Assembly (NCBI GenBank): GCA_016839055.1 | Contig: JAEKNX010000012.1 | Location: forward strand, 1-64,000 | Origin: Spirochaetales bacterium | GTDB taxonomy: Bacteria; Spirochaetota; Spirochaetia; UBA9216 | Direction: 5' to 3' | Length of the DNA stretch: 64,000 nt | In this document: positions 1 to 64,000 of the stretch, piece by piece | Layout: each line of letters starts with the position of its first letter | Position numbering within the stretch: position 1 is the stretch's first letter | Notes under the pieces: model-generated | What the model saw: only the letters and a program-made list of their open reading frames with translations | Database searches by the model: none | What the model was told of the DNA's origin: nothing | Translations under genes and position numbers: made by a program

Positions 1-172
1 ACAAACTTGCTCTTTATCATTGTATGGGAAAGTTGCCAAGACCTGAATCCAGTTTCAAATTCTTGTGAGGAGCCATAAATAGCAGTTCAGAATAGGAATA
101 ATCACTTGTATGTAAATCCGAATTAATCCTTTATAATGTAATTGTAAAATTTGAGTTAGTGTGGAGATAAGC

Positions 173-1762
173 ATGAATGTGTTTGATTATTTATATAGAC
201 TCTTAATTTCATATTCGAATTTTGAAAATGACTCACTTCTCAGGGCTGGTATAATATCAGCGTCAATTTTTTTACTTATAGAGCTTATTTCCTTTCTTAT
301 TATTAAGGCAGCCAGAAAAAAGCAGAAATTAAAATATAGCGCACTGATAATATCATTGTTTCAGGGTTTTCGTATTTTTTTCAGGTTTCTAATTGTTTAT
401 CTTTTCCTGATAGGAATTAAATCTCCGGAAAAAGCGATGTATCCTGTAAGTATAATCTATAGAGGAATAGAGCTGGCAGTATTAAATATCGGATCGATTG
501 CAGCTATTATGAAAATGATTCAAGTTCTAAAAAGAAGAAGTATAGAATCTTCAATAGGAACTACCGCAAGCGGTAAACTTAAAACAACTTCTGAAAAAGG
601 AATTAGCCTCATAGTCATACTGCTTGTCTTCAGCATGTATATCAGCCAGCTCAAAAGAGAATTTTCCTATGAACTGAAGACAGAACTCTGGATATCTTCG
701 ATAGTTATAATTAACTCTGTCCTTCTGATGATGGCGCTTTTTTTTGCAGTTGAGAAAATTCTTCCCCGTATTCAGAATTATCTAAATACTCATTTCCCCT
801 CAGGTCTTGCCAAATATTTTTTATCAATAGTTGCAGGTCCGTTGAAGATTTTTGTTATTACAGTATTTCTTATTTTAATTAAACCCGTAATGATTGAACA
901 GGCCAAAATGATTGACGTTGTCGTAAAACTGATAGAGATCACAATTTCAGCTTCAATTATCTGGATTCTGTCTAATTTTGTCGAAATATTCATTTCACGT
1001 CTAAGTAAATATTCTGAACTTGATACTAATTCCCTGGATAAAACTCTGATTGAAATGATTCGCATGATTATAAGAGTTTGTTTTATTGCGGCATTTCTTT
1101 TTTTATCCATTAGGGTTCTTACCGGAAAGCCTCTCACAACGCTTCTCGCTGGGCTTGGTATAGGAGGTTTGGCGGTTGCTCTTGCGGCGCAGGATACTCT
1201 TAAGAATTTTTTCGGCAGTATAATGATCATGACAGACAAACCATTTAAAGTTGGAGAGCGTATATCCGTTGAGGGGTATGATGGTGTTATCGAATCAATC
1301 GGCTTTCGCAGCACGAGAATCAGAACCCTCACAGGAAATCAGGTTGTGATTCCGAATGACAAAGTAGCTCAAGCGTCTATTGAAAACATAGGCAGACGGC
1401 AGTCAATCCGCAGGCTGACCAATATTAACATTACCTATGGAACAACACCGAAAAAAGTGGAAAAGGCATTATCAATTATTCGCGGTATTTTAGATAACCA
1501 TGAAGGTATGCTGCCGGATATGCCTGCCAGGGTGTTCTTTAACGAGTTTAACGCCGACTCGTTAAATATTTTAGTACTGTATTGGTATTCTCCGCCGGAT
1601 TATTGGGAGTTTATGCGTTTTACAGAAGAGGTGAACCTGAAAATAATGAAAATGTTTGACGCCGAAGGTATCGAATTTGCTTTTCCGACATATACTACTT
1701 ATCTTGAGCAGGAGGACGGCAAATCTATTAAATTGAATATTAATGATTCTACGATAGTGTAG
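173..1762 (+). CDS. MscS-family mechanosensitive ion channel
   Basis: Small-conductance mechanosensitive channel of the inner membrane, which vents solutes when membrane tension rises. The N-terminal half holds several hydrophobic segments, making this longer than E. coli MscS (286 aa) and closer to the multi-TM MscS relatives. The pore-lining helix is recognisable at about residues 320-350 (Gly/Ala-rich, LLAGLGIGGLAVALAAQD). It is followed by the typical beta-domain (KPFKVGERISVEG, then GxRSTRIRTLTGNQVVIPND) and an alpha/beta C-terminal domain. An upstream GTG at 161 opens the same frame, but GGAG at 163-166 lies 6 nt before the ATG at 173, so I start there. A TATAAT hexamer sits at 132-137. 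The gene stands alone. The family call is secure; the gating properties are unknown. Confidence 0.93.
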   Translation: MNVFDYLYRLLISYSNFENDSLLRAGIISASIFLLIELISFLIIKAARKKQKLKYSALIISLFQGFRIFFRFLIVYLFLIGIKSPEKAMYPVSIIYRGIELAVLNIGSIAAIMKMIQVLKRRSIESSIGTTASGKLKTTSEKGISLIVILLVFSMYISQLKREFSYELKTELWISSIVIINSVLLMMALFFAVEKILPRIQNYLNTHFPSGLAKYFLSIVAGPLKIFVITVFLILIKPVMIEQAKMIDVVVKLIEITISASIIWILSNFVEIFISRLSKYSELDTNSLDKTLIEMIRMIIRVCFIAAFLFLSIRVLTGKPLTTLLAGLGIGGLAVALAAQDTLKNFFGSIMIMTDKPFKVGERISVEGYDGVIESIGFRSTRIRTLTGNQVVIPNDKVAQASIENIGRRQSIRRLTNINITYGTTPKKVEKALSIIRGILDNHEGMLPDMPARVFFNEFNADSLNILVLYWYSPPDYWEFMRFTEEVNLKIMKMFDAEGIEFAFPTYTTYLEQEDGKSIKLNINDSTIV

Positions 1763-2070
1763 TCAAATTTGATTAACCTGATTGATACTAATAATAGAAA
1801 AAGATATCGATGACTATGAGAAAGCGCTTCGAGGCTGATAACCATTTATAATTTCAATTAAACAGTGCATGGAGACCGAAACCTCAGCCGACCTGTCAAA
1901 TTAGCTGTTAGTGTCATGTTTGCTTTATGCCTGCCGTCCTCAGCTTTAATTTCGTCATTGTTTTTACTATTTAAGGATGTGTCAGATGGAACCTGATCTT
2001 TTTCTGACGATTCCCGGATAAACTTTCTATTTTCATTTATTATATCAAAAGTGTTTTGGTTGAAAGCCGG
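1763..2070. other. Intergenic stretch without a supportable gene
   Basis: Roughly 300 bases between the convergent MscS gene and the terminator of the LapA-like gene. I see no RNA gene, repeat or convincing open frame. A minus-strand frame at 1858-2100 begins inside the terminator hairpin, so it is not annotated. Confidence 0.5.
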
Positions 2071-2108
2071 AAAAGAAGAACCCGCCCTTGAGTAATTCAA
2101 GGGCGGGT
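2071..2108 (-). terminator. Rho-independent terminator after the LapA-like gene
   Basis: Perfect 12-bp stem: 2080-2091 pairs with 2097-2108 around a 5-nt loop. On the minus strand it is followed by a T-rich tract (TCTTCTTTT). It lies 25 nt downstream of the minus-strand gene ending at 2133 and would end the transcript coming from the lipoprotein gene. Confidence 0.85.
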
Positions 2109-2132
2109 CTGGATCTGCTAGGGGAATATAAA

Positions 2133-2336
2133 TTATTTTTTTGTGGATTTTCTACTCTTTCTTATTCCTATCACCAGTCCTCCTGAGATTGCTCCGGCTA
2201 TAAACATCATTAGATACATTATTGCTCTGGACACTGAGAATGACCACTTTAGAAAAGTTAAGTCTACAACTTGCGGATTCTGGGCTACAAAAATCAGTAC
2301 GAAAATCCCAATAATTATTCCAAAAATAAATTTCAT
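2133..2336 (-). CDS. LapA/DUF1049-like small membrane protein
   Basis: A 67-residue protein with two predicted transmembrane helices (about residues 2-19 and 38-57). The motif FVAQNPQVVDLTFLKW between them is the hallmark of the LapA (lipopolysaccharide assembly protein A, DUF1049) family, and the C-terminus is lysine/arginine-rich and probably cytoplasmic. In E. coli LapA helps regulate LPS synthesis. Many spirochaetes lack LPS, so the role here is open. It follows the OmpA-type lipoprotein by 16 nt on the same strand, suggesting co-transcription, and is closed by a strong terminator. Confidence 0.8.
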   Translation of the reverse strand: MKFIFGIIIGIFVLIFVAQNPQVVDLTFLKWSFSVSRAIMYLMMFIAGAISGGLVIGIRKSRKSTKK

Positions 2337-2352
2337 ATATTAAACCCCTGTT

Positions 2353-4800
2353 CTATTTCTTGATTAGAAGAAACTCTACTCTTCTGTTTTTCCATCTATT
2401 AGTCAGATCACTATTAGGCACAACAGGCCTGCTTCCGCCGTAACCTACAGTTAAAAGCCTTTCTGCGTCTATACCTCTTCGCACCAGAGCATCCCTTATA
2501 ACCTCAGCTCGTTCGGTCGATAGAGGCATTAGAACCTCATCCTGTTCGGTCTGCATTTTTGCCGGATTGTCCCAATAAACCCTTACTGCATGCCCTTCAA
2601 TTTGGATTTTGTATAGATTGTATTTTTTTAGAATCACAGCTAATCTATCGAGAGTAGCCAGATTCTTCGCAATTTTATCTGTGTCAAGAGATAGATAGTC
2701 AGCCTTGTTGGGAACAAAGTAAATACTCGAGATGATAATCTTAAGATTGTTCCCATCTTTCATAACAAGAATGTCAATAGCAATCTTTGAAGATGCATAG
2801 GATATGTTGCCGACTTTATCTTTTACAATATATTGTATATCATAATCTGACGCTGACTGAACAAGTTCTTTTTCATTTGAAAGTCCGTCCCATTTAATAA
2901 CATTTTTAAGTTCGCCCGTACCGTTGTAAGTCTTGAAAGTGTTGCCTGCCGGATCAATTATTTTGATGATCCAGGAATCAATTCCCGAGGCATCTTTTGC
3001 TGAGCTTTTAATTTCCAGAATGTCGTCTGTTCCATCCTGATCAGGTGAAAAAACGGCTGGAGATGTGGAAATGCTTAATTGAGGTCCTGTGATATCAATT
3101 AAAAATGAGTCTTTAGTTTTAGATGAAACTTCATTTCCTTTGCTGTACTCTACGGCAAGTTGAGCCGTATATTCACTTTCCATTACAATACCACGCTCAT
3201 CAAGGCCGTTCCAGTCAATCCGGGGAGGGAGAGATGTATTTACCTCTGTTGATGAAAATGTTTTTATTAAGGTTTCTTTTTTATCCAGGATTTTCAAATG
3301 CCATATTCGGATTTCTTCCGGAATATCTGTAGTCAAGGTAAAGGAAATTATATCACTAATGCCGTCACTATTCGGTGATGCCGACGTATTCATTGCCGAA
3401 ACGTTAATTACCGGTTTTCTTGTGTCAATTCTTATTCCCTGCAGCTCATGGGAAACCGTGTTCTCCGCGTTATCAGTGCAGTCAATCCTGTAACTGTAGG
3501 TTCCGTCTGCAGCTTTCTTTCCATTGTTATCAAGGCCGTTCCAGGAAAACTTGAACGCATGGTTTTTCCAGGAAAAAGACTTTACCACTGTGCCCTTGCT
3601 GTCCAGGATTGAAGCTGTCCACAGCTCTTCCTGACTCGAGCTCTGATTAATGTCGATGCCATCTTTTTTTCCGTCTCCATCGGGTGAGAAGAGCAGGTAA
3701 TCAGTAGAGACGTTGATTATCGGAGCAGAGTTGTCAATTTCAAAAAGCTGTGAAACCTCGTTGGATTCACTTCCGTTTTTATAGAGGACACTTATGTGGC
3801 TTTTATAAAAACCATCATTAAGCAGCAGTCCGTCATTGTTTTTTCCGTCAAAGATCAGCGAATCGGGCAGAGTTGTCTCACCTGAAAAAATCCTGACAGC
3901 GACTCCCGTTCTGTCATGAATTGAAACAGTCCACGACATCATCGTTGAAATGTTAGCTACTTTAGGCACAATCTTTATTGTATCTTTTTTGCCATCAGCA
4001 TTAGGAGAGAAAACATTCAAATCTCTTGTTATGGAAACAGGAGATTTGGTTGTATCGACGATAATACCTGAAAGAGAAAACTTAGCTTTGTTTCCTGCCC
4101 GATCAGTACTGCCGACCTTGTAAGAATATTCACCATCGGGGGAGGGTTTATCCTGTTCATCTAGGCCATCCCAGGTGAAATCCCGTGCAAGACCGTCCCA
4201 ATTGAATTTTTTAATAGTTTTACCGGTAGTATTGGCTATTACTCCGGACCATTTTTCTTCAGCACTGGAGAATCTCTGAAATATTCTTACAGTATCAAGT
4301 CGTCCGTCGCCATCCGGGGAAAATAGAGGATAAGCGGCTGAAACCTCAACACTTGGAGGTGTATTGTCAACAACTACAGTGAATTTTGGCGATGTGAATG
4401 TTTGGGTTGTTCCGTAGGATATTTCTATATGATATTTATAATCTCCATCGGGAACAGCGTTGCCATCCTTATTCACACCTTTCCAGATGAAAGATGAAGG
4501 AATACTGAGGTTCTGGTTGCCGGATTTCTTTGAATCCTCACCGGATGAGAAAATTGCGTTGCCGCGCTGATCTGCTACAATAATATTGTAGGCCTTGATT
4601 TTTAAATTTTCATAGGCAGGGATTTTGATTTTTACATCAAGATAGTCTTTGACTCCATCCTGATTCGCCGGTGATATCCAGGTTACTTCCGGAGGCATCC
4701 CTTCCAGATCCATTGGACCTTCAAAGGTAGCGCATCCTAAAATGATGATGGTTGACAGTAATATTGCTGTTAACCCGTGTTTTTTGTAATTTTTTTTCAT
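2353..4800 (-). CDS. OmpA-family lipoprotein with FlgD-like Ig repeats
   Basis: Predicted lipoprotein: a charged N-terminus, a hydrophobic stretch and a lipobox ending at Cys23 (IILGC). The body is a series of about five repeats, each with an (L/V)FSPDGDGxxD calcium-binding-like loop, a W-x-V-x-I-x-D strand, a WDGLD turn and a DGxYxY strand. This is the FlgD-type Ig-like fold seen in many spirochaete and Bacteroidetes surface proteins. The last ~130 residues are an OmpA domain that should bind peptidoglycan (IEGHA, then RAEVIRDALVRRGID and GYGGSRPVVPN, NRRVEF). It probably links the outer membrane to the cell wall while displaying the Ig stalk. A strong AGGAGG site precedes the ATG. The OmpA and Ig calls are secure; the ligand is unknown. 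Confidence 0.88.
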   Translation of the reverse strand: MKKNYKKHGLTAILLSTIIILGCATFEGPMDLEGMPPEVTWISPANQDGVKDYLDVKIKIPAYENLKIKAYNIIVADQRGNAIFSSGEDSKKSGNQNLSIPSSFIWKGVNKDGNAVPDGDYKYHIEISYGTTQTFTSPKFTVVVDNTPPSVEVSAAYPLFSPDGDGRLDTVRIFQRFSSAEEKWSGVIANTTGKTIKKFNWDGLARDFTWDGLDEQDKPSPDGEYSYKVGSTDRAGNKAKFSLSGIIVDTTKSPVSITRDLNVFSPNADGKKDTIKIVPKVANISTMMSWTVSIHDRTGVAVRIFSGETTLPDSLIFDGKNNDGLLLNDGFYKSHISVLYKNGSESNEVSQLFEIDNSAPIINVSTDYLLFSPDGDGKKDGIDINQSSSQEELWTASILDSKGTVVKSFSWKNHAFKFSWNGLDNNGKKAADGTYSYRIDCTDNAENTVSHELQGIRIDTRKPVINVSAMNTSASPNSDGISDIISFTLTTDIPEEIRIWHLKILDKKETLIKTFSSTEVNTSLPPRIDWNGLDERGIVMESEYTAQLAVEYSKGNEVSSKTKDSFLIDITGPQLSISTSPAVFSPDQDGTDDILEIKSSAKDASGIDSWIIKIIDPAGNTFKTYNGTGELKNVIKWDGLSNEKELVQSASDYDIQYIVKDKVGNISYASSKIAIDILVMKDGNNLKIIISSIYFVPNKADYLSLDTDKIAKNLATLDRLAVILKKYNLYKIQIEGHAVRVYWDNPAKMQTEQDEVLMPLSTERAEVIRDALVRRGIDAERLLTVGYGGSRPVVPNSDLTNRWKNRRVEFLLIKK

Positions 4801-4851
4801 TTTTCGACCTCCTGACTTATTTTAGCTGTTATTAAGTTAACTGATAGAATG

Positions 4852-5088
4852 CTAAACTGTTTTAACTTCCTTATTGTCTTCACCAGAACCTGCTAATATT
4901 TCCACCTTGAGAATTTCGACTCCGAGACTGCGTATCCGGCTGAAAATACTGAATAGAGCCGACTGATCTTTTATATGTCCCCGAATTATAGTGGTTCCTT
5001 CATGTGTTTTTTCAACACTGATATCATTCATGAAATCTAACCATTCCCGATCCAGATGTCCTTTTAGGATGATTTCAACAGTTTCCAT
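4852..5088 (-). CDS. Small conserved protein of unknown function
   Basis: A 78-residue soluble protein. It matches the general pattern of a small family I recognise by its layout: a strand I-x-x-x-G-H-L-D-x-x-W-x-D-x-x, a central T-x-I-x-G-x-x-x-D-Q-x-A-L strand-turn-helix, then x-I-R-x-L-G-V-E-I-L-K-V. The DQSALFSIFSRIRSLG segment is the most conserved part. No enzymatic residues are apparent. It sits between a broken LuxR/MalT-type regulator and the OmpA-type lipoprotein, all on the minus strand, and could belong to either transcript. No function is assigned. Confidence 0.65.
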   Translation of the reverse strand: METVEIILKGHLDREWLDFMNDISVEKTHEGTTIIRGHIKDQSALFSIFSRIRSLGVEILKVEILAGSGEDNKEVKTV

Positions 5089-5195
5089 TGGTTGTATCTC
5101 CGCATTGTTAGAAGTTTAATAACCGGACCTCGAGATGTAACCGGACTAAAGTATGGTTTTGAGAGATGCAAGGTTAGGTTTCTGATAGTTTAAGA

Positions 5196-6689
5196 CTATA
5201 GACTCATTTCACGGGCTTTCAGGACAGCCTGAGTTCTGTTTTTAACATCCATTTTGCTGAATATATTATTAAGATGCCATTTGACGGTACCTATGCTGAT
5301 GAAAAGTTTGATACTTATCTGCTGGTTTGATAGACCATCACAAAGAAGAACTAAAATTTCTGATTCTCTTCTGCTTAAAGATTCAATCATCGCGCCGGTT
5401 TTTCGTTTAGCTTGTTTTGGTATTGAGGGTTCTTCCTGACGTATTGTCATTATTTCATTGAGAATCTTCGTTCCGTCTTCAAATATAAAATTATTGACAT
5501 CTGTCATTGCTATAGCCTCGACAGCCTTTTCGGCATATTCAAATGCTTTCTCTACATGATTTTCAACCAGGTAAACCCTCGCCAAAGCTGATAAAATCAT
5601 GCCTTTTTCTGGTTTAAATATTTCATCAGATGGAATAGAAAATAATAAGTCTTCACCGGTTTTTATAGCTTTATCTAGTTTGCCTTCTTTTAAAAAGGCA
5701 TAAATAAGATTATTTATCATAGCGTGATAAATAAATGAATATCCATCCGCCGGTATGACTTCGCGGGCTGCCGTAAGAACAGCAGCAGCTTCTGCATAAT
5801 TACCATTTAGTAAAAGACTTTTGCCTAGAATTAGTCTTGCCATACCCGAAAAAAACGAAATCTCGTTTTCTAATAGGCTCAGACTTACTTCAGCATAGTT
5901 TTGACATAGATGGTCTTTATTATCAAAAAGAATCCAGGCTTTCAGGCATAATAACCTCCCGTCTTTACTGGAATATGAATCATCCAATTCCATTTTCATT
6001 ATGCTGTTTATAATATCCGGAGAAGCCTGGCCATGAGTTAAGTAGTCTGCCCATAAATGGAAAATGGAAATTTCCGGATCACTAAATGGGAATTCGCTAT
6101 GATCACTGAAAAACTGCGAGATTATATTAAAACGGCCTTTCAAAAACAGAGTATCGGAATAACGGATTACAAGTGAATTAATTTGAGTTTTATTTTTTGA
6201 CAGGAAGGCGTATTTTAATGCAGAAGATATATTATTATGAAGAGCGAACCATATTGATGCACGAGTATATATTTCTGTCTGCTTATCATTTCTATATGCC
6301 GATTTTATATATTCTGAAAATAGCACATGATATCTTTTCCAGTTATAATCAATATCCTGTAATAAAAACGGAAATGATTTTTTTAGTAATCTTGTAATTA
6401 TCCGGTCGCTGTCATCACGGCGCCTGACGAAATCACAGAGCTCTTGATTGAATGATTCAAGAAGAACCGTATCCTGAATAAATTCGATAACTGAATTATC
6501 AAAAGAAGTAACGACTGAATCTGAAAAGTAATCGATAACATACTTATAACTTAAAAGCGATGTATCTATGGCTTCAATTCGCTTGTCAGCCTCAATAGTT
6601 AACAGATACATTGCTGCTAAAGATACCGCCGCCGGCCAGCCTTCTGTTTTTAGCAGTATTTTTTTCAGATATTCTTCCGGAATTGTCAA
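5196..6689 (-). pseudogene. C-terminal part of a MalT/LuxR-type regulator, cut off by an in-frame stop
   Basis: The downstream portion of a large ATP-dependent LuxR regulator. It begins with the end of the STAND-type ATPase module (KTEGWPAAVSLAAMYL, the usual teGWpaaLqlA motif). About 300 residues of helical TPR-like repeats follow (for example AEAAAVLTAAREV and ARVYLVENHVEKAFEYAEKAVEA). It ends in a LuxR helix-turn-helix (LSRRESEILVLLCDGLSNQQ, then GTVKWHLNNIFSKM). It is in the same frame as the ATPase half at 6711-7304, separated by a TAA at 6711-6713. The intervening codons read LFNNYFD and fit the family, so one nonsense change explains the split. The TTG at 6689 is not a natural start. 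Confidence 0.8.
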
Positions 6690-6710
6690 ATCAAAATAAT
6701 TATTGAATAA

Positions 6711-7304
6711 TTATTTTATCTCTTCCAGGCCGAAGGATAAGTCATTCTGACGTATTTCAATCAGGTTTTCTTTAAGTCTTAGGCTTGCAATGGAAAGAGG
6801 AGGATCCTCCTGTGATAATATGAGCAGATGGAGATTTTCCGGAAGATCATCCAGAAACACTGTCATGAAACGGTGAATATTCTGATCCACAATTTCCTGA
6901 TAATTATCTATTACCATAGATAGCTGTACTTCAAGATGTTCAAGTTCATAAACAAAAAGCTCAGCCATATATTGAGGCGTTTTGACAATAGGGCTTGTTA
7001 TTGCTGAGTTTATAGATTTCCCAAAGGCTGGAAAGTTCTTCTTGATACTTTCAGTTAAATATCTAAAAAAGGAATTAAAAACATTATCAGCCGTCCCTAT
7101 AGTCAGCCAGGACACTGCCTCTTGCGTTTTTATCCAGGAGGCGGCAAGTGAAGTTTTACCATATCCTGGCGGTGAAATAATCAGTGAAACCGCCTGAACC
7201 TGTTCCGCGGCTCTCATGAGTTTTAACTCAAGTGAAGGTCTTTTGATGTAAGAAGAATGCAGTTTCGGCGGGCAAATTTTCGATTTTAAAATAATTGAAT
7301 CCAT
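6711..7304 (-). pseudogene. N-terminal ATPase part of a MalT/LuxR-type regulator
   Basis: The N-terminal module of a MalT-like regulator: an opening LKSKICPPKLHSSYIKRPSL, a Walker A SPPGYGKTSLAASWI at about residues 45-60, and a Walker B-like MVIDNYQE with the LLILSQEDPPL sensor region. It stops at TAA 6711-6713 in mid-domain, while the same frame continues as the rest of the regulator. I start at ATG 7304 instead of GTG 7319. The minus-strand TATAAT at 7311-7316 leaves only six bases before 7304, which suggests a leaderless transcript. If the stop is real, this half has no DNA-binding domain and the gene is probably inactive unless read through. Confidence 0.78.
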
Positions 7305-7462
7305 AAGTTTATTATACACGATTTTTCTGCAATTTGGAGCCGTTGTTAATTTTAATAAAGATTGTCAATTTTCTGCTGTTTATTTTGTTTTCTGAGGGAG
7401 TAAAAAAGTGTTCTATGCTTTATTAAGATAGAAGAATTTCACATTCAAATTTGGCTTGATAT

Positions 7463-7486
7463 AAAAAAAAACCGCCCTTTGGCGAT
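7463..7486 (-). terminator. Terminator downstream of tRNA-Arg
   Basis: On the minus strand a 6-bp stem (ATCGCC/GGCGGT, one G-T pair, loop AAAG) is followed directly by eight T residues. It starts about 13 nt after the 3' end of tRNA-Arg and would end the tRNA-Pro/tRNA-Arg transcript. Confidence 0.85.
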
Positions 7487-7498
7487 CTTTTTTTATGT

Positions 7499-7572
7499 TA
7501 CGTCCAGCTGGGTTCGAACCAGCGACCTACGGCTTAGAAGGCCGTTGCTCTATCCAGCTGAGCTATGGACGC
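7499..7572 (-). tRNA. tRNA-Arg (anticodon TCT)
   Basis: Cloverleaf read on the minus strand. The acceptor stem is GCGTCCA/TGGACGT with a G-T closing pair. The anticodon stem ACGGC/GCCGT carries the loop CTTCTAA, so the anticodon is TCT, and the T loop is GGTTCGAACCC-like. The discriminator is A and CCA is not encoded. It reads arginine AGA/AGG codons. Confidence 0.95.
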
Positions 7573-7598
7573 ATGATGTACAGGACGTATCCTGTTAG

Positions 7599-7671
7599 TC
7601 GGAATGAGAGGACTCGAACCTCCGATTTCCTGCTCCCAAAGCAGGCGCCTTAGCCACTAGGCAACATTCCG
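7599..7671 (-). tRNA. tRNA-Pro (anticodon TGG)
   Basis: Minus-strand cloverleaf. The acceptor stem CGGAATG/CATTCCG has the C1-G72 pair typical of bacterial tRNA-Pro. The anticodon stem CCTGC/GCAGG carries the loop TTTGGGA (anticodon TGG), the T loop is TTCGAGT and the discriminator is A. It lies 26 nt upstream of tRNA-Arg and both probably share one transcript. Confidence 0.95.
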
Positions 7672-7822
7672 TTACTGTTGAAGTTTGCAAAGTATAAGAA
7701 TTATGATGATGAGAGTCAAGTAAGATTCAAAACAAAACTACTTAAATTTAATTATAGAAACGAATTGTCGAAAGACTCCAAGGGAAGCTAGCCGGATGTT
7801 AAATATGAAGGCCTATAGACAA

Positions 7823-8200
7823 TTATCCCAGGAAGGTCATGATTACTTTTATAATTCTTTCAATATTTTCTTCCTTCTCAAAATTGCTGCCAAAATGATA
7901 TTGAAGTTTCATCTTCTCGTGTTCGAATATGAATCTGCGAAGGATATTGGCAATAATCGAATAAATAACATAGGCAGAAGCTGAGCGATAAATCCATGTT
8001 GATATCTCACTGCTGTCCATTTCGTCTATAAAAAGATTCTGATAGAACCTGATACCGTTTAACTCTTTTTCATTTATCTGATCCAAGAACCGGGTATTGT
8101 ATTCGAAGCTTAGAGAAAGCCAGGTGGACATGAAATAGGGGTTGAGTTTCGTCATATGGAAGAAGCATTGCAGAATGGGAGATTTCTTTATGATACCGCT
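7823..8200 (-). pseudogene. TetR-family regulator remnant lacking the DNA-binding domain
   Basis: The open frame runs from an upstream stop at 8201-8203 and encodes ~125 helical residues. They resemble the C-terminal ligand-binding half of a TetR regulator (helices around FMSTWLSLSFEYNTRFLDQI and ISTWIYRSASAYVIYSIIAN). No TetR helix-turn-helix precedes it in any frame up to the divergent transporter, so I read it as the tail of a lost local regulator. An intact 110-residue protein of unknown function starting at 8155 is possible. The family call rests on general helix pattern only. Confidence 0.45.
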
Positions 8201-8330
8201 TCAAATCTGCTTTCAGAATAAAATATCCTTATTATTTTTGTCCTGCGATTTGTTTTTCTTGACATACTGAGAAGTGAAAATTAACATGACATACGAGTCA
8301 ATCATAATTATAAAAGTAAAGGATGTAAAA

Positions 8331-9725
8331 ATGCAGTCTTTGTCCGGAAATATTGCAAAACAGACTATGACGAGAGGGAAGGTTGTTATATTTGCTTTCG
8401 GAGGCTTTGGGTGGTCGCTGCTGAGCTTCGCGCCTTCAAATTTACTAACATACTTCTACTTTCCACCGGAAGTCGGCGCCAATACTTTTCCTGTCTTCAT
8501 CTTTCAGGGAGCTGTAATAGGTGTGCTGACAATTCTCGGTGTCATAGCCTTTACGGGGCGAATCTTTGATGCGGTTACAGACCCTATAATTGCTGGGATT
8601 TCGGACAGGTCTAAATTTAAGTTTGGACGCCGGAGAACCTTTATGCTGATAAGCGCCCTGCCTTTTGCCCTTCTTTCGGTAATTGTTTTTCTCCCTCTCA
8701 CGCCGGGTGAAAGCAACCTAAACGCAGTCTGGCTAGTGGTAAATCTGTTTCTGTTCTATCTGTTCTTTACGATGTACGTAATCCCATATTCCGCGATGAT
8801 TCCAGAGCTTGGGCATACTTCAAAACAACGCTTACTGCTTTGTACTATAGGTTCGGTAGGCTGGGCGCTGGGGTTCTTTATAGGCAACAGCATATATGCT
8901 TTAAAGGAAGTGCTTCAAAATCTTGGATTAAACGAAGTCAGAGCCATGCAGAGCGGGATAGGGCTTTTCGCCATCATAGGTTTCATCTCCTGTATGCTTC
9001 CTGTTATCTTTATTGATGAGCGGAAGTACTGCGAAAAACATTCTTCTAATGAGAAACTCTTTCAGGCTCTTAAAGGGGCTCTTGTGAATCCGGATTATGT
9101 TTTTTTCATGGGAAGCACCTTTGCCTATTTTGTGGGAAATCTATTTCTGGAGATAGGTATAATATATTACGTAACTCTGCTAATGAAGCTCCCGGCGAGC
9201 ATGGCCAGTCTGTTGATGGCTATCATGTTTATCGCGAGTTTCTGTTTTTACCCCCTACTCTATAAGATAGTCGACAAGATAGGGAAGAAAAGGCTTCTGT
9301 CATGGGCTTTCTATCTTCAGACCATAGTCTTTGCCTTAATTTCCCTAAGCGGGTTGGTTCCTTTTATTCCTGCAAGAATAATGGGATATATCGGGATAGC
9401 TTTAGCTTCCCTTGCCGTGGCGGTATTCGGGATTATTCCAGGAGCTATAAACTCGGATATTGCAAGGATGGATTCGATAAAAACAGGTAATCATAAAGAG
9501 GGAATATTTTCCGGATTATATGGTTTTATGAACAAGGCGGCAATTTCTTTCAGTAACCTGATCTTCCCTTCCTTTCTACTTCTCGGCCGCAGCGAAGCAA
9601 ATCCTCTTGGAGTAAGGCTGGCGGCGGTAACCGGGGCGGTTATGATGGTGATAGGGGTTCTATTACTCCGTAAATATAATGAAAAACGGGTGAACTCGGT
9701 TTTAGCTACTGAAAACGCGGACTAA
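8331..9725 (+). CDS. GPH-family (MelB-like) sugar:cation symporter
   Basis: A 12-helix inner-membrane transporter of the glycoside-pentoside-hexuronide family, expected to bring in a glycoside or hexuronide with Na+ or H+. Recognisable features are the loop after helix 2 (FDAVTDPIIAGISDRSKFKF then GRRR), the conserved helix-4 stretch (MYVIPYSAMIPELG), a central loop around residues 225-245, and KIGKKRLL in the second half. Upstream in-frame ATGs at 8274 and 8286 lack ribosome binding sites. AAAGGA at 8318-8323 lies 7 nt before ATG 8331, giving 464 aa. It precedes decayed glycosidase-like and URO-D-like genes and may be the last working part of that catabolic cluster. The substrate is unknown. 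Confidence 0.85.
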   Translation: MQSLSGNIAKQTMTRGKVVIFAFGGFGWSLLSFAPSNLLTYFYFPPEVGANTFPVFIFQGAVIGVLTILGVIAFTGRIFDAVTDPIIAGISDRSKFKFGRRRTFMLISALPFALLSVIVFLPLTPGESNLNAVWLVVNLFLFYLFFTMYVIPYSAMIPELGHTSKQRLLLCTIGSVGWALGFFIGNSIYALKEVLQNLGLNEVRAMQSGIGLFAIIGFISCMLPVIFIDERKYCEKHSSNEKLFQALKGALVNPDYVFFMGSTFAYFVGNLFLEIGIIYYVTLLMKLPASMASLLMAIMFIASFCFYPLLYKIVDKIGKKRLLSWAFYLQTIVFALISLSGLVPFIPARIMGYIGIALASLAVAVFGIIPGAINSDIARMDSIKTGNHKEGIFSGLYGFMNKAAISFSNLIFPSFLLLGRSEANPLGVRLAAVTGAVMMVIGVLLLRKYNEKRVNSVLATENAD

Positions 9726-9741
9726 AGAACGGAGGAAAACT

Positions 9742-10896
9742 ATGAGTAAACTCGAAACAGAGTTCTGGAAGCTGGAGATAAGTCAAAATCAGGCCGAATC
9801 CGGCTATCTCTATAGACTATCTGATAAGATCAATAATCGGGTATATTCAGATATGGATTATCACTACAGTATTTTCTGTGAGGAGAATGCGGGTGAGTTT
9901 CCCGTCGAACTTCTCCGGGGAGCTATAGATCCTGCAGTTATTGCCGGGATGCTCAAGCCGCCGGAGCTGCCCAAGTTAACCTCCAGAGAAATTCTATAAA
10001 AAGCGGAGAGCCTAACCATCGAAGGTGCTTTTGACAACGGTTTGATTTTTTCCCATACCTTTACAGCAGCCGAAGGCGGTCTTCGGCTGCTGGAGACAAT
10101 CACTGTCAGCAATACCGGCTCTCTATCCATCTCTCCTTTAAGTCTTGATTTTGGGTTTCGCAAAATGCTGCTTACCCAAAAGGGAGGCTGGCAGGAAGAT
10201 CTGGATCGCTGGATACTGGAAGCTCTCCCGACCAGGCGTTACTGTTCACAGAAGGTTGACCGCAGACGGGAGCATTATACTGCCTCCGACCTTCTCTACG
10301 CGCCCTTTGATGATGAAGAGGAAAATTTGAAGCCGGGATTTGCCGCTGAAGGCTGGATTTGGGGGTCGGAAGAGGGGCGGATACTGAAAAACAAATACAA
10401 CCCCTCTGAAATTGAGTTTTCCCGGTTTCGGCGCATTCCAATCCTCCTTCCCGGCAGGGGGATGGGAAATACCGCCCTGCTGTTCGGAGGAGCAGCGCAG
10501 TACCGGGGAGATCCCGAGAGATCGTTTGACGAGCTGTGGGGGTGTGAGCTTATGTGGAACCCTCTGCAGGATCTTCTCTCCGGTAAGGCGCTCTCACTCT
10601 ATGAATACAATCTTTCGTGCCCAATCCCCCTCTATCTGCATATTAATTCGGGATGTGATAACTCAACAATGCTACAATTCTGGTGGTATGCGTCGACTGT
10701 TAGGCACCTAGGCATAGGAGGAATCGCAGATGAGAATACGCTGGAATTCTCGAATCTGCATTCGGATCTGAAGCTGTATAAGACTCTTAGGAAATTTCTG
10801 GTATACGGCATCTTTTACGGAATCGAACCCTTAGTACATCTTCATACTTCAAAAGAGGTTCGGGGGACCTATCGAAGATGGTGGAGAGGAGAATAG
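9742..10896 (+). pseudogene. Glycosidase-like protein gene interrupted by a stop codon
   Basis: A good ribosome binding site (GGAGG) precedes ATG 9742, but TAA 9997-9999 breaks the frame after 85 codons. The same frame then continues without a gap (KAESLTIEGAFDNGLIFSHT) to TAG 10894-10896. The product has an N-terminal beta-sandwich-like part and then the start of a barrel-like domain with SCPIPLYLHIN, FWWYASTVRHLGIGG and GIEPLVHLHTSKE. These recall GH36-type alpha-galactosidase relatives, but I do not recognise the exact family. The end looks truncated compared with a full barrel. It follows the GPH symporter by 16 nt, so it was probably an intracellular enzyme acting on the imported glycoside. 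Confidence 0.6.
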
Positions 10897-10977
10897 AAGC
10901 GGCCCATAGCCGGAGTCGCTCTAATTAATCGTGACCCCGGGAGAGCGCAGCCACCCGCTCAGGAGACCTGCCTTGAT

Positions 10978-11675
10978 TTTAATTGGCCGGTGGAAGGATT
11001 GATTGACCGGCTTGATTATGAGCTATGCAGGCAGACTTACCTCGGAGATTCATTTCCTTTTATTAACCTTGACTGTTTTGGCCCAGGCCTTGCGAGTGCG
11101 TTCATGGGAGCCAGAGCGGATAATTCAACAGGTGGAGTCTGGTTTGAACCTGTAGAGAAAATCCCTATTTCCAGGCTGCATCTTGACTATGACGGTGGAA
11201 ACCCAATGCTTCTTCGTGTCAAAGACCTCTGCCGGGCCGCAGTTGAGCGCTGGGGGGGAGTGTCGTTGTCGGGATGGTTGATTTAGGAGGAATCCTGGAC
11301 ATACTTCAAATCTTCAGGCCTGGCGAAAAACTTCTTTTGGATTTCTATGATTATCCTGATGAAGTTCGTCGTCTCAGCTGGGAGATTCATCATCTATGGC
11401 ATCGCTATTATTTGGAAATTCATGAAATACTTCAGAAAGCCAGTATGGGCTATTCAGATTGGAGCGGCATATACTCTGAGAAACCGTTTTATACTCTTCA
11501 ATGCGACATTAGCTATATGATTAGTACGGATATGTTCAAGGAGTTTGTCCTGGCTGAGCTTCAAGCCTCGGTTAACAGGTTGGACCGATCAGTTTATCAT
11601 CTCGACGGAACAGGGGCCCTTAAGCATCTTGATTCTGTGCTGGAGATAAGGTTCTTGTCCCTACTTCTATGGTAA
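10978..11675 (+). pseudogene. URO-D-like methyltransferase/decarboxylase-fold gene, frameshifted
   Basis: Two overlapping frames together spell one protein of the uroporphyrinogen-decarboxylase-like superfamily often found in catabolic clusters: WPVEGLIDRLDYELCRQTYL, FINLDCFGPGLASAFMGA, GGVWFEPVEK, then MVDLGGILDILQIFRPGEKL, PFYTLQCDISYMI and YHLDGTGALKHLDSVLEI. The frame changes at a run of seven Gs (11252-11258). Eight Gs would restore ERWGGSVVVGMVDLGG, so a one-base loss or a sequencing error is likely. The start is missing: no ribosome binding site or ATG precedes 10990. The C-terminus breaks off after LEI, about 80-100 residues early for the family. It is not a haem-pathway URO-D. Confidence 0.65.
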
Positions 11676-11822
11676 TTCTGATTAGAATCTATTTTATCCT
11701 ATATAAACCGGTTATGGCCTCGCTCCGATTTATATTATTCATTAAAAGGCTGTTTTGCAAAGGATAATTTAATCCGGACTTTTATATTTTAAACCTAAGT
11801 TTTTGCCGGAGATAAGCTTGGA

Positions 11823-12605
11823 CTAATAATCGTTTTTTATAAACGGAACAACACTTTTTGCCAGAAGTTCGGCAATATCGGCCTTTCGGTCATGGGTCAT
11901 GTCGTCATCCTCAATTACGAGGCTGTCGAGACGGCTGATGAAGTGTTCAGGACGAAGCTTTAGTTTTTTCAGTTTCTTGTTGAGGTATCGCCCTGAGGGT
12001 TCAAACTCGTGGTTCAGGACGAACGCCAGGCTACATAGGCTCTTCAGGAATCCGCTGAGAGAGATTGTGTAGAAAAAGTCGTCATTTTCCATCACAGCCG
12101 ACTTTACGTCAATCAAATAGTGCTCCATCGTAGCCTGAGAGGAGATTGCAAGCATGCGCCAGAAGTCATCAGGAAGTTTCTTCAATTTCTGCTTAATGTG
12201 GTCAAGCCACATGTTTTTCTGAATAAGAACTTTGCCTGTGAGTATCCGGTAAAACATATAGGTGCCCGAGTCTCTGAAAGCCCAGAAGGAATCGGGTTTC
12301 AGTTCGAGAATGTGGTTGATACGGTCAAGGTTTTTAAACTCAATTCTAACGGGTGTGTCTTCAATGAAGAAGCGGTCTTTTTTGCCGTAACTGGAAGATT
12401 CGAAGGCTCCGACATCGGAAAAGAGCTGGTGACGTGTCTCGATTTCCGGAATATCTCCCTTGTAAAATACATCAAGACTGATGAAGAAATAAGGACTTGT
12501 CATTTCTTCTTCAGCAGATTCAATAAGTGTTATTGCGTCGACCTGCTCCCATTTTGAAAGACGTTCGGCCAAATCGGTAGATATTCTCTGTACTTTGTGT
12601 TTCAT
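11823..12605 (-). CDS. Conserved hypothetical protein, possibly nucleotidyltransferase-like
   Basis: A 260-residue soluble protein. An early segment (LSKWEQVDAITLIESAEEE, FFISLDVFYKGDIP, then VRIEFKNLDRINHIL) has the order of strands and acidic residues of a nucleotidyltransferase fold (D-x-F/Y pairs followed by an (I/V)EF strand). The C-terminal half is all-helical, as in DUF4037-type proteins. I do not recognise the exact family and treat the enzymatic suggestion as weak. There is no Shine-Dalgarno site, but a minus-strand TAGAAT (12613-12618), 7 nt before the ATG, with a TTGAAT 16 nt further upstream, suggests a leaderless transcript divergent from the next gene. Confidence 0.6.
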   Translation of the reverse strand: MKHKVQRISTDLAERLSKWEQVDAITLIESAEEEMTSPYFFISLDVFYKGDIPEIETRHQLFSDVGAFESSSYGKKDRFFIEDTPVRIEFKNLDRINHILELKPDSFWAFRDSGTYMFYRILTGKVLIQKNMWLDHIKQKLKKLPDDFWRMLAISSQATMEHYLIDVKSAVMENDDFFYTISLSGFLKSLCSLAFVLNHEFEPSGRYLNKKLKKLKLRPEHFISRLDSLVIEDDDMTHDRKADIAELLAKSVVPFIKNDY

Positions 12606-12671
12606 ACTATATATTCTAACATATTTGGGTTAGGATTCAAATAGTTATAACTAAGATTAGGAGAGGACCTG

Positions 12672-13220
12672 TTGTATATAGCAGTACTGTATCCCCCCAA
12701 CAATGCCGACACCGCTTTTTTAAGAATAAAAAGAGAACTTTTTCAAGAAAAATCATTGTTATCTGCATGGGCTCTTCGCCCCATGGTTCCGTTTGCCGTT
12801 TACTCTGAGCCTCCGGAAAAACCGGAGCGCGGAGAACTGCCTAGGGTTCCTTCCGGCGGACTTCATTTCGGCCCGGCGGCGAGGCTGGGAGATCAACTTT
12901 ATCTTGAGTCTGATGAATGTTCGGACTTCTGCGCACTTATAACGCGGCTGCCGACTTTCGCAAGCAAGCCTCGGATAGACGACCAGGCTGCAGGAGGTTT
13001 TCGTGCCGGAAGCGGCCTTCATCTAATGGACTTGCGGGAGCGGGGAAGTGATGATGCAGAAGAAGTCGTCATGAATAAAATTGAGGCCCTTGATGACAGT
13101 GTCAGCTTGTGGCAAACCTGTTCTCTTTGTCTTTTAAAGGCTAGGTTTTCGGATGAACTTTGGTGGAAAGAGGTTAGTCTTGAGCAGCTTTGGGAGATTC
13201 GTCTCCAGAGATGTCGCTAA
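12672..13220 (+). CDS. Hypothetical protein overlapping a convergent gene
   Basis: A 182-residue frame opening with TTG 12672, 5-6 nt after a good GGAGAGG site (12660-12666), which supports the unusual start. The beginning (MYIAVLYPPNNADTAFLRIK) looks like a natural beta-alpha opening. The middle is rich in proline and charged residues and the C-terminal third is helical with two cysteines (TCSLCLLKARF). I do not recognise the family. The last 47 bases overlap the end of the convergent GGDEF protein gene, on the opposite strand. Translation is plausible but unproven. Confidence 0.5.
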   Translation: MYIAVLYPPNNADTAFLRIKRELFQEKSLLSAWALRPMVPFAVYSEPPEKPERGELPRVPSGGLHFGPAARLGDQLYLESDECSDFCALITRLPTFASKPRIDDQAAGGFRAGSGLHLMDLRERGSDDAEEVVMNKIEALDDSVSLWQTCSLCLLKARFSDELWWKEVSLEQLWEIRLQRCR

Positions 13221-14862
13221 TGTTTACAATTTTGTTTCTGCCGGAGTCCTTTGCCGCATAGAGGGCTTGATCGGCTGCCGAGTTCAGGTCGGCTGCCGCC
13301 TTGAACTCCGGAAAACACGCGAGGCCGCAGCTGAAGGTTACATAAAAATCACCTTCAGTGGAAATCTGCCTTATCTGTGAAAAACTCTGCCTTATGTTAT
13401 TCATTATTAATTCCGCGTTTTGGATATCGGTATTTAGCAGAATGACGGCAAACTCTTCTCCGCCGTACCGGCCTATGATGTCGGTTCTTCGCAGCCTGTC
13501 CTGAAGCAGCCTTGACAGGCTCTTTAGCACCCTGTCACCCGACATGTGACCGTGTGTATCGTTGACGTTTTTGAAATGATCAATATCTATCATCCCGAAA
13601 CAGAGATTGACCTCCGTCCGTTTGGCCCTGAGAACCTCGTTGTAGAGAGCTTCCTTGATGTTCGTATGGTTTAAAAGGCCCGTGAGCGAGTCTCTCTCCA
13701 TGAAATAGCGCAGCTGGCGGTTGCGCTCCGCTTTTGAAGCAACGGCCGAGATTAGGTGAGAAGGCTTTATCGGTTTGGTTAGAAAATCATCGGCGCCGAG
13801 TCTGATGGCCTCAAGCTGGATATCTTTATTCGACTCAAATGAAAGAAAGACTATCGGAATACTGACAAAGGCTTCCTGCTGTCTGATAATTGCGGCGAGC
13901 TCAGTGCCGTCGCAGGTGGGCATGTACATGTCCATCAGAATTAAATCAGGTTTGGACTCGGAGAGGATATCCAGAACTTTCTTGGGATCTGAGGCGACGG
14001 AAGTTATCATTCCTGCCTGCTGCAGCAGCAGGGCATAGTATGATACTTGTTCCTGGTCATCGTCTACTATCAGGATGTGATAGGGGTTCATGCTTTCGTC
14101 GTTGGTCAGGCTGTCGACCCGGTCGATCAGCCGGCTTACATCCAGCGGAATTGTAAAAAAATCATCGCCGCCTGCCTTGACGCAATCGAGTCGTACATTG
14201 AAGTCATCCTTATCTGAAAAATATATGATGCCCAGATGACGGTTCGAATCATCCTTGATTTTTTTTATAGCCGCGGCTGTCATAGGCTTGTTCTCAATTA
14301 CATCTGTGTTCATTATCAGAAGCTCATTTCGGGCTTCCTGCATATGGTTTTTGAGCGTGGAGAAATTATTCAGGATGTCAACTGTATAGCCGAAGTATCC
14401 AAGCTGCTCTGACAGATCTTTAGAAATGGAATCCTTTTCTCCGAGGACGAAAATTATTTTTTTTTCCTGCTTGTCTGAGAAATCAGAAATAGGATATATC
14501 ACATCGGAGGGATCCGTGTATTTCTCCGGATCAGCGCATATTTCCCTTATGTTCTGAAGATGCCGGATAAGCTCTTTAGATGATTTTCCTGACAGGGTTT
14601 TATTTTTCGATAGAAGCTCTTCAATGTAGACTTCAAATGATTTTGCGGCTTCTGTCAGGGCTTCGAGACCGAATGTGGCGGCTGAGCCGGCCATTTTGTG
14701 GATATTTATCCTGAGATCGGTGAGAGTCGCTATAGATTCACCATTTTCTGTTGCATCAACGGAGAGTTTCTTGATGACATTATATCTCCCCGGCAACTTG
14801 CGTATATAGTCTTTTCTTAGCTCAAAAAGCTTTTTGTTTGTTTTTTCTGATATTCCATTCAT
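13174..14862 (-). CDS. Hpt-REC-REC-GGDEF diguanylate cyclase
   Basis: Cytoplasmic signalling protein making cyclic di-GMP. Domains in order: an Hpt domain (phospho-acceptor His in IHKMAGSAATFGLE, about residues 70-85); a degenerate receiver (about 135-250) without the usual acidic pocket; a canonical receiver (about 255-375: ILIVDDDQEQ, phospho-Asp in LILMDMYMP, conserved Lys in DDFLTKP); and a GGDEF domain with active GRYGGEEF. An RRTD motif just upstream is a product-inhibition I-site. I start at ATG 14862, giving 562 aa. The longer frame to 15015 would run into the divergent DtxR-type gene and adds non-conserved sequence. Hpt plus receiver in one chain suggests phosphorelay input. The sensor partner is not in the window. 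Confidence 0.9.
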   Translation of the reverse strand: MNGISEKTNKKLFELRKDYIRKLPGRYNVIKKLSVDATENGESIATLTDLRINIHKMAGSAATFGLEALTEAAKSFEVYIEELLSKNKTLSGKSSKELIRHLQNIREICADPEKYTDPSDVIYPISDFSDKQEKKIIFVLGEKDSISKDLSEQLGYFGYTVDILNNFSTLKNHMQEARNELLIMNTDVIENKPMTAAAIKKIKDDSNRHLGIIYFSDKDDFNVRLDCVKAGGDDFFTIPLDVSRLIDRVDSLTNDESMNPYHILIVDDDQEQVSYYALLLQQAGMITSVASDPKKVLDILSESKPDLILMDMYMPTCDGTELAAIIRQQEAFVSIPIVFLSFESNKDIQLEAIRLGADDFLTKPIKPSHLISAVASKAERNRQLRYFMERDSLTGLLNHTNIKEALYNEVLRAKRTEVNLCFGMIDIDHFKNVNDTHGHMSGDRVLKSLSRLLQDRLRRTDIIGRYGGEEFAVILLNTDIQNAELIMNNIRQSFSQIRQISTEGDFYVTFSCGLACFPEFKAAADLNSAADQALYAAKDSGRNKIVNISDISGDESPKAAQD

Positions 14863-14907
14863 AAAATACTTTATTCTCTTAATGATATGCTTTATAGTAT
14901 TACTATT

Positions 14908-15357
14908 ATGTCGAATTGTAAATCTCTTTCGCCTAGTCTGGAAGATTATATTGAAGCTATATTGATTCTCGAAACCCGCCATAGGGTTGCCAGGGTAAGA
15001 GATATTGCCGCCCATCTTGATGTTCAGATGCCTTCGGTAACCGGAGCTGTAAAAAATCTAAGGGAAAAAGGCCTTGTAAACTATGAAAAGAACTCTTTTA
15101 TCAGTTTGACTGATGAGGGGAAGGCCGCTGCCGAGGAAATTTTCAACAAACACTCTGTTATGGTCGAATTTCTAGAGGCAGTGCTTCTTATCCCGCATGA
15201 AAAGGCTGTAGAACAGGCTTGTAGTATCGAGCATGTTATTGACACCGAAACAGCTGGGCGAGTTAGAAACTGCTCGGAATACATCAGGGAACTTCTCGAT
15301 AGCGGGAAAACCGTATCTGTCAGCGAATGGTCTAAGAGAATCGGGAAAGGTCTTTAA
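14908..15357 (+). CDS. DtxR/MntR-family metal-dependent repressor
   Basis: An Mn- or Fe-responsive transcriptional regulator. It has an N-terminal winged helix (LSPSLEDYIEAILILE, ARVRDIAAHLDVQMPSVTGAVKNLREKGLV), then the dimerisation and metal-binding domain. Likely metal ligands by comparison with MntR are the Asp and Glu of SLEDYIEAI, the His of NKHSVMVEFL, and Glu/His of SIEHVID. The equivalent of MntR Glu99 seems changed. There is no SH3-like third domain, so the length (149 aa) is MntR-like. I prefer ATG 14908 to 14887, because homologues begin near the SPSLEDY motif and TATAGT at 14893-14898 places the transcript start about 3 nt before it. No metal transporter lies nearby. Confidence 0.88.
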   Translation: MSNCKSLSPSLEDYIEAILILETRHRVARVRDIAAHLDVQMPSVTGAVKNLREKGLVNYEKNSFISLTDEGKAAAEEIFNKHSVMVEFLEAVLLIPHEKAVEQACSIEHVIDTETAGRVRNCSEYIRELLDSGKTVSVSEWSKRIGKGL

Positions 15358-15967
15358 ACTTCCAGGTACAGAATCTTTCAACAGGACAGCTTCCACACAG
15401 AGGCTTTAGTGCTTTGCAGAAATCTCTTCCGAACTTATTAAGCAGCATCGAGAACTTATACTGAATATCCAGCGGGAGTTGTGCTGCCAGGTCATGTTCA
15501 ATTCTATCCGGGTTCTTCTCAGCGGTCAGATTGAGCCTTCTGGCTGTTCTTGAGAAATGTGTATCAACAATTATTACCGGAAGGCCAAAGCAGGCGCCTC
15601 TTATCACGTTAGCGGTTTTTCGTCCTACTCCGGCTAATTTCAGCAGATCTTCCATCGGTTCAGGTACCATTCCCCCGTACTTTTCATTGATTATTCCAGC
15701 GGTTTTTATGATGTTTCCCGCTTTAATATTAAAAAAGCCTGTAGAGCGGATGATTTCAATTACATCATCTTTTTGGGCTGATGCCAGATCTTCCGGAGAG
15801 GGGTAGCGTCTGAAAAGAGCAGGGAGAATCTCGTTGACCTGCCTGTCAGTTGTCTGTGCCGAGAGGATTACTCCGATCAGCAGCTGGAAGTTATTCTCTG
15901 TTTTAAGAAAAATTATTCTTTTTTTTTCTAAATCATTTAAGATATTGTAGATCTTAATTATCTTCAT
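15332..15967 (-). CDS. nth: Endonuclease III
   Basis: DNA repair glycosylase/AP lyase removing oxidised pyrimidines in base-excision repair. The helix-hairpin-helix LAGVGRKTANV contains the catalytic Lys. The catalytic Asp lies in VDTHFSR. The C-terminal C-x6-C-x2-C-x5-C pattern (CKALKPLCGSCPVERFC) binds a [4Fe-4S] cluster. Length 211 aa is normal. AAAGGTG precedes the ATG. The last 26 bases overlap the end of the convergent DtxR-type gene. Confidence 0.96.
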   Translation of the reverse strand: MKIIKIYNILNDLEKKRIIFLKTENNFQLLIGVILSAQTTDRQVNEILPALFRRYPSPEDLASAQKDDVIEIIRSTGFFNIKAGNIIKTAGIINEKYGGMVPEPMEDLLKLAGVGRKTANVIRGACFGLPVIIVDTHFSRTARRLNLTAEKNPDRIEHDLAAQLPLDIQYKFSMLLNKFGRDFCKALKPLCGSCPVERFCTWKFKDLSRFS

Positions 15968-16040
15968 GCGTTCACCTTTACATAAAATAGTAATTCTGGT
16001 ATGTTACTAACCCAGTAGACATGCAGAAGGTAGGAATATA

Positions 16041-16232
16041 ATGGCTCGTAAATGTGATATATGTGGAAAAGGAACGATTAGCGGCAACAATGTCAGCCAT
16101 GCTCATAATACAACAAGAAGGGTATGGAAGCCGAATCTGGTTAAGATGCAGGCTCTGATTGGCGGCAGTAAAAAGACAATAAAGATTTGTACACGTTGTC
16201 TTAGAACTGGAAAAGTTCAGAAAGCCCTCTAG
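16041..16232 (+). CDS. rpmB: 50S ribosomal protein L28
   Basis: Structural protein of the large ribosomal subunit. It has the typical [11 protein letters not shown] start and a KPNLVKMQ core, and this version keeps both zinc-knuckle pairs (CDIC and CTRC), so it is the Zn-containing C+ form. The 63-residue length fits. A Shine-Dalgarno-like AAGGTAGG lies upstream. It stands alone, between endonuclease III (divergent) and the MBL hydrolase (convergent). Confidence 0.96.
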
Positions 16233-16248
16233 TTTCATCCGCATCAAC

Positions 16249-17022
16249 TTAAATTACAATTTTTAACCCATCAAAAGCAGGGGCTATGCCATCGGGTAGT
16301 TCCTGCTTTAGATCTTTGTGCAGCACATCATGGCAGAGATGAGTTAACCAGGTTTGCCGTGCTCCAATAAGCCGGGCCGCTTCTATTGCTTCATTAATTG
16401 TGAAGTGCGTAGGGTGCGGCCTGTATCTTAGAGCGTCAATTATTAGATACTCAACTCCCTCCAATTTTTTAAAACTCTCACGAGGAATACTGTTACAGTC
16501 AGTAAGGTAGGCAAAGTTTCCAATCCGAAACCCCAGCACATTTATCTCCCCATGTTTAAGAGGAATCGGCAGGAATGACAGCGTCTTGATGTCTATCTGC
16601 CTTTCGGTTTTGAGATCGTCGTTAGTAATAATATTGAGTGTTATCCTGGGTTTTCCTCCTCCCCGCTGGGTTTTTTTGAAGATATAAGCAAAACGTTCGC
16701 GGAACTCGGTTATTGTCCATTCATTGCCGTAGACGGGAATAGGATTCTTGAACGTATAGGGCCTGATGTCGTCAAGCCCGTGAATATGATCTGCGTGGCT
16801 GTGGGTTATCAGAAGGCCGTCAACTGTGGGTATTTTCTCACGAAGAGCCTGCCGCCGGAAATCTGTTGATGTATCAATTATCACTGAAGTGCTGCCGTCG
16901 TCTATCCAGATAGAGGCTCTGGTGCGATCATCATGGGGATCCTCCGAGCTGCAGACCGGGCAGTTGCAGTTTATTGAAGGCACCCCGAATGAGGTGCCTG
17001 ATCCAAGTACAGTAATTGTCAT
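16249..17022 (-). CDS. PhnP-like MBL-fold metal-dependent phosphodiesterase
   Basis: A metallo-beta-lactamase-fold hydrolase of the PhnP type, which cleaves cyclic phosphodiesters such as ribose 1,2-cyclic phosphate. It has the GSGTSFGVPSINCNCPVC start with cysteines that may bind a structural metal, the active-site THSHADHIHGLD motif, a later metal-binding His (PLKHGE), Asp in YLTDCN, and a final His in THLCHD. Length 257 aa fits. No phosphonate genes are nearby, so the real substrate is uncertain. TATTAT lies 7 nt before the ATG on the minus strand with no ribosome binding site, so it is possibly leaderless. Confidence 0.85.
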   Translation of the reverse strand: MTITVLGSGTSFGVPSINCNCPVCSSEDPHDDRTRASIWIDDGSTSVIIDTSTDFRRQALREKIPTVDGLLITHSHADHIHGLDDIRPYTFKNPIPVYGNEWTITEFRERFAYIFKKTQRGGGKPRITLNIITNDDLKTERQIDIKTLSFLPIPLKHGEINVLGFRIGNFAYLTDCNSIPRESFKKLEGVEYLIIDALRYRPHPTHFTINEAIEAARLIGARQTWLTHLCHDVLHKDLKQELPDGIAPAFDGLKIVI

Positions 17023-17067
17023 AAAGAGGATAATACTCTGAAATACCCGCGATATCTATAGTTAAAG

Positions 17068-18666
17068 ATGATTTACTTTGACATTGAAAGTCTGTTTACT
17101 ATAATTAAAAAGAGAGTAAGGCGGTTTTCCCCGGTGAAAAGATGGACTTTCCTTTTAATACTGTTTTCGATCATAAATGTATTTCAGATTGCCTCAGAAG
17201 ATGAAGGCGGACTTCTCCGTATTGCGTCAGAGCCGGATTATCCGCCCTTCTGCATCGTGGATGAGAACGGTGAAGCGGATGGTTTCTCGGTTGAATTATT
17301 TAAGGAAGCTGCCAAAGTTATGGGACTAAATGCAGAAATAAAGGTCGGCACCTGGAATGACATTAAAGAAGAACTATCTGAGGGCAGAATTGACGCGCTT
17401 CCGATGGTAGGAAGATCTCCGGAGCGGGAGGAGTACTATGATTTTACATTTCCATATCACACCATGCATGGAGCCGTGTTTGTCAGAAAAGGGACAGATG
17501 GAATTAAGAGTATCGAGGACCTGGAAAATAAAACGATATTGGTGATGAAGGGTGATAATGCTGAAGAATATGTCAACAGGGTCAATCTTTCACCTCATAT
17601 TGTTACCACCGAAAATTATTTTGAAGCATTTGAACTGCTTTCCTCCGGTCAGTATGACGCCGTAATCGCGCAGAGATTAATGGGAATACAACTTCTGAAT
17701 ATTATGGATATTGAAAATATCATTCCACTTGCTATCGAGCTTGATGGTTTTTCACAGGATCTCAGTTTTGCTGTTAGAAAAGGAAATAGCAGGCTTCTCT
17801 CTACTCTGAATGAAGGCCTGGCTATAATTATTGCCGACGGCACATATGACAGAATCCACAGTAAATGGTTTACCCCGGATTTGCTTCCGAGAGTTTCATT
17901 GAAAGATATTATTGTGAGAACTATGTATTTCATCATACCTTTTATGATAATTCTGGTTTTCAGTGCGCTCATCATGCTCCGTATTCAGGTCCATCGAAAA
18001 ACATTAGGCTTGAATCAGGAAATAATAGAGCGAAAACATATTGAAGAAGAGCTGAATCAGCAATTGTCAGAAAAACTTGTGATTCTGAAAGAGGTACATC
18101 ACCGCATTAAGAATAATTATGCAGCTGTAGAAAGCCTTCTATCCATGCAGTCGGAATCAATTGAAAATGAGGAAGCTTCTTCAGCGCTTCAGGATGCTAT
18201 AGGACGGGTGCGCAGCATGCGTATTCTATATGAAAAAATGCTGCTCACTGATGAGTATAATGTAACTTCAACCAGTGAGTATCTGAATAATCTTATTAGT
18301 GAAATAAGGGGCTTGTTTTCCGAGCATAAAAATATAAAACTTAAAAAAAGTATTGATGATTTTCAGCTCGAACAGCAGCAGTTATTACTTATAGGTTTCA
18401 TTGTAAACGAACTGCTCACAAATATCATGAAATATGCCTTTGCCGAAGGAGCCTCCGGTTCTATTTTGATAGAGTTCACCAAAAACAGTAATGCGGTAAC
18501 TTTAAAAATTCAGGACGATGGTAATGGCCTTCCGGAAGATTTTGATATAAATAGCCTTGATTCGTTTGGATTATCATTAGTTAAAACGCTCAGCAGTCAG
18601 CTTAACGGAACCTTTACAATCACCAGCGATGAAGGTGTAAAAGCCAGGCTGGAGTTTCTGATTTAA
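17068..18666 (+). CDS. Sensor histidine kinase with a periplasmic solute-binding domain
   Basis: A membrane receptor kinase. An N-terminal hydrophobic signal/anchor (about residues 25-40) is followed by a periplasmic family-3 solute-binding domain (about 46-270: LRIASEPDYPPFCIVDENGE, GRIDALPMVGRSPERE). This fold usually binds amino acids or small polar ligands. A transmembrane helix lies at about 287-305. Then come a short coiled coil, a HisKA_2 dimerisation domain with phospho-His in EVHHRIKNNY (about 341) and an HATPase domain (VNELLTNIMKYAF, DDGNGLP, GLSLV). HisKA_2 kinases often signal to receivers other than classical OmpR types. No response regulator is adjacent. The start at 17068 has no ribosome binding site, but TATAGT at 17057-17062 suggests a leaderless transcript. 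Confidence 0.88.
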   Translation: MIYFDIESLFTIIKKRVRRFSPVKRWTFLLILFSIINVFQIASEDEGGLLRIASEPDYPPFCIVDENGEADGFSVELFKEAAKVMGLNAEIKVGTWNDIKEELSEGRIDALPMVGRSPEREEYYDFTFPYHTMHGAVFVRKGTDGIKSIEDLENKTILVMKGDNAEEYVNRVNLSPHIVTTENYFEAFELLSSGQYDAVIAQRLMGIQLLNIMDIENIIPLAIELDGFSQDLSFAVRKGNSRLLSTLNEGLAIIIADGTYDRIHSKWFTPDLLPRVSLKDIIVRTMYFIIPFMIILVFSALIMLRIQVHRKTLGLNQEIIERKHIEEELNQQLSEKLVILKEVHHRIKNNYAAVESLLSMQSESIENEEASSALQDAIGRVRSMRILYEKMLLTDEYNVTSTSEYLNNLISEIRGLFSEHKNIKLKKSIDDFQLEQQQLLLIGFIVNELLTNIMKYAFAEGASGSILIEFTKNSNAVTLKIQDDGNGLPEDFDINSLDSFGLSLVKTLSSQLNGTFTITSDEGVKARLEFLI

Positions 18667-18774
18667 GCTAACAAAAACTACTATTTATTCTTTTTTAGCT
18701 CATTGTCAAACATCTTTTCCATGGCCAGTGTTTAAACTCCTGGAGAGTTCTGTCAGACAGCATTTCGGCTATTA

Positions 18775-18915
18775 ACATCTATGCATCAGCTCGCCGCAGG
18801 CTAAACGGAGGCACCTGGTAGTACCGGGTCGGGCTATCCGCTGCAATGCCTTAGTCTGCGGCCTTTAATCCGGCTCTGTGCCCGCCGCCGCAGCGGCAAT
18901 TCCGCTTCTCTCCCT
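18775..18915. repeat. GC-rich structured intergenic segment, possible dispersed repeat
   Basis: Within the ~290-base gap before the ATPase promoter, this stretch is visibly richer in G+C than its surroundings. It carries several short complementary pieces (CCGC...GCGG around 18838-18861, GCCGC repeats near 18882-18895, and ACCTGGTAGTACCGGGT). It has no convincing open frame. Its centre (GGTAGTACCGGGTCGGGC) resembles intergenic repeats I recall from other bacterial genomes, but no second copy lies in this window, so repeat status is unproven. Nothing else is recognisable between 18667 and 18952. Confidence 0.35.
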
Positions 18916-18952
18916 GCCGAGAAAATTACCCGATCATGAAGCCTTGGAGTTT

Positions 18953-18993
18953 TTATGGACAAATTTAAACATAGAGTTTATAATTGTCCATAA
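18953..18993 (+). promoter_or_regulatory. Promoter inside an 18-bp inverted repeat abutting the ATPase start
   Basis: The arms 18953-18970 and 18976-18993 match at 16 of 18 positions as an inverted repeat around a 5-base spacer. Inside it lies TGGACA (18956-18961), 17 nt, then TATAAT (18979-18984). The right arm ends on the base before ATG 18994. Transcription should start about 3 nt before the ATG, so the site could serve as an operator covering -35, -10 and the start codon. There is no Shine-Dalgarno sequence. Confidence 0.7.
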
Positions 18994-20145
18994 ATGATTA
19001 AAAGAAATATTGAAGCAGAGCTGTTTCAGGCAGCTAAAGAATATCCTGTAATCACGATACTAGGGCCCAGGCAATCTGGGAAGACTACATTGGCAAAGAT
19101 GTGTTTTCCAGATTACGTCTATGCTAATCTGGAGGACCCTGAGCTGAGGGCCTTAGCTGTAAATGATCCGAAGAGTTTCCTGAAAATGTATCAGGCGCCG
19201 GTTGTAATCGATGAAATACAGAACGTTCCCGAGCTTCTTTCATGGATACAGGTTATAGTTGATGAATCACCCCGCACAAAAGCACAGTTTGTTTTAACAG
19301 GCAGTCATCAGTTGATGCTTGGAGAAGCAGTCTCACAATCACTTGCAGGGTGCACAGCTGTGTTAACGCTGCCGCCGTTCTCATTCAAAGAAATGGGTTC
19401 CGAATACATGAAAAGCGATAGAAATATACTGATGCTGAATGGTTTTATGCCGAGACTGCATGAACAGGATATAAGACCCCGGCGTTTTTACAGTGATTAT
19501 TTTCAGACCTATGTTGAAAGAGATGTGAGGAAACTCATGGCCATTGAAAATCAGCAGGCATTCGAACTGTTTTTAAAGCTTCTGGCCGGCAGGGCAGGAC
19601 AAGAAATTAATTTCAGCAGTCTTTCGAATCAGGTTGGGATAAGTTCTCCTCAATTGAAGAAGTGGCTTAGTATCCTTGAAGCGTCATTCATAGTGTTCAG
19701 ATTACCTCCTTTTCATAGCAATTTCGGAAAAAGGCTGACAAAATCCCCCAAGATATATTTCATGGAGGTTGGCTTGGCAGTCTATCTGCTTGGTATAGAA
19801 ACAGCTGAACAGCTTGAGCGCGATCCTGTTTTCGGCAGTTTATTTGAAAATATGGTGATAGCGGATATCTATAAAGAGAGGTTGAATAGGGGGTATGAAC
19901 CCAGTCTCTATTTCTTCCGGGATCATCATCAAAATGAGGTTGATTTGCTTTATCCGGCCGGGTCTTCTCATCTTCCTGTTGAAATTAAATCTTCAAGAAC
20001 CTATAGGGAAGATTTTCTTAAAAATATTAGGTACTTTCAAAAACTTGCCGGTATGGACAAGGATGGTCTCCTTATTTATGACGGGGAGCTTGAATTTGAT
20101 TCGGGGAATATCAGGATAAGAAATTTCAGAAATGTTTTTTCTTAG
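18994..20145 (+). CDS. AAA_14/DUF4143 ATPase
   Basis: A member of the widespread single-gene ATPase family that pairs an N-terminal AAA_14 domain with a C-terminal DUF4143 domain. Walker A is ILGPRQSGKTTLAK (about residue 22-35), Walker B is APVVIDEIQNVPEL, and FVLTGSHQLML is the sensor. DUF4143 begins around residue 190 (HSNFGKRLTKSPKIYF, then FENMVIADIYK), with a nuclease-like EVDLLYP...PVEIKSS stretch near the end (about 310-330). The function is not established; these genes are patchily distributed and often many per genome. It is monocistronic, with its promoter in an inverted repeat touching the start codon. Confidence 0.9.
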   Translation: MIKRNIEAELFQAAKEYPVITILGPRQSGKTTLAKMCFPDYVYANLEDPELRALAVNDPKSFLKMYQAPVVIDEIQNVPELLSWIQVIVDESPRTKAQFVLTGSHQLMLGEAVSQSLAGCTAVLTLPPFSFKEMGSEYMKSDRNILMLNGFMPRLHEQDIRPRRFYSDYFQTYVERDVRKLMAIENQQAFELFLKLLAGRAGQEINFSSLSNQVGISSPQLKKWLSILEASFIVFRLPPFHSNFGKRLTKSPKIYFMEVGLAVYLLGIETAEQLERDPVFGSLFENMVIADIYKERLNRGYEPSLYFFRDHHQNEVDLLYPAGSSHLPVEIKSSRTYREDFLKNIRYFQKLAGMDKDGLLIYDGELEFDSGNIRIRNFRNVFS

Positions 20146-20193
20146 ACCCCGGGTGATTACTCGGCTGTAGAAATTGCGTTTTCATTGATCGTA

Positions 20194-21030
20194 TTATTTG
20201 AAGGCAGTTAAAGTCTTTTGTGGTTCCGATTCCCTGATTACCTTCTTTTTTCTTTCCCCGTTCATATCCTTTTCAAGCGATTTAGTCATAACAGAGTCAA
20301 TTGCATCACCGAATATTTTTTTAACAAATGTGATTTTCACAGGATAATAAAATTCCGATTCAAACCATCCCTTATCGCGGTAAAAGATGAAATCACGGTA
20401 ACTTTCATCCAGCATCATTTTAATTCTTGTTCTGCCCAGTCTGAACATCAGCATTTCAAAAAACGTTGGCCTGCGGTATTCGTTTTTCACAAGCTGCTGG
20501 TAAAAATCTCTGCATTGCTTGCCAATTATCCGATCGATCTTTTTCTGTTGTTTTTCAGTCATTGGTTCGAGGGTCATGATACAGCTGCTTTTTACTACAT
20601 TGAAACCCTGGGGTGAACCAACAAAATCTATATATGCTGCTATCTTTTTACCGCCCCAGATTCCCTGAGCAACAATCCCGGTATAAGTTTTGCCGAAGAA
20701 CTCCGGCCTGTGGCAGATATATGCCAGCCTGTCCAGAAATACCTTCATAAGCCCTGAAATCTGAAATGTATAATTGGGGACTGCGAATACTACTCCGTCG
20801 GAACGCCTCATCTTCTCTATCAGAATGTCTCTGTCATCTTTTAGCGGGCAGTGCTGTTCTCCTTTTTCAATGCACAATTTGCATCCCCTGCAAATCTGCA
20901 GGTTATAGTCGGACAGCCGGATAATTTCGTATTCCACATCACCCATGGTTTTGAGGTTCTGTAAGAATTTCTCAGCTGCCTGCCAGCAGTGTTTTTTTCT
21001 GGCGCTTCCGATAAATGCCGTTACCTTCAT
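20194..21030 (-). CDS. NAD(P)H-dependent FMN reductase-like flavoprotein with a Cys motif
   Basis: A flavodoxin-fold oxidoreductase (NADPH-dependent FMN reductase family). It opens with the FMN phosphate loop (AFIGSARKKHCWQAAEKF), continues with the Cys motif CRGCKLCIEKGEQHC (about residues 48-62), which resembles iron-sulfur flavoproteins, and then PNYTFQISGLMKVFLDR. The C-terminal ~100 residues extend beyond the basic fold and are lysine/arginine-rich. It is the last gene of a four-gene minus-strand operon with an FMN-binding protein, a flavodoxin and a TetR regulator. It probably reduces a small electrophile or quinone-like compound or passes electrons to the flavodoxin. The specific substrate is unknown. 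Confidence 0.8.
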   Translation of the reverse strand: MKVTAFIGSARKKHCWQAAEKFLQNLKTMGDVEYEIIRLSDYNLQICRGCKLCIEKGEQHCPLKDDRDILIEKMRRSDGVVFAVPNYTFQISGLMKVFLDRLAYICHRPEFFGKTYTGIVAQGIWGGKKIAAYIDFVGSPQGFNVVKSSCIMTLEPMTEKQQKKIDRIIGKQCRDFYQQLVKNEYRRPTFFEMLMFRLGRTRIKMMLDESYRDFIFYRDKGWFESEFYYPVKITFVKKIFGDAIDSVMTKSLEKDMNGERKKKVIRESEPQKTLTAFK

Positions 21031-21048
21031 AGTTTTCTCCTGCCTTTT

Positions 21049-21471
21049 TCAGTCCGCTAAAGCCGGACTCAGTGCAATTTCTACTCCCTTGAGATATGCT
21101 TTGGAAGTGAGCGTTGCACCGCTTATCACATCGACCTGGAGTGACTGAGCTTCAATTATTCTGTTGTATAATTCTCTGCGCTCTGCAAATCCGTCTCCGG
21201 AATCAGATAAATCCTGCAGATCAATTACAGTCACTTTGCCTGAAGAAACAGTCACGTTCACCTTATTGGCCCGCCATCGGTACATACCGCCTTCATATTC
21301 ACCTGTATAAGTTCCGTCCTTTAATTTACTGAAATTAATTGACGTAATTGGCAGGTTCCGAGCTTCATCATGTTCCCGGCTCAGCGATACACAACCGGTA
21401 CCGGCCGAACCCCCAATAATCACCAGAACCGTTAATAAAATTATCAATACCACAATACTTTTCTTTTTCAT
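21049..21471 (-). CDS. FMN-binding domain protein, membrane-anchored
   Basis: A 140-residue exported protein. It has an N-terminal KKK plus a hydrophobic helix, then a GTGCVS segment that could be a lipobox-like site although the spacing is not ideal. The rest is an FMN_bind domain (DGTYTGEYEGGMYRW, VTVSSGKVTVIDL) with the final motif VISGATLTSKAY. There the Ser/Thr of SGAT(L)TS can carry covalently attached FMN, as in RnfG/NqrC. It is likely an extracytoplasmic electron carrier. It lies 33 nt after the flavodoxin gene and 19 nt before the FMN reductase-like gene, all under the TetR operator. Confidence 0.85.
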   Translation of the reverse strand: MKKKSIVVLIILLTVLVIIGGSAGTGCVSLSREHDEARNLPITSINFSKLKDGTYTGEYEGGMYRWRANKVNVTVSSGKVTVIDLQDLSDSGDGFAERRELYNRIIEAQSLQVDVISGATLTSKAYLKGVEIALSPALAD

Positions 21472-21503
21472 CCTGTCTCCTCCCGGTCCTCCTGCCGGAT
21501 TTT

Positions 21504-22001
21504 TTAATTGTTAATATAATCTATAATTGTTTTTATTCCGCTGCGATCTACATGATCCTTGTCTTTGAGCATGTTAGCGCTGATTTCCGGATCTTTTTCC
21601 ATTTTACTGCCCAGCCTCATTGCAAACCTGTGCAGCGGATTAAGCTTGGCGAATACCATACTTCCCCCCTGCGGGAAGTATTTAATTTTACCGGCAATTT
21701 CCGGTTCAAAACTGTTTTCCATAACTTTCCGAATCGAAGGATCATCGGGAGCTGCACCCGAAGTGGTATACAGGATAACTTTCCTGTCGGCCAGATATTT
21801 CCATTTTTTATTTATCCATCCGGCTATAACAGGCTTACCGGCAAATATTGGACTGCCGAGTATTACAATATTTTTCCCCCTGATAGTTTTTTCACCGGCC
21901 TTCTTTATATCCACTGCTGTAAACCCTGTTTCTTCGCTTAGCCAGGTCGCATACTGCTTTGTTGAACCGTAATTTGATTTGTAGATAATTATTCCATTCA
22001 T
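21504..22001 (-). CDS. Flavodoxin-domain protein
   Basis: A 165-residue flavodoxin of the single-domain type that includes HemG-like protoporphyrinogen oxidases. The FMN loop is IIYKSNYGSTKQYATWL, with GSPIFAGKPVIAGW in the middle and YTTSGAAPDDPSIRKVM as the third loop. The C-terminal HRFAMRLGSKMEKDP is shared with many flavodoxin_5 proteins. A cytoplasmic role as electron carrier is inferred. It follows the TetR gene by 12 nt in the same operon. A decayed copy of its 3' end lies upstream of the operon (22863-22925). Confidence 0.85.
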   Translation of the reverse strand: MNGIIIYKSNYGSTKQYATWLSEETGFTAVDIKKAGEKTIRGKNIVILGSPIFAGKPVIAGWINKKWKYLADRKVILYTTSGAAPDDPSIRKVMENSFEPEIAGKIKYFPQGGSMVFAKLNPLHRFAMRLGSKMEKDPEISANMLKDKDHVDRSGIKTIIDYINN

Positions 22002-22013
22002 TCTTGTCCTTCC

Positions 22014-22643
22014 TTATTGTTTTTTAAGTCTCCCTATAAACAGGGCAATATGTTCAAATAAATGTTGTTGTCTTTCAGCTTCATTCTTTCCGTCCATCAG
22101 CATCAGATTGGTTTCAATAGAAATACCCTGAATAAAGTACACATACTGTTCTGCGGTTTTTCTAAAGTCGCAGTCAATAATCATTCCTCTCGAATACATT
22201 TCTCTCAGGATGTTTTCTGTCAGCACCTTCTGGATATCAAACATTGTGTCCAGAAAAAATTTACGACACTGCTTGTTCAGATACATTTCATTGGTCAGAA
22301 TTATTGAAATCTGCTGCGATAGAGGAGGCTGATGCTTTAAAAATTCTGCCGCGCCCATCATCCAGAATTCTACCGGATCTGTAGTATCATCAAAAGGGAG
22401 GTCGGATTTTGTAAGCTCCTCTGAAGCCGTCTGAAACCCCTGCCTGTGATAATCAAGGATTGCCTGCATAATGGCATTTTTGCCGGGGAAATGATTGTAT
22501 ACCGAGCTTTCCTTGATTCCAACTTCTCTTGCCAGTTCTCTTATTGATGTTCCATGAAATCCCCGTTCTGCAAAAAGCCTTACGGCGGCTGTGAAAATCT
22601 TTTCCTTGGTTGTCTGCGTATCAAAATCTTCTGTTTCGGTCAT
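22014..22643 (-). CDS. TetR-family repressor, probably autoregulatory
   Basis: A 209-residue TetR regulator: helix-turn-helix TKEKIFTAAVRLFAERGFHG then TSIRELAREVGIKESSVYNH (residues ~15-60), and a divergent all-helical ligand domain. I start at ATG 22643 because AGGAG (22651-22655) lies 7 nt upstream. The longer frame to 22670 would run through the operator. Three copies of a near-palindrome lie immediately upstream (22655-22720), the first beginning at the ribosome binding site, which points to autorepression. It heads the flavodoxin/FMN-binding/FMN reductase operon and presumably senses a compound those flavoproteins act on. Confidence 0.92.
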   Translation of the reverse strand: MTETEDFDTQTTKEKIFTAAVRLFAERGFHGTSIRELAREVGIKESSVYNHFPGKNAIMQAILDYHRQGFQTASEELTKSDLPFDDTTDPVEFWMMGAAEFLKHQPPLSQQISIILTNEMYLNKQCRKFFLDTMFDIQKVLTENILREMYSRGMIIDCDFRKTAEQYVYFIQGISIETNLMLMDGKNEAERQQHLFEHIALFIGRLKKQ

Positions 22644-22654
22644 GTTGCAACTCC

Positions 22655-22720
22655 TAACTAACGTTCGCAAGTAATTATAGCTAACGTTAGTTAGTAACTA
22701 TAGCTAACGTTCGTTAGTAT
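22655..22720 (-). promoter_or_regulatory. Triple TetR operator
   Basis: Three copies of a near-palindrome with core CTAACGTT(A/C)G(T/C)(T/A)AGT begin at 22658, 22681 and 22704, exactly 23 bp apart, about two turns of B-DNA. Each copy approximates ACTAACGTTCGTTAGT. The copy nearest the gene is the most diverged and abuts the AGGAG site. Regular spacing on one DNA face suggests cooperative binding by the TetR protein encoded next door. Confidence 0.85.
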
Positions 22721-22862
22721 GTCAAGAAAAACTTTTCCAATATAGTATTTATGAAAATAAAAGAGAGTATATCTATAGGGGCTCATGCCAAATAAACATT
22801 TTGCGCTAAATTTTTTCTAAAGAGTCTGCCAATTCAAGAAATTGTTGATTTTTGAAATTGGC

Positions 22863-22925
22863 TTAATTGTTAATTCAATCCATAATTGGTTTAATTCCGC
22901 TGCCGGGCATCATGGCAAACCTGTG
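22863..22925 (-). pseudogene. Remnant of a second flavodoxin 3' end
   Basis: Bases 22863-22903 align with the end of the flavodoxin gene and its stop region (21504-21544), about 36 of 41 matching. After a gap, 22911-22925 matches the flavodoxin interior near 21620-21635 (GCAAACCTGTG). On the minus strand it still spells SGIKPIMD, a stop, then INN and a stop, against SGIKTIIDYINN in the live gene. It appears to be a duplicate eroded by deletion and substitutions. The rest of the 22721-23126 gap contains an 18-base palindrome (23028-23045) but no gene I can support. Confidence 0.6.
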
Positions 22926-23126
22926 TTAACCTCTCCCGATGAATTCGCCTGGAAGCCCCGTCCTTCAGCTGATGTCTGAAATCAACTCCAATTTCTACTT
23001 GTAGACCCAAAAGACCTATGATAAAGTGTTTCTATGTATAGAAACAGTACTTCCGGCCAGAGCCAAAACAGCTTAGACAACCAACTGAAATACCTCGAAA
23101 TACAAGCAAAAGGGAATGGATATTTA

Positions 23127-24599
23127 CTACGAGCCTATCATAGGGAGGGTCAGAGTCCTCTTCCATGGCCCTCGTTTGATTTCATGAAGATCACCTTTTA
23201 GAATTATTTCTGAGATCATCTCAATAGAGTCCTCCCGGCTGAGCCCCGATGAACGAGTGCGGAGGAGGTCGGCTGTCTCAGAGCGCGTATATCTTCTTTT
23301 GTTCCGCTTGATGATACGCATGAGAGTCTCGCCGTAAGCAGGACTGGTTGTCACCTCTTTTCTGCATACGTCACAGCCGAAGCAGGTGTCGGGTTCTGCT
23401 CCAAGAAGGCGCATGAGCGATTCGCGGCGGCAGACCCTGCTGTTTTCGGCAAAGGAGAGCAGGGCTGAAAAACGGGCGGCGGATGCGGGGTTGTCAGCAC
23501 CTCTGAAGGAAGACCGGTCTGAAGGCGCGTACAGCAGGATTGCCTCAGCCTGGGTTCTGTCCCGGCCGGCCCGGCCGGATTCCTGCAGATATGCCTCTAC
23601 CGATGGGGAGAGGTCATTATGAAGCACCGTCCTTATATTTGCCTTGTCAATACCCATTCCGTAAGCGGTCGTTGCGCAGAGTATTCCATTGTCGGAACTG
23701 AAGAACCACTTTTCAACCCTTGTCTTCTCCTCCTTGCTGAGTCCCGCATGGTAGAAGAAGACCTCATCATCTTTCAGCCGCATTCGGAGTTCAAGTGCTG
23801 TCCGTGAAGCCTTCTTCCTCGTCGAGCAGAACACCAGGGCAGGGCGGCGCACAGCATCCGGGCTCCCGGGCCTCAGGAGGCGCTCCAGGCTTCGAATTTT
23901 GCAGAGAGAGGGCAGTACGGTGTAGGCGATGTTCGGCCTGTCGGGGTTGGCTGATATGAGGTGGGGAGATTCGCCCGGGAAGAGGACCTGTTTAACACGG
24001 CTTAGCACTGTATCCGAGGCGGTTGCTGTGAAGGCAGTTACCACCGGAATCTCTGCCACAAGGTAGATGCGCCTGCTCTCAAGATAGGCCGGCCGGAAAC
24101 TGTCTCCCCACTCGGAAACCGTGTGGACTTCATCAAATACAAGGTGGGCAAAACGGCAACCTTTCAGCCTCGGCAGCACCTTGTCTGAGAGGGCTGTTTC
24201 GGGATTGGTTAGTACAATTTTGATGCTTCCATCTGCAATACCGCTGAATACTGCATCACGTTCGGTGGTGCTCTGCCCCCCGGTGAGGCTCGCAGAACCT
24301 ATGCCTGCATCATCACAGCGGCGCTTCTGGTCTGAGATGAGTGAGAGCAGCGGGAAGATTACCAGGGTGGGGCCGGATAGAAGGACCGCCGGCAGCATGA
24401 AGCAGAGACTTTTACCAGCACCGGTGGGAAGAATTACAATCTGTTTTGACAGCGGGTCGGCCCCGTCGTCGGTGCCGTAAAATCCGCCGGCCTCGAGAAT
24501 GTTTGAGATAACCAGCCGCTGAAACGGAAAGAGGTAGTTTATTCCAAAACGGCTCTGCGCGGTTGAGGTGAGGATGTCGGGGACGGTTGATTGATCCAT
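23127..24599 (-). CDS. RecQ-like superfamily-2 DNA helicase
   Basis: An ATP-dependent 3'-5' helicase for recombination and repair. Motif I is LPTGAGKSLCFMLPA, motif II is VFDEVHTVSEWG (DEVH instead of the usual DEAH), motif III is TAFTATA, and the RecQ-type motif VI is QESGRAGRDR. A Cys cluster after the helicase core (CRRESLMRLLG...CFGCDVC) is the zinc-binding subdomain of RecQ. There is no HRDC domain. At 490 aa it resembles the short RecQ paralogues, and the C-terminal ~80 residues may be a small winged helix. It is therefore not necessarily the main RecQ. The start codon has no clear ribosome binding site. Confidence 0.88.
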   Translation of the reverse strand: MDQSTVPDILTSTAQSRFGINYLFPFQRLVISNILEAGGFYGTDDGADPLSKQIVILPTGAGKSLCFMLPAVLLSGPTLVIFPLLSLISDQKRRCDDAGIGSASLTGGQSTTERDAVFSGIADGSIKIVLTNPETALSDKVLPRLKGCRFAHLVFDEVHTVSEWGDSFRPAYLESRRIYLVAEIPVVTAFTATASDTVLSRVKQVLFPGESPHLISANPDRPNIAYTVLPSLCKIRSLERLLRPGSPDAVRRPALVFCSTRKKASRTALELRMRLKDDEVFFYHAGLSKEEKTRVEKWFFSSDNGILCATTAYGMGIDKANIRTVLHNDLSPSVEAYLQESGRAGRDRTQAEAILLYAPSDRSSFRGADNPASAARFSALLSFAENSRVCRRESLMRLLGAEPDTCFGCDVCRKEVTTSPAYGETLMRIIKRNKRRYTRSETADLLRTRSSGLSREDSIEMISEIILKGDLHEIKRGPWKRTLTLPMIGS

Positions 24600-24708
24600 A
24601 TAATATTAAACTGGAAAAAGTATTCGGTGCTTCAGAATTAGAATTGTTTCATAAAAAAATCATAAGTGTCCAGGATGATTATAACAGAACAAAATATAAG
24701 CAGGATGA

Positions 24709-24780
24709 TGGGCGATAGCAGATTTGAACTGCTGACTTCTACCGTGTGAAGGTAGCACTCTCCCACTGAGTTAATCGCCC
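24709..24780 (-). tRNA. tRNA-Val (anticodon CAC)
   Basis: Minus-strand cloverleaf: acceptor GGGCGAT/ATCGCCC, D loop with AGTGGGAGAG, anticodon stem CTACC/GGTAG with loop TTCACAC (anticodon CAC), T arm AGCAG-TTCAAAT-CTGCT, and discriminator A without encoded CCA. It serves the GUG codon. Confidence 0.93.
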
Positions 24781-25157
24781 GCTGACCAGTAATGGATACA
24801 AGCAGTATATACTGAAAATTAAGGCTCGTCACACAAATTCGAAATAAAAAATTATAAAAACATACACTAACTTCTGATGTTATAGTCAGTTACAACAAAG
24901 AGCTTTTTATACTACTTTGGAGAACAAATACTTGCATCAGCCTCTTTTTCAGGTTTCCTGCGACTCTTCATTTTACTCTGTTTTCGCCCAAATTCTCAGA
25001 GGTTTTCTTATCTATCAGCCTCGAGATGTGAGACTGTTCTGCCTGGAAAGCGCGAGATGAGGAGTCCCTGATGGAATTCAACCTGATTCCCGGTGATGAT
25101 TTAAACATCGGCTATTTTTTAATCCAAGAGGATTTAACTTTTTACTATCGAAATTGT
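24781..25157. other. Intergenic stretch without a supportable gene
   Basis: About 375 AT-rich bases between tRNA-Val and the SorC regulator gene. No stable hairpin with a T-tract, RNA gene or conserved frame is evident. A 31-codon plus-strand frame from ATG 25072 has no ribosome binding site and I do not call it. Confidence 0.5.
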
Positions 25158-26087
25158 TCAGGCTAAAGCTTCTGCTGTTTTCTGATCTGTTATAAGTGTA
25201 TTTATGTATCCGCCCTTGATGGCACCGATAATTGCAGGAAGCTTGAGTATCGAGCCGGCAACACCAATTCGCGTAGGAATTTTCAGGAAATCATCGCGGC
25301 CCACGGCAATTATTTTTTCATCGAGTGAGGTCTTCACCGGCTCGCCGTTTTCACAGTAATAATGAGTGCAAATTTCACCGACAGGGAACTTTTGCTTCTT
25401 GTATACTATCTGCTCGTCACTAATTGATGAGATATCAGGCTCATAGCTTGCGTCTCCGATACCAACAACGGCGATGGTGCATGATTTGATGATATTATAA
25501 GTTTCAAGGAAAAAAGGTTCCTTCATTATGGCTTTTTTAACTGCCGGACTGTTAACAATAACGGGGGCAAATAGAAGGGCCGACTTAGCATTTGTTTGTT
25601 TGGCAAATCTGTGAACAATATCGTCTACATTTACATTTGAATGTTGATTATTGCGGCCGCCCATTAGCTGGGTTATTGTCAGGTCGTCAAATTGGATAGA
25701 AGGCATGCAGTCGACGAGGGCGGAAATGCTCCGACCCCTGGAAAAACCGATTATATCTCCATTTTTAATGATGGTGGCAAGATATTCAGCTGCAAGTCTA
25801 CCGATGGCGGTATAGATGTCATCATTTAATGAGGTGTTGGATACTCGAACGGTCTTGAGATTATACTTTTTTTCTATACTGTTTTCGAGATTGATATTTG
25901 TTTCATCCATGCCCTCGACATTGATTTTTACTATTCCGTCCTTAAGACATTTACTAAGTACGCGGTTTATCCGCTGACGGGAGAGATCCATGGTAATGGC
26001 AATCTGTTCCTGAGTGAGTCCGTGATTATAATAATAATTTGCAACTCTGATGTGATCGGTTCTCGACAGTTTCCTGTATTCCTTCAT
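25158..26087 (-). CDS. SorC/DeoR-type sugar-binding transcriptional regulator
   Basis: A regulator with an N-terminal helix-turn-helix (YYYNHGLTQEQIAITMDLSR then QRINRVLSKCLKDGIV) and a SorC sugar-phosphate-binding domain (IGRLAAEYLATIIKNGDIIG, QLMGGRNN, VVGIGDAS, AVGRDDFLKIPTRIGVA, GGYINTLITDQKTAEAL). This family binds phosphorylated sugars and controls catabolic operons next to it. It is transcribed away from the aldolase operon starting at 26302, sharing a 214-bp regulatory gap with an operator-like inverted repeat. AAGGTGA precedes the ATG. It is very likely the controller of that operon. The effector is probably the aldolase substrate or a relative (inference). Confidence 0.9.
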   Translation of the reverse strand: MKEYRKLSRTDHIRVANYYYNHGLTQEQIAITMDLSRQRINRVLSKCLKDGIVKINVEGMDETNINLENSIEKKYNLKTVRVSNTSLNDDIYTAIGRLAAEYLATIIKNGDIIGFSRGRSISALVDCMPSIQFDDLTITQLMGGRNNQHSNVNVDDIVHRFAKQTNAKSALLFAPVIVNSPAVKKAIMKEPFFLETYNIIKSCTIAVVGIGDASYEPDISSISDEQIVYKKQKFPVGEICTHYYCENGEPVKTSLDEKIIAVGRDDFLKIPTRIGVAGSILKLPAIIGAIKGGYINTLITDQKTAEALA

Positions 26088-26192
26088 GCTGAAATCACCT
26101 TAATACAGATCTGGCGGAAAATCAATCACAATCCTAAACCGCCCATTAGCAGGGCATCACGATCGGCTGGAAAAATAAATAATGGAAATCTC

Positions 26193-26228
26193 TTGACATT
26201 TGCCGGATATGATATATCATCAAATGTC
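26193..26228 (+). promoter_or_regulatory. Promoter and operator of the aldolase operon
   Basis: TTGACA (26193-26198) and TATCAT (26215-26220), 16 nt apart, form a plausible sigma-70 promoter. It is flanked by an inverted repeat GACATTTG (26195-26202) / CAAATGTC (26221-26228). The arms overlap the -35 and the start-site region, as expected of a repressor site, and CATATGATAT/GCATATG just downstream may be part of it. The likely binder is the divergent SorC protein. Confidence 0.65.
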
Positions 26229-26301
26229 GACATATGATATGCAGTGTGAGCATATGTAACAAAAATGATTTTTAACATTATAAATACTTTCAGGAGCAAT
26301 A

Positions 26302-27102
26302 ATGAACAATACAACACATCGAATGAATCATATTTTTAAGCCGGATGGAAAGACTTTCATTCTGGCAATGGATCATGGGGCGAATTTTAACGTCTTGCCT
26401 GCACTGAAGAAGCAGGGAGAGATGATAAGAGAGCTCGCTGCAGCCGGAGCTGATGCCTTTCTTGCAACCGTAGGAATGGCCGAGAGGTTTGCAGATGCAT
26501 TTTTAGGTAAGGGCTTAATCCTGCGGATAGACGGCGGAGTCTCCTTTCTCGGAGATAGATCCAAACCGATGCAGATTGTCGCGACCGCCGAAGATGCACT
26601 GAGGCTTGGGGCTGACTCGATCATCACGATGAGCTTCCCCGGTTCGAAATTTGAGAGCGAGGTGCTTAGCAATCTGTCTAAATGCGTGATGGATGCTCAT
26701 AAATGGGGGCTTCCTGTTACGGCCGAGGCCTTGCCCAGAGGATTTGAACGGTTTGATGATGCAAGAACCCCTGAGAATATCACCTTTGCCTGCCGTCAGA
26801 GTGTAGAGCTTGGAGCCGATATTGTGAAAACAGTTTATACAGGTGATCAGGACAGTTTTAAAAATCTCGTTGAGAGCACCTATGCTCCGGTAGTAATTTT
26901 AGGCGGTTCACAGAAGGTAGAGGAGAGGATCCTTCTTCAGGAAATTAAGGACGCAATTGAAGTAGGCGGAGCCGGTGTTGCTATGGGAAGAAATATATGG
27001 GGACATGAGAGTCCCGTCAGATATGCTGCCGCGATAGCAAAACTCATTCATGAAGACTGCAGTGTTGATGCTGCACTCAAAGAAATGAATAAACTGCATT
27101 AA
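26302..27102 (+). CDS. Class I aldolase of the FbaB/LsrF (DeoC-like) family
   Basis: A Schiff-base aldolase with a TIM-barrel fold. It opens with the family motif FILAMDHGANF. It continues with ADAFLATVGMAERF, LRIDGGVSFLGD, LGADSIITMSFPG, GLPVTAEALPRGF and VKTVYTGDQDSF, where Lys of ADIVKT is the expected Schiff-base lysine, and ends with GGAGVAMGRNIWGHESP. Related enzymes act on fructose bisphosphate, on phosphorylated AI-2, or on the heptulosonate of the archaeal aromatic pathway. CAGGAG precedes the ATG. It is the first gene of a five-gene operon under the SorC regulator and probably cleaves a phosphorylated sugar or similar intermediate. Substrate not determined. Confidence 0.87.
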   Translation: MNNTTHRMNHIFKPDGKTFILAMDHGANFNVLPALKKQGEMIRELAAAGADAFLATVGMAERFADAFLGKGLILRIDGGVSFLGDRSKPMQIVATAEDALRLGADSIITMSFPGSKFESEVLSNLSKCVMDAHKWGLPVTAEALPRGFERFDDARTPENITFACRQSVELGADIVKTVYTGDQDSFKNLVESTYAPVVILGGSQKVEERILLQEIKDAIEVGGAGVAMGRNIWGHESPVRYAAAIAKLIHEDCSVDAALKEMNKLH

Positions 27103-27110
27103 AAGGAAAA

Positions 27111-28148
27111 ATGATGGAAAAATATAACGTAAGCGTGATTTCCGGGGTAAACGAAGTTGAAACCCTTGAGTTTGAGAAAAAGAGCCCTGTAGGCCGCCAG
27201 GTCCTTGTTAAGGTTGAATACTGTGCAATTTGCACCCTCGAGCAGAGAGTATTCTCCGGTGTGATGAAGAGATATCCATTCGCAGGCGGTCATGAAATTT
27301 CAGGTATTATCGAGTCAGCTGGTGATGATGTTACTTCGGTGAAACCCGGCGACAAGGTTGCTGTCCGGATGCTGAACTCCTGCGGCGAATGTTATTACTG
27401 CAAGAGCGGACATGAGAATCAATGTGTTGTCTCTTTTAAGGCCTCAGTACATGAGGGCCTTTTGGGGCCGGGCGGTTTTTCTGAATACATGCTGCTTGAT
27501 GCGATAAATGTCTATAAGATGGCTGAGGATGTTGACCTCGCTCATGCTGCTCTGGCCGAACCCCTGGCCTGCTGTGTTCACAGCATAAACAATGCCCAAA
27601 TCAATCTTGGAGATGATGTTGTCGTAGTGGGCGTAGGTATAATGGGAGCCTTCCATATTCAGCTCGCGAAACTTAAAGGCGCCCGGGTAATAGCCTGCGA
27701 GATTGATGAAGGCAGGCTTGAGGTTGCCAGGAAGATGGGAGCCGATATCCTTATCAATTCAGGTAAGGAAGATGCTGTTGCAAGGGTGAAGGAACTTACT
27801 GACGGCCGGGGAGCCGATGCGGTTTTCTGTACAGTAGCCTCTACCTCTTTAGCTTCCGACAGTATCGAGATGACAGGAAAGCTTGGCCGCGCAGTTATGT
27901 ACACGTCTTTTCATCCTGATAATCCTGTTGAGATTAGCGTTAATAAGATTCATTCAAGTGAGATGATAATAACAGGCGCGGTTAATCCTAAGATGTCTGA
28001 TTTTCTTATTGCATCGAGACTCATTTCAAATAAGACTATAGATCTCTCAGAATTGATTTCGGAGACGGTGTCTTTGGGGTCCATAAGCAAGGGCTTCAAG
28101 ACGGCATTGAAGCCCGATAGTTACAGAGTTCTTGTTACTGGAAAGTAG
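27111..28148 (+). CDS. Zinc-dependent alcohol dehydrogenase (MDR family)
   Basis: A medium-chain NAD(P)-dependent polyol/alcohol dehydrogenase. Catalytic zinc ligands are the Cys of EYCAICTLEQ and His-Glu of GGHEISG. Structural zinc ligands are the four Cys of CGECYYCKSGHENQC. The Rossmann fold lies at VVVVGVGIMGAFHIQLAKL with Glu in ACEIDEGRLE, which favours NAD. Length 345 aa is typical. It is 8 nt downstream of the aldolase gene; AAAGGA is followed by two tandem ATGs (27111, 27114), either of which may be used. It probably oxidises a hydroxyl on the substrate or product of the aldolase. Confidence 0.9.
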   Translation: MMEKYNVSVISGVNEVETLEFEKKSPVGRQVLVKVEYCAICTLEQRVFSGVMKRYPFAGGHEISGIIESAGDDVTSVKPGDKVAVRMLNSCGECYYCKSGHENQCVVSFKASVHEGLLGPGGFSEYMLLDAINVYKMAEDVDLAHAALAEPLACCVHSINNAQINLGDDVVVVGVGIMGAFHIQLAKLKGARVIACEIDEGRLEVARKMGADILINSGKEDAVARVKELTDGRGADAVFCTVASTSLASDSIEMTGKLGRAVMYTSFHPDNPVEISVNKIHSSEMIITGAVNPKMSDFLIASRLISNKTIDLSELISETVSLGSISKGFKTALKPDSYRVLVTGK

Positions 28149-28270
28149 CATTAGCATATTTAATGACTGATATCTAAAAAAGTTGATTTTCGGGAGGTAT
28201 TCCTAAAAATGTGTTCCGCTGGAAGATTTTTCTTCCATGCGAATGTCTGATTAACTTTAAGGAGAAGTTT

Positions 28271-29650
28271 ATGTCTAATTTACAAGAGAAAGTAAAAAGC
28301 GGAGGATCGATAGGTCTCGTACAATGCGTGACAATCATCGTCGGTGGGATGATCGGTAGTGCAATATTCTCACTATCGGGAATGACAATCTATTCAGCCG
28401 GACCCGCGGCATTGGTGTCATGGATAATTGCCGCGATTATTCTGTTGATGTACGGTCTTCAAATTGCTGAGCTGTCAACAATTTTTCCAAAATCCGGTGG
28501 AGTCTTCGTCTTTCCGTCAAAAGCTCTCGGCAGTACTGAGAAAAAAGGCAAGATCTGGGGATGGATATCATTCTGGGGATATATCAACGCAAACATTGCA
28601 GGTATCGGGTTTGCAGCGATCTATGTCTCGACATATCTCGGCGTAGGTTTTCCGATATTTTCAGGACTGCAGATTCCTATGGCAATTGCAGCAGTATTGT
28701 TCTGTTTTCTTCTGAATACCCTGAAGTTTACCGTAACCGGAAACGCAAGTACTGTAATGGTCATAGGCCTTGTTACCACGATGGTTATCTTTATCGGAGT
28801 CGGACTCTTCGGCGGCAGCTGGGATTCAACCCAGTTTACTCCCTTCCTTACTCAGGGAGCCATGGGATCAACCGGTTTCATGACGGCGATTCCTACCGCT
28901 ATGGTTGCTTATGGATCGATTGTTGCCATCGCATTCATGGTGTCTGAGGTAAAAAATCCCAACAAGAATGTTCCCAAATCTATTTTCATAGCGATGTCGA
29001 TCGTTGTCGTTCTATATCTTCTGATACTTGTAACTACTCTCGGCCTTGTTACAGCAGGCTTCCTCGATGCAAATCCTGGAATGAGGTATATTCCCCTTTA
29101 TGCCGCGGCATTTACAAAGCTCGGAGCATTTCCATGGATAGCCAAGCTGATTTCTGTTGCAGCGGTTCTTGCGCTTCTTACAACAATACTTGTACTAATA
29201 GCGCTTACTTCCCGTGCCATCGCGGCGGTTGCTGATGCGAAGATGATTCCTAAATCTCTCGGAAAGCTCAATTCCAAAACCGGAACACCGCTGAATGCAA
29301 CAATAGTTGTAGCCATTGCAAGTATAATAATTTCCTGTTTTCCGCAGCTGACCTCGCAGATTGTTAATCTCGGAGCTCTATTTGCCGCAATAACAATAAG
29401 CATTAATTGTATCTCTCTATTTGTAGCTAGAAAGAAGAATGTCTATGTTCCCGGCAACTTTCGTGCACCGGGTGGAAAGTTTTTACCCATTATTACAATT
29501 GCTGTAATCGTCATGGCCTATATCCCGGGAATAATAAACGGATCGGCATTCTGGTACTACGGATTAATCTGGTATGGTCTGGGTGCACTGTTACTTATCA
29601 TCTCTCTGAAAAAGAGTGCTAAAAGCGGCGATGACCTGACAGTTAGTTAA
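28271..29650 (+). CDS. APC-superfamily amino acid/amine permease
   Basis: A 12-helix secondary transporter of the APC superfamily. Helix 1 has the broken GGMIGSAIF motif, followed by SAGPAALVSWIIAAI and a PKSGGVFVFPSKALG loop. Later helices include the IAFMVSEVKNPNKNVPK stretch typical of amino acid permeases. The frame is open from 28211, but AAGGAG (28259-28264) lies 6 nt before ATG 28271, giving 459 aa. It sits between two dehydrogenases in the SorC operon and is the only transporter there. The imported compound is therefore more likely an amino acid, amine or amino-alcohol than a plain sugar (inference). Confidence 0.9.
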   Translation: MSNLQEKVKSGGSIGLVQCVTIIVGGMIGSAIFSLSGMTIYSAGPAALVSWIIAAIILLMYGLQIAELSTIFPKSGGVFVFPSKALGSTEKKGKIWGWISFWGYINANIAGIGFAAIYVSTYLGVGFPIFSGLQIPMAIAAVLFCFLLNTLKFTVTGNASTVMVIGLVTTMVIFIGVGLFGGSWDSTQFTPFLTQGAMGSTGFMTAIPTAMVAYGSIVAIAFMVSEVKNPNKNVPKSIFIAMSIVVVLYLLILVTTLGLVTAGFLDANPGMRYIPLYAAAFTKLGAFPWIAKLISVAAVLALLTTILVLIALTSRAIAAVADAKMIPKSLGKLNSKTGTPLNATIVVAIASIIISCFPQLTSQIVNLGALFAAITISINCISLFVARKKNVYVPGNFRAPGGKFLPIITIAVIVMAYIPGIINGSAFWYYGLIWYGLGALLLIISLKKSAKSGDDLTVS

Positions 29651-29660
29651 GGATGATATA

Positions 29661-30581
29661 ATGGAATATATTGATGAAGCTGATTATTCTATGAAAAATA
29701 CGATAGTTGCTTTCGGCTGTTTCGATGGTCTACATCAGGGTCACCGAATGGTTTTAAATTCTCTTATGGAGAACAAAGAGGGCTGTGATCACGCCGTTAT
29801 TCTGAGTCTGGATACAATTTGTTCGGAACTCAAGGGTGATATTAAAGTAATTTATACCGAGGAAGAGAAGGCCGGGCTTTTAAAAGGCGATGCGGCAGAT
29901 GCTATGGTCAGCCTGCCTCTCGACGCGGTTGTCCTCGCGATGGAAGCAGAAGACTTTGTAAAAACAATTCTCATCGGGAAATTCGATGCCAAGAAAATTG
30001 TCGCGGGAGAAAACCTGAAATTCGGCAAAGACAGGGCAGGCGATATTGCTCTACTCGAAGAGCTCTCCGGAAAATACGGATATGAACTAATAAGATGTGC
30101 GACAGTAGAGCATGAAGGCCGGGAGATTACATCGGATTGGATCAAGATTGAGCTTGAAGAAGGTGATCTGAAGAAGGCCAATGAGCTGCTGGGACATCCA
30201 TTTACGATATTCGGTGAGGTTGTTCATGGAAAGGCTCTGGGGCGTACCGTTGGTATGCCTACCGCGAACCTAAAGGTGCCGGATTCAAAAATAATGCCGA
30301 AATTCGGTGTTTATGGATCCCTTTCTGAAATTGAGTCAAACACTGTTAAGGGGTTGACGAATATAGGAAGACGCCCGTCGGTCGATGATCATAGTTATGT
30401 AACTATAGAGACCTTTCTTATTGATTTCGCGAGTGATATCTATGGTGAACAAATTGCCCTGGAATTATATGCCTACATTCGGGGAGTCGTAAAATTCCCT
30501 AATCTTGAGGCAGTAAAAAAGCAGGTGGACAAGGATCTTCAGGTAATTAGAAGTGAGCTTGACCGAGTATTTATAGCATAA
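29661..30581 (+). CDS. Divergent RibF-like riboflavin kinase/FAD synthetase
   Basis: A two-domain RibF homologue. The N-terminal nucleotidyltransferase domain keeps GCFDGLHQGH (about residues 19-28). The FAD-synthetase signature normally reading like ISSTRIR is here ITSDWIK, losing the arginine. The C-terminal flavokinase domain keeps GRTVGMPTANL, LTNIGRRPSV and the catalytic Glu in ETFLIDF, but GVYA has become GVYGS. The adenylyl-transfer half may thus be weak or altered. Its place inside a permease/aldolase/dehydrogenase operon and not a riboflavin locus suggests a second copy with a special task, either local FMN supply or kinase activity on another ribityl-like compound (inference). Confidence 0.8.
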   Translation: MEYIDEADYSMKNTIVAFGCFDGLHQGHRMVLNSLMENKEGCDHAVILSLDTICSELKGDIKVIYTEEEKAGLLKGDAADAMVSLPLDAVVLAMEAEDFVKTILIGKFDAKKIVAGENLKFGKDRAGDIALLEELSGKYGYELIRCATVEHEGREITSDWIKIELEEGDLKKANELLGHPFTIFGEVVHGKALGRTVGMPTANLKVPDSKIMPKFGVYGSLSEIESNTVKGLTNIGRRPSVDDHSYVTIETFLIDFASDIYGEQIALELYAYIRGVVKFPNLEAVKKQVDKDLQVIRSELDRVFIA

Positions 30582-30654
30582 TTTCTGACAACAGAATCCG
30601 TCATGTCCGAAATGGCATGGCGGTGATATTCTAACATTACGAAGAGGCGTCCTG

Positions 30655-31866
30655 ATGCAAAGCAATTACAGATGTTTTGAGCTTACAAAATTTATAGTCG
30701 GCAGAGGTTCGATAGAATATTTAAAACAAATTAAGGCCTCCAGAGCTGCAGTAATCCATGGCGGAAGGAGTCTGCCGGAAAGTCTTAAGACAAGGATAAT
30801 CGAAATACTATCAGAGTCCGGGACGGAATGCCGTTTTATTGCAAAAATACTGAATGAACCCTTCTTCGAAGATATATATGAGGTTCTCGATGTCATGGAA
30901 GAATATAAACCTGATTTGCTCATCGCCATTGGCGGCGGAGCTGTCATGGATACCGCCAAAGGTATTCATCTTTTCTATGAGCACCCCGAGCTGGCCCTGG
31001 AAGATGCGCTGAAGCCGTACCAGCTTCCCGCATTGGGTGCTACAGCCAAGATGGTCGCAATTCCCACTACAAGCGGGACGGGGTCTGAGACAACCTCCGC
31101 TGCGGTCTTTACCGAGAGAAAGACAAACAGGAAGCATCTGATGCTTGCCGATGAGCTGATTCCCCACTATGCGATACTCGATGCCGATCTGACCGACTCA
31201 CTGCCTTCGAAAATTGTCGCCCATACCGGTATGGACGCACTCACCCACGCGATGGAAGCCTCCGTTTCGGTAGCCGCCTCTGCAATGGTAACTACGATGG
31301 CAATATCCTCCGCCCTCGATATCTTCGAAAATCTTGAGGCCTCCGCGGATGAGAGCTCTTCGGGGGATCTGAAGAAGACTGCCCGGGAAGCCTGCCATGT
31401 CGCGGCAAGCCTGGCAGGGGTAAGCATTACCAATTCCTGTGCGGGGCTTGCGCACGGTTTCGATCAACCCGGCCCCTGGTTTGGACTGCCTCACGGTCTT
31501 GTATGCGGACTGCTGCTGCCTTATACGACGGCCTTTACCGGAGTCCATCCGTCATATGTGAAACTCGCTAAGCGTCTCGGATATAAGAGCAGCAGCGATA
31601 AAGAGCTGTGCCAGATGCTGGTTGACCACATAATCGCCTTTAATGAGACCGTGGGGATCCCGCGAAGTTTTTCAGAAGCAGGCATAGATGAGGGCGAGTA
31701 TTTAATGAAAATAAATGATTTTGCGGCATTGGCCGTTGAAGCAATAGCCACGAAGCTCTCTCCGAGGGTCCCGACTCTTGATGAGGCAAGGGATTTATAC
31801 AAGCAGGTTTTCTACGGAGAAAACCCAATTGTCTCAGGTCCGCTTATTATGGAAATATTATTGTAA
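30655..31866 (+). CDS. Iron-containing (type III) alcohol dehydrogenase
   Basis: An NAD(P)H-dependent group III alcohol dehydrogenase/reductase. The nucleotide-binding part has AIGGGAVMDTAKG and IPTTSGTGSETTSAAVFTE. Metal ligands lie in AILDADLT (Asp region), GMDALTHAMEA (His), SCAGLAHGFDQPG and WFGLPHGLVCG (His). Length 403 aa is normal. It ends the SorC operon, and a terminator lies 138 nt downstream. Together with the Zn-dehydrogenase it could make a redox-balanced pair, one oxidising a substrate and the other reducing an aldehyde released by the aldolase (inference). Confidence 0.92.
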   Translation: MQSNYRCFELTKFIVGRGSIEYLKQIKASRAAVIHGGRSLPESLKTRIIEILSESGTECRFIAKILNEPFFEDIYEVLDVMEEYKPDLLIAIGGGAVMDTAKGIHLFYEHPELALEDALKPYQLPALGATAKMVAIPTTSGTGSETTSAAVFTERKTNRKHLMLADELIPHYAILDADLTDSLPSKIVAHTGMDALTHAMEASVSVAASAMVTTMAISSALDIFENLEASADESSSGDLKKTAREACHVAASLAGVSITNSCAGLAHGFDQPGPWFGLPHGLVCGLLLPYTTAFTGVHPSYVKLAKRLGYKSSSDKELCQMLVDHIIAFNETVGIPRSFSEAGIDEGEYLMKINDFAALAVEAIATKLSPRVPTLDEARDLYKQVFYGENPIVSGPLIMEILL

Positions 31867-32003
31867 AACAGCAGATAAGGTAATTTTTAAAGAGATGCGC
31901 CCTTTGTGGCTTTAATCAATTAAATCTTAAGGCTTCAGGACTACAAGGAAAAACTGAATATAGCAGCAGGCAGTATCAAAGCCTGATTAATTAACTTACA
32001 CAG

Positions 32004-32030
32004 GACTGCTCAATCGGGCAGTCTTTTTTT
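32004..32030 (+). terminator. Terminator after the SorC-regulated operon
   Basis: An 8-bp stem GACTGCTC/GGGCAGTC (one T-G pair) with loop AATC, followed by seven Ts. It lies 138 nt beyond the last gene of the operon. No gene is visible in the rest of 31867-32189. Confidence 0.9.
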
Positions 32031-32189
32031 GAGATAACACCTTACGGATTAGATAATGTATTGACCTGGATTGGGGACAATTGAAATAGAGATTGACGGT
32101 ATGCATTGTGGCCCTGCCATGCTTCACTTTTATTAGACATTTTAAAAGTTTACTCCTATACTTAAGTCATTATCAAGGGGAGAACTTAT

Positions 32190-32675
32190 ATGAAGAAATT
32201 GCTTATATTGTTAACTGCTCTCATTTTGCTTGCCTCCTGCGCTACAATAAATGATACCGATACTGTGATTGAAGACATTGCCTGGAGTACTGTTGAACTT
32301 CTTCAGGATTATGAAGGATATACCCTGGCTGTCTATGACTTTAATTCGGAGGATGATGATGAACTCGTCTCCTATATCAGTCAGACTCTTACCGTCGAGA
32401 TCGCGAATGCGGCTATGTATGAGGAAGTGGACATAGCAGTTCTCAGCAGGAAGAATATTAATGAACTGATGAAAGAGCAGGCATTTCAAATGTCGGAGAT
32501 AACAGATACAGATTCACAGGTTGAATTCGGACGTCTTCTCGGTGCTGATTTGATCATGACAGGCAGCCTTAGCTGGGAGGATGAAGATGTCTGCAGCCTG
32601 AATATTCAGATTATTGAAGTAGAGTCGGGAATCATCGTCGGCGGTTTTTCAGAGGATTTTTATGTAGGAAAATAG
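32190..32675 (+). CDS. CsgG/LpoB-like lipoprotein
   Basis: A 161-residue lipoprotein with a signal peptide and lipobox LLASC (Cys17). The mature part begins with a helix and then TLAVYDFNSEDDDELVSYIS. It continues with VEIANA, VDIAVLSRKNINELMKEQAF, the helix DSQVEFGRLLGADLIMTGSL and a final strand IQIIEVESGIIVG. This order is that of the CsgG/LpoB-type fold (curli secretion, penicillin-binding-protein activators, FlgO-like proteins). AAGGGGAG precedes the ATG. It is probably periplasmic-facing outer membrane. The gene stands alone and its partner is unknown. Confidence 0.8.
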   Translation: MKKLLILLTALILLASCATINDTDTVIEDIAWSTVELLQDYEGYTLAVYDFNSEDDDELVSYISQTLTVEIANAAMYEEVDIAVLSRKNINELMKEQAFQMSEITDTDSQVEFGRLLGADLIMTGSLSWEDEDVCSLNIQIIEVESGIIVGGFSEDFYVGK

Positions 32676-32732
32676 TTGACATATTCTCGAGTAATGACTA
32701 ACATCCAGCCATCATTTTAAGTAATGGACAAT

Positions 32733-32881
32733 AGATTTTCGGGGTAAGGTGCGTAGAGTGGAACATTCTGTTTTACTCGGCAATTCCTGACTGGCGGTAC
32801 AGCCCGCTACTCCCTTCGATTCCGAAGGGACTGAACCGGTTAGATTCCGGTGCCAACGGTATAGTCCGGACGGGAGAAAAT
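32733..32881 (+). ncRNA. FMN riboswitch (RFN element)
   Basis: The conserved RFN blocks appear in order: TTTTCGGGGTAAGG (32735-32749), GGCGGTA (32783-32789) with AGCCCGCTA, a P4 hairpin CCCTTCG/CGAAGGG, GATTCCGGTGCC, ACGGTATAGTCCGGA and GGGAGAAAA closing the P1 stem. The P2 region is enlarged by roughly 30 nt compared with the usual short loop and contains GAGT/ACTC. It controls ribH (33004). Binding FMN should lower RibH production. Confidence 0.93.
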
Positions 32882-32979
32882 CAGAACAGATCCTTTTTTG
32901 GATCGTGTTTGCCAATCAAATTCATTTTTGAGGCGCATAATTTTAGTTTCGAAATTTTGTGCCAGTTTATACCCGAAAG

Positions 32980-32996
32980 CTCCTTGTCCAAAGGAG
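32980..32996 (+). promoter_or_regulatory. Shine-Dalgarno-sequestering hairpin of the FMN riboswitch
   Basis: CTCCTT (32980-32985) is perfectly complementary to AAGGAG (32991-32996), the ribosome binding site of ribH, with loop GTCCA. A second stem with one mismatch (32932-32944 with 32952-32963) lies between the aptamer and this hairpin. No T-tract follows any hairpin, so translational rather than transcriptional control is likely. Confidence 0.7.
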
Positions 32997-33003
32997 AAAC
33001 AAA

Positions 33004-33501
33004 ATGACAGAAATATCAGTAAAACTCAACGCGGAAGGTCGGAATTTTGCCCTCGTTATCGGCAGATTTTATTCGCAGATAACCGAGCAACTTGAGAAGG
33101 GGGCCTGTGAAGCATTGCTCCACCACGGTACGGATGAACAGGATATTGTCACCGTCAGGGTGCCGGGCGCATTCGAGATCCCGCTTGCGGCTAAAAAGCT
33201 TGCCGAGTCCGGACTTTTTGATGCGGTAATCTGCCTCGGTGCGGTTATCCGGGGCGGCATGGCACCCTTCGAGTTCGTTGCATCCGAGACTGCGAAGGGC
33301 ATTGCCAGGGTCTCGCTGGACACCGGAATACCTGTAATCTTCGGAGTGCTTATATCTGATAGTATCGAACAGGCCCTCGAGAGGGCAGGCACCAAGGCTG
33401 GGAACCATGGGTTCAACGCGGCGGTATCGGCGATAGAGATGGTGAATCTGTTGAAGGAGATAGACTGTCTTGAATCAACGGACTCTCATTGGGCCGAGTA
33501 G
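33004..33501 (+). CDS. ribH: 6,7-dimethyl-8-ribityllumazine synthase
   Basis: The penultimate enzyme of riboflavin synthesis. It joins 5-amino-6-ribitylaminouracil and dihydroxybutanone phosphate in an icosahedral or pentameric shell. It shows [81 protein letters not shown]. The usual RGxTxHF(D/E)YV segment reads [10 protein letters not shown], so the conserved active-site His is Pro (codon CCC). ATG 33004 has AAGGAG 7 nt upstream; the longer frame from GTG 32959 starts inside a leader hairpin. It is alone behind the FMN riboswitch, without ribA/B/D/E. Confidence 0.93.
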
Positions 33502-33580
33502 CACCAGAGTATATATTAAAAAATAATACGGAGCCGCATTATTTTGATTCGTGGCGGGTCGTTGAACCTGAGGAGAAAAA

Positions 33581-34008
33581 ATGAAAAAAAGAAAGAAGCT
33601 GCGCGTCCTTTTAATTGTGATATTAATTTTTGGAATATATTCATTGCTCGAACCTCACCTCATATTAACTCGCACGCATCAGATTAAAGATAAAGATGTT
33701 CCGGAAGATTTCGAGGATTATAAAATTGTTTTTATCACTGACATTCATCATGGCCCATTTTTCAGCAGACGAAGAGTCGAAAGGCTTATTCAGAGTATTA
33801 ATGAGATGTCTCCTGACCTCGTTTTATTAGGCGGAGATTATGTGCATCGAAGTTCTGAGTATATAGATCCGTTTTTCAAGGAAGTCTCATTTGTGAAAGC
33901 ATTGCCGGAATGGATGTGATAGTGTCAAATGGTATAGGTACTATTACTCCGCCACTAAGATTCTTTGCTTGGCCGGAGATAACTGAAATAATTCTGAAGT
34001 CTGAATAG
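33581..34008 (+). pseudogene. Metallophosphoesterase gene with a large internal deletion
   Basis: The N-terminus is a YkuE/YaeI-type membrane-anchored phosphoesterase: an anchor at residues 9-25, then YKIVFITDIHHGPFFSRRRV and DLVLLGGDYVHRSS, the first two metal-binding motifs. After FVKALPEWM the frame ends at 33917-33919. In another frame, 33913-34008 reads DVIVSNGIGTITPPLRFFAWPEITEIILKSE, the normal C-terminal end of the family. The GNHD and GHxH motifs and about 150 residues in between are missing. One deletion therefore fused head to tail out of frame, and the protein cannot be active. Confidence 0.8.
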
Positions 34009-34067
34009 AAGATTTTTTTTGAGATACAGAGCTGCCATAGATGTAAATACAGTTTCTTTATAATGTA

Positions 34068-34297
34068 GAGGGAATTCCAAAAGGCAGTGACTTTTGGAAT
34101 TCCAACCTTAGATGAATATGGAGTATTTTTAACAACTTTCTATGTAGTAGTATTAATTAAAATGGTGCAAAAAATACTCCAAAGCTTCTTTTAAAACTAA
34201 CCGGGTTTTGAAAGAAGCTTTGCACATACTTAATTGCTGTCATTCAAAAACACTGCAGGGGTGATTTTTCAAAATGACCGTTTTTGGAATTCCCTCA
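34068..34297. mobile_element. MITE-like palindromic element next to trpS
   Basis: The ends carry inverted GAGGGAATTCCAAAA (from 34068) and TTTTTGGAATTCCCTC (to 34297). Inside are four hairpins: 34071-34083/34091-34103 (perfect 13 bp), 34120-34130/34170-34180 (perfect 11 bp), 34181-34197/34205-34221 (17 bp, one T-G pair) and an imperfect one at 34239-34253/34261-34278. It has no open frame. The right end overlaps the TGA of trpS (34295-34297), and the left end lies about 60 nt beyond the broken phosphoesterase gene. It fits a non-autonomous transposable element or a structured RNA; no second copy is in the window. Confidence 0.6.
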
Positions 34298-35308
34298 GTT
34301 ATTTGAGTGTAATTCAAAGCCCATCGTTCTCCGCAGCAGTGCAATCTTGGCCTTTGCCAGTTCTCTTGCTCTTTCGGCTCCATCGGCGAGAACCTTGTCA
34401 ATATATGCCTTGTCTTCCATAAGACTGTCATATTTATCCCGCATTGGAGAGATTGTTTCATTCAGGACCCTGAATAGTTCTGCCTTGGCCTCTCCCCATC
34501 CCATGCCTCCGGCTCGGTATTTAGCGGCGAGTGATGCCTGTTCTTCCTCAGTGGCAAAGAGCTTGTAGAGGGTGAAAACGTTGCAGGTTTCCGGGTCTTT
34601 TACTTCTTCAACCGCCTGTGAGTTAGTAACAATCTTGTTACATAGCTTTTTGAGCTTTTTCTCCGGCAGAAAGAGGGCAATAGTGTTGTCGTAGCTCTTG
34701 CTCATTTTTCGGCCGTCGAGACCGATAACAACCTGGGTAGATTCGGAAACCACGGGTTTTGGAAGTGTTAAAAGTTCTTTGTTATATGCTCGGTTTACAG
34801 CCTCGGCGATATCAACAGCCATCTCGATATGCTGTACCTGGTCTTTGCCGACAGGAACATAATTAGTGTCGAACAAAAGAATGTCGGCAGCCATCAAGAC
34901 TGGGTAGGTGTAGAGACCCATATTTATGTTATGATCTTCGGGCTTCCCCTTTTCCTTGTTAACATCAACTTGAGCCTTGTAGGCGTGAGCCCTGTTCATC
35001 AGCCCCTTGGTGGTGAAAGCCATGATCATGGTTGTAAGCTCGAAGGTCTCCGGAACATCCGACTGCCTGTAGATCAGGGTTTTTGAAGGATCCAGTCCGC
35101 AGGCCAGCCAGCAGGCCGCGATTTCATATGTATAATTCCGAAGCATCTCCGGATCCTTGATAGTGTTGAGTGAATGATAATCCGCTATAAAGTATCGGGC
35201 ATCATATTTTTCGGCCAGCTCAAGTGCCGGTTTGATGGCACCCAGGTAGTTTCCAAGGTGAGGCATTCCGGTGGGTTTAATACCGGTTAAAGCAACTTGT
35301 TTGCTCAT
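34295..35308 (-). CDS. trpS: Tryptophanyl-tRNA synthetase
   Basis: A class I aminoacyl-tRNA synthetase charging tRNA-Trp. The HIGH-type motif is PTGMPHLGNYLGAI near the N-terminus and the KMSKS motif is GRKMSKSYDNT at about residue 195. Length 337 aa is typical. I start at ATG 35308, which has GGGAG about 6 nt upstream. The longer frame to 35407 adds a non-conserved stretch. The stop codon lies at the edge of the palindromic element at 34068-34297, so that element may form the 3' end of its mRNA. Confidence 0.95.
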   Translation of the reverse strand: MSKQVALTGIKPTGMPHLGNYLGAIKPALELAEKYDARYFIADYHSLNTIKDPEMLRNYTYEIAACWLACGLDPSKTLIYRQSDVPETFELTTMIMAFTTKGLMNRAHAYKAQVDVNKEKGKPEDHNINMGLYTYPVLMAADILLFDTNYVPVGKDQVQHIEMAVDIAEAVNRAYNKELLTLPKPVVSESTQVVIGLDGRKMSKSYDNTIALFLPEKKLKKLCNKIVTNSQAVEEVKDPETCNVFTLYKLFATEEEQASLAAKYRAGGMGWGEAKAELFRVLNETISPMRDKYDSLMEDKAYIDKVLADGAERARELAKAKIALLRRTMGFELHSNN

Positions 35309-35475
35309 CAGAGTTCTCCCGTCATAAGGTGATTGAATGACTCCGCGAAAATAAGGTGTACGGCTATTTACCCCGTACCGATTGTCGCCCTTGCAGGCAA
35401 ACCTCAATAATTCTCAGAGGAATCATTAGCAGATAATAGCATACGGCGACATTCAGTATCAATGGCTCGTTCAGA

Positions 35476-38442
35476 TCATAACTGCTTTGAAATGAGGGCT
35501 CTTCCTGTTTTTCCATTAATCTTGATGACTAATGGTGAGTCGAAACGTACAATCCGTATGAACTCGCTATCTGTGACAGCCTTCATCGAATCAAGCGCTT
35601 CTACCTTGAATATACCATCCTCTATATCCGGATTGATAGTGAGATATCCACAGCCGAGGGATGTAATATTCTGGAAGAAATGAGTTCCCTGGCTGGGCTC
35701 CACCCTGAAATCACGGGTTCCCGATTCAACAATGATTCTCGCCTGCGAGATGTCAGGCCAGGATAGCGGGATTCCAAGCCAAGGATCAGTTGACCCGAGG
35801 CGGCCCTGTACAACGAGCACATAGCCTTCGTCGTCGTCAATGTAACCTTTATTGATTGTGTGCAGCAGTTCGCTCATTTCTTTCGTTCTGGAGCGGTCGA
35901 AACTACCCGGTTTGATATAAACAATGTCTTTGATGTTCTTGTATACTCCGTTTCCCAGTGCTTTTTCAGAATAGATTATCGTGTTTTCCGGCAGGTTGTT
36001 CTCTATCTCTGTGTCGCTGATTTCAAGGTTTTCGACGATGGGGCGTATCTGCAGGAAGCTGAAGAGGGCAGGCTCATTATCGGGTGTATCAATATTTATT
36101 GCAAACTCTATCTCGATGGGGACATTCATTGCCTCCCGGCCTATTTTGAGCAGAGATGTAATTATTTCAGCCAATGGAAAGTGTTTGTACTTGAGTATTC
36201 CGGCAAAAGTAAGCACCTTTTTCCCAATACGGGTTCCACCGTCCCGCAGCCTGTTGTTTTCGAAGTCAAAGGTCGAAACCAGATGCTTCATTGAACCATC
36301 ATTCTCAGCCTCAGAGATATTCATTGAAATTAGATAGCTCTTTCCGCTTTCTTCTGGGTGAAAGTCTTTCTTGTCGAGATTCAGCGCGAAAAAATCCTGC
36401 TGGGTTGTTTTTAATGCTGTTGCCGGATCAGTCAGCTGGATTATCTTTTTAGGGTAGGCCGGGGAAAACCTGAGCGCGGTGCCGCCGTCAACGACGGTTT
36501 TACCCAGACCAAAGGCAATTTCGGCTATTCCGTCTTCAGGTTTTTCGGGACCAATAGGGTAGAAATTCAATGAGCGGGCCACTCCTGATATATTTGGATA
36601 GAATCGGCGGCCGTAGGCTCTTCCGACTACCTCCTGAATGACTATCGCCATTTTTTCATCTTCTACTATATTATTTGTTGATTTCATGTAGGCCTTGCTG
36701 TGCTGAAAGTAGGTTGAAGCGTAAACAGCTTTGACGGCTAAAAGAAGCTCTCTTCTTCTGATATTGAAATCCTTATTTTCATTTGACAGCATGTAGGTCT
36801 TGTAAATTCCGGCAAAGGGCTGGTGATGACTATCCTCTAAGAGACTGGATGAGCGAACGGCGATAGGCGTGGTTATTTCTTCTAAAATTGTCTCAAAATC
36901 AGGAAGATATTTTATCGGCATTTTAGCCTCTATAAAAGTCTGGAGGATTTTCCCGTCATCAGTTTCATTAAGGGCTGTCGAGTATAGATCATTATCCGAT
37001 ATAAAATCATCGAAAACCTTGGTTGTGAGCACTATTGTGCGGGGAATGGAAATATTGATATCCGGGAATTCCGATAACAGATCATGCTCTTTAAGTTGTT
37101 GATTGATGAAGGCCAATCCTCGGCCCTTTCCGCCCAGGGAGCCGTTCCCTATTCTTGAAAAGAAACTGAGTTCGTCAAAACGAAGCTTGTCAAACTCGGC
37201 AATTACTCCCTTTCCCATATTCGTTCTGTATTTCTTTATTGATCCTATAATGAAATCCCGCATACCCTTTATGTCACCGGTATCCTCAAATGAAACGGCT
37301 CTAATCTTCTTTGCGAGGTTGAAAAGAGAACGGGCCATCAGCCATCTGGAAAAATCATTTCTGTTTACATGATAAGTAAAACTCTTATCGCTCAGGGTTG
37401 AAAGTTCCTGCTGCAGCCCTCTGAGATCCCGTACATAGCCGGTAGATTTGCCTGTAGAAGGATCTCTGAAAATGAAATCTCCGAAGCCGTAGTTTGTTTT
37501 TATATAATGTTCGAGCTCTTTGAGAAGGGTTTTGGTCTGTTTATGAATGAATGCCGCTCCGTGCTGCAGGGCTCTATGCTTGTAGTCTGCGTTCGATGAC
37601 TGAAGGAGGATCGGTATATTCAGATTCTCAGCTCGGATGTGGGAACATAGACTGTATCCGGCGTCATTATCGATGCTGCCGTTTTTATTATACGCGATAT
37701 CCGAGATCACGCCGAGCAAGTTGTCTTTATATTTTTCATAAAGGGAGACTGCTTCCTCAAAATTTCTTGCCAGCAGAATTTTGGGCCGGCCTCTCATTCT
37801 GATTGTCTGCTGCCACTCATTGAGGCCCTCATTCATAGCATTATGGGCCTGTCTTATTAATGATTCATAGATTACCGGAAGGTAGCTTGAATAGTAGCGG
37901 ACTGAATCTTCTACGAGAATGATACACTGAACTCCGAGCTCCTTTACATCTCGATCTACATTCATACTATCTTCGAGAAGTTTAACCATGGCGAGCATGA
38001 TGTTCGAATTCCCCTGCCATGAGAATATATAGTCTATCGCCCTCAGTTCATCAAGCCGGAGGATTCTCATGGTTTCTTTTGTTGATACCGGGGTAAGAAG
38101 AACTATGGGCTTAGCCGGATATTTGACCTTAATTGTCTTGGCAAGATCGGCGGCTGAGCTGTCTCCGACGCTGAGCATTACTATCACTAGATCGAAAACT
38201 TTTTCGGCGAGAAGCTCAACGGCCTCTACAGCTGATGAGACGTGAGTGAACTGCGGAGGGTAGCGGAGGCTAAGCGATACGTACTCTTGAAAGAGCTGCT
38301 CCTCGATCCTGCCGTCTTCTTCGAGCATGAAGTGATCATAATCGCTGCATACAAGAAGTATCTCTCTGACTCGAAGAGACATAAGGTCCTGAAAAGGGAA
38401 GTTGCCTGATAAAGATGTGCTTTGTGTGGTGAAATTTTCCAT
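35476..38442 (-). CDS. Receiver-domain/PEP-synthase-like ATP-grasp fusion protein
   Basis: A protein of about 988 residues. Two response-regulator-like segments come first: about residues 28-150 (ILLVCSDYDHF, VIVMLSVGD) and 175-315 (CIILVEDSVRYYSS, GVISDIAYNKNG, LLQSSNADYKHRALQHGAAF). They are followed by a pyruvate,phosphate-dikinase/PEP-synthase N-terminal ATP-binding domain from about 415 (IGNGSLGGKGRGLAF, TTPIAVRSSSLLEDS, PFAGIYKTYML, AFGLGKTVVDGG, FLQIRPIV). The central phospho-histidine domain (TCHAAI type) and the PEP-binding barrel are absent, so it is not a complete PEP synthase. ATG 38442 has GGAGG upstream. Possibly a phosphotransfer regulator (inference). Confidence 0.82.
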   Translation of the reverse strand: MENFTTQSTSLSGNFPFQDLMSLRVREILLVCSDYDHFMLEEDGRIEEQLFQEYVSLSLRYPPQFTHVSSAVEAVELLAEKVFDLVIVMLSVGDSSAADLAKTIKVKYPAKPIVLLTPVSTKETMRILRLDELRAIDYIFSWQGNSNIMLAMVKLLEDSMNVDRDVKELGVQCIILVEDSVRYYSSYLPVIYESLIRQAHNAMNEGLNEWQQTIRMRGRPKILLARNFEEAVSLYEKYKDNLLGVISDIAYNKNGSIDNDAGYSLCSHIRAENLNIPILLQSSNADYKHRALQHGAAFIHKQTKTLLKELEHYIKTNYGFGDFIFRDPSTGKSTGYVRDLRGLQQELSTLSDKSFTYHVNRNDFSRWLMARSLFNLAKKIRAVSFEDTGDIKGMRDFIIGSIKKYRTNMGKGVIAEFDKLRFDELSFFSRIGNGSLGGKGRGLAFINQQLKEHDLLSEFPDINISIPRTIVLTTKVFDDFISDNDLYSTALNETDDGKILQTFIEAKMPIKYLPDFETILEEITTPIAVRSSSLLEDSHHQPFAGIYKTYMLSNENKDFNIRRRELLLAVKAVYASTYFQHSKAYMKSTNNIVEDEKMAIVIQEVVGRAYGRRFYPNISGVARSLNFYPIGPEKPEDGIAEIAFGLGKTVVDGGTALRFSPAYPKKIIQLTDPATALKTTQQDFFALNLDKKDFHPEESGKSYLISMNISEAENDGSMKHLVSTFDFENNRLRDGGTRIGKKVLTFAGILKYKHFPLAEIITSLLKIGREAMNVPIEIEFAINIDTPDNEPALFSFLQIRPIVENLEISDTEIENNLPENTIIYSEKALGNGVYKNIKDIVYIKPGSFDRSRTKEMSELLHTINKGYIDDDEGYVLVVQGRLGSTDPWLGIPLSWPDISQARIIVESGTRDFRVEPSQGTHFFQNITSLGCGYLTINPDIEDGIFKVEALDSMKAVTDSEFIRIVRFDSPLVIKINGKTGRALISKQL

Positions 38443-38532
38443 TATACCTCCGCTATTATTATTACTCAAAATCCTTCTATTTACAAGAATATGAAACTCG
38501 TAGAAAAATAATTATTCTCAACGATTTACGTA

Positions 38533-38561
38533 TTGACTCAGCCTGCTAATAGGCGTATTGT
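38533..38561 (+). promoter_or_regulatory. Promoter of the glutamate dehydrogenase gene
   Basis: TTGACT (38533-38538), a 17-nt spacer and TATTGT (38556-38561). The predicted start near 38568 leaves a leader of about 26 nt that contains GGAGG at 38582-38586. Confidence 0.7.
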
Positions 38562-38593
38562 ACCCGCATATCTGTAATTACGGAGGTATGAGA

Positions 38594-39931
38594 GTGTACA
38601 ACCGACAAAAATTTATTTCCGAACTTGAAAAAAGGAATCCTGGCGAACCAGAATTCATCCAGGCAGTCAGCGAAGTGTTAGAATCGGTAATTGATGTTGT
38701 TAACAATGATCCCGAATATCTAAATGCCAGAATCCTTGAGCGTATCACGGAACCAGATCGTGTTATTATGTTTAAGGTTGAATGGGAAAATGATGAGGGT
38801 GAGGTATGTGTTAATAAAGGCTACCGAGTCCAGTTTAACAACAGTATCGGTCCATATAAGGGCGGTCTTCGATTCCACCCGAGTGTAACCCTTAGTACAA
38901 TGAAATTTCTTGCTTTTGAACAAATTTTCAAAAACAGTCTTACAACCCTGCCTATGGGCGGCGGAAAAGGCGGCTCGGATTTTAACGCGAAGGGCAAGTC
39001 TGACACTGAGATTCTTCGGTTCTGTCGTTCGTTTATGAGCGAATTACAAAAATATATTGGGCCCGAAACAGATGTTCCCGCAGGTGACATAGGTGTCGGA
39101 AGCCGCGAGATAGGCTACCTCTACGGACAGTATAAGAGGCTTCGTGATGAGAACAGCGGCGTTCTGACCGGAAAGGGAAGAAACTGGGGCGGCTCACTCA
39201 TCAGGCCGGAAGCGACGGGTTTCGGCGCAATGTATTTTGCCGATGAGGTCGTGAAAGCCCATGGCGGAAGCCTTGAAGGTATGAGTATTGCTGTTTCCGG
39301 ATTCGGAAATGTGGCATGGGGCGCCTGTATGAAGGCAACCGAACTTGGCGCGAAGGTCGTTGCCATCTCGGGTCCCGATGGTTATATCTATGACGAAGAA
39401 GGCGTATCCACAAAAGAAAAATGGGATTATATGCTGCAGCTTCGTTCTTCAAATAACGATGTAGTTCAGCCCTATGCTGAAAAATTCGGTGCAAAATTTT
39501 CTGCCGGGAAGAAGCCCTGGGAGCTCAAGGTCGATATAGCATGCCCCTGCGCCTTCCAGAATGAACTGAATATTGATGACGCCGAAGCCCTTACTGCTTC
39601 AGGTGTTAAATACGTTATAGAGACCTCCAACATGGGATGTACTACTGAGGCGGTTAATCTGTTTCTGGGAAAGAAGATTCCCTTTTGTCCCGGAAAGGCT
39701 GTCAACGCCGGTGGTGTTGCCGTATCGGGTCTTGAGATGTCACAGAATTCACTCAAGTATTCCTGGGAAGCAGAGGAAGTAGATGCGAAACTCAAGCGTA
39801 TCATGAAGGATATTCATGTAGCCTGCGTTACCGACGGAACCGAAGCAGATGGTTATATTAACTATGTGAAGGGTGCGAATATTGCCGGCTTCCGCAAAGT
39901 AGCCGATGCTATGCTCGACCTAGGTTATTAA
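38594..39931 (+). CDS. gdhA: NADP-type glutamate dehydrogenase
   Basis: Hexameric glutamate dehydrogenase (about 445 aa) interconverting glutamate with 2-oxoglutarate and ammonia. It has YKGGLRFHPSVTLSTMKFLAFEQ, the catalytic-lysine motif PMGGGKGGSDFN, DVPAGDIGVGSREIGYLYGQYK and the Rossmann GFGNVAWG. Start choice: GGAGG at 38582-38586 is only 1 nt before an ATG (38588) but 7 nt before GTG 38594, so I choose the GTG and protein start (M)YNRQKF. A terminator follows directly and the gene is monocistronic. Confidence 0.95.
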   Translation: MYNRQKFISELEKRNPGEPEFIQAVSEVLESVIDVVNNDPEYLNARILERITEPDRVIMFKVEWENDEGEVCVNKGYRVQFNNSIGPYKGGLRFHPSVTLSTMKFLAFEQIFKNSLTTLPMGGGKGGSDFNAKGKSDTEILRFCRSFMSELQKYIGPETDVPAGDIGVGSREIGYLYGQYKRLRDENSGVLTGKGRNWGGSLIRPEATGFGAMYFADEVVKAHGGSLEGMSIAVSGFGNVAWGACMKATELGAKVVAISGPDGYIYDEEGVSTKEKWDYMLQLRSSNNDVVQPYAEKFGAKFSAGKKPWELKVDIACPCAFQNELNIDDAEALTASGVKYVIETSNMGCTTEAVNLFLGKKIPFCPGKAVNAGGVAVSGLEMSQNSLKYSWEAEEVDAKLKRIMKDIHVACVTDGTEADGYINYVKGANIAGFRKVADAMLDLGY

Positions 39932-39954
39932 GATAAGATTATCATATCAGCTCG

Positions 39955-39982
39955 GAGCCTCTGTAATGGAGGCTCTTTTTTT
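39955..39982 (+). terminator. Terminator after gdhA
   Basis: A 7-bp GC-rich stem GAGCCTC/GAGGCTC around a 7-nt loop, followed by seven Ts, 23 nt after the gdhA stop codon. Confidence 0.93.
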
Positions 39983-40163
39983 ATCCGGCAAAGCCCGGCA
40001 CTTATACGGCAGATCTTGAAATGGAGCCGTTGATGTTTTGTCTGCAGGTTTCAGAAGAGGGTCGGAGGGAGGTCTCCTCGATACGCCTCCCCTTGAATTT
40101 TTTCTCTAAATGCTATACATCTCTAAGCGACAATGATAGATATTTGAATATCTGAGGACAGCT

Positions 40164-41684
40164 GTGGAATGGAATAAGAAGGGATTTAAAAATATTACAT
40201 CAATAGAAGAAGCAAAAGATATATTAATTGAGCTAATGAATGAGAGGACCATACTTCTTGAGAAGATTCGTAATCTCATGGGTCAGCTTGAGCAGTCAGA
40301 GCGAACTAAGCAGAGCATCAGTTCGAAGCTGATGTTTGACAGTATTACCGGTCTTCCGAATCACCGGAAGATGGATATGGATATGGGGCCGCTGCTTTGG
40401 GATTTTTTCAAGCTGTCAAATCCACCCAAAATTTCTGCGATGCTGATCAGGCTGGATGATAACTTCAGACACTGCCGGCAGACTTTCAATACCGAAGTTT
40501 TTAACAGCATTCTCTATACAATCGCATCCCGAATCAGGGAGATCGTGCATCAGCGGGGACTCCTCTACCATCCAAGGACTGATGAATTTTCCGTCTTCCT
40601 GTTTGACAGTCTTTCTGAAGAAGAATTGACCGTTATTGCCAGGAACATTCAGTCAAATATTGAATCAGTAATAGACAACCAGGCATACAAGGTGAAGATC
40701 GGCTCCTCCGTAGGTATAGCTACCTTTCCCGATGATGGTCTTAACAAGAGAATGCTGTTGTCAAACGCCGATATAGCGCTTAATAATGCGCTATATCGAA
40801 AAACCCCCATTCTGTTTTTCAATGAAGATATGAGAAATCATGTTGTAGGAAATCTTGAAATGCAGAATAAGCTTCTTTCGGTGATGGAAGTTAATTACGG
40901 GAAAAAACTTGCCGAAAATTTCGCGTTATTTTTTCAGCCGATAATCACTATCGCGGAAATTAGGGAAAACGGCATAGTGCCGGACAAGATTAAGGCGGAG
41001 GTCCTTCTCCGGTGGCATGATTCGAACCGTGGCTCGGTTCTACCCCGGAATCTGATAGAAGTCGCGGAGGAAACCGGCTTGATTCTTCCTATTGGACGAT
41101 GGCTGCTGGAATCGGCTATGGAGACCCTTGTCGGCTGGCAGGTGCGGTATCCTGATCTCGAACTTTCGGTTAATATATCTCCGCGGCAGTTTTTTAACAA
41201 TAATTTTTCAGAAGACCTGATGGATATCGTAAAATCAACCGGCATAGATCCGTCCTCTGTTTATCTTGAAATTACCGAAACTTGTCTTTTCGATGATCAG
41301 GATCAGGCAATAGAGGAAATTGATCAGCTTAATAAAATAGGGTTTAAAATCTCACTGGATGATTTCGGCACCGGCTATTCATCATTAGGTTATCTTAATA
41401 AATTCAAAGCCGATGTCCTGAAGATTGACCGTGTTTTTACAGATGGTCTTGAGCACGAAGGGAAGAAGCGAGATGTTATTACCTCGATCCTCAGGATAGG
41501 TAAAGAGCTCGATATGGATATAGTTTTTGAGGGAATCGAGAATGAGCTTCAGCTGAAAAAGGCTTTTGACCTGGGCTGCCGGACTTTTCAGGGCTTTCTT
41601 CTCAGCCGGCCTTTGCCCCAGGATGTTTTCATTGCCTTCCTCGATAAGAGCCGTGACGGCCTGATTCCATTCCAGGATGTCTGA
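40164..41684 (+). CDS. Degenerate-GGDEF/EAL cyclic-di-GMP phosphodiesterase
   Basis: A cytoplasmic two-domain protein. A short N-terminal coiled coil (about 15-60) leads to a GGDEF domain (FDSITGLPNHRKMDMD) whose active-site loop is HPRTDEF instead of GGDEF, so it should not make c-di-GMP. The EAL domain has KAEVLLRW in place of EAL (EVL, with the glutamate retained), SVNISPRQF, EITET, DDFGTGYSSLGYL, LKIDRVF and FEGIENE, all the metal and catalytic positions, so hydrolysis of c-di-GMP is expected. The start is GTG 40164 with GAGGA upstream. The degenerate GGDEF may still bind GTP as a regulator. Confidence 0.9.
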   Translation: MEWNKKGFKNITSIEEAKDILIELMNERTILLEKIRNLMGQLEQSERTKQSISSKLMFDSITGLPNHRKMDMDMGPLLWDFFKLSNPPKISAMLIRLDDNFRHCRQTFNTEVFNSILYTIASRIREIVHQRGLLYHPRTDEFSVFLFDSLSEEELTVIARNIQSNIESVIDNQAYKVKIGSSVGIATFPDDGLNKRMLLSNADIALNNALYRKTPILFFNEDMRNHVVGNLEMQNKLLSVMEVNYGKKLAENFALFFQPIITIAEIRENGIVPDKIKAEVLLRWHDSNRGSVLPRNLIEVAEETGLILPIGRWLLESAMETLVGWQVRYPDLELSVNISPRQFFNNNFSEDLMDIVKSTGIDPSSVYLEITETCLFDDQDQAIEEIDQLNKIGFKISLDDFGTGYSSLGYLNKFKADVLKIDRVFTDGLEHEGKKRDVITSILRIGKELDMDIVFEGIENELQLKKAFDLGCRTFQGFLLSRPLPQDVFIAFLDKSRDGLIPFQDV

Positions 41685-41699
41685 TAAAAAAGCATTCTC

Positions 41700-41728
41700 T
41701 TGATACGAGGCTCTACTGCTGTTATTAT
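41700..41728 (+). promoter_or_regulatory. Promoter for the FliG-like gene, leaderless geometry
   Basis: TTGATA (41700-41705), a 17-nt spacer and TATTAT (41723-41728), then six bases before ATG 41735. The transcription start should coincide with the start codon, and no Shine-Dalgarno sequence is present. Confidence 0.7.
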
Positions 41729-41734
41729 ATTAAA

Positions 41735-42877
41735 ATGAAGAAGATAGATCATGCAGCCGCGGCATATAGGAAAAGCAGTATCAAGCCTGTTTTGAATGAA
41801 CAGGGTTTTTTAAAAACATCCATAAAGAAAACCGAGCAGGAGACTATTCCGAAGGACGGACTAAAGTCGGTTCAGTCGGGCTATTTGAAAGCTGCGAAGT
41901 TTTTACTATTAATTGGTCCCGATCAGGCTGCCGAGGTCCTGAAACAGTTTTCGCCCGATGATGTTGAAAAGATAGTAAAGGAAATAGTGTTGGTTCGGAA
42001 GCTGAAAAAAAAGGAATCAGCTGAAATTCTATCTGATATGGGCAGGCTTGTTCCAGGTAGTCTTGTGCGGCCTTCAGCCGATGCTGTTGTTACCGGCGGC
42101 GCTGATAAGGCCATGGAAATGCTTCTAGCCGCCTTCGGGAAGGAAGACGGCACTCGAATATTCGATAAGGTTCTGCCGTTTGGCGGCCGGCGGCCCTTCG
42201 ATTTTCTCGATGAGCTCCAGCCCGAGCAGATCCTTGTAATTCTGAAAAATGAGCCTCCCTATGTAATGAGTATAGTACTGGCCTTTCTTCAGCCCGTTCT
42301 TTCGTCGAAAATTATAAGCAATCTTCCCCCTGAGAGCAGGAAGGAGATAATTCTCAGGATTGCCCGCCAGGGAAAGATCGCTCCCGGGATAATCGAAAAA
42401 ATGGAGGGGATCTTCCGTGATCGGATAAGAACCCAGGGCAAGATTATTACTGAGAAGATTGACGGTAAGGCAGTCCTTGCCGATATTCTGAAACACATGG
42501 ATTTCGGCGCAGAAGAAAAAATACTCGATGAGATTACTAGTGCTGATGAGGATCTTGCAGCACAAATTAAGGATCGTATTTATACTCTTAATCTTCTCCT
42601 TCAAATGAATGATCAGGATATACAGTATCTTCTCCGTGATTTTGGTAATTCAGAATTAGCGATAATAATTAAAGGCAAGTCTGAGCAGATGAAAAGCAAG
42701 CTTCTTACGAATATATCTGAGCGACGCCGAATAATGGTCGAAGAGGAATCTGTATATCTCGGTGAGATGCGGCGCGCTGATGTTGATAAGGCGACTAAAG
42801 AACTCATCGATTATCTTATGGAACTGGAACAGAAGGGAGTTGTCAGCGTTCCACGGGGTAAAGAGGAATACATCTGA
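41735..42877 (+). CDS. FliG-like flagellar motor switch protein (second FliG type)
   Basis: A homologue of the FliG rotor protein. A lysine-rich N-terminal extension of ~45 residues precedes a FliG N domain (KAAKFLLLIGPDQAAEVLKQ, FSPDDVEKIVKEI). The middle domain keeps the LxPEQILVILKNEPPYVMSIVLAFLQP stretch, in place of the EHPQ motif. The C-terminal torque domain has NDQDIQYLLRDFGNSELAII with charged residues. Spirochaetes carry two FliGs; the divergence from the EHPQ consensus and the isolation from a flagellar operon suggest the FliG1 type, which in Borrelia is polar and affects periplasmic flagella at one cell end. No ribosome binding site; probably leaderless. Confidence 0.85.
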   Translation: MKKIDHAAAAYRKSSIKPVLNEQGFLKTSIKKTEQETIPKDGLKSVQSGYLKAAKFLLLIGPDQAAEVLKQFSPDDVEKIVKEIVLVRKLKKKESAEILSDMGRLVPGSLVRPSADAVVTGGADKAMEMLLAAFGKEDGTRIFDKVLPFGGRRPFDFLDELQPEQILVILKNEPPYVMSIVLAFLQPVLSSKIISNLPPESRKEIILRIARQGKIAPGIIEKMEGIFRDRIRTQGKIITEKIDGKAVLADILKHMDFGAEEKILDEITSADEDLAAQIKDRIYTLNLLLQMNDQDIQYLLRDFGNSELAIIIKGKSEQMKSKLLTNISERRRIMVEEESVYLGEMRRADVDKATKELIDYLMELEQKGVVSVPRGKEEYI

Positions 42878-42937
42878 TCTCCGGTCAATTTTAAATCTAT
42901 TGAGTATATTTCAGAATTGAAGGTATAATCAGACCAT

Positions 42938-43135
42938 ATGGATATTGAAAGCTTAATTGACGGCAGAATTGGAGACTGGCTTGTGAAAGCAGGCGAGATG
43001 ACCGAGAATCAGGTTCTCACCATACTCCAGAAACAGAATGACGGGGATTCCCGCCTGTTCGGCGAGATTGCGGTTGATTTCGATTATATAGATATTGGAA
43101 GTGTGATTCGCTATATAGAGCAGGGGCAGAGTTGA
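42938..43135 (+). CDS. Small conserved spirochaete-type protein
   Basis: A 65-residue acidic protein, RIGDWLVKAGEMTENQVLTILQKQN, then FGEIAVDFDYIDIGSVIRYIEQ. The two helix-turn units resemble the GspE/PilB N-terminal (MshEN-like) pattern lGeiLvelGyit..., a fold that in other proteins can bind c-di-GMP. This similarity is weak and no function is assigned. TTGAGT-18-TATAAT (42900-42929) lies 8 nt before the ATG with no ribosome binding site, so it is probably leaderless. Its neighbour upstream is the FliG-like gene. Confidence 0.65.
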   Translation: MDIESLIDGRIGDWLVKAGEMTENQVLTILQKQNDGDSRLFGEIAVDFDYIDIGSVIRYIEQGQS

Positions 43136-43142
43136 TTCGTTC

Positions 43143-43595
43143 TTACTCCTGGTTTTTGGAATCGAGGATGATGGTTACCGGACCGTTGTTTACCAGATCA
43201 ATTCTCATTGAGGCACCGAATTTGCCAGCGGCAGGTTCTCTGCCGCTTAGGGTACCTACTTCACGCAGAAGCTTCTCATAGAGCGGCACTGCCTGCTCAG
43301 GCGGCGCCGAGAGGGTGAATCCAGGTCTGTTGCCCTTTTTCGTTGTAGCATACAGGGTAAACTGACTGACAATCATTATTTCGCCGTCTATGTCTTTTAC
43401 CGAGAGATTCATCTTACCCTCATCATCTTCAAAAATCCGCAGGTTTATGAGTTTTCGCGCCATCCACTCTACATCCGCCGCGGTATCTTCCCGGCCAATC
43501 CCGGCTAGTACCATGAGTCCTTCACTAATTTCTCTCGTCTCATTTTCGTCAATTGTTACCGCCGCCCGCAGTACACGCTGAATTACAAATTTCAT
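43143..43595 (-). CDS. dtd: D-aminoacyl-tRNA deacylase
   Basis: A proofreading enzyme that removes D-amino acids (and glycine from tRNA-Ala) mis-attached to tRNA. It has MKFVIQRVLRAAVTI, LAGIGREDT, MIVSQFTLYATTKKGNRPGF with the SQFTL motif, and LVNNGPVTIILDS with the cross-subunit Gly-Pro motif. Length 150 aa is normal. It converges with the small gene at 42938, ending 7 bases from it. TATTAT lies 6 nt before the ATG and there is no ribosome binding site. Confidence 0.96.
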   Translation of the reverse strand: MKFVIQRVLRAAVTIDENETREISEGLMVLAGIGREDTAADVEWMARKLINLRIFEDDEGKMNLSVKDIDGEIMIVSQFTLYATTKKGNRPGFTLSAPPEQAVPLYEKLLREVGTLSGREPAAGKFGASMRIDLVNNGPVTIILDSKNQE

Positions 43596-43713
43596 GCGCG
43601 GATAATAACATGAATTACGGTTTTATCCTATCTGGAAAAATAGTACAGATAATTCCAAAATAATGAAATTTGCAGAGGGTTAAGCGGCCAGCTGCCTTCA
43701 GAATGGTTGAGAT

Positions 43714-45321
43714 CTATTTCTCGAGAAGTCTGCCCTGTATTACGTTCAGCATCGTTTTTCCTGTTCCCTTTGTTGGCGAGTCCCATCTCAGGTTATTGAA
43801 AAAAACATGAACCTTGCCGTAAATCTGCTCTTCGGCGCTCAGGGATGAGGTTTCATTTAAGATGATGTTTCTCTTAAGTTCATGAAGAAGCCTGACCGAG
43901 TCGCTCAATTTTGTGTTTATAATCCCGGATTCCATTTCAAGCTGCTGCAGCGCCGCAGAAAGCTTTTCGGCTGAGAACTCGGGATTGTCCCGTTTTTTAA
44001 GGGCTGTCTTAATCTGTCTGATTTGAGTATCGAGCTTGTTGATTTTATCTGTATTGTTTTTGACTGAATTCTGAAGTCCCTCGAGTCTGCTGAAGGTGTC
44101 GAGATCGATCCCGAGAAAGAGTTCGGTAACCGGTTCATTTATTGATCCTAGTTTCTTGCATTTTACAGACCCCCCTGCAAGCAGCCGTCTGCCGAATATT
44201 TCCGCCCTCTTTCCGGTCAGGATTATATCTCCCCCCGCCTTGACCTCCGAGTGCATGATTGCCTCTTCAACAAATATGTTTCCCTTGCAGATAATAGTCG
44301 CGTTTTCGATGTATCTGGCATAGAGATCTCCCTCGCAGAGTATTTTCCCCTCGTCGTTTCCGGAAATTCCGGCTTTGAGGATTACATCGCCGCCTGAGAG
44401 GATGTCTACCCGGCTTACCGACTTTCCTATCTGGACATCGCCCATTGCCTTCAATTTGAAACCGTCGGCCACTCGTCCTGCAACATCTATCGATCCGTTG
44501 AAATCCATATTGCCGTTCGAATAGTCGACATTTTCAACTGAGATGAGAGGTTCCATTATAACCGTGTTGTCCTTCAGTTTTGCGTTTCCGTCGATAGTTG
44601 CAATTATCTGTTTTTCATCGTCGGTAAGCTGGGTTCCGGGGCCGGCGGTGAAGGGGGCCCTCTCGGCGCCCCTCTCTGCGGCTATAGTTTTTCCGAAGAT
44701 ATCGGTTCCATCCTTCGGATCAATCGGTTTTCCGAGCTCTGCCAGCAGAGATCCCGCCTTCATGTTCTGAATAAAGTTGAGTTCCTTAAGATCAATTCTC
44801 TGGAATTCCAGTTCCTTGAACGGTCTGCCGCGGTCGGTTTCGAAAAAATATTCCGGAATAGGTGGTTTTTCATCCACCGGGGGTCTGCCGAAGGCAACCT
44901 TGACCGGTTGATTGTAGATTTGCTTTAGTACCATAGTCTGAAGGGTTTTTTCTTCTACTCCATAGATGATTTGTTTAGATTTAAGATATCGGCTTATTAT
45001 CTGTACCGACAGAGGTTCTCCTCCTTGTTTTTCGGGTGATATTGTAATAGAAGCGCTCATCCGGTCTTCGGCTACGTCAAGGACAATGAGGGGACCAAGT
45101 TTTTCGCCCTCAGGCCATGGCGCCACCGGCACAGGTTCTCCGCTCTCTTCTTCGAGAATATCCATTATCTTCTGTCTTCTAACAGAATGGATTTCAAGAA
45201 TTTTTAGTCGACCTATAATTTCTTCCGGATAAACGGTCCTTCCGGTGTCCGATTTAGGATAAACTGTGAGACAGGCATAGCCGTCTTTGTAGTAGATTTC
45301 AAATGTACCTTCAGTGCTCAT
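43714..45321 (-). CDS. FapA/DUF342 family protein
   Basis: A 535-residue protein with the FapA (flagellar assembly protein A, DUF342) layout: an N-terminal variable part, a conserved centre (KAGSLLAELGKPIDPKDGTDIFGK, AGPGTQLTDDEKQIIATIDG) and a beta-helix of short repeats (GDVQIGKSVSRVDILSGGDVIL, GKILCEGDLYARYI, GNIFVEEAIMHSEVKAGGDI). It ends in a coiled coil around residues 415-490. Family members are tied to flagellar assembly, surface and motility functions, and several spirochaetes have more than one. AAGGGGCGG precedes the ATG. It is divergent from alaS. Confidence 0.88.
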   Translation of the reverse strand: MSTEGTFEIYYKDGYACLTVYPKSDTGRTVYPEEIIGRLKILEIHSVRRQKIMDILEEESGEPVPVAPWPEGEKLGPLIVLDVAEDRMSASITISPEKQGGEPLSVQIISRYLKSKQIIYGVEEKTLQTMVLKQIYNQPVKVAFGRPPVDEKPPIPEYFFETDRGRPFKELEFQRIDLKELNFIQNMKAGSLLAELGKPIDPKDGTDIFGKTIAAERGAERAPFTAGPGTQLTDDEKQIIATIDGNAKLKDNTVIMEPLISVENVDYSNGNMDFNGSIDVAGRVADGFKLKAMGDVQIGKSVSRVDILSGGDVILKAGISGNDEGKILCEGDLYARYIENATIICKGNIFVEEAIMHSEVKAGGDIILTGKRAEIFGRRLLAGGSVKCKKLGSINEPVTELFLGIDLDTFSRLEGLQNSVKNNTDKINKLDTQIRQIKTALKKRDNPEFSAEKLSAALQQLEMESGIINTKLSDSVRLLHELKRNIILNETSSLSAEEQIYGKVHVFFNNLRWDSPTKGTGKTMLNVIQGRLLEK

Positions 45322-45434
45322 GACCGCCCCTTATCTGACCTGCGGTTATTCTAAGCCCAAACGTGACTTATTTCAAGAAAGTATTTAAAGTTGTTCTGCA
45401 CACCTTAGGCCGAACATTCCAATTGCAGACTGTC

Positions 45435-45463
45435 TTGACATTGAGGTCCATCGTAAATACTAT
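45435..45463 (+). promoter_or_regulatory. Strong promoter of alaS, leaderless geometry
   Basis: TTGACA (45435-45440), a 17-nt spacer and TACTAT (45458-45463), then seven bases before ATG 45471. The predicted start site falls on or one base before the ATG, and no ribosome binding site is present. Confidence 0.75.
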
Positions 45464-45470
45464 CATACCC

Positions 45471-47258
45471 ATGACAGGTAACGAATTACGCGCAAAATAT
45501 ATTGAATTTTTTACATCCAGAAATCACGTGGAGATTCAGGGCAAGTCTCTTGTTCCCGAGAATGATCCTACGGTTCTGTTTACGACGGCGGGAATGCACC
45601 CGCTCGTGCCCTTTATTCTGGGAGAGACTCATCCGGCCGGAAACAGGCTGGTGAATTTTCAGAAATGCATCAGGACGGGCGATATAGACGCGGTGGGAGA
45701 TCCCCATCATCTGACCTTCTTTGAGATGCTGGGAAACTGGTCTCTTGGTGATTATTTCAAGGATGAGGCCATAAGAATGAGTTTTGAATTTCTGACAAAC
45801 CCTGAGTGGCTGGGAATTTCAATAGACAAGCTATCGGTAACAGTTTTTTCCGGTGATGATGTGGTTGAAGCTGATGAATCTTCAGCCGCTGTCTGGAGAG
45901 AGCTGGGAATCCCTGAAGAACGCATATATTTTCTGCCCAGAGAGGATAACTGGTGGGGACCCGCGGGACTGACCGGCCCATGCGGACCTGACTCTGAGAT
46001 GTTCATCGACACAGGACGAGAAGCTTGCGGTTCCGACTGCAGGCCAGGCTGCAGCTGTGGAAAGTACTTTGAGATCTGGAATGATGTGTTCATGCAGTAT
46101 AACAAGCAGGAGGACGGCAGCTATAAGGCAATGGACCGCCAATGTGTAGATACAGGCATGGGTGTTGAGAGGACTTCAGCCATACTCCAGGGGAAGACGT
46201 CAGTATATGAAACCGAGACCTTTATTCCCCTCATCGGGGCGGTTGAGGAAAGTTCCGGATACTCCTACGGCAGTGATGAAGAGAAGGATGTGTCTGTGAG
46301 GATAATCACCGACCACGTTAAAACATCAACGATGATCCTCGGTGACGAGAGGGGAGTAGTCCCTTCCAACCTCGGCCAGGGTTATATCCTGAGGCGTCTT
46401 ATCCGAAGAGCCCTGCGGCACGGCCGGAAGCTCGACATAGAGGGTAAATTCCTCGGTGTAATCTCGAGAATTGTAATAGATACTTATAAGGATGTTTATC
46501 CCATGCTCAGTGAGAAGCGTGATATCATCCTTAAGGAACTCGAAGATGAGGAGGAGAGGTTTCTGCGGACTCTTCAGAAGGGAGAGCATGAATTTGAGAA
46601 GCTGCTTCCGAATCTCATGAAGAGTCCAAAACGGATAATACCGGGACGGCTTGCATTTAAGCTGTATGATACCTATGGTTTTCCGATTGAAATAACCGAA
46701 GAACTCGCCGCCGAGCATGACTTCGAAGTTGACAGGGAAGGCTTTGACAAGGCGTTTAAGAAGCACCAGGAACTTTCAAAGCAGGGAGCTGAGAAGATCT
46801 TCAAGGGAGGCCTCGCTGATCAGTCAGAGCTCACCACAGCGCTTCACACGGCCACTCATCTGCTGCATACTGCGCTTAGAACCGTTCTCGGCGAGCATGT
46901 TCAGCAGAAGGGTAGTAATATAACAACCGACAGACTCCGGTTTGACTTCAATCATCCCGACAAGATGACCGACGATCAGGTCCGGGAAGTCGAATTGATA
47001 GTTAATAAGCAGATACAGCGGAAGCTGCCTATTACCATGGAGATTATGTCTCTCGAAAAAGCCAAGGCTGAAGGCGCCATCGCATTCTTTGCGGATAAAT
47101 ATGAGCAGCAGGTTAAGGTTTACAGTATCGGAGATTTTTCCAGAGAAGTATGCGGAGGCCCGCATGTTGAGAACACTGAAATACTCGGTAAATTTCGTAT
47201 TGTCAAGGAACAGTCATCCTCGTCAGGCGTCAGGAGAATCAGGGCTGTTCTTGAGTAG
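45471..47258 (+). CDS. alaS: Alanyl-tRNA synthetase, short form
   Basis: A class II synthetase charging tRNA-Ala. The catalytic core has LFTTAGMHPLVPFILGE, FQKCIRTGDIDAVGDPHHLTFFEMLGNWS and WWGPAGLTGPCGPDSEMF. The editing domain keeps both zinc motifs: HTATHLLH, and CGGPHVENT near the end. At 595 aa it lacks the C-Ala/DHHA1 region of the usual ~870-residue enzyme, as also known for Treponema and Borrelia AlaRS. I start at ATG 45471 instead of the open frame from 45363: homologues begin near TGNELRAKYIEFF, and the promoter leaves no room for the longer protein. The last 20 bases overlap convergent rlmN. Confidence 0.95.
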   Translation: MTGNELRAKYIEFFTSRNHVEIQGKSLVPENDPTVLFTTAGMHPLVPFILGETHPAGNRLVNFQKCIRTGDIDAVGDPHHLTFFEMLGNWSLGDYFKDEAIRMSFEFLTNPEWLGISIDKLSVTVFSGDDVVEADESSAAVWRELGIPEERIYFLPREDNWWGPAGLTGPCGPDSEMFIDTGREACGSDCRPGCSCGKYFEIWNDVFMQYNKQEDGSYKAMDRQCVDTGMGVERTSAILQGKTSVYETETFIPLIGAVEESSGYSYGSDEEKDVSVRIITDHVKTSTMILGDERGVVPSNLGQGYILRRLIRRALRHGRKLDIEGKFLGVISRIVIDTYKDVYPMLSEKRDIILKELEDEEERFLRTLQKGEHEFEKLLPNLMKSPKRIIPGRLAFKLYDTYGFPIEITEELAAEHDFEVDREGFDKAFKKHQELSKQGAEKIFKGGLADQSELTTALHTATHLLHTALRTVLGEHVQQKGSNITTDRLRFDFNHPDKMTDDQVREVELIVNKQIQRKLPITMEIMSLEKAKAEGAIAFFADKYEQQVKVYSIGDFSREVCGGPHVENTEILGKFRIVKEQSSSSGVRRIRAVLE

Positions 47259-48297
47259 GATCAATAAGGCTTGCTGAGACGTTGTCCGTAGCAAGCTGGC
47301 CGCAGGCCGCGTTCAGGCCGCGGCCCCGCCGGTAGCGCCGGGTGATGGGAATTTTTCGTTTTTCAAGTTCCCTGCAGAATGCATCCACCCGGTTCTGCTC
47401 AGGCTCTTCGAAATCTATCTCCGAAGCCGGATTCCAGGGGATAACATTTACAATAACACTCAGCCCCTCGCTCCACTGTGCAATCAGGGCCGCATCATGA
47501 ACAGAATCATTGATGTCTTTAATAACCGCGCATTCGAGGGTAATTCGTTTTCCGCCGCTTCTTTGATAATCAGTCAGGGCGGCCTTGAGATCATCAAGGC
47601 TGTTGGTCTTTGTAACAGGCATCAGCCGTGTCCGGATGTCCGGATCGGCTGATACAAGGGAGACGGCCAGTCTGACCGGAGGGGCCTCGGCTGCGAGAAC
47701 TCTTATTCCTTTTGTCATCCCGCAGGTGGACAGCGTTATTCTCCTGGCGCTGATATTAAGTCCGGCCGGATCGGTGAAAAAATTAAGAGATTTGATGACC
47801 TCGTCTGTATTAGCAAGCGGTTCTCCCATTCCCATATAGACAACATTACTGATATCGCCGTAGAGCCGTCTGAGGTGGAGATACTGCTCAACAATTTCGG
47901 CTGAGCTGAGATTACGGAGCAGTCCCATCATTCCGGTCCTGCAGAAGGTGCAGCCCATCGCGCAACCGGCCTGGGATGAGATACAGGCCGTCCTCCGATT
48001 TCTCTCATCGGTCAGAAGCACGGACTCGATAAGGCGGCCGTCATTAAGCTCAATCAGAATTTTGACAGTATTGTCGTCGTCGGAATCTGATTCCTTAACG
48101 CTGCTTGAGTAGACCGAGAACCCAGCTTTGAGATCTTCTCTCAGCTGAAGAGGCAGGTTTGTCATCTCGTCAAAAGACGAAGCTCCCGATGTGATCCAGT
48201 CAAATATCTGCCTGGCCCGGTACTTCTCGCGAAGATCCGCGGCCATGACTATTTCACAAGAAGGAAGCCCTGCGAGGGAGGTGCGTTTAACAGACAT
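47239..48297 (-). CDS. rlmN: 23S rRNA/tRNA adenine-C2 methyltransferase RlmN
   Basis: A radical-SAM enzyme methylating A2503 of 23S rRNA and A37 of some tRNAs. The [4Fe-4S] motif is GCAMGCTFCRTG. Other family marks are VYMGMGEPLAN, RRITLSTCGM, LAVSLVSAD, the SAM-binding EC(A)VIKDIND and the essential second Cys in GLNAACGQL. I place the start at ATG 48297; a TTG at 48300 is also in frame. It follows the TPR-protein gene by 14 nt and may be co-transcribed with it. Confidence 0.95.
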   Translation of the reverse strand: MSVKRTSLAGLPSCEIVMAADLREKYRARQIFDWITSGASSFDEMTNLPLQLREDLKAGFSVYSSSVKESDSDDDNTVKILIELNDGRLIESVLLTDERNRRTACISSQAGCAMGCTFCRTGMMGLLRNLSSAEIVEQYLHLRRLYGDISNVVYMGMGEPLANTDEVIKSLNFFTDPAGLNISARRITLSTCGMTKGIRVLAAEAPPVRLAVSLVSADPDIRTRLMPVTKTNSLDDLKAALTDYQRSGGKRITLECAVIKDINDSVHDAALIAQWSEGLSVIVNVIPWNPASEIDFEEPEQNRVDAFCRELEKRKIPITRRYRRGRGLNAACGQLATDNVSASLIDPTQEQP

Positions 48298-48311
48298 CAA
48301 TAGGCCGGGAA

Positions 48312-49463
48312 CTATCTGTTCCCGGATCGCAGTTTATCAAGAAGATTTGAAACAAAGGTGTTTCTGATTCCAAGTTTCTGGAAATCAGCAAGAATCTCAA
48401 TTGCCTTGCTTTTGTTTCCGAGAAGCATGTAGCATTCTGCAATTTCAGTATATAGCCTGTGGTTCTTGGGGTCGTTTTTCAGAAGACCTTTCAGGCTTTC
48501 GATTGAATTCTCGTAATTGCCTCTTAGCTTGTTAATCAGGGCAAGACCGAGAATCGCGTAGACGTCAAATTCAATATTTAACGCCCTCGAATAATAATCT
48601 TCCGCCTTGTCCCATTCTTCGAGATTACGGTAGGCATCCCCGGCCCTCGTTAGAATTACCTTATTCTCCGGATCTTTTTTAAGGATTTTATCCCAGTATT
48701 TTAAAGATTCCGAATGGGAATTCATTCCGCGGTAAGAGTCAGCAAGGCCAAATAGGGCGTAGAAGTTATTCGGTTCAAGTTCAAGGGCCTTGTCGAAGTA
48801 AGAGGTTCCCTTTTCAAAGGTTCGAAGCTTCCTGTGGCAGTTTCCGAGTGATGTCAGTACCCTTATATCGACATTGTTCTTATTCAGTTCATACATCCGC
48901 TCCCAGTATTTGAGAGCTTCACGATATTCTCTGAAGTCATAATGAAGATGGCCCAGGCCTATAAGCGCATAGGCGTTATCTTTTTCCATCTCAAGGACTC
49001 TGAGGTATATTTCTCTCGATTTCTTGAAATCACGAACCTTTCTATATGCATCCGCAACTCTCGTGAGAACCGTAATATTCGAGTCATCATGGAGGAGGTA
49101 TTCTTCCCAGATTCTTATTGCCTGGTTGTATTTATTAAGCGCTTTATAACAGTCCGCCAGACCGAAAAGTGCGTAGTTATTGCCCGGATGATTTTCCAGG
49201 CAGCGCTGATAGTATACTACCGCCTGTCTGAAGTCCGCACGTTTTCTGGCGGAATCGCCTAGTCCAACGAGTGCATAATTATTTAGTTCATCTTTTTCGA
49301 TGATTTCTTTAAAACAAACTTCAGCTTCTTCCACCAGACCTTCTTTCAGCAGCTGGTATCCGCGTTTTGATAATTCGGAAATTTCATTAAGAAGCTTTTC
49401 CTCAGCAGACTCTTCCCTCATTTCGTCCGGATCGAATTCCGAATGATTAGACATATCAGACAT
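48312..49463 (-). CDS. TPR-repeat protein
   Basis: A 383-residue protein made almost wholly of tetratricopeptide repeats, about ten 34-residue units. The consensus repeats as NNYALxGLADCYKALNKYNQAI and similar, for example ALIGLGHLHYDFREYREALKYWERM. It has an acidic N-terminus without a signal peptide, so it is cytoplasmic. TPR arrays mediate protein-protein contacts; no enzymatic domain is present. AAGGGATT precedes the ATG. It lies between rlmN and a second small TPR-like gene on the same strand. Confidence 0.85.
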   Translation of the reverse strand: MSDMSNHSEFDPDEMREESAEEKLLNEISELSKRGYQLLKEGLVEEAEVCFKEIIEKDELNNYALVGLGDSARKRADFRQAVVYYQRCLENHPGNNYALFGLADCYKALNKYNQAIRIWEEYLLHDDSNITVLTRVADAYRKVRDFKKSREIYLRVLEMEKDNAYALIGLGHLHYDFREYREALKYWERMYELNKNNVDIRVLTSLGNCHRKLRTFEKGTSYFDKALELEPNNFYALFGLADSYRGMNSHSESLKYWDKILKKDPENKVILTRAGDAYRNLEEWDKAEDYYSRALNIEFDVYAILGLALINKLRGNYENSIESLKGLLKNDPKNHRLYTEIAECYMLLGNKSKAIEILADFQKLGIRNTFVSNLLDKLRSGNR

Positions 49464-49497
49464 AATCCCTTCCTTTGTTATTGATAATTCAATATTT

Positions 49498-49836
49498 TTA
49501 ATCTTCTTTTAACCATTTGCCTACAGCACCTGATGCCTTGGTAATCCACTCTTCAACCCTGTCCGGTGCCGGGGCAATCCAGTACATCCGTATGGCTTCG
49601 ACAGGATTATTTTGACTTAGATACCAGTCTCCGATACGGATTAATCCATCGGTATAACCAGTAGTAAGGAAAATGCGTTTTGCCTTCTCGTATTCACCAT
49701 CATTGAAAAAAACATTACCCTTGCGGATAAGCGCCGCCTTATCTGCTCCTGATATGCCGGCAGGTTTATCAGATGTGAGTTTGATGAAACCTTGTTGCGG
49801 AATATTTTTCAATATGTTTTCTATTTTTTCCTGCAT
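49498..49836 (-). CDS. Small TPR-like conserved protein
   Basis: A 112-residue helical protein. The segment AALIRKGNVFFNDGEYEKAKRIFLTTGYTDGLIRIGDWYLSQNNP reads as two short TPR-like hairpins, followed by an aromatic/proline stretch (YWIAPAPDRVEEWI). It is probably cytoplasmic. Its minus-strand promoter TTGATT-17-TATAGT (49845-49873) ends 8 nt before the ATG, and there is no ribosome binding site, so it is likely leaderless. It precedes the larger TPR gene by 34 nt. Function unknown. Confidence 0.7.
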   Translation of the reverse strand: MQEKIENILKNIPQQGFIKLTSDKPAGISGADKAALIRKGNVFFNDGEYEKAKRIFLTTGYTDGLIRIGDWYLSQNNPVEAIRMYWIAPAPDRVEEWITKASGAVGKWLKED

Positions 49837-49891
49837 CTACTAAAACTATAGTAAATATTTTACATATAATCAACAATTATATTATTGATTA

Positions 49892-50485
49892 TTATTTTGA
49901 TAATGTACCCTTTGTCGAAAGAACTTTATCAGCTGCGGCGGGTTTATAGGCCATCCCAAGGGCTTTTCCGATAGCTTTAAAGAGAGCTTCGACCATGTGA
50001 TGGCTGTTCTCGCCGTACCTGCACTCGGCGTGAAGGGTAACCCCTGCCCGGTCGGAAAAGGCTTTGAGAAATTCTTTTAGAAGGAAAATATCGAAGACAC
50101 CGGCATTGGGTTGAGGATAATCGGCTTTGTAGACAAGATACGGCCTTCCAGATGCATCAATGGTAGCCTCGGAAAGGGAGTCGTCCATCGGTACAATGAA
50201 GTGTCCGAATCTATTTATTGCAGGGCCTGATTCGGCCGCTTTTTTGAAAGCGTCTCCGAGAACGAGGCCGGTATCTTCTACGAGGTGGTGAGGATCAACC
50301 TCTATATCGCCGGATGCTTCGATTTTGAGATAGAAGCCTCCGTGAAATGCCATCGAATACAGCAGGTGATCGAAGAAGGGAAGGCCGGTGATGATCCGGG
50401 GAGTCTCACTGCTGTCGATATTAAGGGAAAGGGCTATATCAGTCTCTTTCGTAGTTCTTCTTATATCTGCGAGCCTGGGGTCCAT
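49892..50485 (-). CDS. hisB: Imidazoleglycerol-phosphate dehydratase
   Basis: The sixth step of histidine synthesis. The manganese-binding motifs are FFDHLLYSMAFHGGF, DPHHLVEDTGLVLGDAF and YGENSHHMVEALFKAIG. Length 197 aa is the stand-alone enzyme, without the phosphatase domain found in enteric HisB. AAGGAGAG precedes the ATG. The start overlaps the end of hisG by 25 nt, so the two are translationally linked. Confidence 0.96.
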   Translation of the reverse strand: MDPRLADIRRTTKETDIALSLNIDSSETPRIITGLPFFDHLLYSMAFHGGFYLKIEASGDIEVDPHHLVEDTGLVLGDAFKKAAESGPAINRFGHFIVPMDDSLSEATIDASGRPYLVYKADYPQPNAGVFDIFLLKEFLKAFSDRAGVTLHAECRYGENSHHMVEALFKAIGKALGMAYKPAAADKVLSTKGTLSK

Positions 50486-51108
50486 GACTTCTCTCCTTCT
50501 TTAATTTCATCTACTAATTTATTTATCCGTTTATAATTTAATTTGTAATAAGCCGGATTCACGATTAGATGTACCTTTATATCGGCAAGTTCCCTTATTA
50601 CCTCGAGGTTGTTGGCGCGCAGGGTGTTGCCTGTTTCCACGAGATCTACGATATAGGGAGCAAGGCCGAGTACCGGTCCTAGTTCAACTGAGCCGTTAAG
50701 CTTTATTACCTGGACCGGTTTGTTTTTTTTGTGGTAATAATCACGGGTGAAACTGGTGAATTTAGTTGCAATTTTGAGTGCCGCGTCATTTCCAAAGTTA
50801 TGAGCTCCCTTAAGCCCCGCGAGACACATCTTTGTCCCGCCGTAGGAGAAAGTGTGAAGTTTGTAAAAATCGTGTCCGGATTCATAGATAACGTCCGACC
50901 CGCAGACGCCGATTCCGGCAATTCCGTGATTGACGTAAGTTGGGAGATCCGAATTTTTTACGAGAAAAAATCGGAAATTTCCTGAACTGTCTGCGGCAAC
51001 GAGTTTTCTGTTATCAAATGAGAAATCAATTCCCATACTTTGAAAAAGGTCTTTTGACTGTTCCATCAGTCTGCCCTTCGGCAGGGCGAATAATAACGGC
51101 TGTGTCAT
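50461..51108 (-). CDS. hisG: ATP phosphoribosyltransferase catalytic subunit, short form
   Basis: The first step of histidine synthesis, forming phosphoribosyl-ATP. It has FALPKGRLMEQSKDLFQSMG at the start, LPTYVNHGIAGIGVCGSD, and the PRPP-loop-like region VETGNTLRANNLEVI. At 215 aa it lacks the C-terminal regulatory domain, so it belongs to the HisG-short type that needs HisZ. hisZ lies immediately upstream and overlaps by 4 nt (ATGA). Confidence 0.96.
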   Translation of the reverse strand: MTQPLLFALPKGRLMEQSKDLFQSMGIDFSFDNRKLVAADSSGNFRFFLVKNSDLPTYVNHGIAGIGVCGSDVIYESGHDFYKLHTFSYGGTKMCLAGLKGAHNFGNDAALKIATKFTSFTRDYYHKKNKPVQVIKLNGSVELGPVLGLAPYIVDLVETGNTLRANNLEVIRELADIKVHLIVNPAYYKLNYKRINKLVDEIKEGEKSWTPGSQI

Positions 51109-52208
51109 AATATTACGGTCTTCCCTTCATTTCTAATCTTTTCCGCTTTCAGGAAAGATTCAATTATCTCCTCATCTTCATCCATTTCTATCATCCCGGA
51201 TGGCAGGCTGAACCGCTGTTTTCGACCTATTCCAGGTTCAATCTTCCGCTGCAGAAGTGAGAATCCTACCGACGGCGCATCGATTCCGAAGTTGCTAAGC
51301 AGATTATCATAGCGGCCTCCGGAGATTACGGCGGTATCCATTCCGTTCATATATACCTGGAAGACTATCCCTGAATGATATGCCTGGCTTCCGGCCTCCG
51401 AGAGATCGATTCTGAAGTTGTCTCCGCAGCCGGCTTTCTTAAGCGCTTCCATGACTTCATTCAGGTATTTCAGCTCTCCGGATGCGGAATTATAAACAGC
51501 CGCGGATTTTTTCTCAAGTCCGGCTGTCATTTCCTTAAGTTCTTCTCCCGTGCCTATGAAACTGAAAAGTTCGGCGGCAATTGCTGCGTCAGACCCGCCG
51601 AGGGCGGCCGAGCACATTTTTATTATTTCTCCGAATTCCCGAAGTGAAGTCAGTTTGAGAATTTTCTTCTTTTGAGAATCGGAAAAAGAGCTGAAAACAC
51701 TGTTGAAGAGGGCGTGTGAGCCCAGATGTACCGTTGAGGGAATGTCGAGAAGTAATAGTGTTTGTGACAGAAGCAGAAGCACTTCCATATCTCCCCGATA
51801 GCCTGATTTTCCGATTAGTTCTATCCCGGACTGAAAGAATTCATTATGAGATATATCTTCAGAATCCTGATGACGGAGAATGCTGTCCGAATAACAGAGC
51901 CTTGATGGAAGATCTTTTTCAGAGAGGATTAACCCCATCTGCCGCGCCAGGAAAAGTGTGATGTCCGACCTGAGCATGAGGAGGTCCCCGTCTCTGTCGA
52001 TCAGCCTGTAAACCTTGTCAGCCTCACCATCGGGTATCAGTGAGCGATATGCGTCGAAGAGGTCGAATACAGGGGTTTCCACCGGAAGGTATCCCCAGCT
52101 GTTAAAAAGATCCTGCAGCGCTTCCGTGACTTTTCGGTGGATGTACGCTTCTTCAAAAAAGAAGCCTTCTGAGCCCTGTGGTACTTTCATTTTGTTCTTA
52201 TCTGCCAT
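51105..52208 (-). CDS. hisZ: ATP phosphoribosyltransferase regulatory subunit
   Basis: A HisRS-like regulatory partner of HisG-short. It has GFFFEEAYIHRKVTEALQDLF, MLRSDITLFLARQMG (motif-2-like), SGGRYDNLLSNFG and a shortened C-terminus lacking the anticodon-binding domain. It is not a tRNA synthetase, because the histidine-binding motifs are incomplete and it is co-transcribed with hisG and hisB. TTGTAT-18-TATTAT (52214-52243) ends 5 nt before the ATG and no ribosome binding site is present; it is probably leaderless. Confidence 0.92.
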   Translation of the reverse strand: MADKNKMKVPQGSEGFFFEEAYIHRKVTEALQDLFNSWGYLPVETPVFDLFDAYRSLIPDGEADKVYRLIDRDGDLLMLRSDITLFLARQMGLILSEKDLPSRLCYSDSILRHQDSEDISHNEFFQSGIELIGKSGYRGDMEVLLLLSQTLLLLDIPSTVHLGSHALFNSVFSSFSDSQKKKILKLTSLREFGEIIKMCSAALGGSDAAIAAELFSFIGTGEELKEMTAGLEKKSAAVYNSASGELKYLNEVMEALKKAGCGDNFRIDLSEAGSQAYHSGIVFQVYMNGMDTAVISGGRYDNLLSNFGIDAPSVGFSLLQRKIEPGIGRKQRFSLPSGMIEMDEDEEIIESFLKAEKIRNEGKTVIL

Positions 52209-52268
52209 GAGGCATAATAACAGAGAACAATGGTTAAATACAAGCAGGAGGCTGAGCTTGGAAACAGA

Positions 52269-52808
52269 TCAGGATTGCTGACTATACCTGAAAAACAGAA
52301 GGATTGAGCGGCCGTAGGCCCGGCGGTCATAGACGGTGAACTTCCCGATATTATCCGGCCATTTTTCTTCTGATGGATAGTGGATTATCAGTCGGCCGTC
52401 TGCGGCCAGGATGCCTGATTCAGATGCCTGTTCGATGAGTTTTATCTTGCCGTCCATCGGAAAGGGCGGATCCATGTATACAAGGTCGAAACTCCTGCGG
52501 CAGACAGACATGTATTTTTCGGCCGACATCATTTTTAGACTGATATCTTCCTCGACTATGGTCATATTTTTCTGGATTACAGTTTTCTTTTTAGAATCTT
52601 TTTCTATGAGTACTACCGGATCCGCTCCGCGGCTTGCCGCCTCTATTCCCACGCATCCTGAGCCGGAGAAGAGATCGAGAAAGGATTCATCGGCGATGTT
52701 TCCGAGAATTGAGAATAATGATTCTCGCATTCTGTCCATAGCGGGTCTGATGATCCCCTTCGGACAGGTTATAGTTCGGCCGCGGTAATTTCCGCCGGTT
52801 ATTCGCAT
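52269..52808 (-). CDS. rsmD: 16S rRNA (guanine966-N2)-methyltransferase
   Basis: A Rossmann-fold SAM-dependent methyltransferase acting on 16S rRNA G966. It has RITGGNYRGRTI and RPAMDRMRESLFSILG at the start, the SAM loop LDLFSGSGCVGIEAASRGA, and the catalytic DPPF in VYMDPPFP. I start at ATG 52808, with GGAGG 5 nt upstream, 1 base after the recG stop. The longer frame to 52853 would lie inside recG. It is co-transcribed with recG. Confidence 0.94.
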   Translation of the reverse strand: MRITGGNYRGRTITCPKGIIRPAMDRMRESLFSILGNIADESFLDLFSGSGCVGIEAASRGADPVVLIEKDSKKKTVIQKNMTIVEEDISLKMMSAEKYMSVCRRSFDLVYMDPPFPMDGKIKLIEQASESGILAADGRLIIHYPSEEKWPDNIGKFTVYDRRAYGRSILLFFRYSQQS

Positions 52809-52809
52809 A

Positions 52810-54945
52810 TCAGCCTCCAAAAATATCGTCTGAGAACGGCGGGCAAGCCTCAAGAAGGCGTCTCAAGCAGCTGTTTTCAGCCTTTAGCAGCCCCGGGTCA
52901 TCCGCGACGAGGCCCTCGGCAGCCCTTCGCGCATCCTTGAGAATGTCGAAGTCGGTATTCAGATCGGCAATCGTAAATGGTATAAATCCGGACTGTTCTA
53001 GTCCGCTCATATTACCGGGGCCCCTGATCTTGAGATCCTGCTCGGCAATCAGGAAGCCGTCGGTACTTTCCTTCATTATCCGCAGTCTTGCCGTCCCGGC
53101 CTCGGTCAGCTCCGGGCTATAGATTAGAAACGCGTAGGAACTATGTGTTCCACGTCCAACCCGCCCCCTGAGCTGATGCAGAGCTGAGAGGCCGAACCTT
53201 TCTGCGTGTTCGATGACCATACAGGAGGCGTTCGGTACGTCAACACCGACTTCTACAACTGAGGTCGCGGCTAGTATGTCTATCTTGCCGTCCCGGAAGT
53301 CATCCATTATCTGTTTTTTCAGGTTTTCGTCCAGCCTTGAATGTATAAGACTGACCCTGTAATCGCTGAAAATACCGTCTTTTAGCTGTTTAAACATAGA
53401 TTCGGCATCTTTCAGCGAGGATTTGTCTGAACGGCTTATAAGGGGGTAGATGAAGTACGCCTGCCGCCCTTTTTGAAGCTCTCTACGGATGAATTCATAA
53501 ACTTTTTTTTCATTACCTATCGCGGCAAGATGGGTTTCAACCGGAATTCTTCCGGGAGGCAGCTCGTCAATGACCGAGACTTCCATGTCGCCGAAGACCG
53601 TGAGGGCTAGTGTTCTTGGTATAGGTGTCGCGGTCATAAGCAGAATATCCGCGCTGCTGTTCTTTCCGGACAGGGCCAGCCGCTGCAGAACGCCGAACTT
53701 CTGCTGTTCATCAACTATTATGAGTGACAGGTTCCTGAAGACAACCGTCTCGCTAAAGAGGGAGTGGGTCCCGATAATCAGGTCAATGTCTCCCGCTGCC
53801 AGGGCACGCAGCAGCAGTTGCCTCTTGTCAATCTTGACGCTCCCGGTAAGAAGCGCAATCTTGATTCCAAGCGGGCTGAGCAGCTTGTGAGCGTTCTCGG
53901 CGTGTTGTCTTGCAAGAAGTTCAGTGGGTGCCATGAAAGCCGCCTGTCCGCCTTCCTCGATAGCGCTCAGGGCCGCGATGAAGGCTACGAGGGTCTTACC
54001 GCTTCCTACATCGCCTTGAAGCAGCCGCGACATGGGTTTTTCAGCGAGGATGTCGTATTTTATCTCTCCGAGAACCTTCTGTTGTGCCGCTGTGAGCTGG
54101 AAGCCGATTTTCGGGAGCAGCTTAGCTTCCAGAATGCCGGCCTGCGGATGATCGGAGGGGGATGCTTTTAACCTCGAGGCCGCGTTTTTTCTGCTGTAGG
54201 CGCGGCGGAGAGCCGAAAACTGAAAGTGAAAGAGTTCCTCGAATTTAAGACTCAAAAGGGCTTTTTCTATCATCTCTTCGGATTCAGGAAAATGGATTTC
54301 TCGTACCGCGTCGGGCTTTGAGAGAAGGCCGTTCTCAGTCCTGAGGGTTTCAGGAATCTCATTTTCGATGTTCTGTGCCCACTCCTGGATAGCGTGGGTA
54401 CAGGCCTTCCTGAGGATGTTCTGATTGAGTCCCGAGACAAGGGCATAGACAGGCAGTATTCTGCCGAAATTCTTTGAAAAGCCGCTGACGGCCTCGGGTG
54501 CGGGAAAGGCTTCTTTAACAATATCAGGTATGGGTTCGAATTCGAAGCTTGAGCTTTGTATTTCATTATACCTGCTCTGAAAACTGCCGTAGAGAAGGAT
54601 GCGGCTGTCGATTTTCAGCTTTTCGGCAAGGAAATTCCGCCCGAAGCAGACAAGAGAGGCCGTAAGCCCTGCCTCATCACGGACAATAACTTTCAGGGTT
54701 TGTTTTGGTCCCCATCCAAATAATTCATGTGAGAGGACAACCGCCTGCGTATTGATTATGACGGCTTCGGTTCTCTCGGCAGCCGCCGAGAGAGGGACCT
54801 GCCTCAGCCGGTTTTCATAGGTTCTCGGGTAATGCTTGAGAATATCATTTATCGTGAGGATCCCTGCGGCAGATAGAACGGCGGAGGTCTTCGGTCCGAT
54901 TCCATTCAGACGGGTAATCGGCTGTCTCAGTTCGCCCTGATACAT
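52810..54945 (-). CDS. recG: ATP-dependent DNA helicase RecG
   Basis: A branch-migration helicase for stalled forks and Holliday junctions. It has the N-terminal wedge/OB region (LNGIGPKTSAVLSAAGILTI, then IDSRILLYGSF), Walker A LLQGDVGSGKTLVAF, the DEQQ box IIVDEQQKFGVLQR, TATPIPRTLAL, VVEVGVDVPNA, QLRGRVGRG and the C-terminal wedge-contact region. Length 711 aa is typical. The frame begins at ATG 54945 very close to AAAGGG. It is followed by rsmD with almost no gap, and the yggT gene ends 6 bases upstream. Confidence 0.96.
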   Translation of the reverse strand: MYQGELRQPITRLNGIGPKTSAVLSAAGILTINDILKHYPRTYENRLRQVPLSAAAERTEAVIINTQAVVLSHELFGWGPKQTLKVIVRDEAGLTASLVCFGRNFLAEKLKIDSRILLYGSFQSRYNEIQSSSFEFEPIPDIVKEAFPAPEAVSGFSKNFGRILPVYALVSGLNQNILRKACTHAIQEWAQNIENEIPETLRTENGLLSKPDAVREIHFPESEEMIEKALLSLKFEELFHFQFSALRRAYSRKNAASRLKASPSDHPQAGILEAKLLPKIGFQLTAAQQKVLGEIKYDILAEKPMSRLLQGDVGSGKTLVAFIAALSAIEEGGQAAFMAPTELLARQHAENAHKLLSPLGIKIALLTGSVKIDKRQLLLRALAAGDIDLIIGTHSLFSETVVFRNLSLIIVDEQQKFGVLQRLALSGKNSSADILLMTATPIPRTLALTVFGDMEVSVIDELPPGRIPVETHLAAIGNEKKVYEFIRRELQKGRQAYFIYPLISRSDKSSLKDAESMFKQLKDGIFSDYRVSLIHSRLDENLKKQIMDDFRDGKIDILAATSVVEVGVDVPNASCMVIEHAERFGLSALHQLRGRVGRGTHSSYAFLIYSPELTEAGTARLRIMKESTDGFLIAEQDLKIRGPGNMSGLEQSGFIPFTIADLNTDFDILKDARRAAEGLVADDPGLLKAENSCLRRLLEACPPFSDDIFGG

Positions 54946-54951
54946 CCCTTT

Positions 54952-55542
54952 CTAAAAGGGTAGGGCGACGGCGAGATTTGTCAGGTAAGGAAAAAGAAAG
55001 CGGCCGGCGATGTAGAGAACAAGAAGGATCGCTATCGATATTCCGAGCTGAGTGGTGTAGGGGGTGAACTTGTTCCGGAAAATTGTCTTGCGTACCCAGG
55101 TGGTTATAGGTTCAATTATTGAGTCTATTCCAACAGACATTGAAGACAGAAAACCGCCCGTTGCTATTGTAGAGCTTATCAGCCTGATCACAGTGAGAAT
55201 GATGAATAGTATGAGGATGAAAGAGATTATCGACCATATTCCGTTTACAAGCAGAGCGAGTATTATTCCTACCGTAATTTTCCCATAGGCGGCTATGCTG
55301 TTGAAGATATTTATCACAAAACCGAGGATTACGAAGGCGACTATCGGGGAGAAGTCTAACATTCCGAATTTTAGAACTGAAAATCTTCTGAACCAGTTAA
55401 GGTAAGGATCGGTAATTGCCGCAAGATAGCGGAAGATTTGACTGTTCTGGGATGTTTTAAACCAGGTAAGCATAACCCTGATTATTAAAATAATCATGTA
55501 AACTGATAGAACAGCACTGATTGATTTGGCTAATATTTCCAT
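54952..55542 (-). CDS. YggT-family membrane protein
   Basis: An integral membrane protein of 196 residues with two tandem YGGT units. The first runs from about 10-95 (IRVMLTWFKTSQNSQIFRYLAAITDPYLNWFRR) and the second from about 110-196, with the weaker IIEPITTWVRKTIF. YggT proteins are widespread with roles suggested in osmotic tolerance and cell division; the exact function is unsettled. It lies between dnaE and recG on the same strand. Confidence 0.88.
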   Translation of the reverse strand: MEILAKSISAVLSVYMIILIIRVMLTWFKTSQNSQIFRYLAAITDPYLNWFRRFSVLKFGMLDFSPIVAFVILGFVINIFNSIAAYGKITVGIILALLVNGIWSIISFILILFIILTVIRLISSTIATGGFLSSMSVGIDSIIEPITTWVRKTIFRNKFTPYTTQLGISIAILLVLYIAGRFLFPYLTNLAVALPF

Positions 55543-55578
55543 TAAAAATCTCCTGAGTATGGGGTTGTCATCGGGTTG

Positions 55579-58500
55579 TTATTCCTTCCATGCGTCTGAA
55601 ACTTCCGGTTTGCTTTTAATTGTTTCAAACAGAAGGTTGTTCGGGTCGACGAGTATTTGATTTGAAGCCTTTATAATTATTTCCCTATCGTGTTTTTGTA
55701 GATGAAAAAAGACCGGACTTTCTCCAGAGTGGTGCTGCAGGGTGTTACGAAGCTCATATAATTCTTCTTCGTTCCCGGTTTTTCCGTTGAGACGGATGTG
55801 GAATTCCTTTATGGTATTATTCTCGAACTCTTCAGGTTTAACAATCCTCTCCAGCTGAAGCGATGGTTTGCCCCTTGAATTGTCGAATTTCCCCTCGAAT
55901 CCGAGGACCTCATCCACGTTGATCATGGAATCAATCTCGGCATAGGTTTTCGGAAAAATAACGGCTTCAATCGATCCCCTGTAATCTTCCAGGATCGCGA
56001 AGGCCATCTTGTCACCTTTCTTGGTTATTAGAGATCTGACTGATTTTATCATTCCGATAAGCTGATATTTCTTTTTGTTTGTAGACCGGTCGGGATTTGA
56101 CAGGTCGATGTTGGTAGCTTTCTCCCAGAGCTTACGGTATTTATCCATGGGATGGCCCGAGAAATAGAAGCCGAGAAAGTCTTTCTCAAATTTCAGCAGT
56201 TCTTTCTGCGGCCATTCCTCTATCTGCTCGAGTTCGATTGAGTGAAATTCCTGGTGTTCAGGCGCTTCAAAGAGGGAAACCTGACCGACACCCTGATCGG
56301 CCTTTGTCTGGCCGACGAATTCGAGTATTTTTTCGAGGTTGTGGATAAGGCTCGCCCGGTTTAAACCGAGAGAATCAAATAGTCCGGTCTGAATTGAGGT
56401 TTCGATGACCTTCCTGTTTACCGTCTTCAAATCAACCCTTTCGGCAAAGTCGATAAATGAGGTGAACTCACCGTCCTTATCTCTTTTCTCCAGTATTTCG
56501 ATGACAGCCGCTTCTCCGACGTTTTTAATTCCTATCAGCCCGTAGACAATTTTTTCGTCAACAACGGTGAATGTTTTTTCAGAGAGATTCATATTCGGCG
56601 GGAGCATCTCTATGCCCATTTCCTGGGCTTCACTGATGTACTCCGCGAGCTTGTCGGGGCTGTTGATTTCGTTTGTAAGGTTGGCCGCCATGAACTCAGG
56701 CGGGAAATTGGCCTTGAGGTAGGCAGTCTGGTAGGCAAGCACAGAGTAGGCCGCGGCATGCGATTTATTGAAACCATAGCCGGCAAAAGGAACAAGAAGC
56801 TCGAAAATCTCATCAGCATGTTTCTTGTCAAAGCCCTGGGTCACTGCTCCTTCGATGAATTCGATCTTCATCTTTTCCATCTCTTTGACTTTTTTCTTTC
56901 CCATGGCACGGCGGAGAATATCCGCTTTTCCGAGAGAAAATCCTCCTATAATCTGAGCAACCGTCATTACCTGTTCCTGGTAGACTATAACACCATATGT
57001 TGGTTTCAGTACCTCTTCAAGACTCGGATCAGGATACTTGATTGCCATCTTTCCGCTCTTGCTGTCGATGAACTGCGGGATGTACTGCATTGGGCCCGGG
57101 CGGTAGAGGGCATTCAGCGCAATGAGGTCTTCTATTGAGCCTGGCTTTGCCTGTTTTAGAATGCCCTGCATTCCAGAACTCTCAAACTGGAAAATGCATG
57201 TACTCTTTCCTTCTCCGAGCATCTTGAATGTCTTCTCGTCATCTTCGGGGATGTTCTCAATTGAAAAATCCGCGAATTTTTTTCTGATGAGTTTCTCGGT
57301 ATTACGGATGAGAGTAAGAGTTTTAAGTCCCAGGAAGTCCATTTTAACCAGTCCGCATGGTTCTAGCTGTTCCATGGTGTACTGGGTGGAGATCGCTCCG
57401 GTTTTATCACGGTAGAGCGGGACATAATCGGTGAGTTTGGTCTTGCCTATTACAATTCCAGCCGCGTGGGTAGAGGCGTGGCGGCTTAAACCCTCGAGAC
57501 GGCGGGCGGTATCGAAGAGCTCGTTAAACGCTCCGCCCCTCTCGGCAAACTGTTTCAGATCCGGTTCCATCTCGATGGCTTTGTCGACAGTCATCTTGGC
57601 TTCGACAGGAACTAGCTTTGATATAGTATCCGACTCGGAGAAGGGAATCTCGAGGACCCTTGCTACATCCTTTAGTACGGCCTTTGTCTTAAGGGTTCCG
57701 AAGGTGATGATCTGTCCGACTTTCTCCTTGCCGTATTTCTCGGTAACATAGTTGATGACTTCCTGCCTTCGTTCATAGCAGAAGTCGATATCGAAATCCG
57801 GCATCGAAACACGCTCGGGATTGAGGAAACGCTCGAAAAGCAGGTTGTATTTGAGAGGGTCTATATCGGTTATCTTTAGAGCATAGGCTACAATGGAACC
57901 CGCGCCTGAACCTCGTCCCGGGCCTACCGGGATGTCATGCTGACGGGCCCAGTGGATGAAATCCCAGACAATTAGAAAATAACTCGGGAAATCCATCGAG
58001 ATGATAATATCAAGTTCGAAATCAGCCCTTTCCCTGATATCCTCACCGAATCCGGGATAACGTTCTTCGAGGCCCTCGTAGGTCAGGCCCCGCAGGTAAT
58101 CTCCCGGCCCCGTATAGGGTGGCGGAATATCATAGACAGGGAGGAGCGGTCCCGGATATTTAATTTCGATGTTACATTTTTCGGCCAGTCTTACGGTATT
58201 CGAGATTGCCTCAGGAATCTCAGGAAAAATGAGGGCCATTTCTTCCTGTGATTTGAAGTAGAACTCATCGCCGCTGAAGCGCATGCGCTTTTCGTCATTC
58301 TTATGCCGTCCGGTTCCAATGCACAGGAGGATGTCCTGCGCGTTTGCATCCTGCTTGTCGATATAATGACTATCGTTCGTAGCAATCAGCGGAATGCCGG
58401 TTTTTTTTGATATTTCAATGATTCCCTTATTGGCAATCTTCTGTTCTTTAATGCCGTGGTCCTGAAGTTCGAGATAGAAATTCCCTTCTCCGAACAGATC

Positions 58501-59001
58501 TCGGTAAAAAAGAGCCTTCTCCTCCGCCTTCTCCGGTTTGCCGCTTATAATCAGTGCTGGAATTTCACCTGCAATACAGGCGCTGGACGCTATGAGATCT
58601 TCGGAAAACTGAGCAAGGAGCTCATCGTCTACCCGCGGCTTGTAATAAAAACCTTCGGTATATCCGGCCGAGCAGAGCTCAATCAGGTTTTTGTAGCCTC
58701 GTTCAGACTTAGCCAGCAGGACGAGATGATAATATTTATTTCCCGTCTCGGCGCCGGATTTTATAAAACGTGAACCGGGAGATACATAGAGCTCGCAGCC
58801 GATGACAGGATTAATTCCCGCAGCCCTGCATGCTTCATAGAACCTGAGGGCTCCGAACATGTTTCCGTGATCGGTAAGTCCGACATGTTTCATTCCAAGG
58901 GCCTGAGCCTTGGCGACCATTTTTTTTATTGAGGAGGCGCCGTCGAGGAGAGAATAATCAGAGTGGGTATGCAGGTGTACAAATTCAGGTATATTTTCCA
59001 C
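55579..59001 (-). CDS. dnaE: DNA polymerase III alpha subunit
   Basis: The replicative polymerase catalytic subunit (1140 aa). The PHP domain is at the start (FVHLHTHSDYSLLDGA, HVGLTDHGNMFGALRFY). The polymerase core has GPGRGSGAGSIVAYALKITDIDP and PDFDIDFCYERR with the catalytic aspartates. Also present are YQEQVMTVAQIIGGFSLG, a helix-hairpin-helix region (YGLIGIKNVGEAAV) and an OB domain near 1000-1080. The start is GTG 59001, with a promoter (TTGTAC-17-TATTAT) ending 6 nt before it and no ribosome binding site, hence a leaderless GTG start. It precedes yggT and recG. Confidence 0.96.
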   Translation of the reverse strand: MENIPEFVHLHTHSDYSLLDGASSIKKMVAKAQALGMKHVGLTDHGNMFGALRFYEACRAAGINPVIGCELYVSPGSRFIKSGAETGNKYYHLVLLAKSERGYKNLIELCSAGYTEGFYYKPRVDDELLAQFSEDLIASSACIAGEIPALIISGKPEKAEEKALFYRDLFGEGNFYLELQDHGIKEQKIANKGIIEISKKTGIPLIATNDSHYIDKQDANAQDILLCIGTGRHKNDEKRMRFSGDEFYFKSQEEMALIFPEIPEAISNTVRLAEKCNIEIKYPGPLLPVYDIPPPYTGPGDYLRGLTYEGLEERYPGFGEDIRERADFELDIIISMDFPSYFLIVWDFIHWARQHDIPVGPGRGSGAGSIVAYALKITDIDPLKYNLLFERFLNPERVSMPDFDIDFCYERRQEVINYVTEKYGKEKVGQIITFGTLKTKAVLKDVARVLEIPFSESDTISKLVPVEAKMTVDKAIEMEPDLKQFAERGGAFNELFDTARRLEGLSRHASTHAAGIVIGKTKLTDYVPLYRDKTGAISTQYTMEQLEPCGLVKMDFLGLKTLTLIRNTEKLIRKKFADFSIENIPEDDEKTFKMLGEGKSTCIFQFESSGMQGILKQAKPGSIEDLIALNALYRPGPMQYIPQFIDSKSGKMAIKYPDPSLEEVLKPTYGVIVYQEQVMTVAQIIGGFSLGKADILRRAMGKKKVKEMEKMKIEFIEGAVTQGFDKKHADEIFELLVPFAGYGFNKSHAAAYSVLAYQTAYLKANFPPEFMAANLTNEINSPDKLAEYISEAQEMGIEMLPPNMNLSEKTFTVVDEKIVYGLIGIKNVGEAAVIEILEKRDKDGEFTSFIDFAERVDLKTVNRKVIETSIQTGLFDSLGLNRASLIHNLEKILEFVGQTKADQGVGQVSLFEAPEHQEFHSIELEQIEEWPQKELLKFEKDFLGFYFSGHPMDKYRKLWEKATNIDLSNPDRSTNKKKYQLIGMIKSVRSLITKKGDKMAFAILEDYRGSIEAVIFPKTYAEIDSMINVDEVLGFEGKFDNSRGKPSLQLERIVKPEEFENNTIKEFHIRLNGKTGNEEELYELRNTLQHHSGESPVFFHLQKHDREIIIKASNQILVDPNNLLFETIKSKPEVSDAWKE

Positions 59002-59007
59002 CTTAAA

Positions 59008-59036
59008 ATAATACTTAGGAAAGGTGATTTGTACAA
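59008..59036 (-). promoter_or_regulatory. Promoter of dnaE, leaderless geometry
   Basis: On the minus strand TTGTAC (59031-59036), a 17-nt spacer and TATTAT (59008-59013), followed by six bases and then GTG 59001. The transcript should begin at the GTG. It lies just upstream of dnaE and downstream of the XDH-type FAD subunit gene. Confidence 0.7.
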
Positions 59037-59058
59037 GCAGAACCTTGTTGTTTTCAGA

Positions 59059-59916
59059 CTAAAGAGTATCGTTCAGCTGGTGGAGGAAGCTAAGGAACAT
59101 TCCTTCTATCTGTTGTCTCCGAAAAGGGGAGATCTCAATGTCATTTGATTTAAGGGCCGTCGTCAGTCTGTTGTAGACGGGATCCTCGGTAAGACCGAAA
59201 ATAGGAAGCTTTCGGCCCGACAGAGCATCCTCGAAATCTCTGACCCTGAAGATGGAATTGTTGCTGAATCCAATTGAGAAGCGGATGTCCGAGAGGACTT
59301 CCTTCTGTACTGAGGCAATGAAGGCGAAGGTCATAGCATTATGGTAGTCTGATTTTAGATCTCCTGTTATCACAAAAGCCTGATTGTTGAAATTGTTGAA
59401 CGGAATTCTGATCCTTGTCAGCACTTCACCGGGCTGAAGTCCTTCAGATTCGATCATGTACTTCTTTAGATTTATCCATCTCGAACCGCCATGCTTGCGG
59501 AGTTCAAGTCTTGTGTCCAGAAGTGTCAGCAGAGGGAAGAGTGTTTTTTTTCGGTAACTGCTGCAGATGTTGCCGCCGAGGGTGGCCAGGTTTCGAACTT
59601 CGCAGGTAGCAATGCTCTTTATCGCCTGATACAGCGCCGGCTTGAGAACATGCTCACCTATTCCGAGTATTTTATTCAGTTTGGCGCAGGCGCCGATTTC
59701 CAGATATCCCTCCGAACGCTTTATTGCGGCAAGCTCTTCGATTCGCGAGAGTAAAATGATGTTGTTCGGAAGAACTGGATACTTCTCCCTTCGGCCGTAG
59801 AGAATTTCGGTACCGCCGGCGAAGAGAAGGCTGTCGGGCATCGATTTATACAGCTGGAGAAGTTCATTTACTGTCTTTGGGTAGTATACAAGCGGGGATC
59901 TGCGGTTTTTTATCAT
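59059..59916 (-). CDS. FAD-binding subunit of a xanthine-dehydrogenase-like enzyme
   Basis: A CoxM/XdhB-type medium subunit. The FAD-binding motif is PDSLLFAGGTEILYG near the N-terminus and the second is CEVRNLATLGGNICSS. A middle IGACAKLNKIL and a C-terminal CO_deh_flav_C-like region follow. I start at ATG 59916, which overlaps the stop of the [2Fe-2S] subunit by ATGA; the longer frame to 60000 is inside that gene. Length 285 aa. It is the third gene of a large-small-medium operon and should pass electrons between the FeS clusters and NAD or another acceptor. Confidence 0.88.
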   Translation of the reverse strand: MIKNRRSPLVYYPKTVNELLQLYKSMPDSLLFAGGTEILYGRREKYPVLPNNIILLSRIEELAAIKRSEGYLEIGACAKLNKILGIGEHVLKPALYQAIKSIATCEVRNLATLGGNICSSYRKKTLFPLLTLLDTRLELRKHGGSRWINLKKYMIESEGLQPGEVLTRIRIPFNNFNNQAFVITGDLKSDYHNAMTFAFIASVQKEVLSDIRFSIGFSNNSIFRVRDFEDALSGRKLPIFGLTEDPVYNRLTTALKSNDIEISPFRRQQIEGMFLSFLHQLNDTL

Positions 59917-60395
59917 CGGAGCAGCTCTCCCCGGAGTTCCCTGTTCTGGAACGCGTACTTCACACCCTGAATGAAGGATGATACTGAGGCGCAGCCGCAT
60001 GCATGATCTGAGAGCAGGGCCATTATTTCGGAGATCTCGGGTGACCTTCTGTTATCTATCAGCCTGTCTACCGCAAAAACCTTTCCATTGAAGCAGAAAG
60101 GGCAGGGGGTGCATTTTGCCTCGGAAAAAGCATTGATAATATCAAGATACTTCTCTGTTCCCCGAAAGCCCTCCATGGTGATTAAATGTTTGGCTCTGAT
60201 TGTGAAAACCGGAATTTGACATGCCGGAATTGTCTGTCCTTCCAGAAGAACAGTACAGCTGCCGCATTCGCCGGAGTAACAGGCGTTTTTCGCACTTAAA
60301 AGGCCGAAGTCTTCCCGGAGGACATCAATGAGTCTTTTTTCAGGGGGGGTGTCGGTTGAAACTTTTTTACCGTTCAGTGAAAAATCAATTCTCAA
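59913..60395 (-). CDS. [2Fe-2S] subunit of a xanthine-dehydrogenase-like enzyme
   Basis: The small iron-sulfur subunit. The N-terminal ferredoxin-like cluster is C-x4-C-x2-C (CYSGECGSCTVLLEG), with the fourth Cys in IPACQIP. The second, helical domain binds another cluster through CPFC (usually CGFC) and CGC (usually CRC); KCTPCPFCFNG and DHACGCAS are unusual residues around otherwise preserved ligands. The missing Arg and Gly suggest altered tuning or partner contacts. It starts 11 bases inside the end of the large-subunit gene and overlaps the FAD subunit. Confidence 0.88.
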   Translation of the reverse strand: MRIDFSLNGKKVSTDTPPEKRLIDVLREDFGLLSAKNACYSGECGSCTVLLEGQTIPACQIPVFTIRAKHLITMEGFRGTEKYLDIINAFSEAKCTPCPFCFNGKVFAVDRLIDNRRSPEISEIMALLSDHACGCASVSSFIQGVKYAFQNRELRGELLR

Positions 60396-62472
60396 TTTTT
60401 TCTTTCTCCTTATGATTGAGCTGCCGGAAAAGATGCTCGGAGGAGGACGGCAGACTGGTCAGCTTTGTATTCATAGCGGTGGATATTGCCTCAAGAAGGG
60501 CCGATGGAACCAGGCTGTCAGGAAGTTCCCCGAGGCCGCCGGATTTTAATTCTTTGCTGTCGATAAATTTCGTGGTAATTGAAATATTCATAGCTGGCTG
60601 GGCGGGGGTAAGGGGGATTCCTTTCTCGGTATATTTCTTTACAGGCGGTTTTATTGTACTGCTCGTTATAGAGCGGTAGATTTCACTCTCAATCTCGGCT
60701 TCGGCGAGTTCCCTGTTCAGGATCTTGCCACAGTCAGCGGCAAACCAGACTCCTCTTACCAGGGTTGTGAGGTTTATCGGATCGGTCTCAGTCTCTACTA
60801 CTGCCGCTCCCCAGCTGACAACTGGAAAGGGATTTCCGCTGAAGGTCTCCGGATTCCATCCATTCGTCCGGGGAAGTCGGAAACTGCGCTTGACCTCTAT
60901 CGGAAGCGGCAGTCGGAACCGGCTTTTTTTAATGGCGTTACAGCATTTTTCGATGAGCTGAATGATTATCGTGATATTTCTTGAGAACAGGCTCGGTCCG
61001 GAATCCGGGACTAGTGAAGTGTCCGTTGTCTCAATTTTAATATCCGCAGGCACTATCTCGAGAATTTTTCCCGCAATCTCCTTCCAGAGCATTGCTGTTT
61101 GGAAATTCTCCGGTACGGCTGAGGTCATTATAGAGAGTTTGTCGTCGTTGTCGAGTCTGGCTGAGACGGTGTATTTTTCATTCTCTTCGACTTTTCCCAT
61201 GAAGCCGTTTCCCTGACAGCATACAGAGATGCCTATTCCTCTCTTCTTGCCAGAGAAAACATTCTGTTTTACGGCCGCCAGCTTGTAGGCAGCGTATTTC
61301 CTCGTGTAGTCCGACATTTCAAGAACGGTGTCAAGAAGGATTTCCAGCTGCATCGGTTTTCGGCTTTCCCAACCCATCGGGAGGTTAATCTGCTTTTTCG
61401 CTACATTTTTCAGCCGCCATTCGGAGGGGAAGAGGCCTGCGGCTGCGGCAAGAGAATTGCTGTGGGATTCGGTGGCAAAAAAGCTCTGATGAAATCCCAT
61501 GCCGTTGAAGGCACCTGACGGAGGCCTGTTTGTTATCAGACTGCGTGCCGTGATCCTCAAAGCCGGTGTAGAATATACGCCTGCCGCCGAAAAGCAGATG
61601 CGGTTAATCATCTCTTCAGAAAGCATGGGGAAGGCTCCGGAGTCTATCGTGATATCGATGCTTCGGCTGAGAATTTTCCCGTCCTCATCCAGACCTGTTT
61701 TAAATTTAAATTTCGATGCTGCCCGGCCCGGTGTGTAAAGGATCGAATCAGTTTTAGGAATTATGCAAATCGAAGGTTTTTTTGTTTTCCAGGTTACGAT
61801 TGCGGAATAGCAGGCAAGCAGTCCCGCGTACCAGAGTTTTCCGCTGTGTGTCTTGCCCATCGCGGGAACATTGACCGTAACATCTTTTGCAGGAATTCCA
61901 ATACAGGCCGAAACATTGTCCCTGACGTTGAACGGCCATTGAGTCGCGCAGGTTATCTCAAGCTTCTTCTTGCTGATGACGGTCGCGGCCCCCTGCGGTT
62001 CGAGATCATAATGGTTCTGAGCATCGGTCGTGTACTCTTCTTCAATAATCCTGAAGGATTTCTCAAAGTTTTTATCGGGTTTTCCACGCTGATAATTGAT
62101 TTCACGATCAATCTGGTCTTCGGTATAGATCTCCATCGATTTGATGGTGTAATCAGTATCATATTCAATGCTTATCTGTTCTTCCGTTTCTTCAATTTGC
62201 TGTTCGTTTGATCCGTAGAGAAGCAGGATGGGTTCACCTTCGTAGCGGATATTGCCGTCGCTGAGGATGGGCATTTCCTTACTGAAGACCTTGAGGCATC
62301 TATTCTTGGGTATGTCACCGAACTGGATTATTCCGGCATCGCCCTTTAGTTCGGGAATATTAATTTTTATAATATTTCCGCATGGGACACTTGCCCGGAT
62401 TATCCTGATTATAATCATTCCGGGGGTGTAATAGTCACATATAAAACGTTTGTCTTTATGTGTGTCAGGCAC
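60385..62472 (-). CDS. Divergent molybdopterin subunit of a xanthine-dehydrogenase-like enzyme
   Basis: An aldehyde-oxidase/xanthine-dehydrogenase-type large subunit of 695 aa, shorter than the usual 750-780. The N-terminal a/b hammerhead domain has IRYEGEPILLLYG and IEYD. It continues with DAQNHYDLEPQGAATVI (the usual HxxMEP), ATQWPFNVRDNVSACIGIP and PPSGAFNGMGFHQSFFATES (usually RGFGxPQ). The end has SGGLGELPDSLVPSALLEAI with the catalytic Glu. The GGxFGGK loop is replaced by a Met/Thr-rich one (VPAMGKTHSGKL). Start GTG 62472 with GGAG upstream. A hydroxylase of an N-heterocycle is plausible, but the substrate is unknown. Confidence 0.82.
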   Translation of the reverse strand: MPDTHKDKRFICDYYTPGMIIIRIIRASVPCGNIIKINIPELKGDAGIIQFGDIPKNRCLKVFSKEMPILSDGNIRYEGEPILLLYGSNEQQIEETEEQISIEYDTDYTIKSMEIYTEDQIDREINYQRGKPDKNFEKSFRIIEEEYTTDAQNHYDLEPQGAATVISKKKLEITCATQWPFNVRDNVSACIGIPAKDVTVNVPAMGKTHSGKLWYAGLLACYSAIVTWKTKKPSICIIPKTDSILYTPGRAASKFKFKTGLDEDGKILSRSIDITIDSGAFPMLSEEMINRICFSAAGVYSTPALRITARSLITNRPPSGAFNGMGFHQSFFATESHSNSLAAAAGLFPSEWRLKNVAKKQINLPMGWESRKPMQLEILLDTVLEMSDYTRKYAAYKLAAVKQNVFSGKKRGIGISVCCQGNGFMGKVEENEKYTVSARLDNDDKLSIMTSAVPENFQTAMLWKEIAGKILEIVPADIKIETTDTSLVPDSGPSLFSRNITIIIQLIEKCCNAIKKSRFRLPLPIEVKRSFRLPRTNGWNPETFSGNPFPVVSWGAAVVETETDPINLTTLVRGVWFAADCGKILNRELAEAEIESEIYRSITSSTIKPPVKKYTEKGIPLTPAQPAMNISITTKFIDSKELKSGGLGELPDSLVPSALLEAISTAMNTKLTSLPSSSEHLFRQLNHKEKEKIEN

Positions 62473-62493
62473 TTTTCTGCTCCTATGACGGCT

Positions 62494-62573
62494 ACTAAAA
62501 ACTTCAGCTTTTAGTGGATTACCAAATTGTACATTGGTGAGAGGATTTCAAAAATCTCCGCTTTTTTGAAATC
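62494..62573. repeat. Two hairpins between the aminotransferase and the molybdoenzyme operon
   Basis: ACTAAAA (62494-62500) pairs with TTTTAGT (62509-62515) around an 8-nt loop. GATTTCAAAA (62544-62553) pairs perfectly with TTTTGAAATC (62564-62573) around a 10-nt loop. No T-tract follows in the minus-strand direction, so they are not typical terminators, though they lie where the aminotransferase transcript should end and just upstream of the molybdoenzyme operon. Confidence 0.5.
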
Positions 62574-62619
62574 TCAATCCTGGATATGAAAAACTTCGGG
62601 CGTCCCGGATAAGTCTATT

Positions 62620-63819
62620 TCAGGCTTGTTTGGTACGCCAATATTTTTTTCCAATCTGGAGTACTGCATCAATTATCCGTGATATTTCGCTTTCGGTCAA
62701 ATCTGGATAAATCGGAAGGCTGAAAGAAGTCTCATATTTTTTAAGGCTCTCCGGGAAATCTTCGGGTTTTAATCCGTACTTGTTCCTGTAATATGTCATC
62801 AGATGAAGCGGCTTATAATGTACCGAGGTTCCAATGCCCCGCTCTGTCAGTTCATCAATCATCCTGTCCCGGTCGATAGTGAGTCTGTCTGAGTCAATTC
62901 TCAGGATATATAGATGGCGGCTGCTCCCGCCTGAGAACGAGGGAGTTTTCAGGAAATTGTAACCGCTGAAGCTTTCATTGTAGAGAGCGGCTATCTCCAC
63001 TCTTTTTTTACGCATCCAGTCAGCTTTATGGAGCTGGACGAGTCCTATAGCCGAGGCTGTGTCCGGCAGATTGTATTTATAGCCGGGGGCTATGATGTCA
63101 TACTCCCAGGCTCTTTTTCCGGGCTTGCGGTAACGGTCCCAGGCTTCCCGGTCAATGCCATGAAACCGCATTGTTCTCATCCTGTCGGCGGCGGCGGCGT
63201 TATTCGTGATTATCATTCCGCCCTCGCCGGTTGCTATACATTTTGTGGCATAGAATGAGTACACGAGAATGCTCTCGGAATCAGTGAGCAGGGGCTCAGG
63301 CTGAAGATGCGCCCCATCCTCGATAACAGCAAGGCCCTTCTGTCCGGCCATCTCGAGGATGGCTGGACGGCGGCAGAGTTCTCCGCCGACGTGAACCGGA
63401 ATAATGGCCTTGATGGCGGCATCCGACGGAAGGCTGCCGGCGGCTGCCTTCCTGTTTAACAATTCCTCAATTCTGTCGGTCGAGATATTGTAAGTCTCCG
63501 GTTCAATATCGGCGAAAAGCGGGTGAGCATCCAGATACCGGATGACCTCGGCAGTCGCGGTGAAGGTGTATGGGCTGGTGATTACATAGTCGCCGGCCTT
63601 GATTCCTGAAGCGTCGAGGGCCAGATGGAGGCCTGAGGTTGCTGAATTAACCGCAAGAGAGTACTTAACTCCTGCAGCTTCAGCGACCTTCTTCTCGAAT
63701 TCGGCCGTAACCGCGCCGGTGGTCACCCATCCGCTTCGGATGACGCTCACCACGGCTTCTTCTTCTTCGGCCGAGTAAGACGGACGTGCAAAAGGAATAA
63801 AATCAGTATTCGGGTTCAT
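62620..63819 (-). CDS. DegT/DnrJ/EryC1-family aminotransferase
   Basis: A PLP-dependent sugar aminotransferase (399 aa), the enzyme type that puts an amino group on keto-sugars for surface polysaccharides. It has FIPFARPSYSAEEEEAVVSVIRSG at the start, AVNSATSGLHLALDASGI, DIEPETYNISTD, IEDGAHLQPEP, and the PLP-lysine motif SFYATKCIATGEGGMI. The C-terminal part has HYKPLHLMTYYR and SLPIYPDLTESEI. Its first bases overlap the end of another minus-strand gene, so it belongs to an operon extending beyond the window. Confidence 0.93.
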   Translation of the reverse strand: MNPNTDFIPFARPSYSAEEEEAVVSVIRSGWVTTGAVTAEFEKKVAEAAGVKYSLAVNSATSGLHLALDASGIKAGDYVITSPYTFTATAEVIRYLDAHPLFADIEPETYNISTDRIEELLNRKAAAGSLPSDAAIKAIIPVHVGGELCRRPAILEMAGQKGLAVIEDGAHLQPEPLLTDSESILVYSFYATKCIATGEGGMIITNNAAAADRMRTMRFHGIDREAWDRYRKPGKRAWEYDIIAPGYKYNLPDTASAIGLVQLHKADWMRKKRVEIAALYNESFSGYNFLKTPSFSGGSSRHLYILRIDSDRLTIDRDRMIDELTERGIGTSVHYKPLHLMTYYRNKYGLKPEDFPESLKKYETSFSLPIYPDLTESEISRIIDAVLQIGKKYWRTKQA

Positions 63820-64000
63820 TTTCGGGTATTTCCAGTTCGGGGATGTATTCCTTCAGAATCTTCCTCAGTATTCCCCTGTTTCGGTAGTTTTCAGTCGATT
63901 CAAAGTCGAAAAAACAGATGCCGGAAAGTCTATCAAGCAGCCTAGTCAGTTTTCCGTTGAATCTGGCTTTCTTTTCAAGCTTGATGATTCCCGGGTATTC
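63803..64000 (-). CDS. Partial gene: C-terminus of an unidentified protein
   Basis: An open minus-strand frame entering from the window edge and ending at TGA 63803-63805. It gives 65 residues, with KLEKKARFNGKLTRLLDRLSG, ICFFDFESTENYRNRG and a final acidic stretch. No family recognised. It overlaps the start of the DegT aminotransferase by 17 nt, a coupling that supports it being real and in the same surface-sugar-type operon. The N-terminus lies outside the window. Confidence 0.6.
   Translation of the reverse strand, partial: EYPGIIKLEKKARFNGKLTRLLDRLSGICFFDFESTENYRNRGILRKILKEYIPELEIPENEPEY

Follow-up and report, generated by a model that had tools for sequence, protein, structure and literature searches.

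The window, i.e. the whole 64,000-nucleotide stretch that was analysed, carries a five-gene operon on the forward strand, divergent from the gene of a SorC-type regulator. The features are as follows; names with fin refer to a flavin-induced gene neighbourhood described below.

25158-26087, minus strand: SorC/DeoR-family regulator with HTH and Sugar-bind domains (Pfam PF04198, 207 bits), divergent from the operon
26193-26220, plus strand: sigma70-like promoter TTGACA-16-TATCAT (consensus scan, 11 of 12 positions)
26227-26260, unstranded: SorC operator-like site TCGACATATGATATGCAGTGTGAGCATATGTAAC, immediately 3' of the -10 element and resembling sites in fin operons
26302-27102, plus strand: class I aldolase of the DhnA/FbaB type (homologue of finC), with 63-82% identity to the fin aldolases of Bacillota
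27111-28148, plus strand: Zn-dependent MDR dehydrogenase (Zn-ADH), finD-type, threonine/polyol-phosphate-dehydrogenase-like
about 28271-29650, plus strand: APC-family permease (PF13520, 146 bits)
29661-30581, plus strand: RibF-like protein with a flavokinase domain at residues 177-298 (PF01687, 124 bits)
30655-31866, plus strand: iron-type (class III) alcohol dehydrogenase, Fe-ADH (PF00465/PF25137)
32002-32025, plus strand: intrinsic terminator 3' of the operon, a stem of 10 base pairs with a run of T after it

The five genes and the divergent regulator are located where a preliminary description had placed them, and the promoter, operator and terminator are confirmed. It had called the genes tightly spaced, which is wrong only before the permease, as the gaps from the aldolase through the Fe-ADH are 8, about 122, 10 and 73 bases. 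The ribH gene and FMN riboswitch that lie downstream (32731-33501) were considered as members of the operon and rejected, because the terminator lies in between and a scan of seven Bacillota fin loci showed no FMN riboswitch.

The regulator probably represses the operon, and about 18 Bacillota loci have a SorC homologue within or adjoining their copy of this operon. The operator half-site GAGCAWATGTAAC is present at 26248-26260 with zero mismatches. Among 99 fetched loci, the partner half-site GTTACAWATGTAA occurs only a short distance 5' of fin genes and ahead of a single further operon in the same genome. The consensus across fin operons is GTTACAwATGTAA..TGAGCAwATGTAAC, and operator-like sites lie 5' of the aldolase gene in L006, L008-L010, L012, L015-L017 and L029 (our locus numbers) and 5' of the aldehyde dehydrogenase (ALDH) gene in L023. 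Judged from these sequence matches, the window operator is more than a chance match. A second copy in the window's genome precedes a 2-oxoacid/acetoin-dehydrogenase and Etf operon; this copy is unaccounted for by a riboflavin model and counts against it.

The same gene set is present in about 20 Bacillota loci with the order conserved, RibF included, so the arrangement is not unique to this strain. One of these loci (L018) belongs to Muricomes intestini, named as fin-positive in a February 2026 preprint (Quiles-Perez et al., bioRxiv 2026, PMC12934955), which uses fin for the flavin-induced gene neighbourhood found in Clostridium scindens, Faecalicatena fissicatena and M. intestini. According to this preprint, C. 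scindens is a riboflavin-degrading anaerobe in which riboflavin induces a RibF homologue, an aldolase, an alcohol dehydrogenase, an ALDH and Grd-like genes, and which forms lumichrome, while F. fissicatena, without Grd-like genes, produces hydroxyethylflavin; no fin knock-out was found in its accessible part. The neighbourhood is already known from this one preprint, on other bacteria, which also provides the link to riboflavin. The earlier statement that no named pathway has this gene set does not hold, and the reading as amine or amino-acid catabolism, prompted by the permease type, was dropped, as the genes are those of fin.

The published fin shares with the window a RibF homologue, a class I aldolase and an alcohol dehydrogenase. 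The Muricomes locus also shares the SorC regulator and the permease, and its aldolase is 73% identical to that of the window with the invariant active-site signature Glu142/Leu144/Phe148 in common. Unlike the published fin, the window belongs to a different phylum (probably a spirochaete), its SorC gene is divergent and its operon lacks finG and finHI. Neither the operon nor the sequence close by on either side has a finG aldehyde dehydrogenase; the Fe-ADH is present instead. The preprint used finG for calling genomes fin-positive (PMC12934955), so without an ALDH the window falls outside the full definition and represents a shorter type of fin homologue. The F. fissicatena type, as described there, likewise has no Grd-like genes, and an aldehyde-alcohol dehydrogenase gene lies at its flank; the window operon ends in an AdhE-like Fe-ADH. 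The spirochaete probably acquired the operon from gut-type Clostridia (Bacillota) by horizontal transfer.

The match to a locus of fin-positive M. intestini makes riboflavin the most likely substrate, rather than the amine or polyol-like compound proposed earlier; the reading as a catabolic operon is itself supported. Another ribityl- or polyol-like substrate, used with the same kinase-dehydrogenase-aldolase logic by a RibF-like kinase of changed specificity, is unlikely. The permease is of the APC type, usually for amino acids or amines, and more distant aldolase/Zn-ADH operons with BMP-type or other transporters show that this enzyme pair serves other substrates. In these operons (L030-L035; Chloroflexota, Thermoanaerobacter and a Clostridia MAG) the aldolase and dehydrogenase families stand side by side, two also having an Fe-ADH and AOR, but an FGGY sugar kinase takes the place of RibF and no SorC homologue was found. 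However, the homologous neighbourhood is induced by riboflavin itself in a riboflavin degrader (PMC12934955), so riboflavin is most simply the compound that RibF phosphorylates. The fin proteins also have the flavokinase residues that are conserved in housekeeping RibF. The FGGY replacement strengthens the earlier proposal of RibF as a kinase feeding the aldolase.

The RibF-like protein has ITSDWIK at the position of the housekeeping motif [IVSL]SS[TS]x[IVL][RK] of FMN adenylyltransferase/FAD synthetase. This change, already described, is family-wide: the motif is present in 0 of 20 fin RibFs vs 18 of 18 housekeeping RibFs. The HxGH motif is retained, and the FG.....G stretch of the nucleotidyltransferase domain is missing in most fin RibFs and kept in the window's. 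The flavokinase motifs are preserved, as had been noted, with G194, P200-T201-A202-N203, E250 and R274 invariant in fin RibFs. In the tree the window protein clusters with the fin-locus RibFs, the Muricomes one among them, and apart from housekeeping RibFs (branch values 69/84 for the fin proteins as one side of a branch and 93/90 for the housekeeping ones), the separate clade that the preliminary description had asked about. The AF2 model (pLDDT 85.5) has FAD synthetases as top PDB matches. The protein resembles bifunctional RibF in its two-domain fold, its flavokinase residues and a TIGR00083 score above the cut-off; it differs by the absent adenylyltransferase motif, its separate grouping and its place in a catabolic operon. 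By motif and tree, fin RibF is a separate, kinase-only type with a predicted loss of the FAD-synthetase site.

This loss argues against flavin overflow, in which the RibF-like protein runs in reverse as an FAD(H2) pyrophosphorylase yielding FMN and ATP, and other enzymes dispose of the reduced flavin. The preprint put this forward for FinB on the ground that other FAD synthetases can work in reverse (PMC12934955). The adenylyltransferase motif is expected to be necessary in both directions, yet is absent in 20 of 20 fin RibFs with an intact flavokinase site, and most also lack the FG.....G stretch, though the window's has it; we consider this reading very unlikely.

According to family searches, on which the statements about the whole genome are based, the operon RibF is the sole PF01687 match in the window's genome but not its only RibF, since contig C9 carries another, a housekeeping RibF that keeps VSSTRIR and lacks PTxN and other flavokinase residues. 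Least likely of all is that the operon RibF merely provides cellular FMN and the remaining genes serve an amine or polyol pathway that has nothing to do with it. The degraded flavokinase half of the C9 protein and the single PF01687 match would speak for this. Against it, the association holds in all 18 Bacillota fin genomes tested, each with a second, housekeeping RibF, and 57 of 59 relatives survive without any PF01687 match. The stand-alone flavokinases of two related genomes (G002, G039) have surroundings that are not fin-like.

Across 21 fin aldolases the Schiff-base Lys176, G201-G202 and the phosphate motif G229-R230-N231 are invariant. The catalytic tyrosine of archaeal-type FBP aldolase, Tyr146 in Thermoproteus tenax, is replaced by Leu144 in all of them, so by its active site the enzyme is not an FBP aldolase and its reaction could differ. 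The zinc-ligand cysteine of the Zn-ADH is conserved across fin, and the window enzyme clusters with those of Alkaliphilus L006 and L010 (99/98); it may act as an FMN 4'-dehydrogenase. The nearest matches of the Fe-ADH are lactaldehyde reductase and the ADH half of AdhE; the enzyme has an unusual active-site loop common to fin loci, and would reduce 10-formylmethylflavin to hydroxyethylflavin. The permease, with homologues in 19 loci (window counted), may be a riboflavin importer or an exporter of flavin products.

Sister loci carry in addition a betaine-aldehyde-type ALDH (or AOR) and a sarcosine-reductase-like selenoprotein pair. The ALDH most resembles betaine-aldehyde dehydrogenase; the Grd pair, which has a selenocysteine UGA, most resembles sarcosine GrdF/GrdG. 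These are enzyme types for N-CH2-CHO and N-CH2-COOH substrates. An aldehyde oxidiser is present in 10 of 10 loci with the Grd-like pair vs 0 of 10 without (Fisher p = 1e-5, which overstates independence because the modules were hand-scored and the loci are related). Among the fin loci the Grd pair is not significantly associated with loss of the Fe-ADH (p = 0.37), so Fe-ADH and ALDH/Grd do not strictly replace each other, and three of 20 loci (L012, L022, L026) have no Fe-ADH, ALDH or AOR nearby. Grd-like genes on contig C10 of the window's genome were not assigned to the pathway, because they lie in a hydantoinase-type cluster with no operator match there; a contribution to lumichrome formation is conceivable.

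We consider it probable (roughly 0.7) that this is a fin-type operon for anaerobic degradation of the riboflavin side chain, acquired from Bacillota and working as follows. Riboflavin would be taken up, perhaps by the APC permease, and phosphorylated at the 5'-OH by the RibF-like kinase, which would stop at FMN. The Zn-dehydrogenase would oxidise the 4'-OH to the ketose-1-phosphate-like 4'-keto-FMN, and the class I aldolase would perform a retro-aldol cleavage at C2'-C3', giving 10-formylmethylflavin and dihydroxyacetone phosphate, the latter entering glycolysis. The Fe-ADH would reduce 10-formylmethylflavin to 10-(2'-hydroxyethyl)flavin and re-oxidise the NADH of the dehydrogenase step. SorC would repress the operon until flavin or a phosphorylated intermediate appears. 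The 4' position and the cleavage site are suggested by the chemistry and by the two side-chain carbons that the known products retain. In the sister variant, ALDH or AOR would oxidise the aldehyde, giving 10-carboxymethylflavin. This N-substituted glycine would then be cleaved by the selenoprotein pair to lumichrome and acetyl phosphate; lumichrome matches the C. scindens product given in the preprint. On balance, we favour one branched anaerobic pathway for both classical products: a FAD-synthetase-dead RibF, the dehydrogenase and the aldolase would lead through FMN to 10-formylmethylflavin, followed by reduction, as in the spirochaete, or by oxidation and reductive cleavage with energy conserved as acetyl phosphate.

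The aerobic RcaE pathway (Microbacterium maritypicum, Devosia riboflavina) also removes the ribityl chain, and its end product lumichrome is the one proposed for the Grd-bearing variant, but removal by RcaE is oxygen-dependent and releases ribose. To our knowledge, it has no phosphorylated intermediate. According to PMC12934955, the sole worked-out riboflavin breakdown pathway requires oxygen, and C. scindens shows no similarity to RcaE.

New here are a fin-type operon from a further phylum, the predicted loss of the FAD-synthetase site in fin RibFs, the SorC operator common to fin operons and a stepwise mechanism covering both hydroxyethylflavin and lumichrome. The preprint has no stepwise mechanism and takes FinB as bifunctional (PMC12934955). 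The proposed pathway orders the induced genes into a scheme that names its intermediates and can be tested. It would explain lumichrome in some strains and hydroxyethylflavin in others, speaks against FinB being an FADH2 pyrophosphorylase, and widens the trait's range to a second phylum through horizontal transfer. Human urine and animal guts are reported to contain hydroxyethylflavin and formylmethylflavin (PMC12934955), and the route would explain the side-chain breakdown products found for decades in gut samples. These products matter to the host, because MR1 is bound by riboflavin catabolites, formylmethylflavin and lumichrome among them, which reduce its surface level (PMC12650265).

The preliminary description of the operon at 26193-31866 was correct in coordinates and annotation: a single promoter is followed by five forward-strand genes (aldolase, Zn-ADH, APC permease, RibF-like protein and Fe-ADH) and a terminator, and a SorC-type regulator gene is divergent from them. 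A spirochaete is the most likely host, given a short alanyl-tRNA synthetase of the PRK01584 type, a form associated with spirochaetes.

The operon belongs to fin, a neighbourhood known from one preprint of February 2026, and extends it to a new phylum. Clostridium scindens is reported there to convert riboflavin to lumichrome anaerobically, and one neighbourhood, fin, is induced by riboflavin (PMC12934955). The genes listed there include finB (RibF homologue), finC (class I aldolase), finD (alcohol dehydrogenase), finG (aldehyde dehydrogenase) and finHI (two glycine/betaine/sarcosine-reductase-like genes). Faecalicatena fissicatena is given without finHI, with a flanking aldehyde-alcohol dehydrogenase and hydroxyethylflavin as the reported product, and the long fin type is listed for Muricomes intestini (PMC12934955), the species of our locus L018, one of the Bacillota loci below.

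Scanning bacterial genomes with the aldolase gave 40 loci. Aldolase, Zn-ADH and RibF-like genes occur together in about 20 of these, usually with APC permease and SorC as well, and Bacillota throughout (by record titles Lachnospiraceae, Alkaliphilus, Lutispora, Christensenellaceae, Peptococcaceae and others). The operon is a conserved unit, and a rare one: a fin-type aldolase (E < 1e-90) is present in 2 of 391 genomes in the class of Muricomes, Muricomes itself being one, and no further genome among 296 of the window's own phylum had an aldolase more than 48% identical. In the Zn-ADH tree the window protein groups with Alkaliphilus and locus L010 (99/98), within Bacillota, and the simplest reading is gain from Bacillota by horizontal transfer. 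Gene content and conservation are direct observations, as are the motif loss and the operator described below.

We aligned 20 RibF-like proteins of fin operons with 18 housekeeping RibFs, of which 17 come from those same Bacillota genomes and one from the window genome:

G000:C9:119169-119624 (L004), housekeeping RibF of the window genome, behind rbfA-truB

The adenylyltransferase motif is kept in all 18 housekeeping proteins and in none of the 20 fin RibFs, in which P200-T201-N203, E250 and R274 are among the invariant flavokinase-domain residues. The two groups are apart on the tree, the fin side alone being moderately supported (69/84). A search of 18 fin genomes for FAD_syn gave exactly two matches in every one. 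The AlphaFold model of the window protein keeps the two-domain FAD-synthetase fold, so the first domain is degenerate, not deleted. Judged by its motifs, fin RibF is kinase-only; making FMN without reaching FAD would fit FMN as a pathway intermediate. The C9 protein keeps the FAD-synthetase motif, but its C-terminal part is shortened and lacks the flavokinase PTxN motif; fin RibF may therefore double as the cell's FMN source, which would be a side effect as regards the conserved unit. PF01687 had no match in 57 of 59 relatives. Two related genomes encode stand-alone flavokinase-domain proteins of 173 and 182 aa (L087 366-887 and L086 8895-9443, both reverse strand), with fin-like RPSVDD signatures in surroundings that are not fin.

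In the distant loci L030-L035 the same aldolase/Zn-ADH pair is found with an FGGY sugar kinase in place of RibF, and L034/L035 additionally have a BMP-type ABC transporter. These loci probably encode a catabolic pathway sharing the fin logic, with the kinase slot filled by an enzyme suited to the substrate. Some of them also contain AOR and Fe-ADH.

The proposed sequence is kinase first, then dehydrogenase, then aldolase. FMN is a derivative of ribitol 5-phosphate. Oxidation of its 4'-OH, neighbouring the phosphate-bearing carbon, would give a ketose-1-phosphate-like chain, and retro-aldol cleavage of C2'-C3' would release dihydroxyacetone phosphate and 10-formylmethylflavin. Both positions are proposed on chemical grounds; the two-carbon stub seen in the known products agrees with a 4'-ketone, whereas a 2'-ketone should leave a different stub. 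Like the FBP aldolase family, the fin aldolases have the Schiff-base lysine and the phosphate-binding motifs. They differ in that the catalytic Tyr is an invariant Leu and a Trp is Glu, substitutions compatible with a substrate other than FBP.

The aldehyde may have two fates. Scoring 20 loci for modules from gene maps, we found a Grd-like pair in ten, always accompanied by an enzyme that oxidises aldehydes (ALDH in nine loci, AOR in one, from Alkaliphilus), and neither in the other ten (Fisher p = 1e-5, ignoring kinship of the loci). The closest relatives are betaine-aldehyde dehydrogenase for the ALDH and sarcosine reductase GrdF/GrdG for the pair; the GrdF-like gene contains a UGA codon in frame, inside a UGTC motif, and a SECIS element. 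Betaine-aldehyde dehydrogenase acts on N-CH2-CHO and sarcosine reductase on N-CH2-COOH, exactly the groups carried by formylmethylflavin and by carboxymethylflavin. If the C-N bond of the latter were cleaved reductively, the products would be lumichrome and acetyl phosphate. Seven of the ten loci without the pair, including the window, have Fe-ADH, which, where it occurs alone, would turn the aldehyde into hydroxyethylflavin, offsetting the NADH from the first oxidation. The branches are not exclusive, since four loci (L006, L021, L027, L029) have both Fe-ADH and the ALDH-or-AOR/Grd set. In fin loci the Fe-ADHs have an unusual loop in common; it carries Asp at the position expected to hold the catalytic His of lactaldehyde reductase.

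In one Clostridiaceae MAG a MATE efflux gene adjoins the fin operon (L022 823-2271) and could export a flavin product. Elsewhere in the window genome, G000:C10:130001-149999 (L092) holds hydantoinase/oxoprolinase-like subunits, carbamoyltransferase, GrdA-like, thioredoxin, AOR and xanthine-dehydrogenase-like genes, with a sarcosine-reductase-like GrdF (in-frame UGA) and GrdG. Read by eye, the cluster resembles a pathway for hydantoin or creatinine with final reductive cleavage of an N-substituted glycine.

A predicted operator of two half-sites (GTTACAwATGTAA..TGAGCAwATGTAAC or a similar sequence) lies 5' of the fin operons in the window and most Bacillota loci, and 5' of the ALDH-Grd block in L023. 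In the window it is downstream of the -10 box, which fits repression. A second perfect copy was found:

G000:C3:116993-117025 (L096 6994-7026), predicted fin operator, about 91 kb from the window site

It precedes an operon for a TPP-dependent 2-oxoacid/acetoin-dehydrogenase complex, enoyl-CoA hydratase, acyl-CoA dehydrogenase and EtfBA. The window genome has six SorC-type regulators, none encoded near this C3 copy.

DHBP synthase was not found in the window genome (97% complete), which makes riboflavin auxotrophy of the host probable; C. scindens is likewise an auxotroph. Just 3' of the operon lies:

window 32731-33501, FMN riboswitch and orphan ribH (lumazine synthase)

The riboswitch 5' of ribH is the only one in the genome, and no clear ribH was found in the same-genus genomes searched. 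An orphan ribH here adjoins a putative riboflavin-degradation operon, in a genome where DHBP synthase was not found.

The core reaction scheme was derived from the gene set, independently of the preprint, which considers overflow or damage and possible FADH2 pyrophosphorolysis and gives no reaction sequence (PMC12934955). For the window operon we infer the substrate, all reactions, transport and effector. The case is strongest in four points: the adenylyltransferase site is dead in fin RibF, the kinase is swapped in the distant operons, ALDH is linked with Grd, and fin loci have an operator in common. Combined, these points provide a mechanism that is specific and testable.
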